Part shown: piece by piece, positions 1 to 49,720 of the stretch | How the letters are laid out: each line of letters starts with the position of its first letter | Numbering within the stretch: the stretch's first letter is position 1 | Translations under genes and position numbers: made by a program | Assembly: GCA_021793215.1 (NCBI GenBank) | Contig: JAJYTE010000019.1 | Coordinates: 1-49,720, forward strand | Length of the DNA: 49,720 nt | From: Bacillota bacterium | GTDB lineage: Bacteria; Bacillota; Sulfobacillia; JAJZYS01; JAJYTV01 | Direction of reading: 5' to 3' | The notes under the pieces: generated by a model | Seen by the model: only the letters and a program-made list of their open reading frames with translations | The model's database searches: none | What the model was told of the DNA's origin: nothing

Positions 1-115
1 CCGGACCACTGCCATGCTACCATATGCCATTGTTCGCGTGACTCTCCCACGACACTCCCGCGGTTGCCCAGTTGACAAGACACCCGGCCGGACCTGCTTC
101 GGATACTGTCGGCCC

Positions 116-1005
116 ATGAGCGAGGAAGAGACATTCGTGGGCTTCTGGAGATCTCAGAGTGCAGTGACAGAGGTCAATGGCTCTGGCGCGGCCATCGATG
201 ATCTACCCGCCAGCTTGTTCGCGCTGCGCGAGATCAGTCAGCAGCTTGTGGCGCACTACATGGGCAGCCGCGACGGTACGACGGGCCCGAACACCGGGGC
301 ACGCCTGAGAGAAGTCGGACACGCGCTGCGCCGACACGATGTTCGCCCGCCTACTGGAGACGGGTCCTCCGAAGCTTCAGAGGCAGCGTCCTCCGGAGGA
401 GCGGATCGCCGGATGCTGCCGCGACTTTGCAGTGCTGGTTCGTTGCGATTGCGCGTCGCAAGGCGATCCCCGCGCGCGTCCGCGTCGGATACGCGACGTA
501 CTTCCAACCGGGCTTGCATCTCGACCACGTCATCGCGGAAGCCTGGGACACCAGCGCGAAGCGATGGCGCCTCGTGGAACCAGAGATCTCCGATGCCTTT
601 GCCTCCAGGATGGACTTCGACCGCTTGATGTTCCCGCCGACCGGTTCGTTGCAGGTCCTCGCGCCTGACTGGCAGCGCGGTCCGCCAGGCCGATCCCGAG
701 CGGTTCGTAGCCGTGCCGGACCTCTACGAGCCGTACACCAGAAGCTGGCTTTCCTTGCGCCACCATGTCGTCCAAGACCTCGCTGCGGTCAGTAGGGCCG
801 AGATGCCGGTGTGGGACCAGTGGGGCATCATGAACGAGCAGGACCCTCTACAGCGATCAGAGGTTCTGGGCCGGCTTTCCCGGGACACTGCGGACCCGAC
901 CTGCGACGTCTCGACGGTGTCGCAATGGTCCGCGCAGGAAGGGCTTCGCGTCCCACAGGTGGTCACCAGCTACAGCCCGGCGTACGGATCGCCGCTCCGG
1001 GTTGA
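116..1005 (+). pseudogene. Decayed transglutaminase-like protein gene
   Basis: One protein can be followed through all three forward frames. It begins at ATG 116 (MSEEETFVGFWRSQ), shifts near 305 into the frame reading MFARLLETGPP and CCRDF, shifts again near 435 into the frame with ARVRVGYATYF and LHLDHVIAEAWD, and shifts near 675 into the frame with DPERFVAVPDLYEPY and WDQWGIMNEQDP. The RVGYATYF, LDHVIAEAW and LVEPE segments resemble the transglutaminase-like superfamily, and the cysteine in GCCRDF is the expected catalytic position. At least three indels make it non-functional as written. Repeated sequencing errors are possible but less likely, because neighbouring genes are intact. The 3' boundary is approximate; no in-frame stop follows soon. 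No function is claimed beyond the family. Confidence 0.6.
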
Positions 1006-1092
1006 CGTCCGGCGGGCCATCGAGGGCGTGGCCGGAGAGTCGATGCGCTGCACCCCGGTATCCGAGGCCGCTCCCCGTGAACACACCCCAGG

Positions 1093-2829
1093 TCACTCGA
1101 CCTGCGTTCCGGCCCCGGCACGGCAGTGTTGGGACAGCAGCGGGCTGACCCGTCGCGCATCGCCCCGCGAGGCCTCCGGCCGGAGGGCGGGCGCCACGTG
1201 CGCGACGCTCGTGGCCTGCCAACGGTTCGCGGACCAGAGGGAACCGCCGAAGCTCTGCACCGCGACGCCCTGCACCGCGCGGGGATTGAACGCGGTCTCC
1301 ACGGGCAGGAAGAACAGCGGAACCATCGGCAGGTCGCGCCGCAGCGCGACCTGCACCTGCCGGTAGTCCTTGGTGCGCGCGGCTAGGCTCATGCGCGCCT
1401 GCGCGTCCGCCGTCCACCTGTTCACCGCTGCGTTCTGGTAGCCGGAGAAGTCGCTGCCCTGCGCCGCCCGGTTGCCGACTTCGCTGTTGAACGTGGGCGC
1501 GTCGTCCGCGTCGACCGCACCGTACAGCGTGAAGAGCGCCACCTGGTACCGCCCGCAGGCGAGGTCTCCGCCCGGACCGAAGAGGGCCGCGAGCGGCAGG
1601 TAGGTCGGCACCAGCCGGATGCCGGCCTTCGCCTCCTGAGCGGTCGCCGCACGGAGGATCTGGCGCCCGAGCGCGCTGCGCGGCGACGCGACGAGCAGCG
1701 AAAGAGTGCGACCGTCCTTCTCGAAGTCGCCGCCCGGCCCCCGCTGCCATCCGTCCTGTCGCAGGATCCGACGTGCGAGCGCCACGTTCTGGCGCTGCGG
1801 GGGCCCGCCGGCCGAGAAGGCCCAACTGTACGGCGGCTGGTCCGAGTCGACGACGGCGGCCCGACCGTCGAAGAGCCGGCGGGACATGCCCCGCCGATCG
1901 AGCGCGAGGAGGAAGGCGCGCCGCACCTGCTCATCCTGGGCGAACGGGTCCGAGAGATTGAACGTGAACTGTGAAAGCGCGGGAGAGGGTGCGCTTGCGA
2001 TGCCGAACCCCGCCTTGCGCAGTGCGCGAAGCTCTCCCGCCTGCAGCTGCAGGCCGTCGGCCACCGAGACCTCACGCGAGCGCAGCGCAGCGCGCAGTCG
2101 CTCTGGCGAACGGTAGCTGCGGACGACGATCCGCGCGACGCGGGGACGTGGTCCATCCTGGCCGGAGTAGTGGGGGTTCGCCCGCAGGACGACGCGGCCG
2201 GCACGGCGCTGCACGACGGCGAAGGGGCCGCTCGAGACCGGCAGCGGGTGGTGGGGCCGGTCCTTGCCGGGCTCTCGCGGCTGCAGCGGGTGGCAGGGGA
2301 GAAGGAACGAGAAGAGCGTTTGCCACGCGGCGTAGGTGCCGCGCAGGTGCACGACCGCCGTCAGCGGGGTCGGCGTGTCGACCCGCGTGATCTGGTCATA
2401 CCCCGACCGGTAGGCGCCATGCTGGCGCATCACCTCACGCCACGTGAACCGGATGTCGCGCGAGGTGATCCGCCGCCCGTCGGACCAGCGTAGGCCCATG
2501 CGCAACCGGTACGCGATCGTGACGACCGCACCCTTGCCCGGCGGGCCGCTGACATGCAGCGTCGGCATCGCGGCGAGAAGGTCCGGCCGCCAGGCGTAGC
2601 GTCCACCCCTTGGCGGCCAGCCGTTCGGGCCGTAGCGCAGCAGGCCGTCGGAGGTGGCGGAGAGGATGTCCGCCGCCGCGGGTGTCGTGTACGTGAACGG
2701 GTCGAGGCTGCCGGGGTCTCCCACGACCCCCACGGTCAAGGAGGGAGGAGGACCGCCTGCAGAGGGCGCTTCCGTGGGAGCGCCGAGCAGCGACACGCCG
2801 AGCGCGATCGCGGGCAGCCATCGCGGCAC
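1093..2829 (-). CDS. Family 5 extracellular solute-binding protein (peptide/nickel ABC type)
   Basis: The product (578 aa) starts with a signal-peptide-like segment (PRWLPAIALGVSLLGAP) and then shows the SBP_bac_5 pattern: VGVVGDPGSLDPF, GLLRY near the N-terminus, LRMGLRWSDGRRITSRDIRFT (a 'W-x-DG-x-x-t-a-x-D' signature) and a C-terminal W-anchored end. Such proteins bind oligopeptides, nickel chelates or opines outside the membrane and deliver them to an ABC permease. No permease or ATPase gene lies nearby, so it is an orphan binding protein in this window. GTG 2829 is preferred because GAGGGAGG sits about 8 bases upstream; GTG 2838 is an alternative that lies too close to that site. It is the last gene of the leftward panD cluster. 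The C-terminal 30 residues are atypical and may be an extension. Confidence 0.8.
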   Translation of the reverse strand: MPRWLPAIALGVSLLGAPTEAPSAGGPPPSLTVGVVGDPGSLDPFTYTTPAAADILSATSDGLLRYGPNGWPPRGGRYAWRPDLLAAMPTLHVSGPPGKGAVVTIAYRLRMGLRWSDGRRITSRDIRFTWREVMRQHGAYRSGYDQITRVDTPTPLTAVVHLRGTYAAWQTLFSFLLPCHPLQPREPGKDRPHHPLPVSSGPFAVVQRRAGRVVLRANPHYSGQDGPRPRVARIVVRSYRSPERLRAALRSREVSVADGLQLQAGELRALRKAGFGIASAPSPALSQFTFNLSDPFAQDEQVRRAFLLALDRRGMSRRLFDGRAAVVDSDQPPYSWAFSAGGPPQRQNVALARRILRQDGWQRGPGGDFEKDGRTLSLLVASPRSALGRQILRAATAQEAKAGIRLVPTYLPLAALFGPGGDLACGRYQVALFTLYGAVDADDAPTFNSEVGNRAAQGSDFSGYQNAAVNRWTADAQARMSLAARTKDYRQVQVALRRDLPMVPLFFLPVETAFNPRAVQGVAVQSFGGSLWSANRWQATSVAHVAPALRPEASRGDARRVSPLLSQHCRAGAGTQVE

Positions 2830-2875
2830 AGGACCCACCCTCCCTCGCTGCGGCCCTGGCGCGCGAGGGCGTCCT

Positions 2876-3451
2876 TCAGCCCAAGGCGCGCAGCAGGAAC
2901 TCCCGGACAGCAGCGTCCTGCGCTTGCGGCGCGCCCTGGTGGCGGAGGCGGTAGAGGAGCGCCTCGCGCATCGCCCCGATCACGAGGTGCGCGCGCAGTT
3001 CGCTGTCGCCCGGCGCGATCAGTCCGACGGCTCCCGCTTCGTGGAGGTCCTCCCCCAGCAGCGCCGCGAGGTGCTGCTCAACCGAACGAAGCCGCTCCGC
3101 CATCTGGGGCAGCGAGCCGCTGCCCTGCAGGAGCACCACCGAAGCGAGGTCCCGCTCCTCTTCGAAGGTTTCCAGCACCGCGGCGATCGATGCCTCCAGT
3201 TTGCGCAGCACGTCCGGCGCGCCATGGCGGGCACGGGCCACGCGCGCGAGGACGATCTCGTAGAGCTGCGCCACGAGGTCGAGGAAGCACTCCTCCTTCG
3301 AGGGGAAGTAGAGGTAGAACGTGCCCGTCGCGACGTGGGCTTGCTCGGCGATCTCGGCGACCTTCGCCCGCTCATAGCCGCGCCGCGCGAAGACGGCTGC
3401 GGCGGCGCGCAGGAGTTCCTGGCGCCGCCGCTCGCCGTTCGGCGAGCTCAC
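2876..3451 (-). CDS. TetR-family transcriptional regulator
   Basis: The 191-residue product has an N-terminal TetR helix-turn-helix: RRQELLRAAAAVFARRGY, then VAEIAEQAHVATGTFYLYF with PSKEE following. The C-terminal two thirds are a helical ligand/dimer domain with no recognisable specificity. GTG 3451 overlaps the TGA of the upstream enolase gene (GTGA), so translation is probably coupled. The position inside the panD-enolase-tetR-binding protein unit suggests it controls this cluster or its own operon, which is inference. A longer reading exists upstream in this frame but it is a shadow of the enolase gene. Confidence 0.88.
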   Translation of the reverse strand: MSSPNGERRRQELLRAAAAVFARRGYERAKVAEIAEQAHVATGTFYLYFPSKEECFLDLVAQLYEIVLARVARARHGAPDVLRKLEASIAAVLETFEEERDLASVVLLQGSGSLPQMAERLRSVEQHLAALLGEDLHEAGAVGLIAPGDSELRAHLVIGAMREALLYRLRHQGAPQAQDAAVREFLLRALG

Positions 3452-4557
3452 GCGCGGTAGGTCCAGTGCCCGTGGGCGAGCCGGCGAACCATGTCCTCGC
3501 GCACTGCGTGGCCGATGCCCGGTCCCTGGGGGACGACGATCGTGCCGTGTGGCGTGACCTCCACCTCGGGGTCGATGATGTCCTCCTCCCAGTACCGGCT
3601 GCTCGCCGCGGTGTCCCCCGGCAGCGTGAACCCACCGAGGGTCGTGATGGCGACGTTGTGCAGGCGACCGACGCCGCTCTCGAGCATGCCGCCGCACCAG
3701 ACGGGGATGCCCGCTGCCTGGGCGATGTCGTGGGTCTTGCGTGAAGCGCTGAGACCGCCGAGCCGGCCGATCTTGATGTTCAGCACGCCGGCCGCACCGA
3801 TCTCGATTGCCTTGCGGGCGTCTTCCGGGCTGTGGATGCACTCGTCGAGACAGATCGGGGTCTTGAGCTGCGGCGCCAGCGTCGCGTGGTCGATGATGTC
3901 CTCGTAGCTGAGCGGCTGCTCGATCATCATGAGCCCCAGTTCGTCCAGCTGCTGCAGGAGACCGATGTCCGAAAGGCTGTAGGCCGAGTTCGCGTCCGCC
4001 ATCATCGGGATGTCGCCGAAGCGGTCCCGCACCGCCCGCAGCGGCACGTAGTCCTTGCCGGGCTTGATCTTGATCTTGATCCTGCGGTAGCCGTCGCCAA
4101 GGAAGCGTTCCACCTGCGCGAGCAGGAGGTCCACGGTGGGCTCGATGCCGATCGAGATGCCCACCTCGATCTCCCGTCGCTCCCCGCCGAGCGCCTGGTA
4201 GAGGGGGATGCCCTGCTCCTTGGCGTAGAGGTCCCAAAGCGCTCCCTCGAGCCCCGCCTTGGCCATCTGGTGTCCGCGCACCTGGTGCAGGCGCGCCGCG
4301 AGGTCGTCCGGGTGGGCGAGCGGCGCCGAGAGCGTCCAGGGGATCAGGTAGTTGCGGAGCACGGACTCGGCCGTCTCCACGGTCTCGTAGCAGTAGAAGG
4401 GATCCCGCGACACGGTAACCTCTCCCCAGCCCACGTGGTCACCCGCGTCGGCGCGGACGAGGAGGAACTCCCGGTCCTCCTCGCGTCCGAAGCTCGTTTC
4501 AAACGGGTGGCGCAGGCGCATCCGCAGGGCGAAGAGCTCGATCTGGCGCAACTGCAC
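3448..4557 (-). CDS. Enolase-superfamily protein, N-acylamino acid racemase / o-succinylbenzoate synthase type
   Basis: The 369-residue product has the muconate-cycloisomerase-subgroup layout: capping domain (HPFETSFG), then a barrel with the catalytic KxK motif (RIKIKIKPGKD), metal ligands in MADANSAY, MIEQPLS and CLDEC, and the second catalytic lysine in LNIKIGRLGG. CGGMLESGVGR matches the NSAR/OSBS branch closely. All expected residues are present, so it should be active. Family members either make o-succinylbenzoate for menaquinone or racemise N-acylamino acids; sequence alone does not separate these. No other men genes are visible, and the panD/tetR/binding-protein context leans toward amino-acid metabolism. 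GTG 4557 is chosen because AGGAGGG lies 6 bases before it; upstream in-frame residues show no family similarity. Confidence 0.85.
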   Translation of the reverse strand: MQLRQIELFALRMRLRHPFETSFGREEDREFLLVRADAGDHVGWGEVTVSRDPFYCYETVETAESVLRNYLIPWTLSAPLAHPDDLAARLHQVRGHQMAKAGLEGALWDLYAKEQGIPLYQALGGERREIEVGISIGIEPTVDLLLAQVERFLGDGYRRIKIKIKPGKDYVPLRAVRDRFGDIPMMADANSAYSLSDIGLLQQLDELGLMMIEQPLSYEDIIDHATLAPQLKTPICLDECIHSPEDARKAIEIGAAGVLNIKIGRLGGLSASRKTHDIAQAAGIPVWCGGMLESGVGRLHNVAITTLGGFTLPGDTAASSRYWEEDIIDPEVEVTPHGTIVVPQGPGIGHAVREDMVRRLAHGHWTYRA

Positions 4558-4608
4558 GATGGTCCCTCCTGTGGCGTCGCGAAGGCAGCGCTCGCAGTAG
4601 GGTTCCAC

Positions 4609-4980
4609 CTAGTGCGCGCCGGCTCCTGTGGCAGTCGTAGGATGGTTTCGCTCGTCGACGAAGACGATCTTCGGCTCGAGCGCAGCGCGCTCGGACTCGT
4701 CGGCGTAGCCGAACGCGAGCACGATGATCTCGTCGCCCGGCGCGAAGTGGCGAGCCGCGGAGCCGTTGGCCCGCACCGTGCCACTGCCGCGTTCCGCCGG
4801 CATGACGTAGGTCTGCCAGCGCGCGCCGTTCGCCATCGAGGTGATCTGGACCCAGTCATGCTCCTTGAGATCGGCTGCCTCCATCAGGTCGGGATCCAGC
4901 GACAGACTGCCCTGGTAGTACAGTTGCGCCTCCGTCACGCGTGCACGATGAATCTTTGATCGCAGTACAGAGTAGAGCAT
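4609..4980 (-). CDS. panD: Aspartate 1-decarboxylase
   Basis: PanD decarboxylates L-aspartate to beta-alanine for pantothenate and coenzyme A. The 123-residue product begins MLYSVLRSKIHRARVTEAQL and has the self-cleavage site YYQGS, with Gly24-Ser25; Ser25 would become the pyruvoyl cofactor. Other family marks are NGSAARH and the GDEIIVLAFG strand. Length is typical. ATG 4980 follows an AAAGGGG ribosome site; the ten in-frame residues upstream are not family-like. It is the first gene of the leftward unit panD-enolase-tetR-binding protein and is divergent from spmA. panC and panB are not in the window. Confidence 0.95.
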   Translation of the reverse strand: MLYSVLRSKIHRARVTEAQLYYQGSLSLDPDLMEAADLKEHDWVQITSMANGARWQTYVMPAERGSGTVRANGSAARHFAPGDEIIVLAFGYADESERAALEPKIVFVDERNHPTTATGAGAH

Positions 4981-5085
4981 GCCATTCCCCTTTCCACCCG
5001 AATTCACGATAGCATATGCGTCCTGCGATGCCCGACTTGGTCTTGGCCCGCCCGCTCTCCCATAGGTTGTCTGGGGTGATGCGGG

Positions 5086-5673
5086 GTGCTGAACGCCGTC
5101 TGGGCACTGCTGATGCTCACGGCGCTAACCGTCGGGGGAGCGCGCGGCACGATCGCCGGCGTAGGCGGGGGTCTCTTCACGCAGGCGATGCAGGCAGCGA
5201 AGCTCGGGATCGACCTTGCAGCTGTGATGGCCTTCTGGTTCGGGCTGAGCCGAATCGCGGAGAAGAGCGGGCTCCTCACCTCGCTGTCGGCACCGTTCCT
5301 GCCGCTTCTGCGCTTCCTCTTCCGCAAGCTGCCCCCGGACCACCCGGCGTTCGCATTGATGGCGATGAACCTCGCCGCCAACACGCTGGGGCTGGGGAGC
5401 GCCGCGACGCCGTTCGGGCTGAAGGCGATGGCGGAGCTCAACCGCACGCTGCGAAAGCCTGGCACGGCGTCGGACGAGATGATCCTCTTCCTGGTGCTGA
5501 ACTCCGCCGCGGTGAACCTTCTGCCCGCCGGCGCGATCGCCATGCGGGCGGCGGCCGGGTCGCTCGATCCGGCCGGCACGGCCTTCGCCTCCACGATCGT
5601 CACGGGCGTCGCGTTCATCTCCGCGCTCGTGCTGCACGCGGTCTTCCGGCGCGTATCACGGGAGAGCGCATGA
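5086..5673 (+). CDS. spmA: Spore maturation protein A
   Basis: The 195-residue membrane protein has the nucleoside-recognition (Gate) domain pattern: a first membrane segment, GLFTQAMQAAKLGIDLA, GLSRIAEKSGL, and MNLAANTLGLGSAATPFGL, the most conserved part of SpmA, followed by two more hydrophobic helices. SpmA and SpmB act together in spore core dehydration and heat resistance in Bacillus. The start is GTG 5086, preceded by a GGGGTGATG stretch. The stop overlaps the spmB start (ATGA). It is divergent from panD, with 105 bases between. Confidence 0.92.
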   Translation: MLNAVWALLMLTALTVGGARGTIAGVGGGLFTQAMQAAKLGIDLAAVMAFWFGLSRIAEKSGLLTSLSAPFLPLLRFLFRKLPPDHPAFALMAMNLAANTLGLGSAATPFGLKAMAELNRTLRKPGTASDEMILFLVLNSAAVNLLPAGAIAMRAAAGSLDPAGTAFASTIVTGVAFISALVLHAVFRRVSRESA

Positions 5674-6203
5674 CCGGCGTCTTCGGGGAGCTCGCCGGGT
5701 GGCTGATCCCTGCGTTCGTCGCCGGCGTGCTGATCCACGGCCTTTGGCGACGGGTGGACCTGATCGCGGAGTTCGTGGCCGGAGCCCGGGAGGGGCTCGA
5801 GCTCTCACTGAACCTCTTTCCCTATCTGCTTGCGATCTACGTCGCGGTCGGGGCGTTCCGCCTCAGTGGAGCGCTTCAGATCGTCGGGGGATGGCTCGAG
5901 CCCCTGGTGCGAACGCTCGGGGTACCGACGGCAGTGCTGCCGCTCTTCCTCGTGCGGCCGCTCTCGGGCGCGGCCTCCTCGGGCATCGTCCTCTCCCTGC
6001 TGCACCAGCATGGTCCCGACAGCTTCATCGGCAGGCTCGTGTCGACGGTGCAGGGTTCGTCGGAGACGACGCTCTACGTGCTGACCGTCTACCTCGGGGC
6101 GGTCGGCGTGCGGCGCTCACGCTACGCGCTGCCGCTCTGCCTGACGGTCGACCTGATCGGTTACATCACCGCGGTGGCCGTCGCCCATGCCCTCTGGCGG
6201 TAG
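5670..6203 (+). CDS. spmB: Spore maturation protein B
   Basis: This 177-residue membrane protein is the partner of SpmA. Visible family marks are the N-terminal helix (LIPAFVAGVLIHGLW), the stretch VDLIAEFVAGAREGLELS, FLVRPLSGAASSGI and the GSSETTLYVLTVYLGAVGV signature typical of SpmB. ATG 5670 overlaps the spmA TGA, so the two are translated as a coupled pair. Length matches the family. The pair is one of the strongest pointers to an endospore former. Confidence 0.93.
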   Translation: MTGVFGELAGWLIPAFVAGVLIHGLWRRVDLIAEFVAGAREGLELSLNLFPYLLAIYVAVGAFRLSGALQIVGGWLEPLVRTLGVPTAVLPLFLVRPLSGAASSGIVLSLLHQHGPDSFIGRLVSTVQGSSETTLYVLTVYLGAVGVRRSRYALPLCLTVDLIGYITAVAVAHALWR

Positions 6204-6276
6204 CCTGACCCCTGGGCGCTCGGCTACAATGGGCGTGGAACTTCCTGACTATGCCAAACCAATGCGGAGGGAACTT

Positions 6277-7134
6277 ATGCATGTAAGCAAGGCCGTCGTT
6301 CCCGCTGCCGGACTCGGTACGCGGTTCCTCCCCGCGACGAAAGCGCAGCCCAAAGAGATGCTTCCGGTCGTGGACAAGCCGGCCATCCACTACATCGCCG
6401 AAGAGGTCATCGACTCGGGGATCGAGGACCTTCTGATCGTGACAGGGCGCGGCAAGCGCGCGATCGAGGACCACTTCGACCGCTCGATCGAACTGGAGCA
6501 TCTCCTGGAGGACAACCCGCACCTCAGTGAGCTGCAGAGTCTCTTGGACCGCCTGCAGGTCTTCTACGTGCGCCAGGGAAGGCCGCTCGGACTGGGGCAC
6601 GCGATCGCCTGCGCCGAGCGCCACGTCGACGAGAGCGACTTCGCCGTGCTCCTGCCGGACGACCTCTACCTCGGGCCCGAACCCGCGCTCGCCCAGCTCC
6701 TGCAGGCGGCGGAGGAGTTCGACGCGCCGGTCGTGGCGGTTCGCGAGGTCGAGCCGGAGGACGTGCAGCGCTACGGCATCATCGCGCCGTCCAGCGAGCG
6801 CCTACGCGACGGCGCCTACCGCGTGCAGGACATGGTCGAGAAACCGGACCTCGCGGACGCTCCGTCCCGGCTCGGCGTCGTCGGACGCTACGTCCTGCCC
6901 TCCTCGATCTTCCGCCACCTCCGCGCGACCCAGCCTGGCGCGAAGGGGGAGATCCAGCTCACCGACGCCCTTCGCGCCCTGTGCCGCGAGCGCCCCGTCT
7001 ACGCGATCGAGGTGCGCGGCGAGCGCTACGACATCGGCGAACCGATCGGGCTCCTTCGCGCCCAGATCGGCTTCGCGCTCGCGCGGCCGGACCTCGCCGA
7101 GGGTGTGCGCGAGCTTCTGCGCCAGGCGTTCTAG
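6277..7134 (+). CDS. galU: UTP--glucose-1-phosphate uridylyltransferase
   Basis: GalU joins UTP and glucose 1-phosphate to give UDP-glucose, the donor for glycolipids, teichoic-acid decoration and trehalose-6-phosphate. The 285-residue product shows the nucleotide-binding loop AAGLGTRFLPATKAQPKEM, PVVDKPAIHYIAEE, the Q-G-x-P-L-G-L-G-H-A sequence, LLPDD, the MVEKP motif and KGEIQLTDAL. ATG 6277 follows GGAGGG by five bases; two in-frame upstream ATGs lack a site and family similarity. A TACAAT box at 6225-6230 could be its -10, but no clear -35 is seen. It could supply UDP-glucose to the OtsA encoded at 19-20 kb. Confidence 0.95.
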   Translation: MHVSKAVVPAAGLGTRFLPATKAQPKEMLPVVDKPAIHYIAEEVIDSGIEDLLIVTGRGKRAIEDHFDRSIELEHLLEDNPHLSELQSLLDRLQVFYVRQGRPLGLGHAIACAERHVDESDFAVLLPDDLYLGPEPALAQLLQAAEEFDAPVVAVREVEPEDVQRYGIIAPSSERLRDGAYRVQDMVEKPDLADAPSRLGVVGRYVLPSSIFRHLRATQPGAKGEIQLTDALRALCRERPVYAIEVRGERYDIGEPIGLLRAQIGFALARPDLAEGVRELLRQAF

Positions 7135-7247
7135 AGGAGCCTTCGGCAAGGTCTCGGGCCTCGCGTGGGCACCAATTGACGTTATGTCGCGTAGTCTGCT
7201 CCGAGAGCGCCCCGACGCTGGCGGGCGCCGTCGGGGAGGTGCCCTGC

Positions 7248-8666
7248 GTGGAGGACGGCCTGGAGGCTCCGCAGACGCTGACGGGGCTCGTGGTGGACCG
7301 CCACAGTCCCTTGTACGACGAGGCTCGCAAGGACTACAACACCGGGCTTCGCCCGTTCTTCCCGAAGTACATCGTCTACTGCTACGACGTGCACGACGTC
7401 CGAAACGCCGTGCTCTACTCGCGCGCCCACCATCTGCCGATCCGCGCGAGAAGCGGCGGCCACAGCTACGAAGGCTACTCGCTCGTCGACGGCGGTGTGG
7501 TGATCGACGTGAGCCTGCTTCGGCGGGTCGAACTGCAGCCGGATTGCGGGACCGCCGTGATCGGGGCGGGAGCCGAGCTCCTGCCGATCTACCAGGAGCT
7601 CTGGGACCGCCAGAGGGTCACGATCCCCGGCGGCTCGTGTCCCACGGTCGGCATCGCCGGCCTGACCCTCGGTGGCGGGTTCGGTCTGATCTCCCGCCGG
7701 TACGGCCTCACCTGCGACGCCCTGCGCTCGCTCGAGATGGTCGATGCGGACGGCCGTTTGATCCGGGCCAGCGCCGAGCGGAACGAGGACCTCTTCTGGG
7801 CGTCCTGCGGCGGCGGGGGCGGCAACTTCGGCATCGTCACCTCGTTCACGTTCCAGACCTTCCCGGTCGACAAGGTCACGATCTTCACGCTGCGCTGGGA
7901 CTGGACGGACCTTCGGTCTGTCGTCAAGGCGTTCCAGGTCTGGGCCGACCCGCGAGCGCTCGACCGGCGCATCGTGCCCATCCTGAAGCTGACGTCGCAG
8001 CTGGCGGGGCAGGTGGCCGTCGTCGGGGAGTTCGTGGGACCGCCCGAGGAGCTGCGCGCCTTGCTCGCGCCGCTCGTCGGGGCCGCCCCGCCGCGCAGCG
8101 TCGGCCTGAAGTACGTCGACTACATCGACGCCGTGTACTTCTTCGCGGGCGTCGCTCCGCCGCCGCCGGAGCTCGGGGGACTGACAGGCCTACTGCTGCC
8201 GCACCCCTTCAGCCACGAGCAGCACGAGAAGTTCAAGAACAGCTCCGCCTACCAGTTCGACCTCTTCCCGGACGCCGCGATCGACACGATGATCCACTGG
8301 CTCTCGATCGCGCCGCAGCCGGCGACGCTGGTGCAGCTCGACGCCTACGGCGGGGCCATAAGTGACATCGGCGACCACGCGACGGCCTTCTCGCACCGAA
8401 GGGGCGTGCGCTCCAGCCTGCAGTACCAGGCGTACTGGGAGAGCAACGTCCAGGCGGAGGAGAACATCCGCTGGGTGGAAGGCTTCCGCCGCGCGATGCT
8501 TCCCTGGGCGCACGCCGCCTACGTCAACTACATCGACCAGAACATCCGCCGCTGGCCCGAGGCGTACTACGACGAGAACCTGCGTCGCCTGCTGCGCGTC
8601 AAGCGCATGTACGACCCGCACAACGTCTTCAACTTCCCCCAGGGCCTCGGTCAGCTGGTGAGGTAG
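7248..8666 (+). CDS. FAD-linked oxidoreductase, berberine-bridge-enzyme type
   Basis: The 472-residue product has an N-terminal PCMH-type FAD-binding domain and a C-terminal BBE domain ending FNFPQGL. His72 in RSGGHSYEGYS and Cys131 in GGSCPTVGIAG are at the places used for double covalent FAD attachment in this family, so a bicovalent flavin is expected. LGGGFGLISRRYGL is the conserved glycine-rich loop. Family members oxidise sugars, alkaloids or hydroxy-aromatics with oxygen; the substrate here is unknown. No secretion signal is seen. GTG 7248 is chosen because GGGGAGG lies 8 bases upstream. It converges with the surface-protein gene across a perfect hairpin. Confidence 0.9.
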   Translation: MEDGLEAPQTLTGLVVDRHSPLYDEARKDYNTGLRPFFPKYIVYCYDVHDVRNAVLYSRAHHLPIRARSGGHSYEGYSLVDGGVVIDVSLLRRVELQPDCGTAVIGAGAELLPIYQELWDRQRVTIPGGSCPTVGIAGLTLGGGFGLISRRYGLTCDALRSLEMVDADGRLIRASAERNEDLFWASCGGGGGNFGIVTSFTFQTFPVDKVTIFTLRWDWTDLRSVVKAFQVWADPRALDRRIVPILKLTSQLAGQVAVVGEFVGPPEELRALLAPLVGAAPPRSVGLKYVDYIDAVYFFAGVAPPPPELGGLTGLLLPHPFSHEQHEKFKNSSAYQFDLFPDAAIDTMIHWLSIAPQPATLVQLDAYGGAISDIGDHATAFSHRRGVRSSLQYQAYWESNVQAEENIRWVEGFRRAMLPWAHAAYVNYIDQNIRRWPEAYYDENLRRLLRVKRMYDPHNVFNFPQGLGQLVR

Positions 8667-8699
8667 ACGGCGAAGCCGGAGGCAGATGCGAAGACGGCG

Positions 8700-8729
8700 G
8701 AGGGACCAGGGCGAGCGCCCTGGTCCCTC
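8700..8729. terminator. Bidirectional terminator-type hairpin
   Basis: A perfect 13-bp stem (GAGGGACCAGGGC with its complement) and a 4-base GAGC loop lie between two convergent genes. No long T run follows on either side, so termination efficiency is uncertain. Confidence 0.7.
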
Positions 8730-8739
8730 GCTTCTCCGC

Positions 8740-11571
8740 CTAGTTGCTCGGGTAGGGGTAGGGGAGCGTCCCGATCGCCTGCGACTCCTGCGGCGTCATC
8801 GTCGGCAGCCGGTAGAACGAGAGGCCGATCGCCCCGGCATCGCTCGCCGCCTGGAAGGCGGCCTCCTCCTCGAATTCGCTCGGGCTGAAGATGCCCTTGC
8901 CGCCGCTCGTGAACATGTCGTACGTCTGGCCGATGACCGTCACGGGGATGTTCGGGTCGCCGGAGAGCTGGTGGATCAGCCCGACCGTCTTGTAGACGTA
9001 GCTGTAGGCGCTGAGGAAGTTCTCGCCGAGCGCCTGGTAGTGCCAGTAGTCCATCGGCGCGTAGGCCGTGACGTACGGGGCCAACGCGGCGAACGGGTAG
9101 CTCTCGTGGTAGATCGGCGGGTAGGTGACGGCGACCAGCACGCCCTGCGGCCCGAGCGCCTGCCGAACCGACTGGGCGTACGCGCCGACGGCGCCAGCCG
9201 ACGTGTTCTCCTCGATGTCGGCGGCGATGCCGTCAGGCTTGTCGCCCGTCGGCGCGACGTACTGCGCGACTTGCGCCGTGAGGTTCTCGTCGAGCGACAG
9301 GTTGTTCAGGTAGGGGTAGACCCACGCCACCACCGCGATGCCTGCGTCGTGGGCGCGGTAGAGGAAGTGGCGCAGCGCCGAGCTGCCGTAGAAGCCCCAG
9401 GTGCCCTGCACCTCGAGGTAGACGTGACTGATGCCGAGCTGCTGGAGCTGGGTGATCAGCTGGGTCTGGTTCGCCTTGGCCCAGTCGGTCTCGAGCAGCC
9501 AGGCGCCCTTGCCCTGCACGACGTCGGCGGCGGTCTGCACGACGCGGAAGGTCACCGTCACGGGCGCGAGGCTGGGGGTGGAGGTGGGGGTGACGACGAC
9601 GCGCTCCGTGCCCACCTGCGAGGGCGTGAACGTCGCAGCCGATCCGGGACCCGGCAGCGACGCGTTCGTCTGGGAGAGCGCTCCGGCGCTGCCGCTCGCT
9701 GCGAGCGTCACCGAGACGGGCACCGGCACGGGGTTGTCGTACGCGTCTGCCGCCATGACCTGCAGGTCGGTCGTCTGGCCGAGCGCGACGATGGTCGACG
9801 GCGCGCCCGTGGCGATCAGTTGGGTCGGCGCGCCCGGCAGCACCGTCCAGGTCGCCGTCGCACTCTGGTAGCCGGGGGCGCTCGCGGTGAGCGACCACTG
9901 CCCGGCCTCATCCTCCTTGAGGTTGAAGGAGGCGGTCGTGCCGGACGCCGTCTGGTTTTCAGTCGCGAAGGCGACACCCTGCGGGTTCGTGAGGGTCAGG
10001 GAGACGTCGGCCGCGGGGGCTGGCGTACCGTTGCCGACCACCTGCACTTGCACCGCCGCCGATTGCCCGGCCTGCGCGGAGGGGGGAGGGGCGATCGCGA
10101 GCGAGCCAAGCGCCGGCACGACGACGGTCCAGGTCGCCTGCGAGTACGCGTTCAGGGGATTCGCGACGGTCAGGGTGGCCGTGCCGGTTCCGACGGCCTG
10201 CACCTTAAGCGTGACGCCGGATGCGCCGATGCTGCCCTGGCCGCTGCCCTGCACCGCGAGGACGGTTGGGTCCGACGAGGTGAGGATGATCGGAGACGAC
10301 TCGCTGGCGCCCGCGGGCGGCGCCACCGTCACCGTCTGGGTCTGCCCGGGCAGGATGGTCGAGGGGCTCGTGAGCTGCAGGGCGCCGAAGGGCTGCGCGA
10401 GCACGTCGAACGCCGCCGAGGCAGGGGTGACGCCTGCCGCCGTCGCCTCGAGGTGCCAGGCGCCGGGAGCGGTTGGCGTGAAGGTGAAGGTCGTCTGCCC
10501 GCCCGTCGCCGTGGCCGTCAGCGTGTCGGTCGCGGCGCCGTTCGTCGCGGTGACCGTAATGGGCGTCGCGGCGGCCGATGTATCCCTTGAGCCCGTCTGG
10601 TCGAGGACGGTCACGGTGAACCCGACGCTCGAGCCGACGCCGGCGACCTCCGGGAGCTGGTAGATGGCGAGCCCGGTCGGCTGCTGCACCGTGATCGTCG
10701 TCGCGTGTGAGACCGAGGTTCCCGCGACGGTGGCCGTCACGGTGTACTTGCCGGGCACGGGCGCGCTGAAGGCGTTCTGGTCGATCGACCCGCCGGCGCT
10801 GGATGTCCAAGTGACGCTGGCGGGGATGTCGTTGCCGAGCTTGTCACGCGCCACCGACCAGAGGGTCGTCTTGGCCCCGACGGCGATGGTCGTCGCATCG
10901 GCTCCGCTGCTGATGCCGCCAGCCTCGCCGGCGGCCGCCTGCGAGATCTGGGCGGAAGTGACGCCCAGCAGGCGGTAGATCACCGCGGCCGCCTGGGCCC
11001 GGTCCAAGAGGCCCGACGGGTCGAAGTCACCATTCGAGAGCCCCTGCATCAGGCCGAGCTCGCGCGCGACGTACACGTCGCCGGCAGCGTAGGCGGGGAT
11101 CTTCGCCGCGTCACGGAAACCGCTCGCCTTGCCCTGCGCGTCCGCTCCGACCGTACCGAGCCCGAGCGCGCGAACGGAGATTGCCGCGGCCATGGCGCGG
11201 TTGATCGTGGCGGAGGGGGCGAAGGTCTCGAGGCTCGTGCCCAGCATCAGGCCGTTCGCCGCCGCCGTCTCGATGTCGCCTGCGAGCGTCGAGCTCTTGG
11301 CGACGTCCTGAAAGCGCGGGCCGGCGGCTGCCGGCGCGAACTTCAGCGCGCGCACGATCAGGGCGGCGAACTGCGCGCGGGTGACCGGCGCGGAGGGGTG
11401 GTAGCGCCCGTCCGTCTCGCCCGAGATGACGCCGCTTTGGGCCAGAGCGTAGATCGCGGGCGCGGCCCAGTAACTCTGCGGGACGTCAGGGAAGGAAACA
11501 CTCGCGGCGCTCGCTGCCATCGGCCAGAGCGGCAGCAGCAGCGCAGCGAGCAGAGGAGCGAATCTCCGCAT
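8740..11571 (-). CDS. Secreted S-layer-anchored protein with Ig-like region and C-terminal TIM-barrel hydrolase-like domain
   Basis: The 943-residue product has a signal peptide (MRRFAPLLAALLLPLW, cleavage near ASAA). Three SLH repeats follow at about 25-75, 85-135 and 145-205 (FPDVPQSYWAAPAIYAL; FQDVAKSSTLAGDI; FRDAAKIPAYAAGDVYVA), each with the R-A-Q/M pattern. From about 210 to 690 there are repeated beta-sandwich, Ig/invasin-like segments rich in T, S, A, P and G. The last 250 residues (from GAWLLETDWAKANQ) look like a glycoside-hydrolase-like barrel with DGIAADIEEN and YAPMDYWHY as likely active-site strands. SLH domains normally bind pyruvylated secondary cell-wall polymer. Substrate is unknown. 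ATG 11571 follows GGGGG by about 10 bases. Confidence 0.8.
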   Translation of the reverse strand: MRRFAPLLAALLLPLWPMAASAASVSFPDVPQSYWAAPAIYALAQSGVISGETDGRYHPSAPVTRAQFAALIVRALKFAPAAAGPRFQDVAKSSTLAGDIETAAANGLMLGTSLETFAPSATINRAMAAAISVRALGLGTVGADAQGKASGFRDAAKIPAYAAGDVYVARELGLMQGLSNGDFDPSGLLDRAQAAAVIYRLLGVTSAQISQAAAGEAGGISSGADATTIAVGAKTTLWSVARDKLGNDIPASVTWTSSAGGSIDQNAFSAPVPGKYTVTATVAGTSVSHATTITVQQPTGLAIYQLPEVAGVGSSVGFTVTVLDQTGSRDTSAAATPITVTATNGAATDTLTATATGGQTTFTFTPTAPGAWHLEATAAGVTPASAAFDVLAQPFGALQLTSPSTILPGQTQTVTVAPPAGASESSPIILTSSDPTVLAVQGSGQGSIGASGVTLKVQAVGTGTATLTVANPLNAYSQATWTVVVPALGSLAIAPPPSAQAGQSAAVQVQVVGNGTPAPAADVSLTLTNPQGVAFATENQTASGTTASFNLKEDEAGQWSLTASAPGYQSATATWTVLPGAPTQLIATGAPSTIVALGQTTDLQVMAADAYDNPVPVPVSVTLAASGSAGALSQTNASLPGPGSAATFTPSQVGTERVVVTPTSTPSLAPVTVTFRVVQTAADVVQGKGAWLLETDWAKANQTQLITQLQQLGISHVYLEVQGTWGFYGSSALRHFLYRAHDAGIAVVAWVYPYLNNLSLDENLTAQVAQYVAPTGDKPDGIAADIEENTSAGAVGAYAQSVRQALGPQGVLVAVTYPPIYHESYPFAALAPYVTAYAPMDYWHYQALGENFLSAYSYVYKTVGLIHQLSGDPNIPVTVIGQTYDMFTSGGKGIFSPSEFEEEAAFQAASDAGAIGLSFYRLPTMTPQESQAIGTLPYPYPSN

Positions 11572-11686
11572 GCGGGTAGCCCCCAAAACTGGATTGAGCA
11601 CAACTACCTTCCATACGGGGTTGGCTCTTCCTGTTCAGCGCATGGGGGAATCTATGAGGGGAATGCTGGGCACAGGAGGAGTTCAC

Positions 11687-12343
11687 GTGCGAATCTCGCC
11701 CAGGATTACGCTCTCGTTGCTTGCTGCGATGACCATGCTCGGAGGCCTGATGGCCGTGCCGCGCCACGGGGCGGCCGCGAATGGCGCCACCCCTTCCCTC
11801 TCGCGCTCCGTGACCGTGACCGAGGAGGAGCCGATCGCGGCCCAGGGCCAGGGCGCGATGCTTCAGCTCGGGCTGCAGACGCAAGCGGCGGATAGTCGCT
11901 CCGCCCAGTCGGACGCCCAGCAAGCGCTCGACCGACTGCGGCAGGGACTCAGGGCGGCAGGCATACCCACAGCGAACGTGCGGGTGATGGGCTACCGCAT
12001 CGGCGCGTCCACAGGCGGTCAGACGAGTGGCACCACGGTGTGGCAGAACCTGCAGGTGCTGGTTGAGAGCCAGGACAAGCTCGGGTCGGCGATCGACGCG
12101 GCCGTCGCGAGCGGCGCGACAGTCGTCCAGGGGTTCATGGGGCAGGGAGCCGCCCCCAGCGCGTCGGAGCGCGCCTTGGCCGTCGCGAACGCGGTGCGCT
12201 CGGCGCGCTCCGACGCCCGCGCGATCGCGCAGGCACTCGGCGAGCGCCTCGGGCGCTCCACATCGGTCGAGGTGCACATGCAGCGGGGGACTCCCGCGGG
12301 CGGTGCCTACGTGATGACGGTGCGGGTGACGTTCTCCGGCTAG
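11687..12343 (+). CDS. Secreted SIMPL-domain (DUF541) protein
   Basis: The 218-residue product begins with a signal-like hydrophobic segment (ITLSLLAAMTMLGGLMA) and then a SIMPL/DUF541 domain: a 'VTVTEEEPIAAQGQGAMLQLGL' type first strand, DAQQALDRLRQGLRAAGIP, IGASTGGQTSG, VWQNLQVLVE, and the ANAVRSARSDARAIAQALGERLG helix. The family (BP26/YggE-like) is exported and forms ring assemblies in some species; the biochemical role is not known. GTG 11687 is chosen for the AGGAGG site 7 bases upstream. It is divergent from the SLH protein and its stop overlaps the minC stop (CTAG) on the other strand. Confidence 0.82.
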   Translation: MRISPRITLSLLAAMTMLGGLMAVPRHGAAANGATPSLSRSVTVTEEEPIAAQGQGAMLQLGLQTQAADSRSAQSDAQQALDRLRQGLRAAGIPTANVRVMGYRIGASTGGQTSGTTVWQNLQVLVESQDKLGSAIDAAVASGATVVQGFMGQGAAPSASERALAVANAVRSARSDARAIAQALGERLGRSTSVEVHMQRGTPAGGAYVMTVRVTFSG

Positions 12344-13059
12344 CGCGGTGACTTGAGGCGTCGGGAGCCGCCGCGCGCTCCGGGGGACCAGGGCTCGACG
12401 ACGATGCGGCCGTCCTCTACATGCGCGTACTCCGCGGCGGCGCCGTCCGGCGCCACTCCGCCCTGGGCGATCACGCCGCCGATCCGCACCTGCGTCGGGT
12501 GCATCGGTTGGGCGTAGATGATCGTGTTCTCGTTGCCGTCAGCGCCGGCCCAGGCGAACCCGCGGAGCGTACCGACGACGATCACGTCGCCGGTCGCCAC
12601 GACCCGGCCGCCGACGTGTACGTCGCCGAGCACCACCAGGTCCCCGGAGTGCATCGCCTCCTGGCCGGAGCGAATCGTCTGGCGCAGCACCTTCGGCTCC
12701 TGCTCCGCTTGGCGAGCGGCCGACGGCTTCGGTGCGCCGATGCCGGCGAGGGAGAGGTGGGGGAATCTTCCGAACGCTTCGGCGATGGCGGTGACAAGTG
12801 CCGGACTGATGGCATCCCCTTGCACTTCCACCGAGATCTTCGTCTGTCCGAGGAACTGCGCCGCGCCCTGCAAGGCGGCCGCGACCTCGTCGCCGACCGT
12901 CGCAGGGTCCGAATCCTTGCCGAGGACGACGCGGATGCCTCCGCGACCACCCTTGAGCTGAACCAGGCTGAGCACCTCCGCGCGCCGTAATTCCGTGCGG
13001 CCGGCGTCGAATCCTGCGAGAGGCTTGCGGTGCCTCCGCGTCGAAGCGTAGGTGACCAT
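12340..13059 (-). CDS. minC: Septum site-determining protein MinC
   Basis: MinC inhibits FtsZ polymerisation away from mid-cell when recruited by MinD. The C-terminal half is clear: TIRSGQEAMHSGDLVVLGDV, GGRVVATGDVIVVGTLRGFA, GNENTIIYAQ and PTQVRIGGVIA form the beta-helical MinD-binding domain. The N-terminal half fits the FtsZ-binding domain (LVQLKGGRGGIRVVLG...). minD is not adjacent, which is unusual because minC and minD are normally next to each other. ATG 13059 lies inside a CCATGG palindrome that also holds the start of the divergent gene. Downstream starts such as GTG in AEVLSLVQ cannot be excluded, and the first 30 residues have no family likeness. Confidence 0.85.
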   Translation of the reverse strand: MVTYASTRRHRKPLAGFDAGRTELRRAEVLSLVQLKGGRGGIRVVLGKDSDPATVGDEVAAALQGAAQFLGQTKISVEVQGDAISPALVTAIAEAFGRFPHLSLAGIGAPKPSAARQAEQEPKVLRQTIRSGQEAMHSGDLVVLGDVHVGGRVVATGDVIVVGTLRGFAWAGADGNENTIIYAQPMHPTQVRIGGVIAQGGVAPDGAAAEYAHVEDGRIVVEPWSPGARGGSRRLKSPR

Positions 13060-14566
13060 GGTCAAGTTCTTACGTCCTTCGCTCGCTGTCGTCTGCCTGC
13101 CGCTGTCGATCGCCGCGCTCATCCTCTTCAGTCAAGGGCAGTGGCCCTGGTACGCGGTGCTGGTCATCGCGGTCCTCTACGCCTGGGCCGTTCAGCCCCT
13201 GCCGTGGCTCAGGCGGCTGCCGCCGCTCTACACGGCGTCCATGCTCTACCTCGTGCTGGGCCTCTTCCTGCCACCGCTGGGTCACGCGCTCGGCCTCGCG
13301 AACCAGCGAGGCTTCTGGTTCCTGATCTCCTTCGGGGTCGAGGTCGGGATGGCGCTCGTGATCTGGGTCTGGGTGCGCCCCCGCTTCGTCAAGCCGGGTG
13401 GGGTGCGCCTCGGCAGCACCGTCGGGCTGCGTCGCCCCGTCGAGATCTCTCCAGCAGACCGCTTCCTGCACCTGCACGTCCTCGGCCCGACCGGCAGCGG
13501 CAAGACGGTCGGGGTCCTCGGCCCGCTCGTGCGCCAGGACATCCGCATGGGCAGCGGCATCCTGCTCCTGGACCCGAAGGGCGACCTCTGGGACATGGCG
13601 CGCGGCGAGGCCGTCCGCGCCCACCGGGAGGTACTCGCGCTCTCGCCGAAGGAGCCGCCCGCGGTCGGGATCGATCCGTTTGCCGGGCCGCCGCAGCAGG
13701 CGGCTGAGACGATCGCCTACGCGCTCTACGGCGCCTTCCCGAGCGGGCATGAGTTCTACCGCACCGTCGGTCAGGCGATGCTGCGCAACGCGGCACAGGC
13801 GGTGAAGGAGGCACGTGAGGACCCGACCCTCCAGGACCTTGAGGACTTCCTCCAGAGCGAGGATGCGCGCCGGGACATTCTGCTTCACACCGAATCCGCC
13901 CACGTGCGCGCGTACTTCCGCGACCAGGTCGGCGGCTGGAGCGCGCGCTTCCGACAGGACGCCTTCATCGGCGTGCAGTCCGCGGTCGCTCAGCTGACGG
14001 CCCACCCGTGGGCGCGCGAGCTGTTCGCGGCGCGGCCGAGTTGCGACTTCGACCAACTGCTGCGCGATTCCGGCATCTTGCTTCTGGCGCTGCCCGAGGG
14101 GGAGATGGGCCTCGCGGCCCGTGCGGTCGGCTCGTTCGCGCTCCTTCTGTTCCAGGCGGCCGCCCTGCGGCGCGATGCAAGCGGGGGACCCGCCTACGTC
14201 TACGCCGACGAGTTCCAGACCTTCGCGCAGCCGGGCTTCGGCACGTTCCTGGCGGAGGCGCGCTCGCACCGGGTCGGCGCGGTGCTCGCGCACCAGCACC
14301 TCGGGCAGCTCGACCCCGACCTGCGCGCGGCCGTGCTCTCCAACGCCCGCAACCGCGTCCTGCTCGGCGGCCTCGCGCGTGAGGACCTCGAACATCTGCG
14401 CGACTCGTTGGGCCGCCGTTTCATGAGCACGCCCTCGGGACTGCGCGAGGCGCCGCGCTTCGACTACGAGACGCTGAGGCGCTTGCCGCGCGGCGAGGCG
14501 ATCGTCGAGGTGGCGAGTGGCGGCCAGCTGCTGCCGCCCGTGCGCATCCGTCTGCCCCGGCCGTGA
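13058..14566 (+). CDS. VirD4/TraG-type conjugative coupling ATPase
   Basis: The 502-residue product has three or four N-terminal membrane helices (residues 8-115), a Walker A GPTGSGKT (143-150), DPKGD (172-176) after a hydrophobic strand, and a Walker B-like YADEFQTFA (382-390), then TraG/TraM-recognition features (RSHRVGAVLAHQHLGQL; NARNRVLLGG). Coupling proteins of this family pump DNA through type IV secretion channels. Here there is no relaxase or mating-channel gene in view; the only partner is the replication-relaxation gene, overlapping by GTGA. ATG 13058 or GTG 13052 may be the start; neither has a strong ribosome site. Base use looks like that of the neighbours, so any transfer is old. 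Confidence 0.8.
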   Translation: MVKFLRPSLAVVCLPLSIAALILFSQGQWPWYAVLVIAVLYAWAVQPLPWLRRLPPLYTASMLYLVLGLFLPPLGHALGLANQRGFWFLISFGVEVGMALVIWVWVRPRFVKPGGVRLGSTVGLRRPVEISPADRFLHLHVLGPTGSGKTVGVLGPLVRQDIRMGSGILLLDPKGDLWDMARGEAVRAHREVLALSPKEPPAVGIDPFAGPPQQAAETIAYALYGAFPSGHEFYRTVGQAMLRNAAQAVKEAREDPTLQDLEDFLQSEDARRDILLHTESAHVRAYFRDQVGGWSARFRQDAFIGVQSAVAQLTAHPWARELFAARPSCDFDQLLRDSGILLLALPEGEMGLAARAVGSFALLLFQAAALRRDASGGPAYVYADEFQTFAQPGFGTFLAEARSHRVGAVLAHQHLGQLDPDLRAAVLSNARNRVLLGGLAREDLEHLRDSLGRRFMSTPSGLREAPRFDYETLRRLPRGEAIVEVASGGQLLPPVRIRLPRP

Positions 14567-15276
14567 CAGCGCGCATGGACCTCACGCAGCGCCTCCTGAC
14601 GCTTGGGCCGCCGGAGCGTGCGCTGCTCGTGGATCTCTACCAGGCGCGCTTCGTCGATGGCCCGCTGCTCGCAGAGCTCGCGGAGCTTTGCGGGGCGGAT
14701 CCCGAGGCGCTGAGATCTCGCGGCCTCCTGCGCACGGCGGTCGGCCCGGACGGAGAGACGCACTACCTTTCGGGCAGCGGCCAGCGCGCCGCCCTGAGCC
14801 TCCTGCCGCAGGCCCAGAGCGGGGGCAGGGCGTACGCGGCGCTGCGCCTGGAACATGAGCTCGCGCGGGCGCGCCTGTACGGCGCGCTGCGCCGCCGCGG
14901 CATGCAGCCTCCCGACTACCGCGCGGAACCGCGCCTCACCTTCCGCAGCGCCGCGGGCCTCGGCACGCGGACGCTCGTCCCCGACGCGCTCTTGGAGTCG
15001 GACGCCATGTGGCTGATCGAGGTGGACCGCGCCACGGAGCGAGATGCCGCGCTGCGCGGCAAGTGGCTTCGGTACCGCGAGTGGCAGATCGATGCGGGCG
15101 GACCGCGCCGCGTCGCGGTGCTGCTCGCAGGCGGGGCATCGGCTGTCGAGCGATCGCTCGCCGGGAGCGGGCTCGCGGCGACACTCTACCGCACGGCAGA
15201 GGAGCTCGCCGCGGCCGCCTGGCCAGGTGATGGACTGGCTGCGGCAGGTCGGGCAGACTTCAAAGGAGGTCCTTGA
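14563..15276 (+). CDS. Replication-relaxation family protein
   Basis: The 237-residue product matches the Replic_Relax pattern: an N-terminal winged-helix-like part (ERALLVDLYQARFVDGPLLAEL), a central LEHELARARLYGALRRRG and the C-terminal TLVPDALLESDAMWLIEVDRATE followed by KWLRYREW, which recalls a nuclease-like fold. Family members occur on plasmids and integrative elements and are linked to replication or relaxosome control; the exact activity is poorly known. GTG 14563 overlaps the TGA of the coupling-protein gene; ATG 14575 is an alternative. The pair therefore behaves as one translational unit. Its 3' end overlaps the convergent ytaF-like gene by 17 bases. Confidence 0.72.
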   Translation: MTARMDLTQRLLTLGPPERALLVDLYQARFVDGPLLAELAELCGADPEALRSRGLLRTAVGPDGETHYLSGSGQRAALSLLPQAQSGGRAYAALRLEHELARARLYGALRRRGMQPPDYRAEPRLTFRSAAGLGTRTLVPDALLESDAMWLIEVDRATERDAALRGKWLRYREWQIDAGGPRRVAVLLAGGASAVERSLAGSGLAATLYRTAEELAAAAWPGDGLAAAGRADFKGGP

Positions 15277-15859
15277 TGCCGATCAGGATCAGGAGCAGCC
15301 CTGCGGCCAAGCTGGCCCGCTCGCCCAAGAGGTGCCCCACGGTCCGCCGCCCGAGGTGCTCTCCGGCCCAGAGGGTGAGGTAGCTAAAAAGCCCTGTCGT
15401 GAGCGCGAGCGCCCAGGGGGGCACGCCCACCAGCCCACCGCCGAGGCCGCCGGCCCAGGCGTTGATGCCGAGCGCCACGGCGAGCGCCAGGGACTCCATC
15501 AGCGAGATGTCGCCCGAGCTGTCCTCGTCGGCCCGCTCGGGGTTGTGGATCAGTCCGATCGGACCGCGCGCGGGGTCACCTGCTGCACCCTGGGCCCGGC
15601 GGGGCCACAGGACCCACACGCCGACGCCGATGATGCAAAGAGCCCCGGTGACGTTTGCCACCTCCGGTGACAGCGCGACGCCGATCCCGAAGCCGGCGTA
15701 GCCCATCAGAAACGCGCCGAGAGCGGCCACAAGGGCGATGAACAGGTTCGGCAGCGCCGGGATGCCGATGCTCCGCGCACCGTAGGCGACGCCGACACCG
15801 AGGTTGTCGAGATTACCGGCGATGCCGATCAGCACCGCAGGGAGGATCCAGTTCGCCAC
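15260..15859 (-). CDS. ytaF: YtaF-like sporulation membrane protein (MntP/DUF204 family)
   Basis: The 199-residue membrane protein has two DUF204-type halves: N-terminal LIGIAGNLDNLGVGVAYGAR with a second helix GAFLMGYAGFGIGVALS, and C-terminal ESLALAVALGINAWAGGLGGG, LTLWAGEHLGRR, then a last helix LLLILIGIKDLL. A hydrophilic linker (about 90-125) separates them, as in YtaF. YtaF is made during sporulation in Bacillus; its family is related to manganese exporters, but transport here is inference. In the second half N replaces the usual aspartate (GINAWAGG). GTG 15859 has AGGGGG about 8 bases upstream; the longer in-frame reading upstream is not family-like. Confidence 0.8.
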   Translation of the reverse strand: MANWILPAVLIGIAGNLDNLGVGVAYGARSIGIPALPNLFIALVAALGAFLMGYAGFGIGVALSPEVANVTGALCIIGVGVWVLWPRRAQGAAGDPARGPIGLIHNPERADEDSSGDISLMESLALAVALGINAWAGGLGGGLVGVPPWALALTTGLFSYLTLWAGEHLGRRTVGHLLGERASLAAGLLLILIGIKDLL

Positions 15860-15980
15860 GCTGCTACGCCCCCTGCGCTCCGTGTGCCCTGCATGGTATG
15901 GGGGCACCCCTGGGGATGTGCGGTGGCGAAACGTGGCGAGGCCCTCATCGATCGATCGGTCCATCGAAGGGGGAGAACCG

Positions 15981-16613
15981 ATGGCGAGCCAAGTGTCGAA
16001 CGCCGAGGTCGCGTTCACGGCGCAGGATTTCCGGGTGCTCGAGATCCCCGGGTTCTCAGACCGAATGTCCGCGCTGCGCGAGCGCCTCTCGCCGAAGCTG
16101 CAGGCGATCGGGGAGGCGCTGCGGCCCACGATCGAGCAGGAGACCCATCAGAGCTTCCACGTGCACGTCGCCCGCCACGCCCGGCGCACGACGAACCCGC
16201 CGACCGACACGTGGGTCGCGCTCTCGGAGATGCGGCGCGGCTACAAGATGGTGCCGCACTTCTCCGTTGGACTCTTCTCCGATCGCCTCTTCGTGCGGGT
16301 CGGCGCGCTCTACGAGGCGCCCGAGCGCGCCCAGTTCGCGGCCGCCCTGCAGTCGGCGCTACCGGGCCTGCCCGCCGACGCCGAGGTCGTGTTCGACCAC
16401 CAGCGGCCCGGCGGCATCCCTGCGGCGGAGCTCCTCTCCACGCCCGGGCGCATCGCGCAGGCTGCCGGACGCCGACAAGGAGAGATCCTTCTTGAGCGCA
16501 GCCGCCGCGCGGCGGACGTGGCTGGAGAGGACGTCGTCGCACTCGCGCGGCGCCTCCTGCCGCCGCTCTCATCGCTCTACGCCGAGTGGCGGCAGGGCGC
16601 GCAGATCGGCTGA
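15981..16613 (+). CDS. DUF1054 (YktB-like) protein
   Basis: The 210-residue product follows the Bacillus YktB layout: FTAQDFRVLEIPGFSDRMSAL, LRERLSPKLQAIGE, then the conserved FHVHVARHARRTTNPP and DTWVAL, RGYKMVPHFSVGLF, and the closing helix ending YAEWRQ. Length equals the family norm. The function is unknown; it is a soluble cytoplasmic protein. ATG 15981 follows GGGGGAG. It is divergent from ytaF and converges on the RsfA-like gene across a strong hairpin. Confidence 0.88.
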   Translation: MASQVSNAEVAFTAQDFRVLEIPGFSDRMSALRERLSPKLQAIGEALRPTIEQETHQSFHVHVARHARRTTNPPTDTWVALSEMRRGYKMVPHFSVGLFSDRLFVRVGALYEAPERAQFAAALQSALPGLPADAEVVFDHQRPGGIPAAELLSTPGRIAQAAGRRQGEILLERSRRAADVAGEDVVALARRLLPPLSSLYAEWRQGAQIG

Positions 16614-16619
16614 AAGACG

Positions 16620-16656
16620 GCAGCGAGGCGGGGGGCAATGCCTCCCGCCTCGCTGC
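16620..16656. terminator. Bidirectional terminator hairpin
   Basis: A 13-bp perfect stem (GCAGCGAGGCGGG and complement) with an 11-base internal part that can pair further lies between two convergent genes. There is no clear T tract. Confidence 0.75.
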
Positions 16657-16664
16657 TGCGGTTC

Positions 16665-17105
16665 CTACTCTGCGGCTTCGACTGCGGCTGCCTCGATTTG
16701 CTGCTGCACCGAGAAGACGTCCACGTTCGCTGGAGTGATGGCCTGGATGAGCTTGGACTTGAGGTCCGAGTACTCCTGTAGGCGCACCTCGATCTGGCGG
16801 TCGAGGTCGCGGCGCCGGCGGCCGAGTTCGTCGAGCTCGCGGGCCAGCAGGGCGAGCCGCTGGGTGAGCGCCGTCATGTCGCGCCCGCGACCGAGTGCGC
16901 GCACGCGGCGCTGCCGCGGCCTGCGCGGGTTCTGGCGCGCGAGTTCCCGACCGATGGTCAGGGCGAGGCCGCGAGAGGAACGGTTGAGCTGCTGCGCAAG
17001 GTCCTGCGCGAGGTCGCGGATCTGTGCACCCTCACGGACCCTTCCAGTTGCCTTGCGGATCTCTGAAATCTCGTCTTCCGTATACGGGCCTGTGCGAACC
17101 GACAC
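16665..17105 (-). CDS. RsfA-like prespore regulator / Myb-like coiled-coil protein
   Basis: The 146-residue product opens with GPYTEDEISEIRKAT, a short Myb/SANT-like start, then VREGAQIRDLAQDLAQQLNRSSRGL (about 23-47), which resembles the 'REG...LAAFEEVGRxLxRTSAAC' part of the Bacillus RsfA family. A basic patch (RRPRQRRVR, 61-69) and a coiled coil (about 78-122, LTQRLALLARELDEL) follow, as in RsfA. RsfA adjusts sigma-F-dependent transcription in the forespore. The match is by eye and only partial; a generic DNA-binding coiled-coil protein is the alternative. GTG 17105 is chosen because AAGGGGG lies 7 bases upstream. Confidence 0.5.
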   Translation of the reverse strand: MSVRTGPYTEDEISEIRKATGRVREGAQIRDLAQDLAQQLNRSSRGLALTIGRELARQNPRRPRQRRVRALGRGRDMTALTQRLALLARELDELGRRRRDLDRQIEVRLQEYSDLKSKLIQAITPANVDVFSVQQQIEAAAVEAAE

Positions 17106-17408
17106 GGCTGAGCCCCCTTCGCGTTTTACACCCCGAGTATGCACAAACAATACATTACCGCATACATTGTTCTGTGTCTATTGACTTGCGATGCCGTAAG
17201 AGAAGAAGAACCGTCGTGGAAAAACGTTCCCGACAGCGTCAGAAGACGACAGAACAAAGTAACTTTGTCGATTAGACGCACTGAGTGTTGCCTATTGGGA
17301 CAACCAGCAAAGCGATGGGTCTATATGTAGACGAAGCCGCACACCGGCCGGGCAGGACGCCGTGGAGCGCGGAAGGAAGGCGGGCCAAGCCGTCGAACGC
17401 CGTCGGAT
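17106..17408. other. AT-richer intergenic region between divergent genes
   Basis: These 303 bases separate the leftward RsfA-like gene from the rightward SpoIID-domain gene. The part from about 17140 to 17330 is clearly richer in A and T than its surroundings and must hold both promoters. A GTATGC / GCATAC inverted pair surrounds 17138-17165, and a GGACAA / TATATG pair with 18-base spacing lies near 17299-17328 on the + strand. I cannot assign a sigma factor with confidence. No protein gene is seen. Confidence 0.5.
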
Positions 17409-19133
17409 ATGACCAATCGATCTAGTGTCCTCGGGGCGCTCGTCCTCGTTGCCTGCCTCTTCGCGCCGACGTCGGCCGCGGTGCAGGCGCAGGGAACCCA
17501 GATGATCCGGGTCGGACTCTACTACGGCTCGAGCTCGCTCGCGGCCGCGACGCTGTCGCCGGCAGGGCCGAGCGCGAACACGGTGTACACAGACGGCGCC
17601 GCCGTCGCGGACGTCCCGGGCCAAAGCTACGTGCGGGACTTCGCCTACCGCGTGCTCGCGATGCAGACGCCGAATCTCGCCGCCGCCCAGGCGGAGGTGG
17701 CCACGCTCGCCTCCCAGCACCTGCCGGCCTACCTCGAGGAGCTGCCGAACGCGAGTTACGACGTCTTCAGCGGCCCGGACGCGGCGATCTCGACGGCGCA
17801 GGCGGCCGCCGCCGCGCTGCCGGGGTCGACGGTGCTGGGGCCCTACGGCGTCCTGATCCCGGGCCAGTCGTCGCTCGCCGCGGCGCAGGCCACGGTGCAG
17901 GCGCTCTTGCCCACGGGGCAGATCGCCTACCCGATCGCCCTGGCGCAGGGCTGGGGAGTGCTTGTGGGTGCGGAGACGTCGCAGGCGGCCGCGCAGGCGC
18001 TGCTTCCCTCCCTGCAGCCGACCTACCCGACGGCCGCACTCTACACGCCGTCGGGCAGCGAACTCGAGGTGCAGCTGCCCACCGGTGGCGTCGCGTTCCT
18101 CGCGCAGAGTTCGAGCGGACTGCAGGTGTCGGGGGACCAGGGAGTCGTGGGGATCCAGGGCAAGGCGTACCGCGGCGCCCTTCAGTTCGTGCTGCGCGGC
18201 ACGGCGCTAGAGGTCGTGAACACGCTGCCGCTAGAGCAGTACCTGTACGGCGTCGTCCCGTCCGAGATGCCCGCCAGCTGGTCGCCGCAGGCGCTGGAGG
18301 CCCAGGCGATCGCGAGCCGCACCTACGCGCTCTACCAGGTGGAGCACGCTGCGCAAGGCAGCCTCTTCGACGTCTACCCGAACACGCAAAGCCAGGCGTA
18401 CGGCGGATACGCCGCCGAGCAGCTCTCCTCGAACGCCGCCGTGGACGCCACAGCGAACATCGTGATGACCTATAGCGGCCAGCCGATCGACGCCGTGTTC
18501 TCCGCCGACTCCGGCGGGGCGACCGAGAACTCGGAGAACGTCTGGGGCACTGCGCTGCCGTACCTGCGCGGCGTCGACGAACTCGCAGGCTACCAGCCGG
18601 GCACATGGACGATCACCTACAGCGCGGCCCAGATCGCGAGCCTCGTGACCGCCTGGAGCGGACAAGCCATCGGCGCCCTGGAGCAGGTCGCGCTGCAGGG
18701 CGTCGCGCAAACGTTCTCGGGCCGACCCCTGGACGTCCTGTTCGCCGGCAGCGGAGGGCAGTACACCGTGTGGCGAGACAGCATCCGCGGGCTCTTGCGC
18801 CTTCCGTCGACGCTGTTCACGCTGGCGAGCAACGGGCAGGTCTACGCGCAGACCGCGGACGGAGTTTCGACGATCGCCAGCTTGTCCGGCGCAAACGCGC
18901 AGGCGGCCGGCGGACTCGGCCCGCTGCCGGCAACGGTGCAGGTGGAGGGTGCGAGCGGGGAGACGGCGTCCTACCCCTTGGTGCCGACGACCTACACGCT
19001 GAACGGCCGCGGCAACGGGCACGGGCTTGGCATGAGCCAGGATGGGGCGCAGTACATGGCGGAGCAGGGCCTCTCGTACCAGGCGATCCTCAGCCACTAC
19101 TACACGGGAGTGGCGTTCTCTCCGGACAACTGA
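17409..19133 (+). CDS. SpoIID/LytB-domain protein (lytic transglycosylase-like)
   Basis: The 574-residue product has a signal peptide (about 1-28), an alanine/glutamine-rich SPOR-like region (75-205) and a SpoIID/LytB domain (about 245-570). The domain shows PLEQYLYGVVPSEMPASW with the catalytic glutamate at 286, EAQAIASRTYAL, SADSGGATENSENVW, LRGV and the C-terminal GRGNGHGLGMSQDGAQ. SpoIID is the peptidoglycan transglycosylase that drives engulfment together with SpoIIM and SpoIIP. At 574 aa it is longer than SpoIID (about 340), so it may be a LytB-like amidase enhancer or a spore-cortex paralogue. In B. subtilis spoIID lies between murAA and spoIIQ, a place where none is found here. The start lacks a strong ribosome site. 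Its 3' end overlaps otsA by 34 bases. Confidence 0.85.
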   Translation: MTNRSSVLGALVLVACLFAPTSAAVQAQGTQMIRVGLYYGSSSLAAATLSPAGPSANTVYTDGAAVADVPGQSYVRDFAYRVLAMQTPNLAAAQAEVATLASQHLPAYLEELPNASYDVFSGPDAAISTAQAAAAALPGSTVLGPYGVLIPGQSSLAAAQATVQALLPTGQIAYPIALAQGWGVLVGAETSQAAAQALLPSLQPTYPTAALYTPSGSELEVQLPTGGVAFLAQSSSGLQVSGDQGVVGIQGKAYRGALQFVLRGTALEVVNTLPLEQYLYGVVPSEMPASWSPQALEAQAIASRTYALYQVEHAAQGSLFDVYPNTQSQAYGGYAAEQLSSNAAVDATANIVMTYSGQPIDAVFSADSGGATENSENVWGTALPYLRGVDELAGYQPGTWTITYSAAQIASLVTAWSGQAIGALEQVALQGVAQTFSGRPLDVLFAGSGGQYTVWRDSIRGLLRLPSTLFTLASNGQVYAQTADGVSTIASLSGANAQAAGGLGPLPATVQVEGASGETASYPLVPTTYTLNGRGNGHGLGMSQDGAQYMAEQGLSYQAILSHYYTGVAFSPDN

Positions 19134-20590
19134 GGCGCCGCGCTGCGCAGGCCACGCAGCACGCGGCCGAGCCAGGTGTGGATCGTGTTGGCCGCGACGG
19201 CCGCCCGCAGTCTCTCCATGCGCCGCTCGCGCTCCTCCTCGGTGGCGAAGATGGCGCGCGCGAGTCCCTCGGCGATGCGCTCCGGACTCAGCGGAGAGAG
19301 TGGGAAGGCGTCGCGCAGCTCGTGGTACGCGCCCGCCGTCTCGCTGAGGCAGAGCGCCCCTCCACCGTCGACGCGCGCGGCGACGTACTCCTTCGCCACG
19401 AGGTTCAGCCCGTCGTAGAGCGATGAGACGACGGCGACGTCCGCGAGGCGGTAGAGCGCGACGAGCTGATCGAGCCGCAGGTTTCGCTCGACCAGCCGAA
19501 CCGGGAGCCATCCCGGTGTGCGGAACCGGCGGTTGATCTCCGCGACGCGTCGGCGCACGGCGCTCGCAAGCCGGCGGTAGTCCTGGATCTCTGTCCGGGT
19601 CGGGACGCCGATCTGCACGAAGCGCACGCGGCCGTGCAGCGATGGGTAGCGGGCGAGCAGGCGGGCGAACCCATCCAGCCGCGCCGGGATCCCCTTGGTG
19701 TAGTCCAGCCGGTCGACGCCGAGCATGAGCGCGGAGTCGTGCAGGCCCAGTCGTGAGCGCAGCTTGTGGATGCGGCCTTCGGTCAGCGGGTCGCGGGCGA
19801 TTTCTTCAATCCGCTCCGTGTCGATCGAGATGGGTACCGCGGCGACCTGCGTCAGCCGACCCTCGTAGAGCAGGCGGACGCCGTCGGCGTCGCGCAGGAT
19901 GCGGGCGCCGAGCTCCTTGCGCGCGGCGGAAGCGAAACTGTCGACGGAGTCCTCCGTCTGGAAGCCGAGCCAATCCGCCTCGAGGAGACCCTGCAGCAGA
20001 AGCCGCCGCTCCGGGAGCAGGCGCAGCACCACGGTGGGAGGCCAGGGGATGTGCCAGAAGTGGGCGATCGGCCCGGTGTGGCCGAGGCTGCGCAGGTAGC
20101 CGGGCACCAGCGCGAGCTGGTAGTCATGCAAGAATACGACGTCCTCGGTGCGCGCGACCCGCGCGATCTGCGTGGCGAACATGTGGTTGACCTGCCGGTA
20201 GCTGTGCCAGTCGCTTGGACGGAAGTGCGCACGCTCGACGAGGTTGTGGCAAAGCGGCCAAAGGCCGCCGTTCGAGTAGCCGTTGTAGTAGGCGCGGTAG
20301 GTCTCGGCGGGCACGCCGAGCACCTCTACCTGGTAGGTCGGATCCTCCGGCGGCACGTCCAGTTCCTGGCCGTCGCCGCTCTGCGCGGCGACCCAGACCC
20401 CGCCGAACCGCTGCATCAGTGGGTCCAGGGCTGCTGTCAGGCCGCCGGCAGGACGTTCCCAGTGCGACTCGCCGTGCACACCCGAGACCAGCCGGTACGG
20501 CGCGCGGTTCGCGGCCACGATCAGGCGGGCACCCGGAAACAGCGATTCCATCAGGCCTGCAGCATCAGACTCTGACTCTGGTGCGGACAT
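19100..20590 (-). CDS. otsA: Trehalose-6-phosphate synthase (GT20)
   Basis: OtsA transfers glucose from UDP-glucose to glucose 6-phosphate, giving trehalose 6-phosphate, a step toward the osmo- and desiccation protectant trehalose. The 496-residue product shows LIVAANRAPYR, RPAGGLTAAL, the stretch VFLHDYQLALVPGYLR, GFQT, GVDRLDYTKGIP, and SSLYDGLNLVAKEYVA, all standard for GT20. ATG 20590 follows GGAGGAGGG. No trehalose-6-phosphate phosphatase (otsB) domain or gene is in the window; the GH15 enzyme upstream is the closest sugar gene. The leader carries a c-di-AMP riboswitch and a terminator, so expression should fall when c-di-AMP is high. Confidence 0.95.
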   Translation of the reverse strand: MSAPESESDAAGLMESLFPGARLIVAANRAPYRLVSGVHGESHWERPAGGLTAALDPLMQRFGGVWVAAQSGDGQELDVPPEDPTYQVEVLGVPAETYRAYYNGYSNGGLWPLCHNLVERAHFRPSDWHSYRQVNHMFATQIARVARTEDVVFLHDYQLALVPGYLRSLGHTGPIAHFWHIPWPPTVVLRLLPERRLLLQGLLEADWLGFQTEDSVDSFASAARKELGARILRDADGVRLLYEGRLTQVAAVPISIDTERIEEIARDPLTEGRIHKLRSRLGLHDSALMLGVDRLDYTKGIPARLDGFARLLARYPSLHGRVRFVQIGVPTRTEIQDYRRLASAVRRRVAEINRRFRTPGWLPVRLVERNLRLDQLVALYRLADVAVVSSLYDGLNLVAKEYVAARVDGGGALCLSETAGAYHELRDAFPLSPLSPERIAEGLARAIFATEEERERRMERLRAAVAANTIHTWLGRVLRGLRSAAPQLSGENATPV

Positions 20591-20622
20591 CGACAGCCCT
20601 CCTCCAGCGAAATAGTGACGCG

Positions 20623-20652
20623 AAAGGCCGCCCTGGTTGCTCCAGAGCGGCC
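20623..20652 (-). terminator. Intrinsic terminator of the otsA leader (riboswitch expression platform)
   Basis: On the minus strand GGCCGCTCTGG pairs with CCAGGGCGGCC around a five-base loop, using one G-U pair, and TTT follows. It lies between the riboswitch aptamer and the otsA ribosome site, where a c-di-AMP-controlled terminator belongs. Confidence 0.75.
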
Positions 20653-20675
20653 CGCCCGAAAGATCGCGTACCTTT

Positions 20676-20820
20676 GGCAGGGAACCCTCCACTTCATGCG
20701 CTTACGGGGTTAGCTGTCGGGCTCGGGTGGAAGCAACACCCGGCTCGCGCGATGCGAGCTTCGCCCCAGGGCGGTCTGGTTCCCCCGTTCCCTAGATAGG
20801 GATTCAGCAGATGAGAGCAA
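20676..20820 (-). ncRNA. ydaO/yuaA-type c-di-AMP riboswitch
   Basis: The minus strand carries the conserved blocks of the ydaO-yuaA aptamer in order: GGGAACGGGGGAACCA (about 20791-20776), CTGGGGCGAAG shortly after, a variable hairpin (GCTCGC...GCGAGC), then CGAGCCCGACAGCTAACCCC followed by GTAAGCG, and closing AGGGTTCCCTG. The GAGCCCGACAGCTAACC-type core is nearly diagnostic. These riboswitches bind cyclic di-AMP and turn expression off. The aptamer is followed by a terminator and then otsA. Known ydaO regulons include potassium and osmolyte transport and wall hydrolases, so control of an osmoprotectant synthase fits. Confidence 0.92.
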
Positions 20821-20886
20821 CTCCCGATTTGTATGTTACCAAACGCGCGGTGGGAGGTCAAAACCTGCCCGTCCTGGCATTGAGCC

Positions 20887-22677
20887 TCAACGCCTCCCAG
20901 CCCTCTCCTCGCGCTCGCCGCGCAGAGAGGGCTGGGAGGCGCCGCGGCCCAGTTCCGCGACGGCTGCCGCGAAGCCGGCGTGCGGGAAGAGCTGAGGGAA
21001 GTTGCCCCGCTGCTCGCCGTCCTGCGGGTCGACGTGCTCTCCCCAGAGCAGGAGCGGTGTGGCCGATGCGACGAGGCGCTCGAGCGCGGTCGTCGCGCGC
21101 GGCAAGTCCCCCTGGCGCAGGTAGGTGCGCGCGAGCCAGGTGCTGCCGAGCGTGAAGGGGTGGCGAGCCTTGCCCATCTCGTCCTCCCGGTAGCGGTAGA
21201 CGAGTCCGTCCTCGACGAGTTCCGCCTCGATGGCATGCAGCGTGCGCTGCCAGCGCGGGTCGTCCGGCTCGAGGAAGCCGTACAGCGGAAGGCAGAGCAG
21301 CGCCGCGTCGATGCCTGGCAGTCCGACCCCCTGGGTGAACCGGCCGGATTCACGATCGTAGCACGCGGACAAGACCTCCTGCGCGACCTCGTCGGCCGTC
21401 GCCTCCCAGCGTCGCGCGGCGTCCTCGCGCCCCGCGAGGTGGGCGAGGCGGGAACCGGTCTTGATCGCGACCCAGCACATCACGAGCGAGTGGGTGTAGC
21501 GGCGCGGTTCGCCGCGGAACTCCCAAAGGCTCGCATCGGGACGCTGCCAGTTGTCGCAAGAAAAGGCCACGAGCCGCTCGATGCCCCACCACTGCTCGCG
21601 CGCGAACGTCGCGTCGCGGCTCTCGCAGACGTAACGCCAGATGGCCCACAACAGGTCGCCTTCCACGTCGAGCTGCAACTGGGCCGACGCGGCGTTGCCC
21701 ACCCGCACGGGCCGGCTGCCGCGGTGTCCGGAGAGCCAATGCAGTTCGCGCTCGCCGAGGCTGAACGTCCCGTCCACGCGCATGAACGGGGAGAGGAACG
21801 GCTTGCCGGTCATCTGCACGGCGCTGAGCAGGAACTCTATGAGCCGGCGCGTCGCCGAGAGGTCACCGACCAAAAGGAACGCCTCGGCGGCGTAGGATGC
21901 GTCGCGCACCCAAACAAATCGGTAGTCCCAGTTGCGCGACCCGCCGATCTGCTCCGGCAGGCTCGTGCTGGGCGCGGCGAGCACCGCACCGCTGGCGCGC
22001 GAAGTGAGCCCTCGCATGGTCAGCACCGATCGCTCGAACGCGGCGCCAAGCGGGCCCGGCACCGAGGGCATCGGTGCGCTTCGCCAGTAGTGGAGGGCAT
22101 CGTGCAGAGTCGCCTCCGGATCGTCGTCGAGATGCAGCAGCTCCTGCTGCTCCTTCTCGAGGTCCGGCGTGTGGCGCAGCACCAGCTCGTACTCGCCTGG
22201 CGGCAGCAGCCAGCGCTCGCGGTCTATGAGGCCGGCGCGGCCGCCGCGCAGGAAGAGCAGCACCGCGCCGGCGTCCTGCGGGTCGCGGTACACGGCTCCT
22301 TCGGGGCTCGACTCCTGCGAGGCCAGCGATTGGCCGTAGCGGAAGCGCGGGCGGCACTCGACGATCAGCGGGATCTCGCTGCGCACCAGGCGCCGCAGTT
22401 CCGCCCTCCCGATCACGAGGTAGTCCGTGATCGCCGCGGTCCCTGCGGGGGTCACAAGGCGCGTCTCGAGTACGTTCGTGCCCTGGACGTAGGACTGGTC
22501 CGCGCGGAACGTCGTCTCCGGGCGCAGGGAGAAGTGGCCCCCGACCTCCGCGTCGAGCATACGGCTGAACACCGCATCGGAGTCGAAGTGCGGCAGCGGC
22601 AGCCAGTCGATTGACCCCTGCGGCGAGACGAGCGCAGCCGTCTGGCCGTTCGAGATGAAGCCGTAGAAATGCTTCAA
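20887..22677 (-). CDS. GH15 family glucoamylase/trehalase-type glycoside hydrolase
   Basis: The 596-residue product has the bacterial GH15 layout: N-terminal beta-sandwich (YGFISNGQTAALVSPQGSIDW), then an (alpha/alpha)6 barrel with NWDYRFVWVRDAS, SLWEFRGEPRRYTHSLVMCW carrying the general-acid glutamate, KARHPFTLGSTWLA and GNFPQLFPHAGF at the end. Members hydrolyse alpha-glucans or, in actinobacteria and archaea, trehalose. The neighbouring otsA makes trehalase or a glycogen/maltose role equally possible. No signal peptide, so cytoplasmic. The start is TTG 22677 with AAGGAGAG six bases upstream. The last 15 codons run through a terminator hairpin, giving an arginine-rich tail (RGEREERAGRR). 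Confidence 0.9.
   Translation of the reverse strand: MKHFYGFISNGQTAALVSPQGSIDWLPLPHFDSDAVFSRMLDAEVGGHFSLRPETTFRADQSYVQGTNVLETRLVTPAGTAAITDYLVIGRAELRRLVRSEIPLIVECRPRFRYGQSLASQESSPEGAVYRDPQDAGAVLLFLRGGRAGLIDRERWLLPPGEYELVLRHTPDLEKEQQELLHLDDDPEATLHDALHYWRSAPMPSVPGPLGAAFERSVLTMRGLTSRASGAVLAAPSTSLPEQIGGSRNWDYRFVWVRDASYAAEAFLLVGDLSATRRLIEFLLSAVQMTGKPFLSPFMRVDGTFSLGERELHWLSGHRGSRPVRVGNAASAQLQLDVEGDLLWAIWRYVCESRDATFAREQWWGIERLVAFSCDNWQRPDASLWEFRGEPRRYTHSLVMCWVAIKTGSRLAHLAGREDAARRWEATADEVAQEVLSACYDRESGRFTQGVGLPGIDAALLCLPLYGFLEPDDPRWQRTLHAIEAELVEDGLVYRYREDEMGKARHPFTLGSTWLARTYLRQGDLPRATTALERLVASATPLLLWGEHVDPQDGEQRGNFPQLFPHAGFAAAVAELGRGASQPSLRGEREERAGRR
20892..20940 (-). terminator. Terminator hairpin overlapping the 3' end of the GH15 gene
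   Basis: A perfect 16-bp inverted repeat (GCCTCCCAGCCCTCTC and complement) with a 17-base loop straddles the final codons and ends just before the stop of the GH15 gene. No T run is present. Confidence 0.65.
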
Positions 22678-22797
22678 GTTACTCTCCTTGGATCGGCGGT
22701 CTGATGAAGGAAGACTGCTCCTAGTCTATCCGCCGACCACTGCGCGCGCCAGCGCGGCGCACGAGTTCTCATGGCGTCCCCGCCTCGAACGCAGAAC

Positions 22798-22835
22798 GAA
22801 CGAAGGAGGCGGGGCATGCCCTGTCTCCTTCGTTC
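22798..22835 (-). terminator. Terminator-type hairpin downstream of kamA
   Basis: GAACGAAGGAG and CTCCTTCGTTC form a perfect 11-bp stem around 16 bases, just after the kamA stop. A second inverted repeat, CCCCGCCTC / GAGGCGGGG (about 22779-22814), overlaps it and could form instead, so the two stems are mutually exclusive. Confidence 0.55.
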
Positions 22836-22858
22836 AATCAAGCGCGTCGAATCGATCC

Positions 22859-24208
22859 TCAGTCCGCCCCGATGCCGCGCGGCTGCCACTTGCGCGGGTC
22901 CTGGTTCAGCCGGTGGGTGCCACCGCCGCGCAGGTGCGAGTCCTCGAACTCCTTCGGTTCGATGGCGAGCGCCTCGCCGGCCAGCAGGCCGGACACACCG
23001 CGCTGCCCCGGCTCGGTGCGCACCCACTCCGGCGGCACGGCCATGTCCGGCCCCGCGTAGTCGAGCGGTTCGGTGTAGGTGCCGATGTAGCCCTCGAAGT
23101 TGCGCAGCACGACGCGGCTGCGGCTTTGCGAGACGATGTAGTTCGGCCCGACGGGCACTTTGCCACCGCCGCCCGGCAGGTCGACGACGTAGGTCGGCAC
23201 GGCGTAGCCCGACATGTGGCCGCGCAGCGACTCCATGATCTCGATGCCCTGCGCGACCGTCGTGCGGAAGTGCCCCGCACCGTGCACCTCGTCGCACTGG
23301 TAGATGTAGTAGGGGCGCACGCGGTTGCGCACCAGCTCGCGCATCAGCTTCTGCATCACGACGGGGTGGTCGTTGATGCCGCGGAGGAGCACCGTCTGCG
23401 CGCCGAGCGGGATGCCCGCGCGGGTCATGCGGTCGAGCGCGTCGGAAACCTCGGGCGTCAGCTCGCGCGGGTGGTTCACGTGGACGTTCAGCCAGAGCGG
23501 GTGGTACTGCGAGAGCATGTCGCAAAGCTCCTGGGTGATGCGCTGCGGCGCGAAGATCGGCACGCGCGAACCGATGCGGATCACCTCAATGTGCTCGATC
23601 TTGCGCAGCTCGCGCAGTACGCTCTCGAGCACCTTCGGGTTCAGCACCAGCGGGTCGCCGCCGGACAGGAGTACGTCGCGCACCTGCGGCGTGCGTCGCA
23701 GGTAGTCGAGCTGCGCCTCGAACTCCGCCGGCGAGAAGTTCGCGTGCGGGTCGCCGACGATGCGGCTGCGCGTGCAGTAGCGGCAGTAGCTCGCGCACTG
23801 CGTCGTGATCAGCATGAGGACGCGGTCGGGGTAGCGGTGCACGAGGCCGGGCACAGGGCTGTGCCGGTCCTCGGCGAGGGAGTCGGCCATCTCCGCGTCG
23901 AACGGCACCAGTTCCTGCGCGGTCGGCAGCACCTGGCGGCGGATCGGGCAGGTCGGGTCATCGGGGTCGATCAGCGATGCGAAGTACGGCGTGATGTCGA
24001 GGCGCAGACGGCCGCTTGCGCGGATGCCCTCCTCCTCGTCCGGCGTCAGCCGGATGATCTCAGAGAGCTCGCCGATCGAGTTGAGCCGGTTCTTCAGCTG
24101 CCAGCGCCAATCGTTCCACTCGTCGTCCGGCACGTCCCGCCAGCGGGGTGCGCGCGTGTTGCGCGGCAGCTGCAGCTGGCTGCGCACGGAAGCTTCGGCG
24201 TGCTGCAT
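22859..24208 (-). CDS. kamA: Lysine 2,3-aminomutase family radical SAM enzyme
   Basis: The 449-residue product has the radical SAM cluster CASYCRYC (Cys138, 142, 145) and the PLP lysine in LPGGGGKVPVGP (Lys350), with the KamA N-terminal part (WNDWRWQLKNRL) and LSGGDPLVLNPKVLE. KamA interconverts L-alpha-lysine and L-beta-lysine using SAM, a 4Fe-4S cluster and PLP. In Bacillus the homologue (YodO) is made in the mother cell; beta-lysine can also serve in antibiotics or as an osmolyte. No ablA/ablB acetyltransferase partner adjoins. ATG 24208 has GGGAGGAG upstream. The divergence from E. coli EpmB (shorter) and full length favour a true aminomutase. Confidence 0.93.
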   Translation of the reverse strand: MQHAEASVRSQLQLPRNTRAPRWRDVPDDEWNDWRWQLKNRLNSIGELSEIIRLTPDEEEGIRASGRLRLDITPYFASLIDPDDPTCPIRRQVLPTAQELVPFDAEMADSLAEDRHSPVPGLVHRYPDRVLMLITTQCASYCRYCTRSRIVGDPHANFSPAEFEAQLDYLRRTPQVRDVLLSGGDPLVLNPKVLESVLRELRKIEHIEVIRIGSRVPIFAPQRITQELCDMLSQYHPLWLNVHVNHPRELTPEVSDALDRMTRAGIPLGAQTVLLRGINDHPVVMQKLMRELVRNRVRPYYIYQCDEVHGAGHFRTTVAQGIEIMESLRGHMSGYAVPTYVVDLPGGGGKVPVGPNYIVSQSRSRVVLRNFEGYIGTYTEPLDYAGPDMAVPPEWVRTEPGQRGVSGLLAGEALAIEPKEFEDSHLRGGGTHRLNQDPRKWQPRGIGAD

Positions 24209-24394
24209 CAGGTCATGCTCCTCCCATGGTCCGGTTCAAAGGCGGGCGCCCGGCGCCTCGCCGCAAAGGGTCGAATTGTCGGCGGTTCTTTGAGCGCCCG
24301 CGCGTCGAAGCATCGCCGCGCGAGGGTGACCGGGGCGCTATGGAGTCTATAGTGCTACAGAATTCGCTGGTTGCATAGTACCGGATGAATGCAG

Positions 24395-24426
24395 GCGGGC
24401 AGGGCGCTGTACGGCGCCCTGCCCGC
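24395..24426 (-). terminator. Terminator hairpin after the 61-residue gene
   Basis: A perfect 13-bp stem (GCGGGCAGGGCGC and complement) with a six-base loop lies 11 bases beyond the stop of the small gene. The T content after it is modest. Confidence 0.7.
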
Positions 24427-24437
24427 GGACAGGCGGC

Positions 24438-24623
24438 TCAAAGGTTCGGTGTGAAGTACCGCGCCAGTTCATCCTCGATCGCGATGACGCGGCGCATGAT
24501 GTGGTTGCGCTCCTTGTACGGCTTGCGCCGAGCCCGCTCCACGAGGACCTGCTTCTCGCGCTGCAACGTATCAATGCGCGCGATCACATCGGGCGGGTAC
24601 GGCAGCGCGTTTGGCTCTGCCAT
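24438..24623 (-). CDS. Small conserved-looking helical protein of unknown function
   Basis: The 61-residue product begins MAEPNALPYPPDVIARIDTL and is otherwise highly charged and helical (QREKQVLVERARRKPYKERN, then HIMRRVIAIEDELARYF). Two helices with heptad-like leucine/isoleucine spacing suggest a helical hairpin. ATG 24623 has AAGGAGAG seven bases upstream, and a terminator follows, so it is probably a real gene. It sits between murJ and kamA on the same strand. I do not recognise the family; small sporulation-associated proteins of this type are common in Bacillota, but that is only analogy. Confidence 0.6.
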   Translation of the reverse strand: MAEPNALPYPPDVIARIDTLQREKQVLVERARRKPYKERNHIMRRVIAIEDELARYFTPNL

Positions 24624-24713
24624 GGCAATCTCTCCTTCGCTTCCGGTCATCAGCATAGCCGCTCAGGCAGGCGTGGGCAATAGGCGCGCGTGCCTGCACT
24701 GCCATTGGTTGGC

Positions 24714-26297
24714 CTACGCGTGCACGAGGCGGCGGCGGACGAGTGACACGACCCATGCGACTTCCTCTGCGCCGAGGAAGTGCGCGATGGCGAAGTATGA
24801 GATGGAGCCGACGAGCATCGGCAACAGCAGAACCACGCCGTCGCGCACGAGCTGCGGGCCGAACATGAGGTATGGCAAAATCTGCAGCACGCCAAGAACG
24901 AAGAACGCCATGCCCAGAGACGAGAGCAGCGCGGCGAGCGACGTCCTCAGGATGCGCCGTCCGTCGAGCGAACCGACGCGCCGCCGCAGCGCGTAGAGCA
25001 GCAGGACGGCGTTCAGGATTCCGGTCAAGGAGTACGCGAAGGCGAGCCCGTTGGCGCCGCCCGCGCCGTGCGGGCCGCTGAAGAGGTGCAAGAAGGCGAA
25101 GTTCATCGCGACGCCGACCGCAAGCGAGAAGCCGCCGATGATCACCGGGGTGCGCGTGTCCTCGAGCGCGTAGAACCCGCGGCTGATGATCTCGTACGCC
25201 GCGTAGCCCGTGATGCCGATCGTGTACCAGAAGAGCGCGTTCGACGTGGCGTCGGTCGCGTGCTCGCTGAACTGCCCGTGCTGGAAGAGCACCTGGATCA
25301 AGGGGTGTGAAAGGAGCAGCAGGCCCACCGACGCCGGGATCGTGACGAACAGGACGGCCCGCAGCGAGTCGGAGAAGGAGCGCCGAAAGCCGAGGCGGTC
25401 CGCGAGCGCCGCTTGGCGGCTCAGGTTCGGAAGCAGCGTGATGCCGATCGAGATGGCGAACATCACCGGCACCAGCATGACGCGCGAGGCGAGCGACAGC
25501 GCGTTCACGCTGCCTTTCGGCAGTGTGGAGGCGAGGAAGGACTGGTTGATCAGCAGGTTGATCTGCGCGATCGAGAGCCCGATCATCACCGGGATGATCA
25601 GGCGGAAGATGCGCTGGATCCCCGGATGGCGGATGGCGAGGGAGAGGTAGTAGCGCGGGCGCAGGCGCAGAACGCCGATCATCTGTACAAGGAAGTTGAG
25701 CGCCGCGCCGATCAGGGTGGACCAGGCGAACGCGGCGATGCCGAAGCTGCCTGAGAGCATGATTCCGATCACGATGATCGCGATGTTGTAGGCGAGGGGG
25801 CCGGCGGCGGTGCCGATGTACGCGTTGTACGCGTACTCGGTGCCCAACAGGACGCCGTTCAGGCTGTGGAAGAAGATGCTCGCGAGCGTGATGCGCGTGA
25901 GCGACACGGTGAGGGCGATCTTCGCCGGTCCGAAGCCCGGCAGGATGAGGTGCATGTACCACGGGGCGAGCCAGAAGGCGATCGCCAGGACGATGGTCAT
26001 CAACACGAGGATAAAGTTGAAGGCGATCGAGATGACGCGCCAGCCCTCCTCCTCCCTGCCCTCCGTGAGGTAGCGCGTCAGGGTGGGGATGAAGGCCGAC
26101 GAGATGCCGCCGCCGATCAGGATCATGTAGAACGTATCGGGGACCAGGAACGCCGCAGTATAGGCGTCCGTCAGGTTGCCCTGGCCAAAGAGGTCCGAGA
26201 TGACCGAGTTGCGGAGAAAGCCCAGTACGCGCGAGAGGACCATGGCCGCCGCGACGAGCGTCGTCGCACGGTGAAGGCTCTGCACTCCCCGGCTCAT
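24714..26297 (-). CDS. murJ: Lipid II flippase MurJ (MviN family)
   Basis: MurJ moves lipid II across the membrane for peptidoglycan synthesis. The 527-residue product has about 14 hydrophobic helices and the MVF-type marks MVLSRVLGFLRNSVISDLFG, AAFLVPDTFYMILIGGGIS, SSAFIPTLTRY, a mid-protein LLINQSFLAS, SLASRVMLVPVMFAISIG and FYALEDTRTPV. Length is typical. The start is ATG 26297 with a weak GGGGGTG upstream. It is transcribed away from the promoter that serves the membrane-protein/glpX pair; a CATAAT box on the minus strand near 26345-26350 may be its -10. Confidence 0.93.
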   Translation of the reverse strand: MSRGVQSLHRATTLVAAAMVLSRVLGFLRNSVISDLFGQGNLTDAYTAAFLVPDTFYMILIGGGISSAFIPTLTRYLTEGREEEGWRVISIAFNFILVLMTIVLAIAFWLAPWYMHLILPGFGPAKIALTVSLTRITLASIFFHSLNGVLLGTEYAYNAYIGTAAGPLAYNIAIIVIGIMLSGSFGIAAFAWSTLIGAALNFLVQMIGVLRLRPRYYLSLAIRHPGIQRIFRLIIPVMIGLSIAQINLLINQSFLASTLPKGSVNALSLASRVMLVPVMFAISIGITLLPNLSRQAALADRLGFRRSFSDSLRAVLFVTIPASVGLLLLSHPLIQVLFQHGQFSEHATDATSNALFWYTIGITGYAAYEIISRGFYALEDTRTPVIIGGFSLAVGVAMNFAFLHLFSGPHGAGGANGLAFAYSLTGILNAVLLLYALRRRVGSLDGRRILRTSLAALLSSLGMAFFVLGVLQILPYLMFGPQLVRDGVVLLLPMLVGSISYFAIAHFLGAEEVAWVVSLVRRRLVHA

Positions 26298-26367
26298 CCG
26301 CAGTGCACCCCCGGCGGCGCCTCGTGTTCGCTTTGCACGCGCCTATTATGGCACATGGAAGGCCGGG

Positions 26368-26396
26368 TTGAGGCGCCCACTCGGGTGGGATACGAT
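26368..26396 (+). promoter_or_regulatory. Sigma-A-type promoter for the membrane protein-glpX unit
   Basis: TTGAGG (26368-26373) and TACGAT (26391-26396) are separated by 17 bases. Transcription would start near 26403, about 60 bases before the first gene. Confidence 0.65.
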
Positions 26397-26465
26397 GGCA
26401 GGGTGAACCTGCGCGCCGCTGGGCGCTGAAGGAGGTCGGCCGCGACCGCGAGTCGCGGCATCGCC

Positions 26466-26852
26466 ATGACGTGGAAAATCGGAGTGCTCTGGGGGATTCT
26501 CCTGACGGTCGTCGAGTGGCTCGGCTACCTCGCCTCCCGCGGCGGCGTCGCCTGGGCGACGCAGGCTGTAAGCATCCTGTCGGTAGTACTTCTTGTGTAC
26601 GTGGGCAACAGTGTATTCCGAATCACGCGCCGGGTTCTGCCGGCACTGCTGACGACGCTCCTTTCGGCGCTGATGGCCGGATTCTTCGGAACGCTGGCTT
26701 CGTTCCTGGTGCCGGGTGCGGGCGTCATCAACGTCATCGAGTCTGCGCTGAGCGACGCCCTGGTCTTCGGGCTCTTGGGCGTGCTGCTTGGTCTGATCGG
26801 CGCGCTTTGGGCAAGGATCGGACTGATCACGAAGGGGGGGACGCAGCGGTGA
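26466..26852 (+). CDS. Four-helix membrane protein of unknown function
   Basis: The 128-residue product is almost all hydrophobic: helices at about 6-24 (VLWGILLTVVEWLGYLA), 32-48, 60-82 (LLTTLLSALMAGFFGTLASF) and 95-118 (LVFGLLGVLLGLIGALW). There is a GALWARIGLITKGG tail. It is first in an operon with glpX, overlapping it by GTGA, and follows a promoter with a 17-base spacer. I do not recognise a named family. Ribosome site is weak (an AAGGAGG lies about 30 bases upstream), so a slightly different start is possible. Confidence 0.7.
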   Translation: MTWKIGVLWGILLTVVEWLGYLASRGGVAWATQAVSILSVVLLVYVGNSVFRITRRVLPALLTTLLSALMAGFFGTLASFLVPGAGVINVIESALSDALVFGLLGVLLGLIGALWARIGLITKGGTQR

Positions 26853-27808
26853 GCGAGGCGGGCACAGGGACGGTCGGCGACCACTGGGCGGATTTTCTCG
26901 ACGTAGCGGAGGAAGCGGCCATCGCGGTACTGGCGCAGGTTGGCAAGGGGGACAAGGTCGCGGCCGACCAGGCGGCCGTTGACGGTATGCACCGCGCCTT
27001 CGGCGGATTGCCGCTTTCGGCGCGCGTCGTGATCGGCGAGGGCGAGATGGACGAGGCGCCGATGCTCTACATTGGCGAACAACTCGGTCTGGGCGGCCTC
27101 GAGTGCGACATCGCGGTCGATCCCTTGGAGGGCACCGGTCTGACGGCTGCAGCACAGGACGGTGCCATGACGGTGCTCGCCGCGGGCCCGAAGGGCAGCC
27201 TGCTGCACGCGCCAGACATCTACATGGAGAAGATCTGCGCCGGGCCCGCCGCTGCGGGGAAGCTGCGCATCGACGCTCCACTCGAGGACAACGTCCAGGC
27301 GCTTGCAAAGGCGCTCTCGCGTCCGACCAATCGACTCGTCGCGGCCGTGCTGGACCGCCCGCGTCATGAAGAGATCATCGCGCAACTGCGTCGCATGGGC
27401 CTCACTGTGCGTCTGCTCTCGGCCGGGGACGTCGGACCGGCGGTCGCCACCTGCTTGCCTGACGGAGATGTCGACCTCGTCGTCGGAACGGGCGGCGCGC
27501 CCGAGGGCGTTTTGACGGCTTGCGCCGTGCGCGCCCTGGGCGGCACCTTCTGCGGCCGGTTGCGGCCGGAGAACGACACCGAGAGACGGCGCCTTGAGGA
27601 GATGTTCGGGCAGGACGCAGAGCGGCCCCTCGGGATCGAGGAGATCGTACATAGTGACGACGTCGTCTTCGCGGCGACCTCCGTGACGGACTCCTTCGTC
27701 GGACCCCGGCCGCGCCGGCAGGGCGGCGGAGTCTGGCTCTCCTCGCTCGTCGTGTGTCGCAGCGGCGTGCGTCGTGTCTGCCGCTTCGTCGCCCTGGACG
27801 AACACTAG
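26849..27808 (+). CDS. glpX: Class II fructose-1,6-bisphosphatase
   Basis: GlpX removes the 1-phosphate from fructose 1,6-bisphosphate in gluconeogenesis. The 319-residue product has AADQAAVDGMHRAF, VVIGEGEMDEAPML (metal site), the Li-sensitive-phosphatase motif DPLEGT (91-96), APDIYMEKI and the GTGGAPEGVLTACAVRALGG run, all standard. GTG 26849 overlaps the previous stop and has AAGGGGGGG upstream. In B. subtilis glpX (ywjI) is followed by rho and rpmE; here an MntP-like gene stands in rho's place. Confidence 0.95.
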   Translation: MSEAGTGTVGDHWADFLDVAEEAAIAVLAQVGKGDKVAADQAAVDGMHRAFGGLPLSARVVIGEGEMDEAPMLYIGEQLGLGGLECDIAVDPLEGTGLTAAAQDGAMTVLAAGPKGSLLHAPDIYMEKICAGPAAAGKLRIDAPLEDNVQALAKALSRPTNRLVAAVLDRPRHEEIIAQLRRMGLTVRLLSAGDVGPAVATCLPDGDVDLVVGTGGAPEGVLTACAVRALGGTFCGRLRPENDTERRRLEEMFGQDAERPLGIEEIVHSDDVVFAATSVTDSFVGPRPRRQGGGVWLSSLVVCRSGVRRVCRFVALDEH

Positions 27809-27832
27809 CGCGAGCAACCCGCGGAATGGAGG

Positions 27833-28387
27833 CTGATCACTGTCTACTGGCAACTGTCGCTGCTCGCGCTGTCGCTTGGGCTCGACAATCTGTCGGTGGC
27901 TGTGGGCATCGGGGTGCAGGGGGTCAGCCACCGCCGCGCACTCTTCATCGCGCTAACCTTCGCGCTCTTCCAGACGGCACTGCCCGCAGCAGGCATCTGG
28001 GCCGGCAGCGCGCTCGGTCCCCAGCTGGGTGACTACGCAGGCTACGTCGGGTTCGCGGCGCTGTTCGCGCTCGGCGTCCTGACCGTGGCGCTCGCGCTGC
28101 GGGAGGGCAAGTCGGGTTTCGAGCTCGGTCGCGGGCCTGGCCTCGTCCTCGCGGCGGCGGGCGTCAGCCTCGACTCGCTGGCGGTGGGTTTCTCGCTGGC
28201 GCTCGTCGGCTTCCCCCCTGTGACGACGATCGCCGCGCTCGGCATCTCCGCCTTGGTGATGACCTGGGCCGGGCTGCTGTTCGGCCGCCAGATCGGGAGC
28301 CGGCTCGAGGCGTGGGCCGAGCTCGCAGCGGGCGGCGTGCTCGCACTGACAGGACTCGTCCTGTTCCTGCACAAGCTGCTCGGCTGA
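27833..28387 (+). CDS. MntP-family manganese efflux pump-like protein
   Basis: The product (about 180 aa) has six hydrophobic helices in two DUF204 repeats: [14 protein letters not shown] in the first helix and [20 protein letters not shown] in the fourth, each with the conserved aspartate needed for Mn export in MntP. The start is unclear. The first helix must begin before 27850, but this frame has no ATG, GTG or TTG there; CTG 27833 is the nearest alternative codon and directly abuts a GGAGG, and ATC 27836 is possible. GTG 27896 would delete most of helix one. In B. subtilis mntP (ywlD) lies between ywlC and ywlE, so the gene has moved. No Mn riboswitch is seen. Confidence 0.8.
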
Positions 28388-28415
28388 CGCGCAGGGATCC
28401 GCCGGACGCCGCTTC

Positions 28416-28444
28416 TTGACCGGCGTCTCGGCGGGTGCTATCCT
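28416..28444 (+). promoter_or_regulatory. Sigma-A-type promoter of rpmE
   Basis: TTGACC (28416-28421) and TATCCT (28439-28444) have a 17-base spacer. The transcript would start near 28451, giving a leader of about 73 bases that holds two overlapping stems. Confidence 0.7.
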
Positions 28445-28456
28445 TCGTAGAGCCGT

Positions 28457-28488
28457 GCCCTGCGTGCAGGGCGCAATTTTTCTTGCGC
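28457..28488 (+). promoter_or_regulatory. Structured rpmE leader (possible attenuator)
   Basis: GCCCTG-CGTG-CAGGGC (28457-28472) is followed by GCGCAA-TTTTTC-TTGCGC (28471-28488); the stems share two bases, so only one can be complete. The first stem plus TTTTT looks like a short terminator, and the second would break it. Ribosomal protein L31 leaders with self-control are known in several phyla; whether this is one needs a [16 protein letters not shown]. Confidence 0.5.
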
Positions 28489-28523
28489 GACGAGCGCATG
28501 GGCGACACAAGGTGGTGACATCG

Positions 28524-28724
28524 ATGAAGCCGGGCATTCACCCGACGTACGAGAAGACGACGATCACCTGCTCGTGCGGCGCGACCTTCGAAGTGGGATC
28601 CACGAAGCAGAACCTCCGCGTCGAGATCTGTTCGCAATGCCACCCGCTGTTCACGGGCGGCCAGCAGCGTATCGTCGACACCGGCGGGCGTGTCGAACGC
28701 TTCAAGAAGCGCTACGGCCTGTAG
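28524..28724 (+). CDS. rpmE: 50S ribosomal protein L31 (zinc-binding type)
   Basis: The 66-residue product is a C+ type L31: [20 protein letters not shown], then [20 protein letters not shown], with the four cysteines (C-x-C and C-x-x-C) that hold zinc. ATG 28524 has an AAGGTGGTGA ribosome site. It stands alone between its own promoter/leader and a strong terminator. L31 bridges the small and large ribosomal subunits and its zinc can be mobilised on starvation. Confidence 0.97.
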
Positions 28725-28726
28725 GC

Positions 28727-28751
28727 AGGAGGCGGCCACCGCCTCCTTTTT
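28727..28751 (+). terminator. Intrinsic terminator of rpmE
   Basis: AGGAGGCGG and CCGCCTCCT pair around a CCA loop, followed at once by TTTTT. It starts two bases after the rpmE stop. Confidence 0.93.
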
Positions 28752-28850
28752 CGTTGCTGCGCGGCTCAAGCGAGGCGGGCGGCGCTGAGTTTACAATGTA
28801 GTCGACTATCGATGGGACATCCGCGTTGAGTCAGCCGGAGGGAACGCGTC

Positions 28851-29891
28851 TTGGACGAACGAGTGGACGAGTTGCTGCGCGAGTACGACGAACTTCAGAA
28901 GGAACTCGCCGACCCCGAGCTCTGGAAGGACCCGCCGCGCGCGGCGGAGCTTCGCCGGCGCGCGGGCGAGATCGAGCAGGCCGCGCTTTGCGCCCGCGCG
29001 CTCCAAAAGGCGCAGTCAGACTTCCGGGAGGCGCAGCAGCTCGCCCAAGGGGACGACGGGGAGATGCGCGAGCTGGCGACGGAGGAGCAGGCGCGCCTCT
29101 CGCAGCGCATCGAGGAACTCCAGGCGGAACTGACGGAACTCCTCGCAGTTCGCGATCCGCGCGACGACAAGGACGTGATCGTCGAGGTCCGCGCCGGCGC
29201 GGGCGGCGACGAGGCGGCGCTCTTCGCCGGGGAACTCTTTCGGATGTACGGCCGTTACGCCGAACGCCACCGCTGGCAAGTCGAGATGATCGACGAGAGC
29301 GCGACGACGATCGGCGGGTTCAAGGAGGTCATCTTCGCCGTGAAGGGACGCGGCGCGTTCTCGCGCCTGCGCTTCGAGAGCGGCGTGCACCGCGTCCAGC
29401 GCGTTCCGGAGACCGAGGCGCAAGGGCGCATCCACACCTCGACGACGACGGTCGCCGTGCTGCCGGAGACGGAGGACGTCGAACTGCACATCGACCCGCA
29501 GGAGCTGCGCATCGACACCTACCGTGCTGGCGGCGCGGGCGGTCAGCACGTGAACAAGACGGAGTCGGCAGTTCGCATCACCCACCTGCCGACCGGCATC
29601 GTCGTGACGTGCCAGGACGAGAAGAGCCAGCACAAGAACCGCGACAAAGCGATGCGCGTGCTCAGGGCGCGCCTGATGGAGCGCTTGCAGTCCGAGGCCC
29701 ACGCCGAGCTCGCGCAGGAGCGGCGCAGCCAGGTCGGGACCGGGGACCGCTCGGAACGCGTGCGCACCTACAACTTCCCGCAGGGGCGGGTGACCGATCA
29801 CCGCGTCGGCTTCACCTCGCATCGGCTCGGTGAGATGCTCGACGGCGACCTCGATGAGTTGTTCGACGCGCTGCGCAAGGAGCTCGCGTGA
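28851..29891 (+). CDS. prfA: Peptide chain release factor 1
   Basis: RF1 reads UAA and UAG and triggers peptide release. The 346-residue product has the codon-recognition PET motif in [15 protein letters not shown], the GGQ loop in [17 protein letters not shown], and [17 protein letters not shown]. Length is near the family norm of about 355-360. TTG 28851 is the start, with GGAGGG six bases before it. A TACAAT box at about 28793-28798 may be its -10, but no good -35 is seen. It overlaps prmC by GTGA; PrmC methylates the glutamine of the GGQ, so their coupling makes sense. Confidence 0.96.
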
Positions 29892-30679
29892 CGCGCGGCG
29901 AGTTCCTGGGCAAAGCTGAGCTGCCGCGGCCCGAACTCGTGCAACTGCTTTGCGCCCAGTTGGGGCTCGAGCGTGCGCAGGTCTACCTCGCGCCGGAGCA
30001 GGAGATCCCCCCCGCAGACCTTCGGCACCTCAGTGAACAGGTGACGCGACGCCGGGACGGCTGGCCGCTGCAGTACCTCGTCGGCAGCGCATGGTTCTGG
30101 TCGCAGCGGCTGCGCGTCGGCCCCGGCGTCCTCGTGCCGCGTCCCGAGACGGAGACGCTGGTGCAGGAGGCGATCGAGCGTGCGCCCGTCGGCGGGCGCG
30201 TCGCCGACATCGGCACAGGCTCGGGCGCGATCGCCCTGGCGCTCGGGATGGAGCGACCCGATCTGCGCATCACCGCTGTCGAGAAGTCCCGGCTCGCGCT
30301 GCGCTACGCCCGGGAGAACCTCGCGGGGATCGCGGACGTGCTCGAGGGAGATCTGCTCGCACCACTGCGCGAGCCGCAGGAGATGATCGTGTCGAACCCG
30401 CCGTACGTTGCGCTCTCGCAGTACGCCGAACTGCCGGCGGACGTGCGCCGCGAGCCGCGCGGCGCGCTCCTGGGCGGAGCGGACGGGCTCTCCGTGGTAC
30501 GCCGGATCGTGCGAGGAGCGCCGGGGCGCCTCGCGGGAGGCGGCTGGCTGCTGCTTGAGGTGGGTCAGGGCCAATCCGCCGCGGTGCAGGAGCTGATGGC
30601 CGGCGCGGGATTCCAAGACCTCTTCGCGCAGGCGGACCTCGCCGCCATCCCGCGCGTCGTGGGAGGGCGCCTGCGGTGA
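29888..30679 (+). CDS. prmC: Release factor glutamine methyltransferase
   Basis: PrmC (HemK) methylates the glutamine of the GGQ motif in RF1 and RF2 with SAM. The 263-residue product shows the HemK N-terminal helical part, [42 protein letters not shown] (SAM loop) and the [13 protein letters not shown] active-site motif. GTG 29888 overlaps the prfA stop and its own stop overlaps the next gene (GTGA), part of a coupled chain of four genes. Confidence 0.95.
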
Positions 30680-31656
30680 GAACGCTGCTCCTCGCGCCCG
30701 ATGCCGTCGGCATCGCGCGCGGCGCCGCCCTGCTGCGCGCGGGCGGCCTCGTGGCGTTCCCCACGGAGACCGTCTACGGCCTCGGTGCGAACGCCGCAGA
30801 CCCGAGTGCCGTCGCGCGCGTCTACGCTGCGAAGGGGCGCCCCGCCGACAACCCGCTGATCGTCCACGTGCCAAGCGTCGAGTCGATGGCCGAGTGGGCC
30901 GTCCCGGACGAGCGCGCGCGCGAACTCAGCAAAAGATTCTGGCCCGGACCCTTGACGCTCGTGCTGCCGGGGCGCGGTCTGATGGCCGCGCAGACCCTGG
31001 CGCTGCGCATGCCGCGCCATGAGCACGCGCTCTCGCTGCTGCGTGCGGCGGATCGACCGATCGCCGCCCCGTCGGCGAACCGCTCCGGCCGGCCGAGCCC
31101 CACGTCGGCCCGGGCTACGCTTTCGGAACTCGGCGGGCGCATCGAGGCGGTCCTCGACGGGCAGGACGCGGAGGTCGGAATCGAGTCGACCGTCCTTGAC
31201 TTGACGGAGCCGCAGGCGGCCATCCTTCGCCCGGGCGGCATCTCGTCGGAGGAGATCGGCCAGGTGCTCGGCGAGAAGGTGGGGCAGGCGGCGCGCCACG
31301 CGCGCTCACCGGGGGTGCGGTACCGCCACTACGCGCCGGACGTCGACGTGCTGCTGCTCTCGGGCGATGACCGGTCGGCGCTGAGGGCGGCCGCGGAGCA
31401 GGCCCTTTCTGCGCGCGGCGGTTCTTGGTACATTGGCCTTGCGGACACGGCCCCTGCAGGAGCGCGCGGCCTCGTGGCAGCCAGCGTCTCCGACCTGCAG
31501 AAGGCGCTCTACGCTGCCCTCTTGCACGCAGAGCGCGAGGGGGCGCCGCTGGTGGCGGTTCTGCCGCCCGCGTCGCCCGAAGCCGCCGGAGTGATCGACC
31601 GCATGGTTCGCGCTGCCGGCAAAGAAGTCCGCGCACGTGAGGATCTGGAGGAGTGA
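30676..31656 (+). CDS. ywlC: Threonylcarbamoyl-AMP synthase (Sua5/YwlC)
   Basis: This enzyme makes threonylcarbamoyl-AMP from threonine, bicarbonate and ATP for the t6A37 tRNA modification. The 326-residue product has the TsaC/YrdC domain (LLRAGGLVAFPTETVYGLGA, KGRPADNPLIVHV, FWPGPLTLVL, APSANRSGRPSPTS) and a C-terminal Sua5 domain after the linker SPGVRYRHYAPDV, so it is the long Sua5 form, as in B. subtilis YwlC. GTG 30676 overlaps the prmC stop. The next gene begins about five bases past its stop. Confidence 0.95.
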   Translation: MRTLLLAPDAVGIARGAALLRAGGLVAFPTETVYGLGANAADPSAVARVYAAKGRPADNPLIVHVPSVESMAEWAVPDERARELSKRFWPGPLTLVLPGRGLMAAQTLALRMPRHEHALSLLRAADRPIAAPSANRSGRPSPTSARATLSELGGRIEAVLDGQDAEVGIESTVLDLTEPQAAILRPGGISSEEIGQVLGEKVGQAARHARSPGVRYRHYAPDVDVLLLSGDDRSALRAAAEQALSARGGSWYIGLADTAPAGARGLVAASVSDLQKALYAALLHAEREGAPLVAVLPPASPEAAGVIDRMVRAAGKEVRAREDLEE

Positions 31657-31661
31657 CGGCG

Positions 31662-32552
31662 ATGCAGCGCGTCGTGTTCCTTTGCAGCGGCAACACCTGC
31701 CGCAGTCCGCTTGCGGCGGCGATCGCGAAGTCGCTCCGGCCCGACGCGGAGGTGCTCTCCGCGGGCCTCAATGCGAATGACGGCAGCCCGGCCGCGGAGG
31801 CGGCGCGCCAGGTGGCGCGCGAGCGTGGGCTCGACCTCGAGTCGCATCGCGCGCGCAGCGCGGTCGCGACGCTGTTCGACGGCGCGGCGGTCGGCCTCGC
31901 GATGACGCGGCGCCTGGCAGATGAGGCGCGCCGCCGTTTCCCCGACGCCGCGGATCGCATCTTCAGCCTCGGAACCTACGCCGGCGCGCCCGCAGAGGAC
32001 GTCGACGACCCGATCGGCCAGTCCGAGGGGGCCTACCGCATGGTCGCCTCACAGGTGTCGGACCTCCTTCGGGCGGCGCAGACGCGCAGCGGCTGGCTGT
32101 TCCTGCAGTCGGTCGGCATGGGTTCGGACCACGCAGGGCTCATCCTGCGGCGCGAGGTGCTCGCCGCGCTGCGCCAAGAGGGCATCCCGACGAAGGACTA
32201 CGGCACCGACAGTGCGGAACGCTGTGACTACCCGGACTTCGCGAAGCTCGTGGGCGATGCGGTCGCGACGGGGGAAGTCGGGGCGGGGATCCTCGTTTGC
32301 GGGACGGGCATCGGCATGTCGATCGCGGCCAACAAGATCCTTGGGGTGCGCGCAGCGGTGGTCGCGGAAGGACTGGGCGCCGAACTCTCGCGGCGGCACA
32401 ACGACGCGAACGTCCTCTGCCTTGGCGCGCGCCTGACCGGTACGGAACTGGCGCGTGAGGCGGCGCTTCGCTTCCTGCGCACCAGCTTCGACGGCGGCCG
32501 GCATGCGGACCGGGTAGCCAAGATCTCGGCGATGGACGTCCAGGGTTCCTGA
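31662..32552 (+). CDS. ywlE-rpiB: Fusion of YwlE-like low-molecular-weight arginine phosphatase and ribose-5-phosphate isomerase B
   Basis: One 296-residue reading frame joins two genes that are neighbours in B. subtilis. Residues 1-140 are a low-molecular-weight phosphatase: CSGNTCRSP places the nucleophile at Cys8 and arginine at 14, with Thr12 at the position that makes YwlE specific for phospho-arginine; VDDPIG gives the acid aspartate. Residues about 150-296 are RpiB: GSDHAGLILR, YPDFAKLV, the catalytic cysteine in LVCGTGIGMSIAANK (Cys213) and SRRHNDANVLCLG. The linker is short (about 141-150). ATG 31662 is preferred (GGAGGAG 8 bases before) over GTG 31653 that overlaps the previous stop. 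RpiB interconverts ribose and ribulose 5-phosphate; YwlE reverses McsB protein-arginine phosphorylation. Confidence 0.9.
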   Translation: MQRVVFLCSGNTCRSPLAAAIAKSLRPDAEVLSAGLNANDGSPAAEAARQVARERGLDLESHRARSAVATLFDGAAVGLAMTRRLADEARRRFPDAADRIFSLGTYAGAPAEDVDDPIGQSEGAYRMVASQVSDLLRAAQTRSGWLFLQSVGMGSDHAGLILRREVLAALRQEGIPTKDYGTDSAERCDYPDFAKLVGDAVATGEVGAGILVCGTGIGMSIAANKILGVRAAVVAEGLGAELSRRHNDANVLCLGARLTGTELAREAALRFLRTSFDGGRHADRVAKISAMDVQGS

Positions 32553-32588
32553 CGGCGGGAGGGTAGGGCGGCTCGGGCCGCCGGCGAC

Positions 32589-33179
32589 ATGGAAGGCATG
32601 GACTTTGCGGGGGGCGTCGCGAACTTTCAGGAGCTGGCCGGGGCGGCGCGCGCGGCGCTCGCCGAACTCGTCGCGTCGGCGGGGCTGCGGCCGGGCGACC
32701 TCGTCGTGGTGGGGGGTTCCACGAGCGAGGTCATGGGCAAGCGCATCGGCAGCGCGCCGGGCCTCGAGGTCGGGGAGCAGCTGGCGCAGGGGCTCATAGA
32801 GGCGGCCGAGACCGCTGGTGTCGAGCTCGCTGTGCAGTGCTGCGAGCATCTGAACCGCGCGCTCGTCGTGCCGCGGCACGTGCTCTCAGTCCGCGGCCTC
32901 ATGGAGGTCACGGCGGTGCCTGTCCCGGGGGCGGGTGGCGCGCTTGCCGCGGCGTACTACGGATCGCTCGGCCGACAGGCATGCCTCGCGGCCTCGATCG
33001 CGGCCGACGCGGGCCTCGACATCGGGCAAACGCTGATCGGAATGCACCTGAGGGCGGTGGCCGTCCCGGTGCGCCTCAGCGTGCGCAGCATCGGCGCGGC
33101 GCATCTCACCGCTGCGCGCACTCGGCCTCCCCTGATCGGCGGGCCGCGCGCCCATTACCCGGAGGGCACGGCGCGATGA
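32589..33179 (+). CDS. ywlG: UPF0340 / YwlG-family protein
   Basis: The 196-residue product has the YwlG marks: LRPGDLVVVGGSTSEVMGKR, then AVQCCEHLNRALVVPR and GLDIGQTLIGMHL. The family is widespread in Bacillota and its biochemical role is not established. The syntenic place after ywlE/rpiB is the same as in B. subtilis. The initiator is ATG 32589 or the in-frame ATG 32598; neither has a strong ribosome site close by. Its stop overlaps the start of the dCMP deaminase gene (ATGA). Confidence 0.9.
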   Translation: MEGMDFAGGVANFQELAGAARAALAELVASAGLRPGDLVVVGGSTSEVMGKRIGSAPGLEVGEQLAQGLIEAAETAGVELAVQCCEHLNRALVVPRHVLSVRGLMEVTAVPVPGAGGALAAAYYGSLGRQACLAASIAADAGLDIGQTLIGMHLRAVAVPVRLSVRSIGAAHLTAARTRPPLIGGPRAHYPEGTAR

Positions 33180-33619
33180 GTCGTCCGAGGCCCAGCTGGG
33201 ACGCCTACTTCCTGCGCATCGCCGACACCGCCTCCGAACGATCGACGTGCCTCAGGCGTTCGGTCGGGGCGGTGCTCGTGAAGGACCGCCGCATCCTCGC
33301 GACGGGTTACAACGGTGCGCCCGAGGGGCTGCCGCACTGCCTCGACGTAGGGTGCCAGATGGTGGACGGTCACTGCGTGCGCGCCCTGCACGCCGAGCAG
33401 AACGCACTGCTGCAGGCTGTGGCGCACGGGGTGCCGACAGACGGCGCGACAGTCTACGCGACGTCCGAGCCATGTCACCAGTGCACGAAGATGCTCCTGC
33501 AGGCGCACGTGAAGCGCATCGTGTACCGCGACCCGTATGAGGACGAGCTGGCACGCGGGTTGCGCGCCGAGGCGGGAATTCCCTGCGAGCGGATCGAAGA
33601 GTCGGACGGGGAGCGCTAG
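33176..33619 (+). CDS. comEB: dCMP deaminase (ComEB family)
   Basis: The 147-residue product is a zinc deoxycytidylate deaminase: RPSWDAYFLRIADTASERS, SVGAVLVKDRRILATGYNGAP, the zinc site ALHAEQNALLQ (His and catalytic Glu) and SEPCHQCTKMLLQA (two cysteine ligands). It makes dUMP from dCMP for thymidylate synthesis. ATG 33176 has GGAGGG about 9 bases upstream and overlaps the ywlG stop. ComEB in Bacillus is next to comEA/comEC, but here it sits in the ywl region. Confidence 0.93.
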   Translation: MSRPRPSWDAYFLRIADTASERSTCLRRSVGAVLVKDRRILATGYNGAPEGLPHCLDVGCQMVDGHCVRALHAEQNALLQAVAHGVPTDGATVYATSEPCHQCTKMLLQAHVKRIVYRDPYEDELARGLRAEAGIPCERIEESDGER

Positions 33620-33640
33620 CCGCTGGAAAGGCGAGTGGAC

Positions 33641-33958
33641 ATGGCTGACACGAAGCAGGTACACCTTCCGAAGCTCGACGGGCTGACGCCGACGCTGGAG
33701 TCGACGGCGCTGAAGGTCATGGAGGAAGCAGGGGAGCTCGGCGCGGCGATCGGCAAGGTGCGGGGGCTCTCGGGCGAGCGCGTCGCGCTTGACGACCGTG
33801 CGGCGATGCGTCACGTGGCGGAGGAACTGCTGGATGTTGCGCAGACGGCCGTAACCATGATGTTCGTTCTCGAAGAGTCTTACGGAGTAGAAATCGGTGA
33901 GATCGTTCAGGCGCACGTTGAAAAGCTTGTTAGGAAGGGATACTTGCGCAAAGATTGA
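33641..33958 (+). CDS. MazG-like nucleotide pyrophosphohydrolase family protein
   Basis: The 105-residue product has the all-alpha NTP pyrophosphohydrolase pattern: EEAGELGAAIGKV (E-E-x-x-E type metal motif) and EELLDVAQTAVTMMF (E-x-x-D). Single-domain members act as dimers or tetramers and clear non-canonical nucleotides. It follows the dCMP deaminase gene by 21 bases, so it may be co-transcribed with it in nucleotide metabolism. ATG 33641 is preferred to GTG 33635; GGAAAGG lies upstream. Confidence 0.85.
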   Translation: MADTKQVHLPKLDGLTPTLESTALKVMEEAGELGAAIGKVRGLSGERVALDDRAAMRHVAEELLDVAQTAVTMMFVLEESYGVEIGEIVQAHVEKLVRKGYLRKD

Positions 33959-33994
33959 CTCGACGATGCGGGCACTTCTACGCAGATATATCCT

Positions 33995-34023
33995 TTGACG
34001 CACTTTGGTGACGGGCTTACGAT
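33995..34023 (+). promoter_or_regulatory. Sigma-A-type promoter of tagO/wecA
   Basis: TTGACG (33995-34000) and TACGAT (34018-34023) are separated by 17 bases, near consensus. Transcription would begin about 34030, some 35 bases before the gene. Confidence 0.75.
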
Positions 34024-34046
34024 AATAGCCGTTTGACTTCGTCACC
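34007..34046. repeat. Inverted repeat around the tagO/wecA -10 region
   Basis: GGTGACG (34007-34013) and its complement CGTCACC (34040-34046) enclose 26 bases that include the -10 box. It may be an operator or the base of a leader stem; both are inference. Confidence 0.4.
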
Positions 34047-34063
34047 AATTGAGGAGTAATCGC

Positions 34064-35110
34064 ATGCCACAACTTTTCGCGGCTCTACTGGCCGGCGCCA
34101 TTGTGCTTGCGTTGACGCCACTCGTGCGTCGCTTTGTGGTCGCGCATGGGCTTCTCAAGCAGCCGGGTGCGCGCACCATGCATCGTCGCCCGATGCCGCA
34201 TATGGGCGGACTCGCGATCGTCGGTGGCTTTACGCTGACGGCGGCTGCCACGTCCTGGCATACGCCAGGCGTCGTCGGCCTCATTGCGGGCGGCCTTGTC
34301 ATCGCGTGCATCGGCGTTGTGGACGATATCTGGAGCCTTCGCCCCTGGCAGAAGCTATTCGGGCAGATCCTCGCGGCGATTGTGCTCGCCGTCTTCGGCG
34401 CGCACATCGGCTGGATCACCAACCCGTTCGGCGGCATCCTGTTCACCGGCCTCTGGGGCTACGGCCTGACGGTGGTATGGGTGGTCGCCGTCACGAACAT
34501 CCTGAACCTCGCGGACGGTCTTGATGGCCTCGCTGCGGGACTGACCGCGATCGCTTCGCTCGCGCTTCTCGTGGTGCTGCTGCACCAGGGTGAGGGTGAA
34601 GTCGCAATCCTCGCCGCCGCTCTGGCCGGGGCGACGATCGGCTTTCTGCGAGACAACTTCGCGCCTGCCAACATCTTCATGGGAGACACGGGAGCGATGT
34701 TCCTCGGCTACGTCCTTTCGGCCCTCGCGGTGATCGGCACCGACAAGCAGGCTGCCGCGCTCGCGGTCGGCGTACCGATCCTCGTGCTGGGCCTCCCGTT
34801 CTTCGACACCGCCTTCGCCATCGTCCGCCGCCTGCGTTCCCATCAGCCGATCGGCCAGGCGGATCGCGGGCACCTGCACCACCGCCTGATCGACCGCGGC
34901 CTCTCGGTGCGCCGCGCCGTCATCCTGCTGTACCTCGTGGCGATCGCCTGCGGCCTTGGCGCCGTGGCGCTCGTGCTGATGCCGCACGACATCGGCCTCG
35001 TGATCGTGGTCCTTCTGCTCTTCGCGCTCGTCGTGGTGGGGTCCCGCTCCGGACTACTGCGCGACCGGGGGGACGAGGCGCCGCACAAGCAGCGCGGCGT
35101 GGCACGTTGA
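34064..35110 (+). CDS. tagO: Undecaprenyl-phosphate GlcNAc-1-phosphate transferase (TagO/WecA family)
   Basis: This membrane enzyme starts teichoic-acid or other surface polymer synthesis by loading GlcNAc-1-P onto undecaprenyl phosphate. The 348-residue product has about ten helices and the MraY/WecA motifs: HRRPMPHMGG, CIGVVDDIWSLRPWQKLFGQ, NILNLADGLDGLAAG (metal Asp-Asp), NIFMGDTGAMFLGY and GHLHHRLIDRGLS. ATG 34064 has AGGAG at a good distance. The TTGA overlap with wecB couples the pair: TagO consumes the UDP-GlcNAc that WecB epimerises to UDP-ManNAc, so the linkage unit of wall teichoic acid is a likely product. Confidence 0.93.
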   Translation: MPQLFAALLAGAIVLALTPLVRRFVVAHGLLKQPGARTMHRRPMPHMGGLAIVGGFTLTAAATSWHTPGVVGLIAGGLVIACIGVVDDIWSLRPWQKLFGQILAAIVLAVFGAHIGWITNPFGGILFTGLWGYGLTVVWVVAVTNILNLADGLDGLAAGLTAIASLALLVVLLHQGEGEVAILAAALAGATIGFLRDNFAPANIFMGDTGAMFLGYVLSALAVIGTDKQAAALAVGVPILVLGLPFFDTAFAIVRRLRSHQPIGQADRGHLHHRLIDRGLSVRRAVILLYLVAIACGLGAVALVLMPHDIGLVIVVLLLFALVVVGSRSGLLRDRGDEAPHKQRGVAR

Positions 35111-36243
35111 GTCGTCGGGTTCTGGCCGTCTTCGGCACGCGTCCGGAGGCGGTCAAGATGGCACCCGTCGTGCAGCGCGCGGGCGAGTTCGGCGTCGACT
35201 GCCGCGTCTGCGTCACGGCGCAGCACCGGGGGCTCCTCGACGCGGTGCTCGACACATTCTCGATCACGGCGGACTACGACCTCGACATCATGCGGCGCTC
35301 GCAGTCCCTGACGGACATCGCGACGGCCGTCCTCGCCGGCATCGAGCCGGTGCTCGCCGCCGCGAACCCCGAGCTCGTGCTGGTGCACGGCGACACGTCG
35401 ACGACGCTCTACGCGGCGCTCGCGGCCTACTACCGTCAGATACCGGTCGGCCACGTCGAGGCGGGTCTTCGGTCGGGGGACAAGTACAGCCCCTGGCCGG
35501 AGGAGATGAACCGGGAGCTCACCGACCGCATCGCCGACCTCCTGTTCGCGCCGACGCCCGGCGCGCGGCGGGCGCTGGAGCGCGAGGCGTGCGGCGGTCG
35601 CACCATCGTGACCGGCAACACCGTGATCGACGCCGTCCGCCAGGTGGCGGGCTCCGCGCGCGAACTGCCTTCGCCCGAGCTGCGCGCGCTCGCGCGCGCT
35701 CCCTTCCTCGTCGTCGTCGAGACGCACCGCCGGGAGAACCTCGGCGACCGGCACCGCGCGATCTTCCGCGCGATCCGCCGACTGGCGGAGTCCCGCGAGG
35801 ACATCGTCGTCGCCTTCTCCGTCCATCCGAATCCCGCGGTGCAGGAGCCTGCCCGCGAGATCCTCGGCGGTCATCCGCGGATCAACCTTCTCGAACCGCT
35901 CGACTACCCGGACTTCGTGCAGCTCATCGCCCGGGCGAAGCTCGTCATGACCGACTCGGGCGGACTCCAGGAGGAGTGCCCCGCGCTGGGCGTTCCCCTG
36001 CTCCTGCTGCGCGACACGACGGAGCGCCCCGAGGCGATCGAGGCGGGCGTGGTGGAGATGGTCGGGTGGGACGAGGAGCGCGTGCTCGCCGCGGCACTCT
36101 CCCTGCACGACGACCCGCAGCGCTGGGAGGCCATGGCCAAGGCGCGCAACCCGTTCGGCGACGGCCGTGCGGCCGAACGAACCTGGCAGGCCATCCTGCA
36201 TTGGTTCGGCGATCGTCCGGACGGACCAGAGGAGTTTCACTAG
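35107..36243 (+). CDS. wecB: UDP-N-acetylglucosamine 2-epimerase (non-hydrolysing)
   Basis: WecB/MnaA interconverts UDP-GlcNAc and UDP-ManNAc. The 378-residue product has the family marks AVFGTRPEAVKMAPVV, VHGDTSTTL, GHVEAGLRSGD, EEMNRELTDRIADLLFAPT, VETHRRENLG, TDSGGLQEE and RDTTERPEA. The start is TTG 35107, overlapping the tagO TGA. In Bacillota an epimerase often precedes the ATP synthase operon, as here. A short GGCC-CTCGCGA-GGCC hairpin lies downstream at about 36283-36297. Confidence 0.95.
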   Translation: MSRRVLAVFGTRPEAVKMAPVVQRAGEFGVDCRVCVTAQHRGLLDAVLDTFSITADYDLDIMRRSQSLTDIATAVLAGIEPVLAAANPELVLVHGDTSTTLYAALAAYYRQIPVGHVEAGLRSGDKYSPWPEEMNRELTDRIADLLFAPTPGARRALEREACGGRTIVTGNTVIDAVRQVAGSARELPSPELRALARAPFLVVVETHRRENLGDRHRAIFRAIRRLAESREDIVVAFSVHPNPAVQEPAREILGGHPRINLLEPLDYPDFVQLIARAKLVMTDSGGLQEECPALGVPLLLLRDTTERPEAIEAGVVEMVGWDEERVLAAALSLHDDPQRWEAMAKARNPFGDGRAAERTWQAILHWFGDRPDGPEEFH

Positions 36244-36306
36244 CTGCGGCTTGTTCGATGGGATGAACTGACTGGTCCATAAGGCCCTCGCGAGGCCAAG
36301 TGTCTC

Positions 36307-36336
36307 TTGTCACAAGGCCGTAACATCTCTTATACT
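36307..36336 (+). promoter_or_regulatory. Sigma-A-type promoter of the ATP synthase operon
   Basis: TTGTCA (36307-36312) and TATACT (36331-36336) have an 18-base spacer. Transcription would start near 36343, leaving a leader of about 160 bases before atpI. Confidence 0.75.
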
Positions 36337-36354
36337 GGGGAAGGAGGATGGCCT

Positions 36355-36507
36355 CTGACGCGGAAATTCGGTATATGCGCTGGTTTGAGAGCATGGCGAA
36401 GGATTAGATTAGAAGAATTGCACGTCGCTCTCAGAATCATCGCGAGAGACGCAATGGCTCAGGCGGACGAGGTAGACCTCCTGCTCCGGGCGCCGACAGG
36501 ACCGTGA
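36355..36507 (+). CDS. Possible short leader ORF before atpI
   Basis: A frame of 50 codons runs from CTG 36355 (AAGGAGG eight bases upstream) to TGA 36505-36507, which overlaps the atpI ATG as TGATG. The predicted peptide (LTRKFGICAGLRAWRRIRLE then LHVALRIIARDAMAQADEVD and so on) is basic at the start and acidic toward the end, with no membrane helix. It is not AtpZ-like. The good ribosome site and the stop/start overlap favour translation; the non-ATG start argues against. Another reading of 19 codons (ATG 36348) lies right against the same AAGGAGG and is less likely. Confidence 0.35.
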   Translation: MTRKFGICAGLRAWRRIRLEELHVALRIIARDAMAQADEVDLLLRAPTGP

Positions 36508-36866
36508 TGGCGAGATCAAAGCGCCGGATGGCCTTCGCGGTCGGGTTCGCGCTCGTCGCAATGCTCGGCGTGCTCTGGGGAATCGGACCGCAGGATGCGG
36601 TTCGAACGGGCCTATGGGTCGGCTCTGCCGCCGGCCTCGTCAATCTGCTCATGCTCTGGCTGCGCCAGCGCGCTGTCTCGCAGATGAGCTTGGCGAGGGC
36701 CGGGTCGTGGATGCGCATCAACCTCGCCTCACGGATGGCCGTGCTGGTTCTGGTGCTGCTCCTCGTGCAGCGGCAGCTGGGCACGTCGGGGGATATCGCG
36801 TTCCTCGGCGGTTTCTTTATGGTGGAGGCCGCGATCCTGATCTTGCTCGCGAAGGAACAGGGGTGA
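36507..36866 (+). CDS. atpI: ATP synthase protein I
   Basis: AtpI is a small membrane protein that helps assemble the c-ring. The 119-residue product has four hydrophobic helices (VGFALVAMLGVLWGIG; GLWVGSAAGLVNLLMLWL; ASRMAVLVLVLLL; FLGGFFMVEAAILILL). It occupies the standard first place in the operon. ATG 36507 overlaps the TGA of a possible leader ORF; GTG 36504 is an in-frame alternative one codon earlier. Confidence 0.85.
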   Translation: MARSKRRMAFAVGFALVAMLGVLWGIGPQDAVRTGLWVGSAAGLVNLLMLWLRQRAVSQMSLARAGSWMRINLASRMAVLVLVLLLVQRQLGTSGDIAFLGGFFMVEAAILILLAKEQG

Positions 36867-36869
36867 CGC

Positions 36870-37586
36870 ATGGAGCCGCAGTTGCAATGGAACATCGCCG
36901 GATACATTGTGAACGCGGACACGATGCTGTTCAGTTGGGCCTCGATGATCCTCGTCTTCGTGCTGTTCCGCCTTGCGGCGCACCGCGCGAGCGTCGAGAA
37001 GCCCCGTGGGCTGCAGAACATCATGGAGCTCTCGTTCGACTTCGTGCACGGGTACGTGCGCGACCAGTTGAACGACGAGCAGGGTAACCGGCTGCTCCGG
37101 TTGCTCGTGGCGCAGCTCATGTACCTGGTGGTGATCAACGTCTTCAGCCTTCTGCCGTTCCCGTTCTTCCACGCCCCGGCCGCCGACATCAACACGGTCA
37201 TCGGGCTCGCCATGATCGTCTTCGTCCTGATCCACTTCTACGGCATCTTCTACCGCGGCGCCTTCGGCCACCTGAAGAGCATGGCGCAGCCCTGGGGGCT
37301 CACGCCGTTCCTCTTGCTCGAGCAGTTCACCAACCCGATCACGCTCGCGATGCGACTCTTCGGCAACATTCTGGCGGGAGATCTTCTGATGAGCATCTCC
37401 GCCAGCATAATCCCCAAGGTCGCAGCCCTGAGCCTTGCCTACGGACTGGCGGTCGTGGCCACGATCGTGCTGCAGATCGCCGTGCTCGGGTTCAACTCCT
37501 TCATCGCGATCATGCAGTCGTTCATCTTCATGATCTTGACGCTGTCCTACATCAGCCACAGTATGCAGACGGCGCAGGAGCACTAG
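36870..37586 (+). CDS. atpB: ATP synthase subunit a
   Basis: The 238-residue product forms the Fo stator half-channels. TNPITLAMRLFGNILAGDLLM carries the essential arginine of the stator; QIAVLGFNSFIAIMQSFIFMILTLSYI is the last helix pair. It begins three bases after atpI. Confidence 0.96.
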   Translation: MEPQLQWNIAGYIVNADTMLFSWASMILVFVLFRLAAHRASVEKPRGLQNIMELSFDFVHGYVRDQLNDEQGNRLLRLLVAQLMYLVVINVFSLLPFPFFHAPAADINTVIGLAMIVFVLIHFYGIFYRGAFGHLKSMAQPWGLTPFLLLEQFTNPITLAMRLFGNILAGDLLMSISASIIPKVAALSLAYGLAVVATIVLQIAVLGFNSFIAIMQSFIFMILTLSYISHSMQTAQEH

Positions 37587-37626
37587 GACGAGCGTGCATC
37601 GGGTGCCTTGAAGGGGGGTGAGCGGG

Positions 37627-37863
37627 ATGTTGTTGACTTCACACGCAATCGCACTGATCGGCGTTGGAATCGCGGCCGCAGGCGCGGCCATCGGTGCCGG
37701 TATCGGTGACGGTCTTCTCTTCGGCCGCGTTATGGAGGGGATTTCGCGTCAGCCGGAAGCGAGGAACCTTCTGATGGGCACGGCATGGGTGTACTTCGCC
37801 CTGGTCGAGGCCATGCCGGTAATCGCGCTGGTTTTCGCCTTCTTGCTGCTTGGGCAAAAGTAG
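37627..37863 (+). CDS. atpE: ATP synthase subunit c
   Basis: The 78-residue product is a two-helix hairpin with GAAIGAGIGDG in the first helix, the polar loop RQPEARN and the carboxylate Glu61 in ALVEAMPVIALVFAF. The residue after the glutamate is alanine and the first helix lacks the glutamine used for sodium, so proton coupling is expected. ATG 37627 follows AAGGGGGGTGA. Confidence 0.96.
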   Translation: MLLTSHAIALIGVGIAAAGAAIGAGIGDGLLFGRVMEGISRQPEARNLLMGTAWVYFALVEAMPVIALVFAFLLLGQK

Positions 37864-37882
37864 GGACGGAAGCTTTAGGAGA

Positions 37883-37907
37883 GGCGCGAACCGGGTAGGT
37901 TCGCGCC
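37883..37907 (+). promoter_or_regulatory. Intercistronic hairpin after atpE
   Basis: GGCGCGAACC and GGTTCGCGCC form a perfect 10-bp stem with a GGGTA loop between atpE and atpF. No T run follows, so it is more likely an RNA stabilising or processing element that raises c-subunit output than a terminator. Confidence 0.6.
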
Positions 37908-37929
37908 GACCGCCTGAAAGGAGATCAAC

Positions 37930-38421
37930 GTGGGGCTAGGACTCAACCTAGGAACGATCGTTGTTGAAATCGTCTCCTTCCTTATCTTCCTCTTCTTCAT
38001 GTCCAAGTTCGCTTTCCCGCCGATCGAGAAGATCCTTCGTGAGCGGCGTGAGCGCATCGAGGGCGCGATTGAGGAAGCCCGCAAAGATCGGGAGGAAGCG
38101 GCCCGCCTGAAGCAGCAGTTCGAGGAGCAGATCGCGAGTGCGCGCCACGAAGCGCAGTCGCTGATCGAGCGCGCCCAGCGCACCGCGGACCTTCAGGCCC
38201 AGGAGACGATCCAGAGCGCCCGCGAGGAAGCGACTCGCCTCGTCGCCATGGCGCGCACCGAGATCGAGGGAGAGAAGCGCGAGGCGTTGCGGGAGATCCG
38301 CAGCGAGGTCGCCGAGCTGTCACTCGCGATCGCGGGCCGGGTGCTCCGCGAGGAGTTGGACACGGCGCGCCAGCGCAAGCTGGTCGACGAGTTCCTCAGT
38401 ACGGCGGAATCGGGCTCATGA
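37930..38421 (+). CDS. atpF: ATP synthase subunit b
   Basis: The 163-residue product has one N-terminal membrane helix (TIVVEIVSFLIFLFFM) and a long charged coiled coil (from about 33), the peripheral stalk. GTG 37930 follows AAAGGAG. It overlaps atpH by ATGA. Confidence 0.95.
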   Translation: MGLGLNLGTIVVEIVSFLIFLFFMSKFAFPPIEKILRERRERIEGAIEEARKDREEAARLKQQFEEQIASARHEAQSLIERAQRTADLQAQETIQSAREEATRLVAMARTEIEGEKREALREIRSEVAELSLAIAGRVLREELDTARQRKLVDEFLSTAESGS

Positions 38422-38965
38422 GCCAGACGGCGGTCGCGCGTCGCTACGCACAGGCGCTCTTCTCCGCCAAGGGCGGGGACGCCTCGGCCGTACGCAGCGC
38501 ATACGGAGAACTGCTCGACATCTACCGCGCAGAGCCCGCCCTGCGCGAGGCGATGGTGAGTCCCCGGATCGCGGCGGCGGAGAAGGAACGCGTGCTCAGC
38601 CGACTCATGCCCGATGCGCCTCCCGTGCTACAGAGTTTTCTGCGCCTCGTCTTCGAGCGCAGGCGGGAAGCGGAGATCGAGGCGATCTACGAGGAGTATT
38701 GCTTGATCGCCGACGCGCGTTCCGGGGAAGCGGAAGCGGTGATCGAGACGGCGGTGCCCCTGGCCGAGGGCGACATTGAGCGGATGCACCAGGCTCTGGA
38801 GCGTCGCTTCGGCCAGAAGCTGCGCGTCTCCCACGCGATCAACGAAGCCCTGCTCGGCGGTGTCCGGGTACGGGTGGGCGATCGGCTGCTGGATGATACC
38901 GTGGCCGCACGCGTTCGGCGCGTTCGCCGCATGCTGCTGTCCGAGAGCGAATTGGGGGGACAGGC

Positions 38966-38969
<4 letters not shown>
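38418..38969 (+). CDS. atpH: ATP synthase subunit delta
   Basis: The 183-residue product begins [13 protein letters not shown], the delta/OSCP signature, and ends with the C-terminal [20 protein letters not shown]. It links subunit b to the F1 head. Start overlaps atpF, and its stop overlaps atpA. Confidence 0.95.
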
Positions 38970-40471
<1,502 letters not shown>

Positions 40472-40482
40472 GGGGAGCAGAC

Positions 40483-41331
40483 ATGCCGCAGGGACTTCGC
40501 GACATTCGGCGCCGCATCCGCAGCGTCGAGAGTACGCGCAAGATCACCCAGGCGATGAAGATGGTCGCGGCGGCGAAGCTCCGCCGCGCCCAGGAGAGCG
40601 CCGAGGCCTCGAGGCCGTACGCGGAGCGCATCGAGGACGCGCTTCGCTCGGTCGCGGCGGACGCGAGCGCGGGACGCATGCCGCTTCTGCGGGCGCGTCC
40701 GGTGCAGCGCATCGGATACGTCGTCGTCACAGGCGACCGCGGCCTCTCGGGGCCGTACAACGCGAACGTCCTGCGCCGCCTGCAGCAGGAACTGGCGGGC
40801 GGCGGCGGCGAGGCGACCTTCTTCGCGGTCGGCCGCAAGGGCAGGGACTACCTGCGCCGGCGCGGCCACACGCTCACCAAGGAGTACATCGGCATCGGGG
40901 ACTACCCGCGCTACACCCAGGCGCAGGCGATCGGCGAGGACATCGTCGCCGCCTTCACCAAGGGCGAAGTGGACGAGGTTCGCCTCGTGTACGCCCAGTT
41001 CGTGACGGTGATGACGCAGAACCCGTCCGTGCAGGTGCTGCTGCCGCTCAAGCCACCGGAGGGCAAGGCGGCGCGCCAGTACATCTACGAACCGGACGCG
41101 GAGAGCGTGCTCGACAAGCTCGTGCCGCACTACCTGTACGCGCTCCTCTACCGCTCCCTCCTGGAGGCCAAGGCTTCCGAATGGGGCGCTAGGATGACGG
41201 CGATGGATTCCGCGACCCGCAACAGCGAGGATCTTATCAAGGGCCTCGTCCTACGACTGAACCGCCTGCGCCAAGCCGCGATCACCAACGAGATCGCCGA
41301 GATCGTCGGCGGCGCGAACGCACTGCAGTAA
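40483..41331 (+). CDS. atpG: ATP synthase subunit gamma
   Basis: The 282-residue product has the N-terminal helix DIRRRIRSVESTRKITQAMK and the C-terminal MDSATRNSEDLIKGLVLRLN region that form the central shaft, with GDRGLSGPYN in the globular part. ATG 40483 follows AGGGGGAG. Confidence 0.97.
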   Translation: MPQGLRDIRRRIRSVESTRKITQAMKMVAAAKLRRAQESAEASRPYAERIEDALRSVAADASAGRMPLLRARPVQRIGYVVVTGDRGLSGPYNANVLRRLQQELAGGGGEATFFAVGRKGRDYLRRRGHTLTKEYIGIGDYPRYTQAQAIGEDIVAAFTKGEVDEVRLVYAQFVTVMTQNPSVQVLLPLKPPEGKAARQYIYEPDAESVLDKLVPHYLYALLYRSLLEAKASEWGARMTAMDSATRNSEDLIKGLVLRLNRLRQAAITNEIAEIVGGANALQ

Positions 41332-42756
<1,425 letters not shown>

Positions 42757-42757
42757 C

Positions 42758-43177
42758 ATGGCCACCACCTTCGCGCTTTCCGTCGTCACACCGGAGCACG
42801 AGGTGCTGCGCTGCGACGCAGAGCTGGTAATCGTGCGTGGCGGTGGGGGAGAGATCGGGGTGATGGCGCGGCACATTCCGCTCGTCACTTCGATCGAGCC
42901 CAGCATCCTGCAGATCAAGAAGGCGGACGGCGACGACCGCCTGGCGATCACGGGCGGATTCCTCGAGGTGCGCGGCGATGCGGTGACGGTGCTCGCGCGC
43001 ACCGCGGAGCGGGCCGAGGACATCGACAAGAACCGAGCGCTCGAGGCGAAGGAGCGCGCCGAGGCGCGCCTTGCGGAGCGTCACGGCGAGATCGACGAAG
43101 CGCGGGCGAAGGTGGCGCTCGCCCGCGCACTCGTTCGCCTGCAGTTGGTCGAGGAGCAGGCCCACAGCGCCGTATAG
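42758..43177 (+). CDS. atpC: ATP synthase subunit epsilon
   Basis: The 139-residue product has an N-terminal beta-barrel (SVVTPEHEVLRCDAELVIV, GGGGEIGVMARHIP) and a C-terminal helical pair (RALEAKERAEARL) that can inhibit F1. It follows atpD by one base and ends the operon before a hairpin. Confidence 0.96.
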   Translation: MATTFALSVVTPEHEVLRCDAELVIVRGGGGEIGVMARHIPLVTSIEPSILQIKKADGDDRLAITGGFLEVRGDAVTVLARTAERAEDIDKNRALEAKERAEARLAERHGEIDEARAKVALARALVRLQLVEEQAHSAV

Positions 43178-43190
43178 CAATCACGCCCTG

Positions 43191-43236
43191 AGGCAAGGCT
43201 CCGTTCCGGGGGGACCCCGGAATGCGAGCCTTGCCT
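43191..43236 (+). terminator. Terminator at the end of the atp operon, overlapping the ywmB start
   Basis: AGGCAAGGCTC and GAGCCTTGCCT form an 11-bp stem around an inner stem (TTCCGGGG/CCCCGGAA), followed by a T/C-rich tract (GTTCTTTTCTCC). The 3' half includes the ATG and likely ribosome site of the next gene. Confidence 0.8.
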
Positions 43237-43905
43237 GTTCTTTTCTCCATTGGACTGATGACAGTTGGCGCGACGAGTGCGCCCTTGACCGCCCCCACCC
43301 GCGAGAACGCGGCGGCCGCGTTGGTGCCGCTCGCCTACGCCTTGCACGCGAAACCGACCGTCGCGACGGTCGAGGTGTACGCGACGGAGATCCTTCCGGG
43401 CAAGGCGGCGCTTCGTCGGATTGAGCAGGCGCTCGCGCCGGGCGCCCGCTGGTCGGCGTCACAGTTTGGGCGCGGAGAGGTATACCAAGCGACAGACGGA
43501 GCGCTGCGTGCGCGGATCTCCGATCTGCCCCTGGCGCACGGCAGTCACTTCCTCAGCTGCAGCCGCGTAGAAGAGGTGGCACCCGCGAAAATCGCTGCGG
43601 CGCTCGAAGAACTATGGGGGACTCCATGCGGCACCGATCATTCGTCCGTAGAGCTCACGGCGCATGCCGAGGCGCAGCCCACATCGAAGGAGATCGCGCT
43701 GGCGATCCGCACGGTGGGGGCGAAGCCGCTCGGAGTATTGGTTGGTCCTACCGGAGCCTTCGCACTCGCAGACCTTCCTGGCGGTTCGCCAAAGGTCTCG
43801 GTCGGGGGCCGCACGATGAACCTAGCGCTGCGGATTTCGTACGATATGGCACACCACTCCGCCGATATCGTCATCGGGACGCCGACGCTGCGTCCCGGTG
43901 GGTAG
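43222..43905 (+). CDS. ywmB: YwmB-like exported protein
   Basis: The 227-residue product starts with a signal-like helix (MRALPVLFSIGLMTVGATSA) and is otherwise soluble and beta-rich. It lies between atpC and murA, exactly where ywmB lies in B. subtilis, and its length and an N-terminal export signal match YwmB, a DUF1779 protein. Sequence similarity to YwmB is not obvious by eye, so the name rests largely on position. ATG 43222 lies within a terminator hairpin and has GGGGGGA upstream. ATG 43258 would remove the signal. Confidence 0.6.
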   Translation: MRALPVLFSIGLMTVGATSAPLTAPTRENAAAALVPLAYALHAKPTVATVEVYATEILPGKAALRRIEQALAPGARWSASQFGRGEVYQATDGALRARISDLPLAHGSHFLSCSRVEEVAPAKIAAALEELWGTPCGTDHSSVELTAHAEAQPTSKEIALAIRTVGAKPLGVLVGPTGAFALADLPGGSPKVSVGGRTMNLALRISYDMAHHSADIVIGTPTLRPGG

Positions 43906-43951
43906 AGCGAATCGCTCGCCGCACTCTGCGCTGAAGGGGACTGACACTACG

Positions 43952-45256
43952 TTGGATCACGACGAGTTCGAGGAGGCCGTGGCCGCCGAGCCAGACCTCT
44001 ACATCGATGGAGGTCGCCCACTTCAGGGCGACGTACAGATCGAGGCCTCAAAGAATGCCGTGCTGCCGATCCTGGCCGCTACACTGCTCACTTCTGATCC
44101 CGTCCGCCTGCCGGGCGTCCCATGGTTGCACGACGTCGACACGCTCTGCCGCGTCCAACGGTCGCTCGGTGTCGACGTGTCCCGCGAAGGGCGCGACCTC
44201 GTGGTGCAGGCGATCGATGTCGATCCGTTCGCCGCGCCGGAGCACCTCGTCCGGCGCATGCGCGCCTCGTTCCTGATCGCCGGACCCCTCCTCGCGCGCT
44301 TCGGCGCGGCGCGCGTGCCGCTGCCGGGAGGCTGCGCGATCGGGTCGCGGCCGATCGACCTCCACCTCAAGGGCCTCGTCGCGCTCGGTGCGGACGTGCA
44401 GGCCGGCAGCGGCTACATCGAGTTCCGCGCGCCCCGACTGCACGGCGCGAACATCTACCTCGACTTCCCGAGCGTCGGCGCGACCGAGAACCTGCTGATG
44501 GCAGCCGCGGTGGCCGACGGCTGGACTACGATCGAGAACGCCGCGCAGGAGCCCGAGGTTGTCGACCTCGCGAACTTCCTCTGCTCGCTCGGTGCGGAGG
44601 TGCGCGGCGCGGGCACGACGGAGCTGCGCATCCACGGGGTACGCCGGCTGCATGGCACCACGTACCAGGTGATCAGCGACCGGATCGAGGCCGGGACCTA
44701 CCTCGTGGCCACTGCTGCCACCGGCGGCGACGTCACGGTCGGACCCGTGCTCCCCGAACATCTCAAGCCGCTGCTTGCGAAGCTGCGCGAGGCCGGCGGG
44801 GAGGTCGACGTCCAGGGTGACGCGGTCCGACTGCGCCAGCGCGGCAGGCTTCGGGCGATCGACCTCAAGACGATGCCTCACCCCGGATTCCCCACCGACT
44901 TGCAGGCGCCCCTGATGGCCGCCCTCTCACTGGCCGAGGGGACCTCCGTGATCACGGAAACCGTCTTCGAGAACCGCTTCATGCACATCCCGGAACTGCG
45001 CCGCATGGGGGCCGACGTGAAGATCGACGGCCGCACCGCCCTCGTCACCGGCGTCGACCACCTGACCGGCGCGACCCTGCACGCGAGCGACCTGCGCGCG
45101 GCCGCGGCCCTCGTGATCGCAGCCCTCGCGGCCAACGGCCGTTCGACCGTCGCCGACGCGTTCCACCTCGACCGGGGCTACGCCGACCTCGAGGAGAAGT
45201 TCGCCCAGCTCGGCGCCCAGATCGAGCGGCGCTCATCCTGCTCCGAAGTGCTCTGA
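43952..45256 (+). CDS. murA: UDP-N-acetylglucosamine 1-carboxyvinyltransferase
   Basis: MurA makes UDP-GlcNAc-enolpyruvate, the first committed step of peptidoglycan synthesis. The 434-residue product has the lysine-asparagine pair in QIEASKNAVLPIL (Lys34, Asn35), PGVPWLHDVDTL, the catalytic cysteine in LPGGCAIGSRPIDLHL (Cys128) and PHPGFPTDLQAPLMA. The cysteine is present, so the enzyme should be sensitive to fosfomycin. The start is TTG 43952 after AAGGGG; GTG 43898 is a longer alternative without family likeness. An unusual acidic extension of about ten residues precedes the domain. A second hydrophobic-protein gene or spoIID does not follow. Confidence 0.95.
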   Translation: MDHDEFEEAVAAEPDLYIDGGRPLQGDVQIEASKNAVLPILAATLLTSDPVRLPGVPWLHDVDTLCRVQRSLGVDVSREGRDLVVQAIDVDPFAAPEHLVRRMRASFLIAGPLLARFGAARVPLPGGCAIGSRPIDLHLKGLVALGADVQAGSGYIEFRAPRLHGANIYLDFPSVGATENLLMAAAVADGWTTIENAAQEPEVVDLANFLCSLGAEVRGAGTTELRIHGVRRLHGTTYQVISDRIEAGTYLVATAATGGDVTVGPVLPEHLKPLLAKLREAGGEVDVQGDAVRLRQRGRLRAIDLKTMPHPGFPTDLQAPLMAALSLAEGTSVITETVFENRFMHIPELRRMGADVKIDGRTALVTGVDHLTGATLHASDLRAAAALVIAALAANGRSTVADAFHLDRGYADLEEKFAQLGAQIERRSSCSEVL

Positions 45257-45262
45257 TACTCG

Positions 45263-45315
45263 AAAGGGAAGCGAGGGGAGCGCCCGCATCGGGCGCTCCC
45301 CTCGCTTCCCTTTTT
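45263..45315. terminator. Very strong bidirectional terminator between murA and the aldehyde dehydrogenase gene
   Basis: A perfect 23-bp stem (AAAGGGAAGCGAGGGGAGCG and so on) with a five-base GCATC loop is followed by TTTTT on the + strand and by A-rich sequence at its start, giving U-rich RNA in both directions. Confidence 0.93.
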
Positions 45316-45318
45316 CTC

Positions 45319-46869
45319 CTACTGCGCGGACGGAACGGCATAGCGCTCGACGATCGTGCGCGTCCTGTAGTAGGACGCCGGATCATCGGGTTCGCGCGGG
45401 TTGCCCTGCTCGCCGAGCGGAGAGCGAACTCCCGCGAGGGGGCCCGTCGACGCGCCGTTCAGGTAGAGGGCGTGCGCCTGCAGGTGCTCGCGGATGAACT
45501 GCACCTCCCGCGCGTCGCGCGTGAAGGCGGCGGCCGCAGGGGCGGTGCCGGCGCCGGTCGCGAGCTCGACCGCGCGTGAAAGCGTTCCGGCGCGCATCAC
45601 GCTGAGCAGTGGACCGAAGATCTCCTCGCGGCCGAGTCGGCTGTCCTCCGGCACGTCGTCCACGACGACAGGCCCGATGAAGTGGCCGGGCCCCTCGTGG
45701 TCACCCGGTCGCAGAACGGCCGCGTCCCGCGCGGCGCGGGCGGAGAAACCGCGCACCCGCGCAAGCGCCGGCGCGCTGACGAGCGGTCCGTAGCGGTGGT
45801 TCTCCCAGGCCGGTCCGCGGTCGGCGGCGTACTCGTCGATCGTCCGCAGGAGCGCCTCCAGGAACTCGTCATGGATGGAGCTGAGCAGCACAAGGTGGGC
45901 GGTCGAGGTGCATTTCTGACCCTGATAGCTGAATGCGGACCGGACCACCTCGCGCACAGCCCACGGTATGTCGGCGCTAGCCGTCACGATCGTCGCGGCC
46001 TTGCCGTCGGTCCTGGCGAGCAGGCGCCTCGGGCGCTCCTGGCCATCGCTCCAGGTGTTCGCGGCGGCAGCAACGGCGGCGCCGCCGTTGCGGGAACCGA
46101 TGAAGGAGCAGAATCGGGAGGCCGGGTGACGCACCAATGCATCCCGCAGCCCGGGGCCGTCGCCTGTCACCACGTTGAGCACGCCGGGAGGCAGGCCAGC
46201 CGCCTCGAATGCCGCGAGCGCCTCGTACGCGGCGACTGGCGCGACCTTCGATGGCTTGACCACGACGGCGTTGCCCATCGCGATGGCGGCGGCGGCGATG
46301 CCGAGCGGCAGGGCGGCCGGGAAGCTGAAGGGTGTCAGTACGACGCCGGCACCGATCGCGCCGTCCGCAGCCTCCACGACGACATCGCTTTGCACAGTGG
46401 CCCAGCGCACTGGACGCGCCGCCATCAGCCGCTCGGCGATCCAGGCCATGTGCATGATCGCCTCGATGAGCTCCGCGTCCGCCTCGGCAAAGCTCTTTCC
46501 GGCGTCGAAGGCCATCCAGGCCACGAGTTCGCGACGGCGGTGCAGCGTCGCGTCGCACACCCGGAGCAAGAGCGCGGCCCGCTCCTCGGGCGCCACCTGG
46601 CTCCAGCTCTCGGCGGCGCGTGCCGCCGCGCTCACCGCGATGTCGGCGTCGGACGCGTCGCCCGAGGCGACCTCGCCCACGACGCACGTGGGGTCTGCGG
46701 GATCGGTCGAGTGGAATGCCGCCCGGATCGGGAGCGGCACCCCGTCGATGCGCAACGGGTAGCGGCGTCCGAGTTGCGATCGGACCGCCTCCACCGCTGC
46801 GCGCATGCGGGCTTGCTCCTGCGGGTCGCGAAAGTCCAGTGCGGCGAGATCCTGGTACGGACGCACCAT
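45319..46869 (-). CDS. Aldehyde dehydrogenase superfamily protein with altered catalytic residues
   Basis: The 516-residue product has the ALDH fold and layout of the 1-pyrroline-5-carboxylate dehydrogenase (PruA/RocA) branch. Nucleophile Cys320 (FSYQGQKCTSTAHL) and Lys205 (VVVKPSK) are present, and the C-terminal PFGPLLSV-like region is recognisable (EIFGPLLSVMRAG). Two catalytic places are changed: the Asn that holds the oxyanion is Ser182 (LTPFSFPAALP) and the general-base Glu is Arg286 (LLARTDGKAATIV, normally ETGGK). The changes are visible in the DNA and not near an indel. It may be a non-oxidising member, a degenerate enzyme or an unusual specificity. ATG 46869 follows AAAGGGGAG. It is divergent from spoIIQ. 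Confidence 0.82.
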   Translation of the reverse strand: MVRPYQDLAALDFRDPQEQARMRAAVEAVRSQLGRRYPLRIDGVPLPIRAAFHSTDPADPTCVVGEVASGDASDADIAVSAAARAAESWSQVAPEERAALLLRVCDATLHRRRELVAWMAFDAGKSFAEADAELIEAIMHMAWIAERLMAARPVRWATVQSDVVVEAADGAIGAGVVLTPFSFPAALPLGIAAAAIAMGNAVVVKPSKVAPVAAYEALAAFEAAGLPPGVLNVVTGDGPGLRDALVRHPASRFCSFIGSRNGGAAVAAAANTWSDGQERPRRLLARTDGKAATIVTASADIPWAVREVVRSAFSYQGQKCTSTAHLVLLSSIHDEFLEALLRTIDEYAADRGPAWENHRYGPLVSAPALARVRGFSARAARDAAVLRPGDHEGPGHFIGPVVVDDVPEDSRLGREEIFGPLLSVMRAGTLSRAVELATGAGTAPAAAAFTRDAREVQFIREHLQAHALYLNGASTGPLAGVRSPLGEQGNPREPDDPASYYRTRTIVERYAVPSAQ

Positions 46870-47046
46870 CTGCACTCCCCTTTGGCGCGAAGGGATCAAT
46901 GAAATGACTGCTCCTATAGATTCGCCACCATTGCGCATGGCGTCAAGGCATGGGCTTCCAGCGGGCCCCGCAGCGCCGAGCGCGTTTGAGTATGGGCATT
47001 GCGGCGCAGACTATCCCCAAGCGTGCACGGAAGGAGTCTTCGCACC

Positions 47047-47796
47047 ATGCCCACTCGGGAACCCGTGTGGCGTCGACCCTACGCGTCGACCCGGACGAGC
47101 CTTCGCCGGGCAGCCCAAGCGGTGCGCCGCGAACCCTGGCTGGCCGTCGGGTCCGCCGCCGCAGTCGTCATCGCGATCGTCACCATCGCATCGCATGGGC
47201 GCGCCACTCCGAGCGCCCCTGTGCAGAGCCTGAACGGCCAGGCGGCCTGGAGTGGCCGGCGCACCAGGGGACCAGGCAACCTACCGGCGCCGATGGACCC
47301 CGAAGTAGAGTCCTCCCAAGCCCAGGCTGCGGCGGCGCCCCCGCAGGCCGTCGTCACGCCCCCACCGCCCGCCGCGCCGGCCCTGACGACCGCCCCGACC
47401 CACGGGCTCTGGCCGCTCGCCGGCCAGGTGACGCAGGGCTACGGGTGGGCCTATCAGCCGAACGGAGGCTACTGGTACTACAACACCGCTTGGGAGATCG
47501 CGGCCTCCGCCGGAACGGCGGTGCGCTCCGCGTTCGCGGGCGTCGTGCAGACGATCGAACCGGACCCGACCCAGGGACTGAGCGTCGCCGTGGAGAGCGG
47601 CGGCGAGCTCGTCGCGGAGTACACCGGGCTTTCGAAGGCGCAGGTCGCGGTGGGGCAGCAGGTGAGCGCCGGCACCGTGATCGGGCAACTGGGCAACGCG
47701 CCGTCGGGCTCCGGCAAGCCGCGCCTGCGCTTCGCGCTCCGCCATGGAAGCCAACCGGTGGATCCCTCGGCGTACCTTCAGGCGACGGCCCGCTAG
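47047..47796 (+). CDS. spoIIQ: SpoIIQ-like M23-domain sporulation protein
   Basis: The 249-residue product has one membrane helix (about 31-49, WLAVGSAAAVVIAIVTIAS), a proline/alanine-rich linker (about 75-118) and a degenerate LytM/M23 domain (120-240). Canonical M23 zinc ligands are absent: where H..GID should be there is NTAWEIA (146-152), and RLRFAL (226-231) replaces HLHF. SpoIIQ of B. subtilis is a forespore membrane protein that also lacks full zinc ligands and binds SpoIIIAH across the septum. Position just after murA (with an aldehyde dehydrogenase gene in between, and without spoIID) matches. ATG 47047 has AAGGAG 10 bases before. A generic inactive M23 envelope protein is the alternative. 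Confidence 0.75.
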   Translation: MPTREPVWRRPYASTRTSLRRAAQAVRREPWLAVGSAAAVVIAIVTIASHGRATPSAPVQSLNGQAAWSGRRTRGPGNLPAPMDPEVESSQAQAAAAPPQAVVTPPPPAAPALTTAPTHGLWPLAGQVTQGYGWAYQPNGGYWYYNTAWEIAASAGTAVRSAFAGVVQTIEPDPTQGLSVAVESGGELVAEYTGLSKAQVAVGQQVSAGTVIGQLGNAPSGSGKPRLRFALRHGSQPVDPSAYLQATAR

Positions 47797-47834
47797 CGGC
47801 GGCACGGCATGGCACCGCGAAACGCCGCATAGAG

Positions 47835-47936
47835 ATGGCGCGAACGTTGCCGAGGAAGGGGCCGGGTGCGGTGAAGGACCACATCTGGAAGCGCGCGTTG
47901 GACACCGCGCGTACGCTCGGCAGACGGCGGCGATAA
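47835..47936 (+). CDS. Possible 33-residue basic peptide gene
   Basis: ATG 47835 to TAA 47936 would encode MARTLPRKGPGAVKDHIWKR and a short basic tail ending GRRRR. It lies between the spoIIQ stop and a strong hairpin, so it would be co-transcribed with spoIIQ. The ribosome site is weak (ATAGAG). In B. subtilis spoIIID follows spoIIQ after one gene, but this is not SpoIIID. Chance ORF is quite possible. Confidence 0.3.
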   Translation: MARTLPRKGPGAVKDHIWKRALDTARTLGRRRR

Positions 47937-47941
47937 GATGT

Positions 47942-47977
47942 GCGAGTGCCCTGGAGCGAAGGCTCCAGGGCACTCGC
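47942..47977 (+). terminator. Terminator hairpin after the spoIIQ unit
   Basis: A perfect 16-bp stem (GCGAGTGCCCTGGAGC and complement) with a four-base GAAG loop. No long T run. Confidence 0.75.
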
Positions 47978-48466
47978 GTTCGCGGGCAGCGCCCGCTGCC
48001 CATTGGAGCGTCGGGCAAGCCGACGACCGCGCGAGGACTAGGATCGGCGACTCGACGGCGAGAGCGCACAGTGCCAGGGGGAGCTTTGGCCACCGAGCGC
48101 ATGTGTGCCGGAGTCGCTGTCTAGGTTCCGTCCGGGGCAGATGCCGCGGCAATTACGCCCTGGGGTGCGCGGTGCTGTCTCGTTGTCTGCATGCCGACTG
48201 TCCGGGTTCGCCGCGTCTGCCGTGACAGGAGAGAACCTTCCGGCCGAGAGCGGCGAACGATCGGCAGCGACGACGGACGCCTCCATCGAGATTGCCACCC
48301 CGCCCAAGACGGGCGATCGGGTGGTCCGCGGCCTACCTTCAGCATGCTTGTGCGGGCGAATCGGGGGAACTGCCGAATGGGCCGGCGGCGCTGGGTCCGA
48401 TGGACCTGCGCGCTGTGCAGCCAGGAGACTTCGGCGCATACACTCGAGCGGACAAGCACTGGAGGA
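47978..48466. other. Region without a recognised gene upstream of the recombinase
   Basis: These 489 bases have no frame with a family likeness; open frames on both strands are arginine/proline-rich shadows typical of GC-rich non-coding DNA. A CATACACT box at 48437-48444 matches a sigma-E -10, but no matching -35 is seen at the right distance. It may hold the recombinase promoter or one attachment site; I cannot define either. Confidence 0.45.
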
Positions 48467-48472
48467 ATGGAC

Positions 48473-48565
48473 ATGGAAGTCCGCTGGGTCGCAAGTGAGG
48501 ACGACGTCGCCGCCGCCCTGCGCGCGCTGCTGCGGCTGCTGCCGCTGCTACGGGACCCGAGCTAG
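48473..48565 (+). CDS. 30-residue peptide gene directly before the recombinase
   Basis: ATG 48473 (GGAGGA six bases upstream) to TAG 48565 encodes a 30-residue peptide, acidic first (MEVRWVASEDDVAAAL) and leucine-rich afterwards (RALLRLLPLLRDPS). The recombinase ATG follows with no gap. It could be a translational leader or a small partner. An earlier in-frame ATG at 48467 lies too close to the ribosome site. I do not recognise a family. Confidence 0.5.
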   Translation: MEVRWVASEDDVAAALRALLRLLPLLRDPS

Positions 48566-49720
48566 ATGCGCATCGCGACCTACGCACGCGTGTCAACCGA
48601 GGAACAGGCGCAGCATGGGACGTCCCTCGACGCCCAGACGAGCGTCTGCCGTGAGCGTGCCATCAAGATCGGGGCGACGAAGGTCGTCGCGTTCGCGGAC
48701 GCAGGGGTGTCTGGCACCGTGCTCGAGCGCCCCGGTCTCCAGGCGCTGCTCGCGGCGAGTGCTGCCGGCGAGATCGAGGCAGTGGTGTGCCTTGATCCAG
48801 ACCGGTTGGCGCGCAACCTCGCGCACCAGCTGATCCTCACGGACCGCTTGGAGTCGCGCGGCGTAGAGCTTCATTTTGTGCAGTTCGACCGCGCGCGCAC
48901 ACCGGATGGCAGGCTCCTCTACGCCATCCGCGGTGCGATCGCGGAGTTCGAGGCCCACAAGATCCGCGAGCGCACGCTGCAGGGAAAGCGCCAGCGCCTA
49001 CGCGAGGGGCGCGTGGTCACGGGAACGCGCATCGTCGGCTATGCGTACGACCGCAGCCGCCACCGATTCGTCGAGGACCCTGCGGAAGCCGCCGTCGTGC
49101 GTGAGATCTTCGCACTGGCGCCCCAGATGGGAACGCGCGCGATCGCCGAAGCGCTCAATGCGATGGGGCTGCGCGGAAAGAACGGCGGCCCCTGGCGCCA
49201 GTCGGCGGTCCACGGCGTCCTGCGCAACCCGAGCTACCTCGGAGAGATGGCGCAGTTGCGCGGCCTGGGACGCGTCACCCTGCCCGAGCTCGTCGACCAG
49301 GCGACCTTCGCACGGGCGCAGCAGGCGCTCGAGGCGCGGCGCCGCAAGCCCGAAGGACACGGCAGGGTCTACCTCCTGACGGGCGTCGCGCACTGCGCCG
49401 TCTGCGGCAACCGCATCACAGGCAGCGGCGGCAGCCGGCACTACTACGCCTGCACCGGCAAGCGGCTGGTGCCCCGGTGCCCGACGCCCTACTACGTTGC
49501 CGAAGAGCTTGAGGCCGCCGTCTGGGCCAAGGTGGCGAGCGAGCTGCAGACGGAGGCCCTCCGTTCGCAAAGCCCCGTCACCGACATGGGGGCCGCTGCC
49601 CGGCGGGCGGAGCGGGAACTTCGGCGCCTCGCTGGGCAGCGGCGGCGGCTCGCGCAGACGGCTGCCGCCGGCCGATTGCGCGCCGAGGACCTCGCGAGCG
49701 CCCTTGACGCCATCACGGCC
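48566..49720 (+). CDS. Large serine recombinase (partial, runs off the window)
   Basis: The first 385 codons are present and open to the edge. The N-terminal resolvase domain has YARVSTEEQ with the nucleophile Ser10, followed by DAGVSGTVLERPGL, CLDPDRLARNL and AIAEFEAHKIRERT; then the recombinase domain (GTRAIAEALNAMGLRG, VLRNPSYLGEM) and a zinc ribbon (CAVCGNRITGSGG, then YYACTGK and PRCP), and a coiled-coil start. Such proteins integrate and excise phages, integrative elements or sporulation-linked intervening elements (SpoIVCA type). Start ATG 48566 abuts the preceding TAG. The element it moves lies beyond the window, if at all. Confidence 0.92.
   Translation, partial: MRIATYARVSTEEQAQHGTSLDAQTSVCRERAIKIGATKVVAFADAGVSGTVLERPGLQALLAASAAGEIEAVVCLDPDRLARNLAHQLILTDRLESRGVELHFVQFDRARTPDGRLLYAIRGAIAEFEAHKIRERTLQGKRQRLREGRVVTGTRIVGYAYDRSRHRFVEDPAEAAVVREIFALAPQMGTRAIAEALNAMGLRGKNGGPWRQSAVHGVLRNPSYLGEMAQLRGLGRVTLPELVDQATFARAQQALEARRRKPEGHGRVYLLTGVAHCAVCGNRITGSGGSRHYYACTGKRLVPRCPTPYYVAEELEAAVWAKVASELQTEALRSQSPVTDMGAAARRAERELRRLAGQRRRLAQTAAAGRLRAEDLASALDAITA

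Follow-up and report, generated by a model that had tools for sequence, protein, structure and literature searches.

In the 49,720-nucleotide stretch of DNA that we analyzed (the window), positions 31662-32552 of the forward strand encode a low-molecular-weight (LMW) phosphatase and a ribose-5-phosphate isomerase in one stop-free frame of 296 codons. From its sequence, the product is probably a bifunctional enzyme with two domains, an arginine phosphatase of the YwlE/PtpB type followed by a type-B ribose-5-phosphate isomerase (RpiB), and it would have arisen by in-frame joining of ywlE and rpiB. We propose that these genes were neighbors in an operon and were joined before the family diverged. 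Because many bacteria have the same architecture, the fusion is a conserved, uncharacterized two-enzyme protein of a type that is already known, rather than a new system. Taken singly, the finding in the window amounts to two ordinary enzymes joined in a conserved gene fusion.

The fused reading frame and its neighbors

The start codon (ATG at 31662) lies 8 nt downstream of GGAGGAG (31647-31653, forward strand), which reads as a Shine-Dalgarno-like sequence and overlaps the 3' end of the ywlC frame (stop codon TGA at 31654-31656). Residues 4-137 (31671-32072) match the LMW-PTP family (PF01451, LMWPc; E = 2.7e-23), and residues 151-288 (32112-32525) match the RpiB family (PF02502, LacAB_rpiB; E = 8.2e-51). 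Both matches exceed Pfam's curated cut-offs. The C-terminal half also matches the NCBIfam equivalog for rpiB (TIGR01120), with 164.2 bits against a cut-off of 138.65. The junction between the domains, residues 138-150 (32073-32111), consists of the end of a helix (residues 122-146) and a short turn.

Both active sites are intact. The P-loop of the phosphatase is C8-S-G-N-T12-C-R14-S and the general acid is D116; in a 36-row alignment, C8..R14-S15 and D116-P117 are invariant. The catalytic residues of the isomerase are all present (D156/H157, C213, T215, H246/N247, and R280/R284). The initial annotation had described a ywlE-type and an rpiB-type protein in one 296-residue frame, with Cys8, Thr12, Arg14, and Cys213 in place. 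The translation, Pfam, NCBIfam, and six relatives all bear this out, and D116 and the remaining isomerase residues can be added to the list.

The gene order around the fusion is mntP-rpmE-prfA-prmC-ywlC-[fusion]-ywlG-comEB-mazG-wecA-wecB-atpI-atpB. In two relatives (G003 and G005), the arrangement is the same, from a glpX-type gene and mntP through atpB. Most of these neighbors were named by Pfam, and glpX, rpmE, atpI, and atpB were named by eye. Directly upstream is ywlC/Sua5, a threonylcarbamoyl-AMP synthase (30676-31656, forward strand; PF01300, E = 2.7e-53), and directly downstream is a ywlG-like DUF436 protein (32589-33179, forward strand; PF04260, E = 2e-63).

Conservation within the family

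The initial annotation had named separate genes in all close relatives as a finding that would refute the fusion, and this is not what we saw. In a search of 101 genomes, we found full-length, stop-free matches (68-79% identity) in six other genomes from the same genus or family (G001, G003, G004, G005, G007, and G008), and ORF analysis found a single frame in all 7 of the family's genomes that have a full-length match. Three other genomes from the family (G002, G006, and G009) lack a full-length match, but these assemblies are 76-90% complete, so the absence is uninformative.

Comparing the window gene with its six relatives gave dN of 0.10-0.33 and dS of 0.8-1.2 for both halves; with dS near 1, the dN/dS ratios are approximate. 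Purifying selection acts on both halves. Conservation is lower in the 13-residue junction than in the halves, although G144-W145-L146 is invariant in the seven genomes. No ATG, GTG, or TTG in the junction is shared across these seven genomes, and the ATG at residue 153 is found in the window genome only, so we rejected an internal start that would yield a separate RpiB.

These observations also bear on whether the fusion is a sequencing or assembly artifact, with a stop codon or frameshift lost between two real genes. We found nothing in favor of this explanation. It is refuted by six independently assembled relatives that have diverged at the nucleotide level and still show the same single frame, and neither the lack of a shared internal start nor the selection on both halves fits with it. 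We consider an artifact to be extraordinarily improbable.

Structural model

We used AlphaFold2, with an alignment of 36 fused proteins, to model the monomer (mean pLDDT of 96.3 and pTM of 0.91). In the model, helix 122-146 of the phosphatase reaches into the junction, and the first strand of RpiB starts at residue 151. A short and mostly helical junction would link the phosphatase to the isomerase. The high pTM of this monomer prediction suggests that the two halves have a defined relative placement. The halves of the model match crystal structures of YwlE/LMW-PTP and of RpiB, respectively.

RpiB-family enzymes are dimers with shared active sites, so the fusion would be expected to bring two phosphatase domains together in one oligomer.

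Specificity of the phosphatase half

The N-terminal half would reverse the phosphoarginine marks that are made by the kinase McsB. PMC8001253 (citing Fuhrmann et al.) reports that threonine at the fifth position of the P-loop makes the enzyme selective for phosphoarginine and that isoleucine makes it selective for phosphotyrosine. The window protein has threonine at this position (Thr12), and so do its relatives in the same family (family f1).

Both mcsA and mcsB, which the initial annotation had proposed to look for, are present in the same genome, together with ctsR and clpC, which encodes a ClpC-like ATPase. The window and the ctsR-mcsA-mcsB-clpC cluster are on separate contigs (the cluster is on C23; L114, 1633-6092). 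McsB matches the protein arginine kinase model NF002194 with 392.3 bits (cut-off 385), and the McsA-like protein, which adjoins mcsB, scores 161.8 bits, which is below its cut-off of 210. The cluster is followed by a DisA-like frame, named by eye (L114, 479-1525), and Spo0A is also present in the genome. The only other match to the LMW-PTP fold in this genome is a thioredoxin-type arsenate reductase (ArsC; TIGR02691, 181.4 bits against a cut-off of 174.3), whose gene is flanked by ArsR-like and transporter-like frames (named by eye). Because the sole other match is ArsC, the fusion is the only evident counterpart of YwlE, and the only evident candidate to oppose McsB, in this genome. This inventory rests on one genome, which is estimated to be 97.66% complete.

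The initial annotation took Thr12 as the mark of phosphoarginine specificity. The threonine is there and the determinant is published, but the marker is weaker than was implied. Fusions from a sister family in the same order (f4: L012, L013, and L014, from genomes G014, G013, and G012) have isoleucine or valine at this position, and McsB is present in these genomes. This rules out a strict pairing of the threonine with McsB, and it makes the residue suggestive, rather than proof, of phosphoarginine specificity. The f4 proteins may have changed substrate, or these bacteria may rely on another enzyme.

Might the N-terminal half instead be a conventional phosphotyrosine phosphatase or an arsenate reductase? 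Specificity is hard to argue from a single residue, and the named NCBIfam models that this half does match are for phosphotyrosine phosphatases (Wzb-type) and ArsC, all at scores far below the cut-offs. On the other hand, its closest solved relatives are the YwlE arginine phosphatase 4pic and 4egs, the P-loop threonine and McsA/McsB are both present, and the genome encodes a separate ArsC. We think that either of these identities is unlikely and that this half is probably an arginine phosphatase.

RpiA and the degenerate isomerase halves

The isomerase half would interconvert ribose-5-phosphate and ribulose-5-phosphate. The window genome also encodes one separate RpiA, a second ribose-5-phosphate isomerase that would make the activity of the isomerase half redundant. 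Across family f1, the RpiB half is intact and RpiA was found in 6 of the 7 genomes, and the one without it is 78% complete. In contrast, we found no match to RpiA in any of the 13 genomes tested from outside f1 that have a fused and intact RpiB, so those bacteria probably rely on the fused RpiB as their isomerase. RpiA is present in two genomes whose fused RpiB is degenerate (G010 and G096) and in one from which RpiB is missing (G082).

G010 belongs to the same order as the window genome and is the one sampled genome of family f2, and G096 is from outside the order (family f47). In both, the phosphatase half is intact and the frame is kept, yet Cys213 of the isomerase is replaced by Ala, His157 by Met or Gly, and His246 by Trp or Asp. 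In G010 (L152, 871-1707), the phosphatase retains its Cys, Thr, Arg, and Asp, while the isomerase has VAPTGIG instead of VCGTGIG, Met for His157, and Trp for His246; the fusion is preceded by a Sua5-like frame (seen by eye). In G096 (L158, frame 2-2095), a long repeat insert rich in Pro, Ala, and Arg splits the degenerate RpiB half. We found no other match to RpiB in either genome. Several isomerase residues are also missing from L110.

These two relatives imply that bifunctionality is not universal for this architecture. The simplest reading of the sequences is that, in G010 and G096, RpiA does the work that would otherwise fall to the RpiB half. Their degenerate halves fit with a retained non-catalytic role or with decay. 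Each case is represented by one genome, and one of them has the long repeat-rich insert, so the RpiB half may be decaying. Family f1 has both RpiA and an intact RpiB half; it could be at an earlier stage or could use both isomerases.

A bolder idea is that, within this order, the RpiB half became a structural or ligand-sensing module: with RpiA serving as the isomerase, a pseudo-isomerase would control protein-arginine dephosphorylation. If so, this half could lose catalysis (as in G010 and, outside the order, G096) while still oligomerizing or regulating the phosphatase. We think that this is unlikely. The relatives with dead isomerases are a natural experiment on the purpose of the isomerase half, and they are the best reason to go further.

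Distribution of the fusion

Across the phylum, 26 of 398 sampled genomes, from 13 families, have a full-length stop-free match; this count was taken from a table, and part of the entries were inspected individually. Among the 101 class-level relatives, at least 17 have a fusion with a recognizable RpiB. Fused forms are also found in Verrucomicrobiota and Omnitrophota, while in the four Planctomycetota in the sample, the two genes are adjacent yet separate. The initial annotation had suggested a survey of high-GC Bacillota. The fusion does occur there, but it is also spread across the phylum and present in other phyla, so we rejected the idea that it is confined to this group. A search of plasmids gave two records with coverage of 80% or more of the query.

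Fused and separate forms are interleaved in the trees of either half. The best trees have 9-11 changes of state, of which at least 3-4 are required by well-supported branches. A single origin for all of the fusions is not favored, and counts of gains and losses are approximate. For instance, within family f30, G040 has the fusion and its near relative G058 has a stop codon between the genes. Conversely, the fusion is kept throughout f1 and also in f2, f3, and f4, the remaining families of this order. The length of the junction varies from 10 to 39 residues across lineages.

The phosphatase has other fusion partners as well. In family f40, it is joined in frame to a MazG-like protein (L156, 621-1535, from G082; L157, 319-1581, from G062; and L215, 466-1185, from G495, which runs to the end of the contig), and in G494, from the same family, the two are separate. 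The MazG-like part is homologous to positions 33635-33958 of the window. No match to RpiB was found in the two f40 genomes tested. In Verrucomicrobiota, L041 (4971-7142) encodes LMW-PTP, RpiB, and then serine hydroxymethyltransferase (SHMT) in one frame, according to Pfam. Similar long open frames are present in L040, L042, L043, and L062; L041 is the one in which Pfam was used to test for the triple fusion.

Why are the genes fused?

The fusion may be largely neutral. Under this explanation, it is a by-product of adjacency that leaves two independent enzymes on one chain, which is compatible with our view of the protein as a bifunctional enzyme. Repeated changes between fused and separate states fit with easy fusion of operon neighbors, and the variable junction and the joining of the phosphatase to other genes (MazG in f40, SHMT in Verrucomicrobiota) point the same way. 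The initial annotation had offered that fusion might be a bystander of adjacency, and the alternation of fused and separate forms is what we would expect if it is mainly that. On the other hand, retention across f1, f2, f3, and f4 and the invariant Gly-Trp-Leu in the junction would fit with constraint, without requiring it. We give this explanation an even chance of being correct.

Alternatively, selection might have favored the fusion because the RpiB half serves as an oligomerizing or sugar-phosphate-sensing module, which would tie arginine dephosphorylation to the state of the pentose-phosphate pathway. The fusion is fixed throughout f1, its junction there is short, partly conserved, and confidently modeled, and fusions recur in many families. 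Also, the dead RpiB halves of G010 and G096 stay in frame behind an intact phosphatase. However, those are the single-genome cases that might reflect decay, close relatives can differ in whether the genes are fused, and the f40 fusion, in which RpiB was not found, suggests that operon neighbors fuse promiscuously. We doubt that the fusion was selected in this way. The initial annotation's tie between protein-arginine dephosphorylation and pentose-phosphate flux is unsupported as functional coupling; fused and separate forms alternate even within families such as f30. Regulatory coupling to this flux is possible but likewise unsupported. The fusion is a natural test of physical coupling between the erasure of arginine phosphate and pentose metabolism.

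Comparison to known proteins

Our literature search, which covered few subscription journals, found no paper about the LMW-PTP-RpiB fusion as a two-enzyme protein (we do not mean to imply that there are none), no paper about the structure 4EGS, and no biochemistry on the window protein or on any full-length fusion. PDB entry 4EGS is titled as a low molecular weight PTP of T. tengcongensis, yet its molecule name is "Ribose 5-phosphate isomerase RpiB". Also, it aligns end to end, over 145 residues, with the N-terminal half of a fused protein, L140 from family f111 (E = 1.9e-68). From the name and this alignment, we infer that the parent gene of 4EGS is fused, which would mean that the architecture has been in public databases since 2012. 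4EGS has the same P-loop threonine as the window protein (CTGNTCRSP). It is 34% identical in the structural match, and it is a structure of the phosphatase half alone.

The window protein resembles YwlE from B. subtilis and G. stearothermophilus and PtpB from S. aureus: they share the LMW-PTP fold, a P-loop of the form C-x-G-N-T-C-R-S with threonine at the fifth position, and the aspartate as general acid. The window fusion and YwlE are both encoded in a ywl gene neighborhood. However, YwlE is a stand-alone chain of about 150 amino acids, whereas the C-terminal helix of the window's phosphatase continues into the RpiB domain. The RpiB domain is 48-49% identical to the RpiB proteins from E. coli (1nn4/2vvr) and C. 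thermocellum (3he8), with TM-scores to the target of 0.88-0.97, and all of the catalytic positions are shared. Those structures are of stand-alone proteins, while the window's RpiB carries the phosphatase as an N-terminal extension. Finally, the triple fusions in Verrucomicrobiota begin with the same two domains, in the same order, as the window protein, and add SHMT; their P-loops have isoleucine, which is the phosphotyrosine-type residue, or valine where the window protein has threonine.
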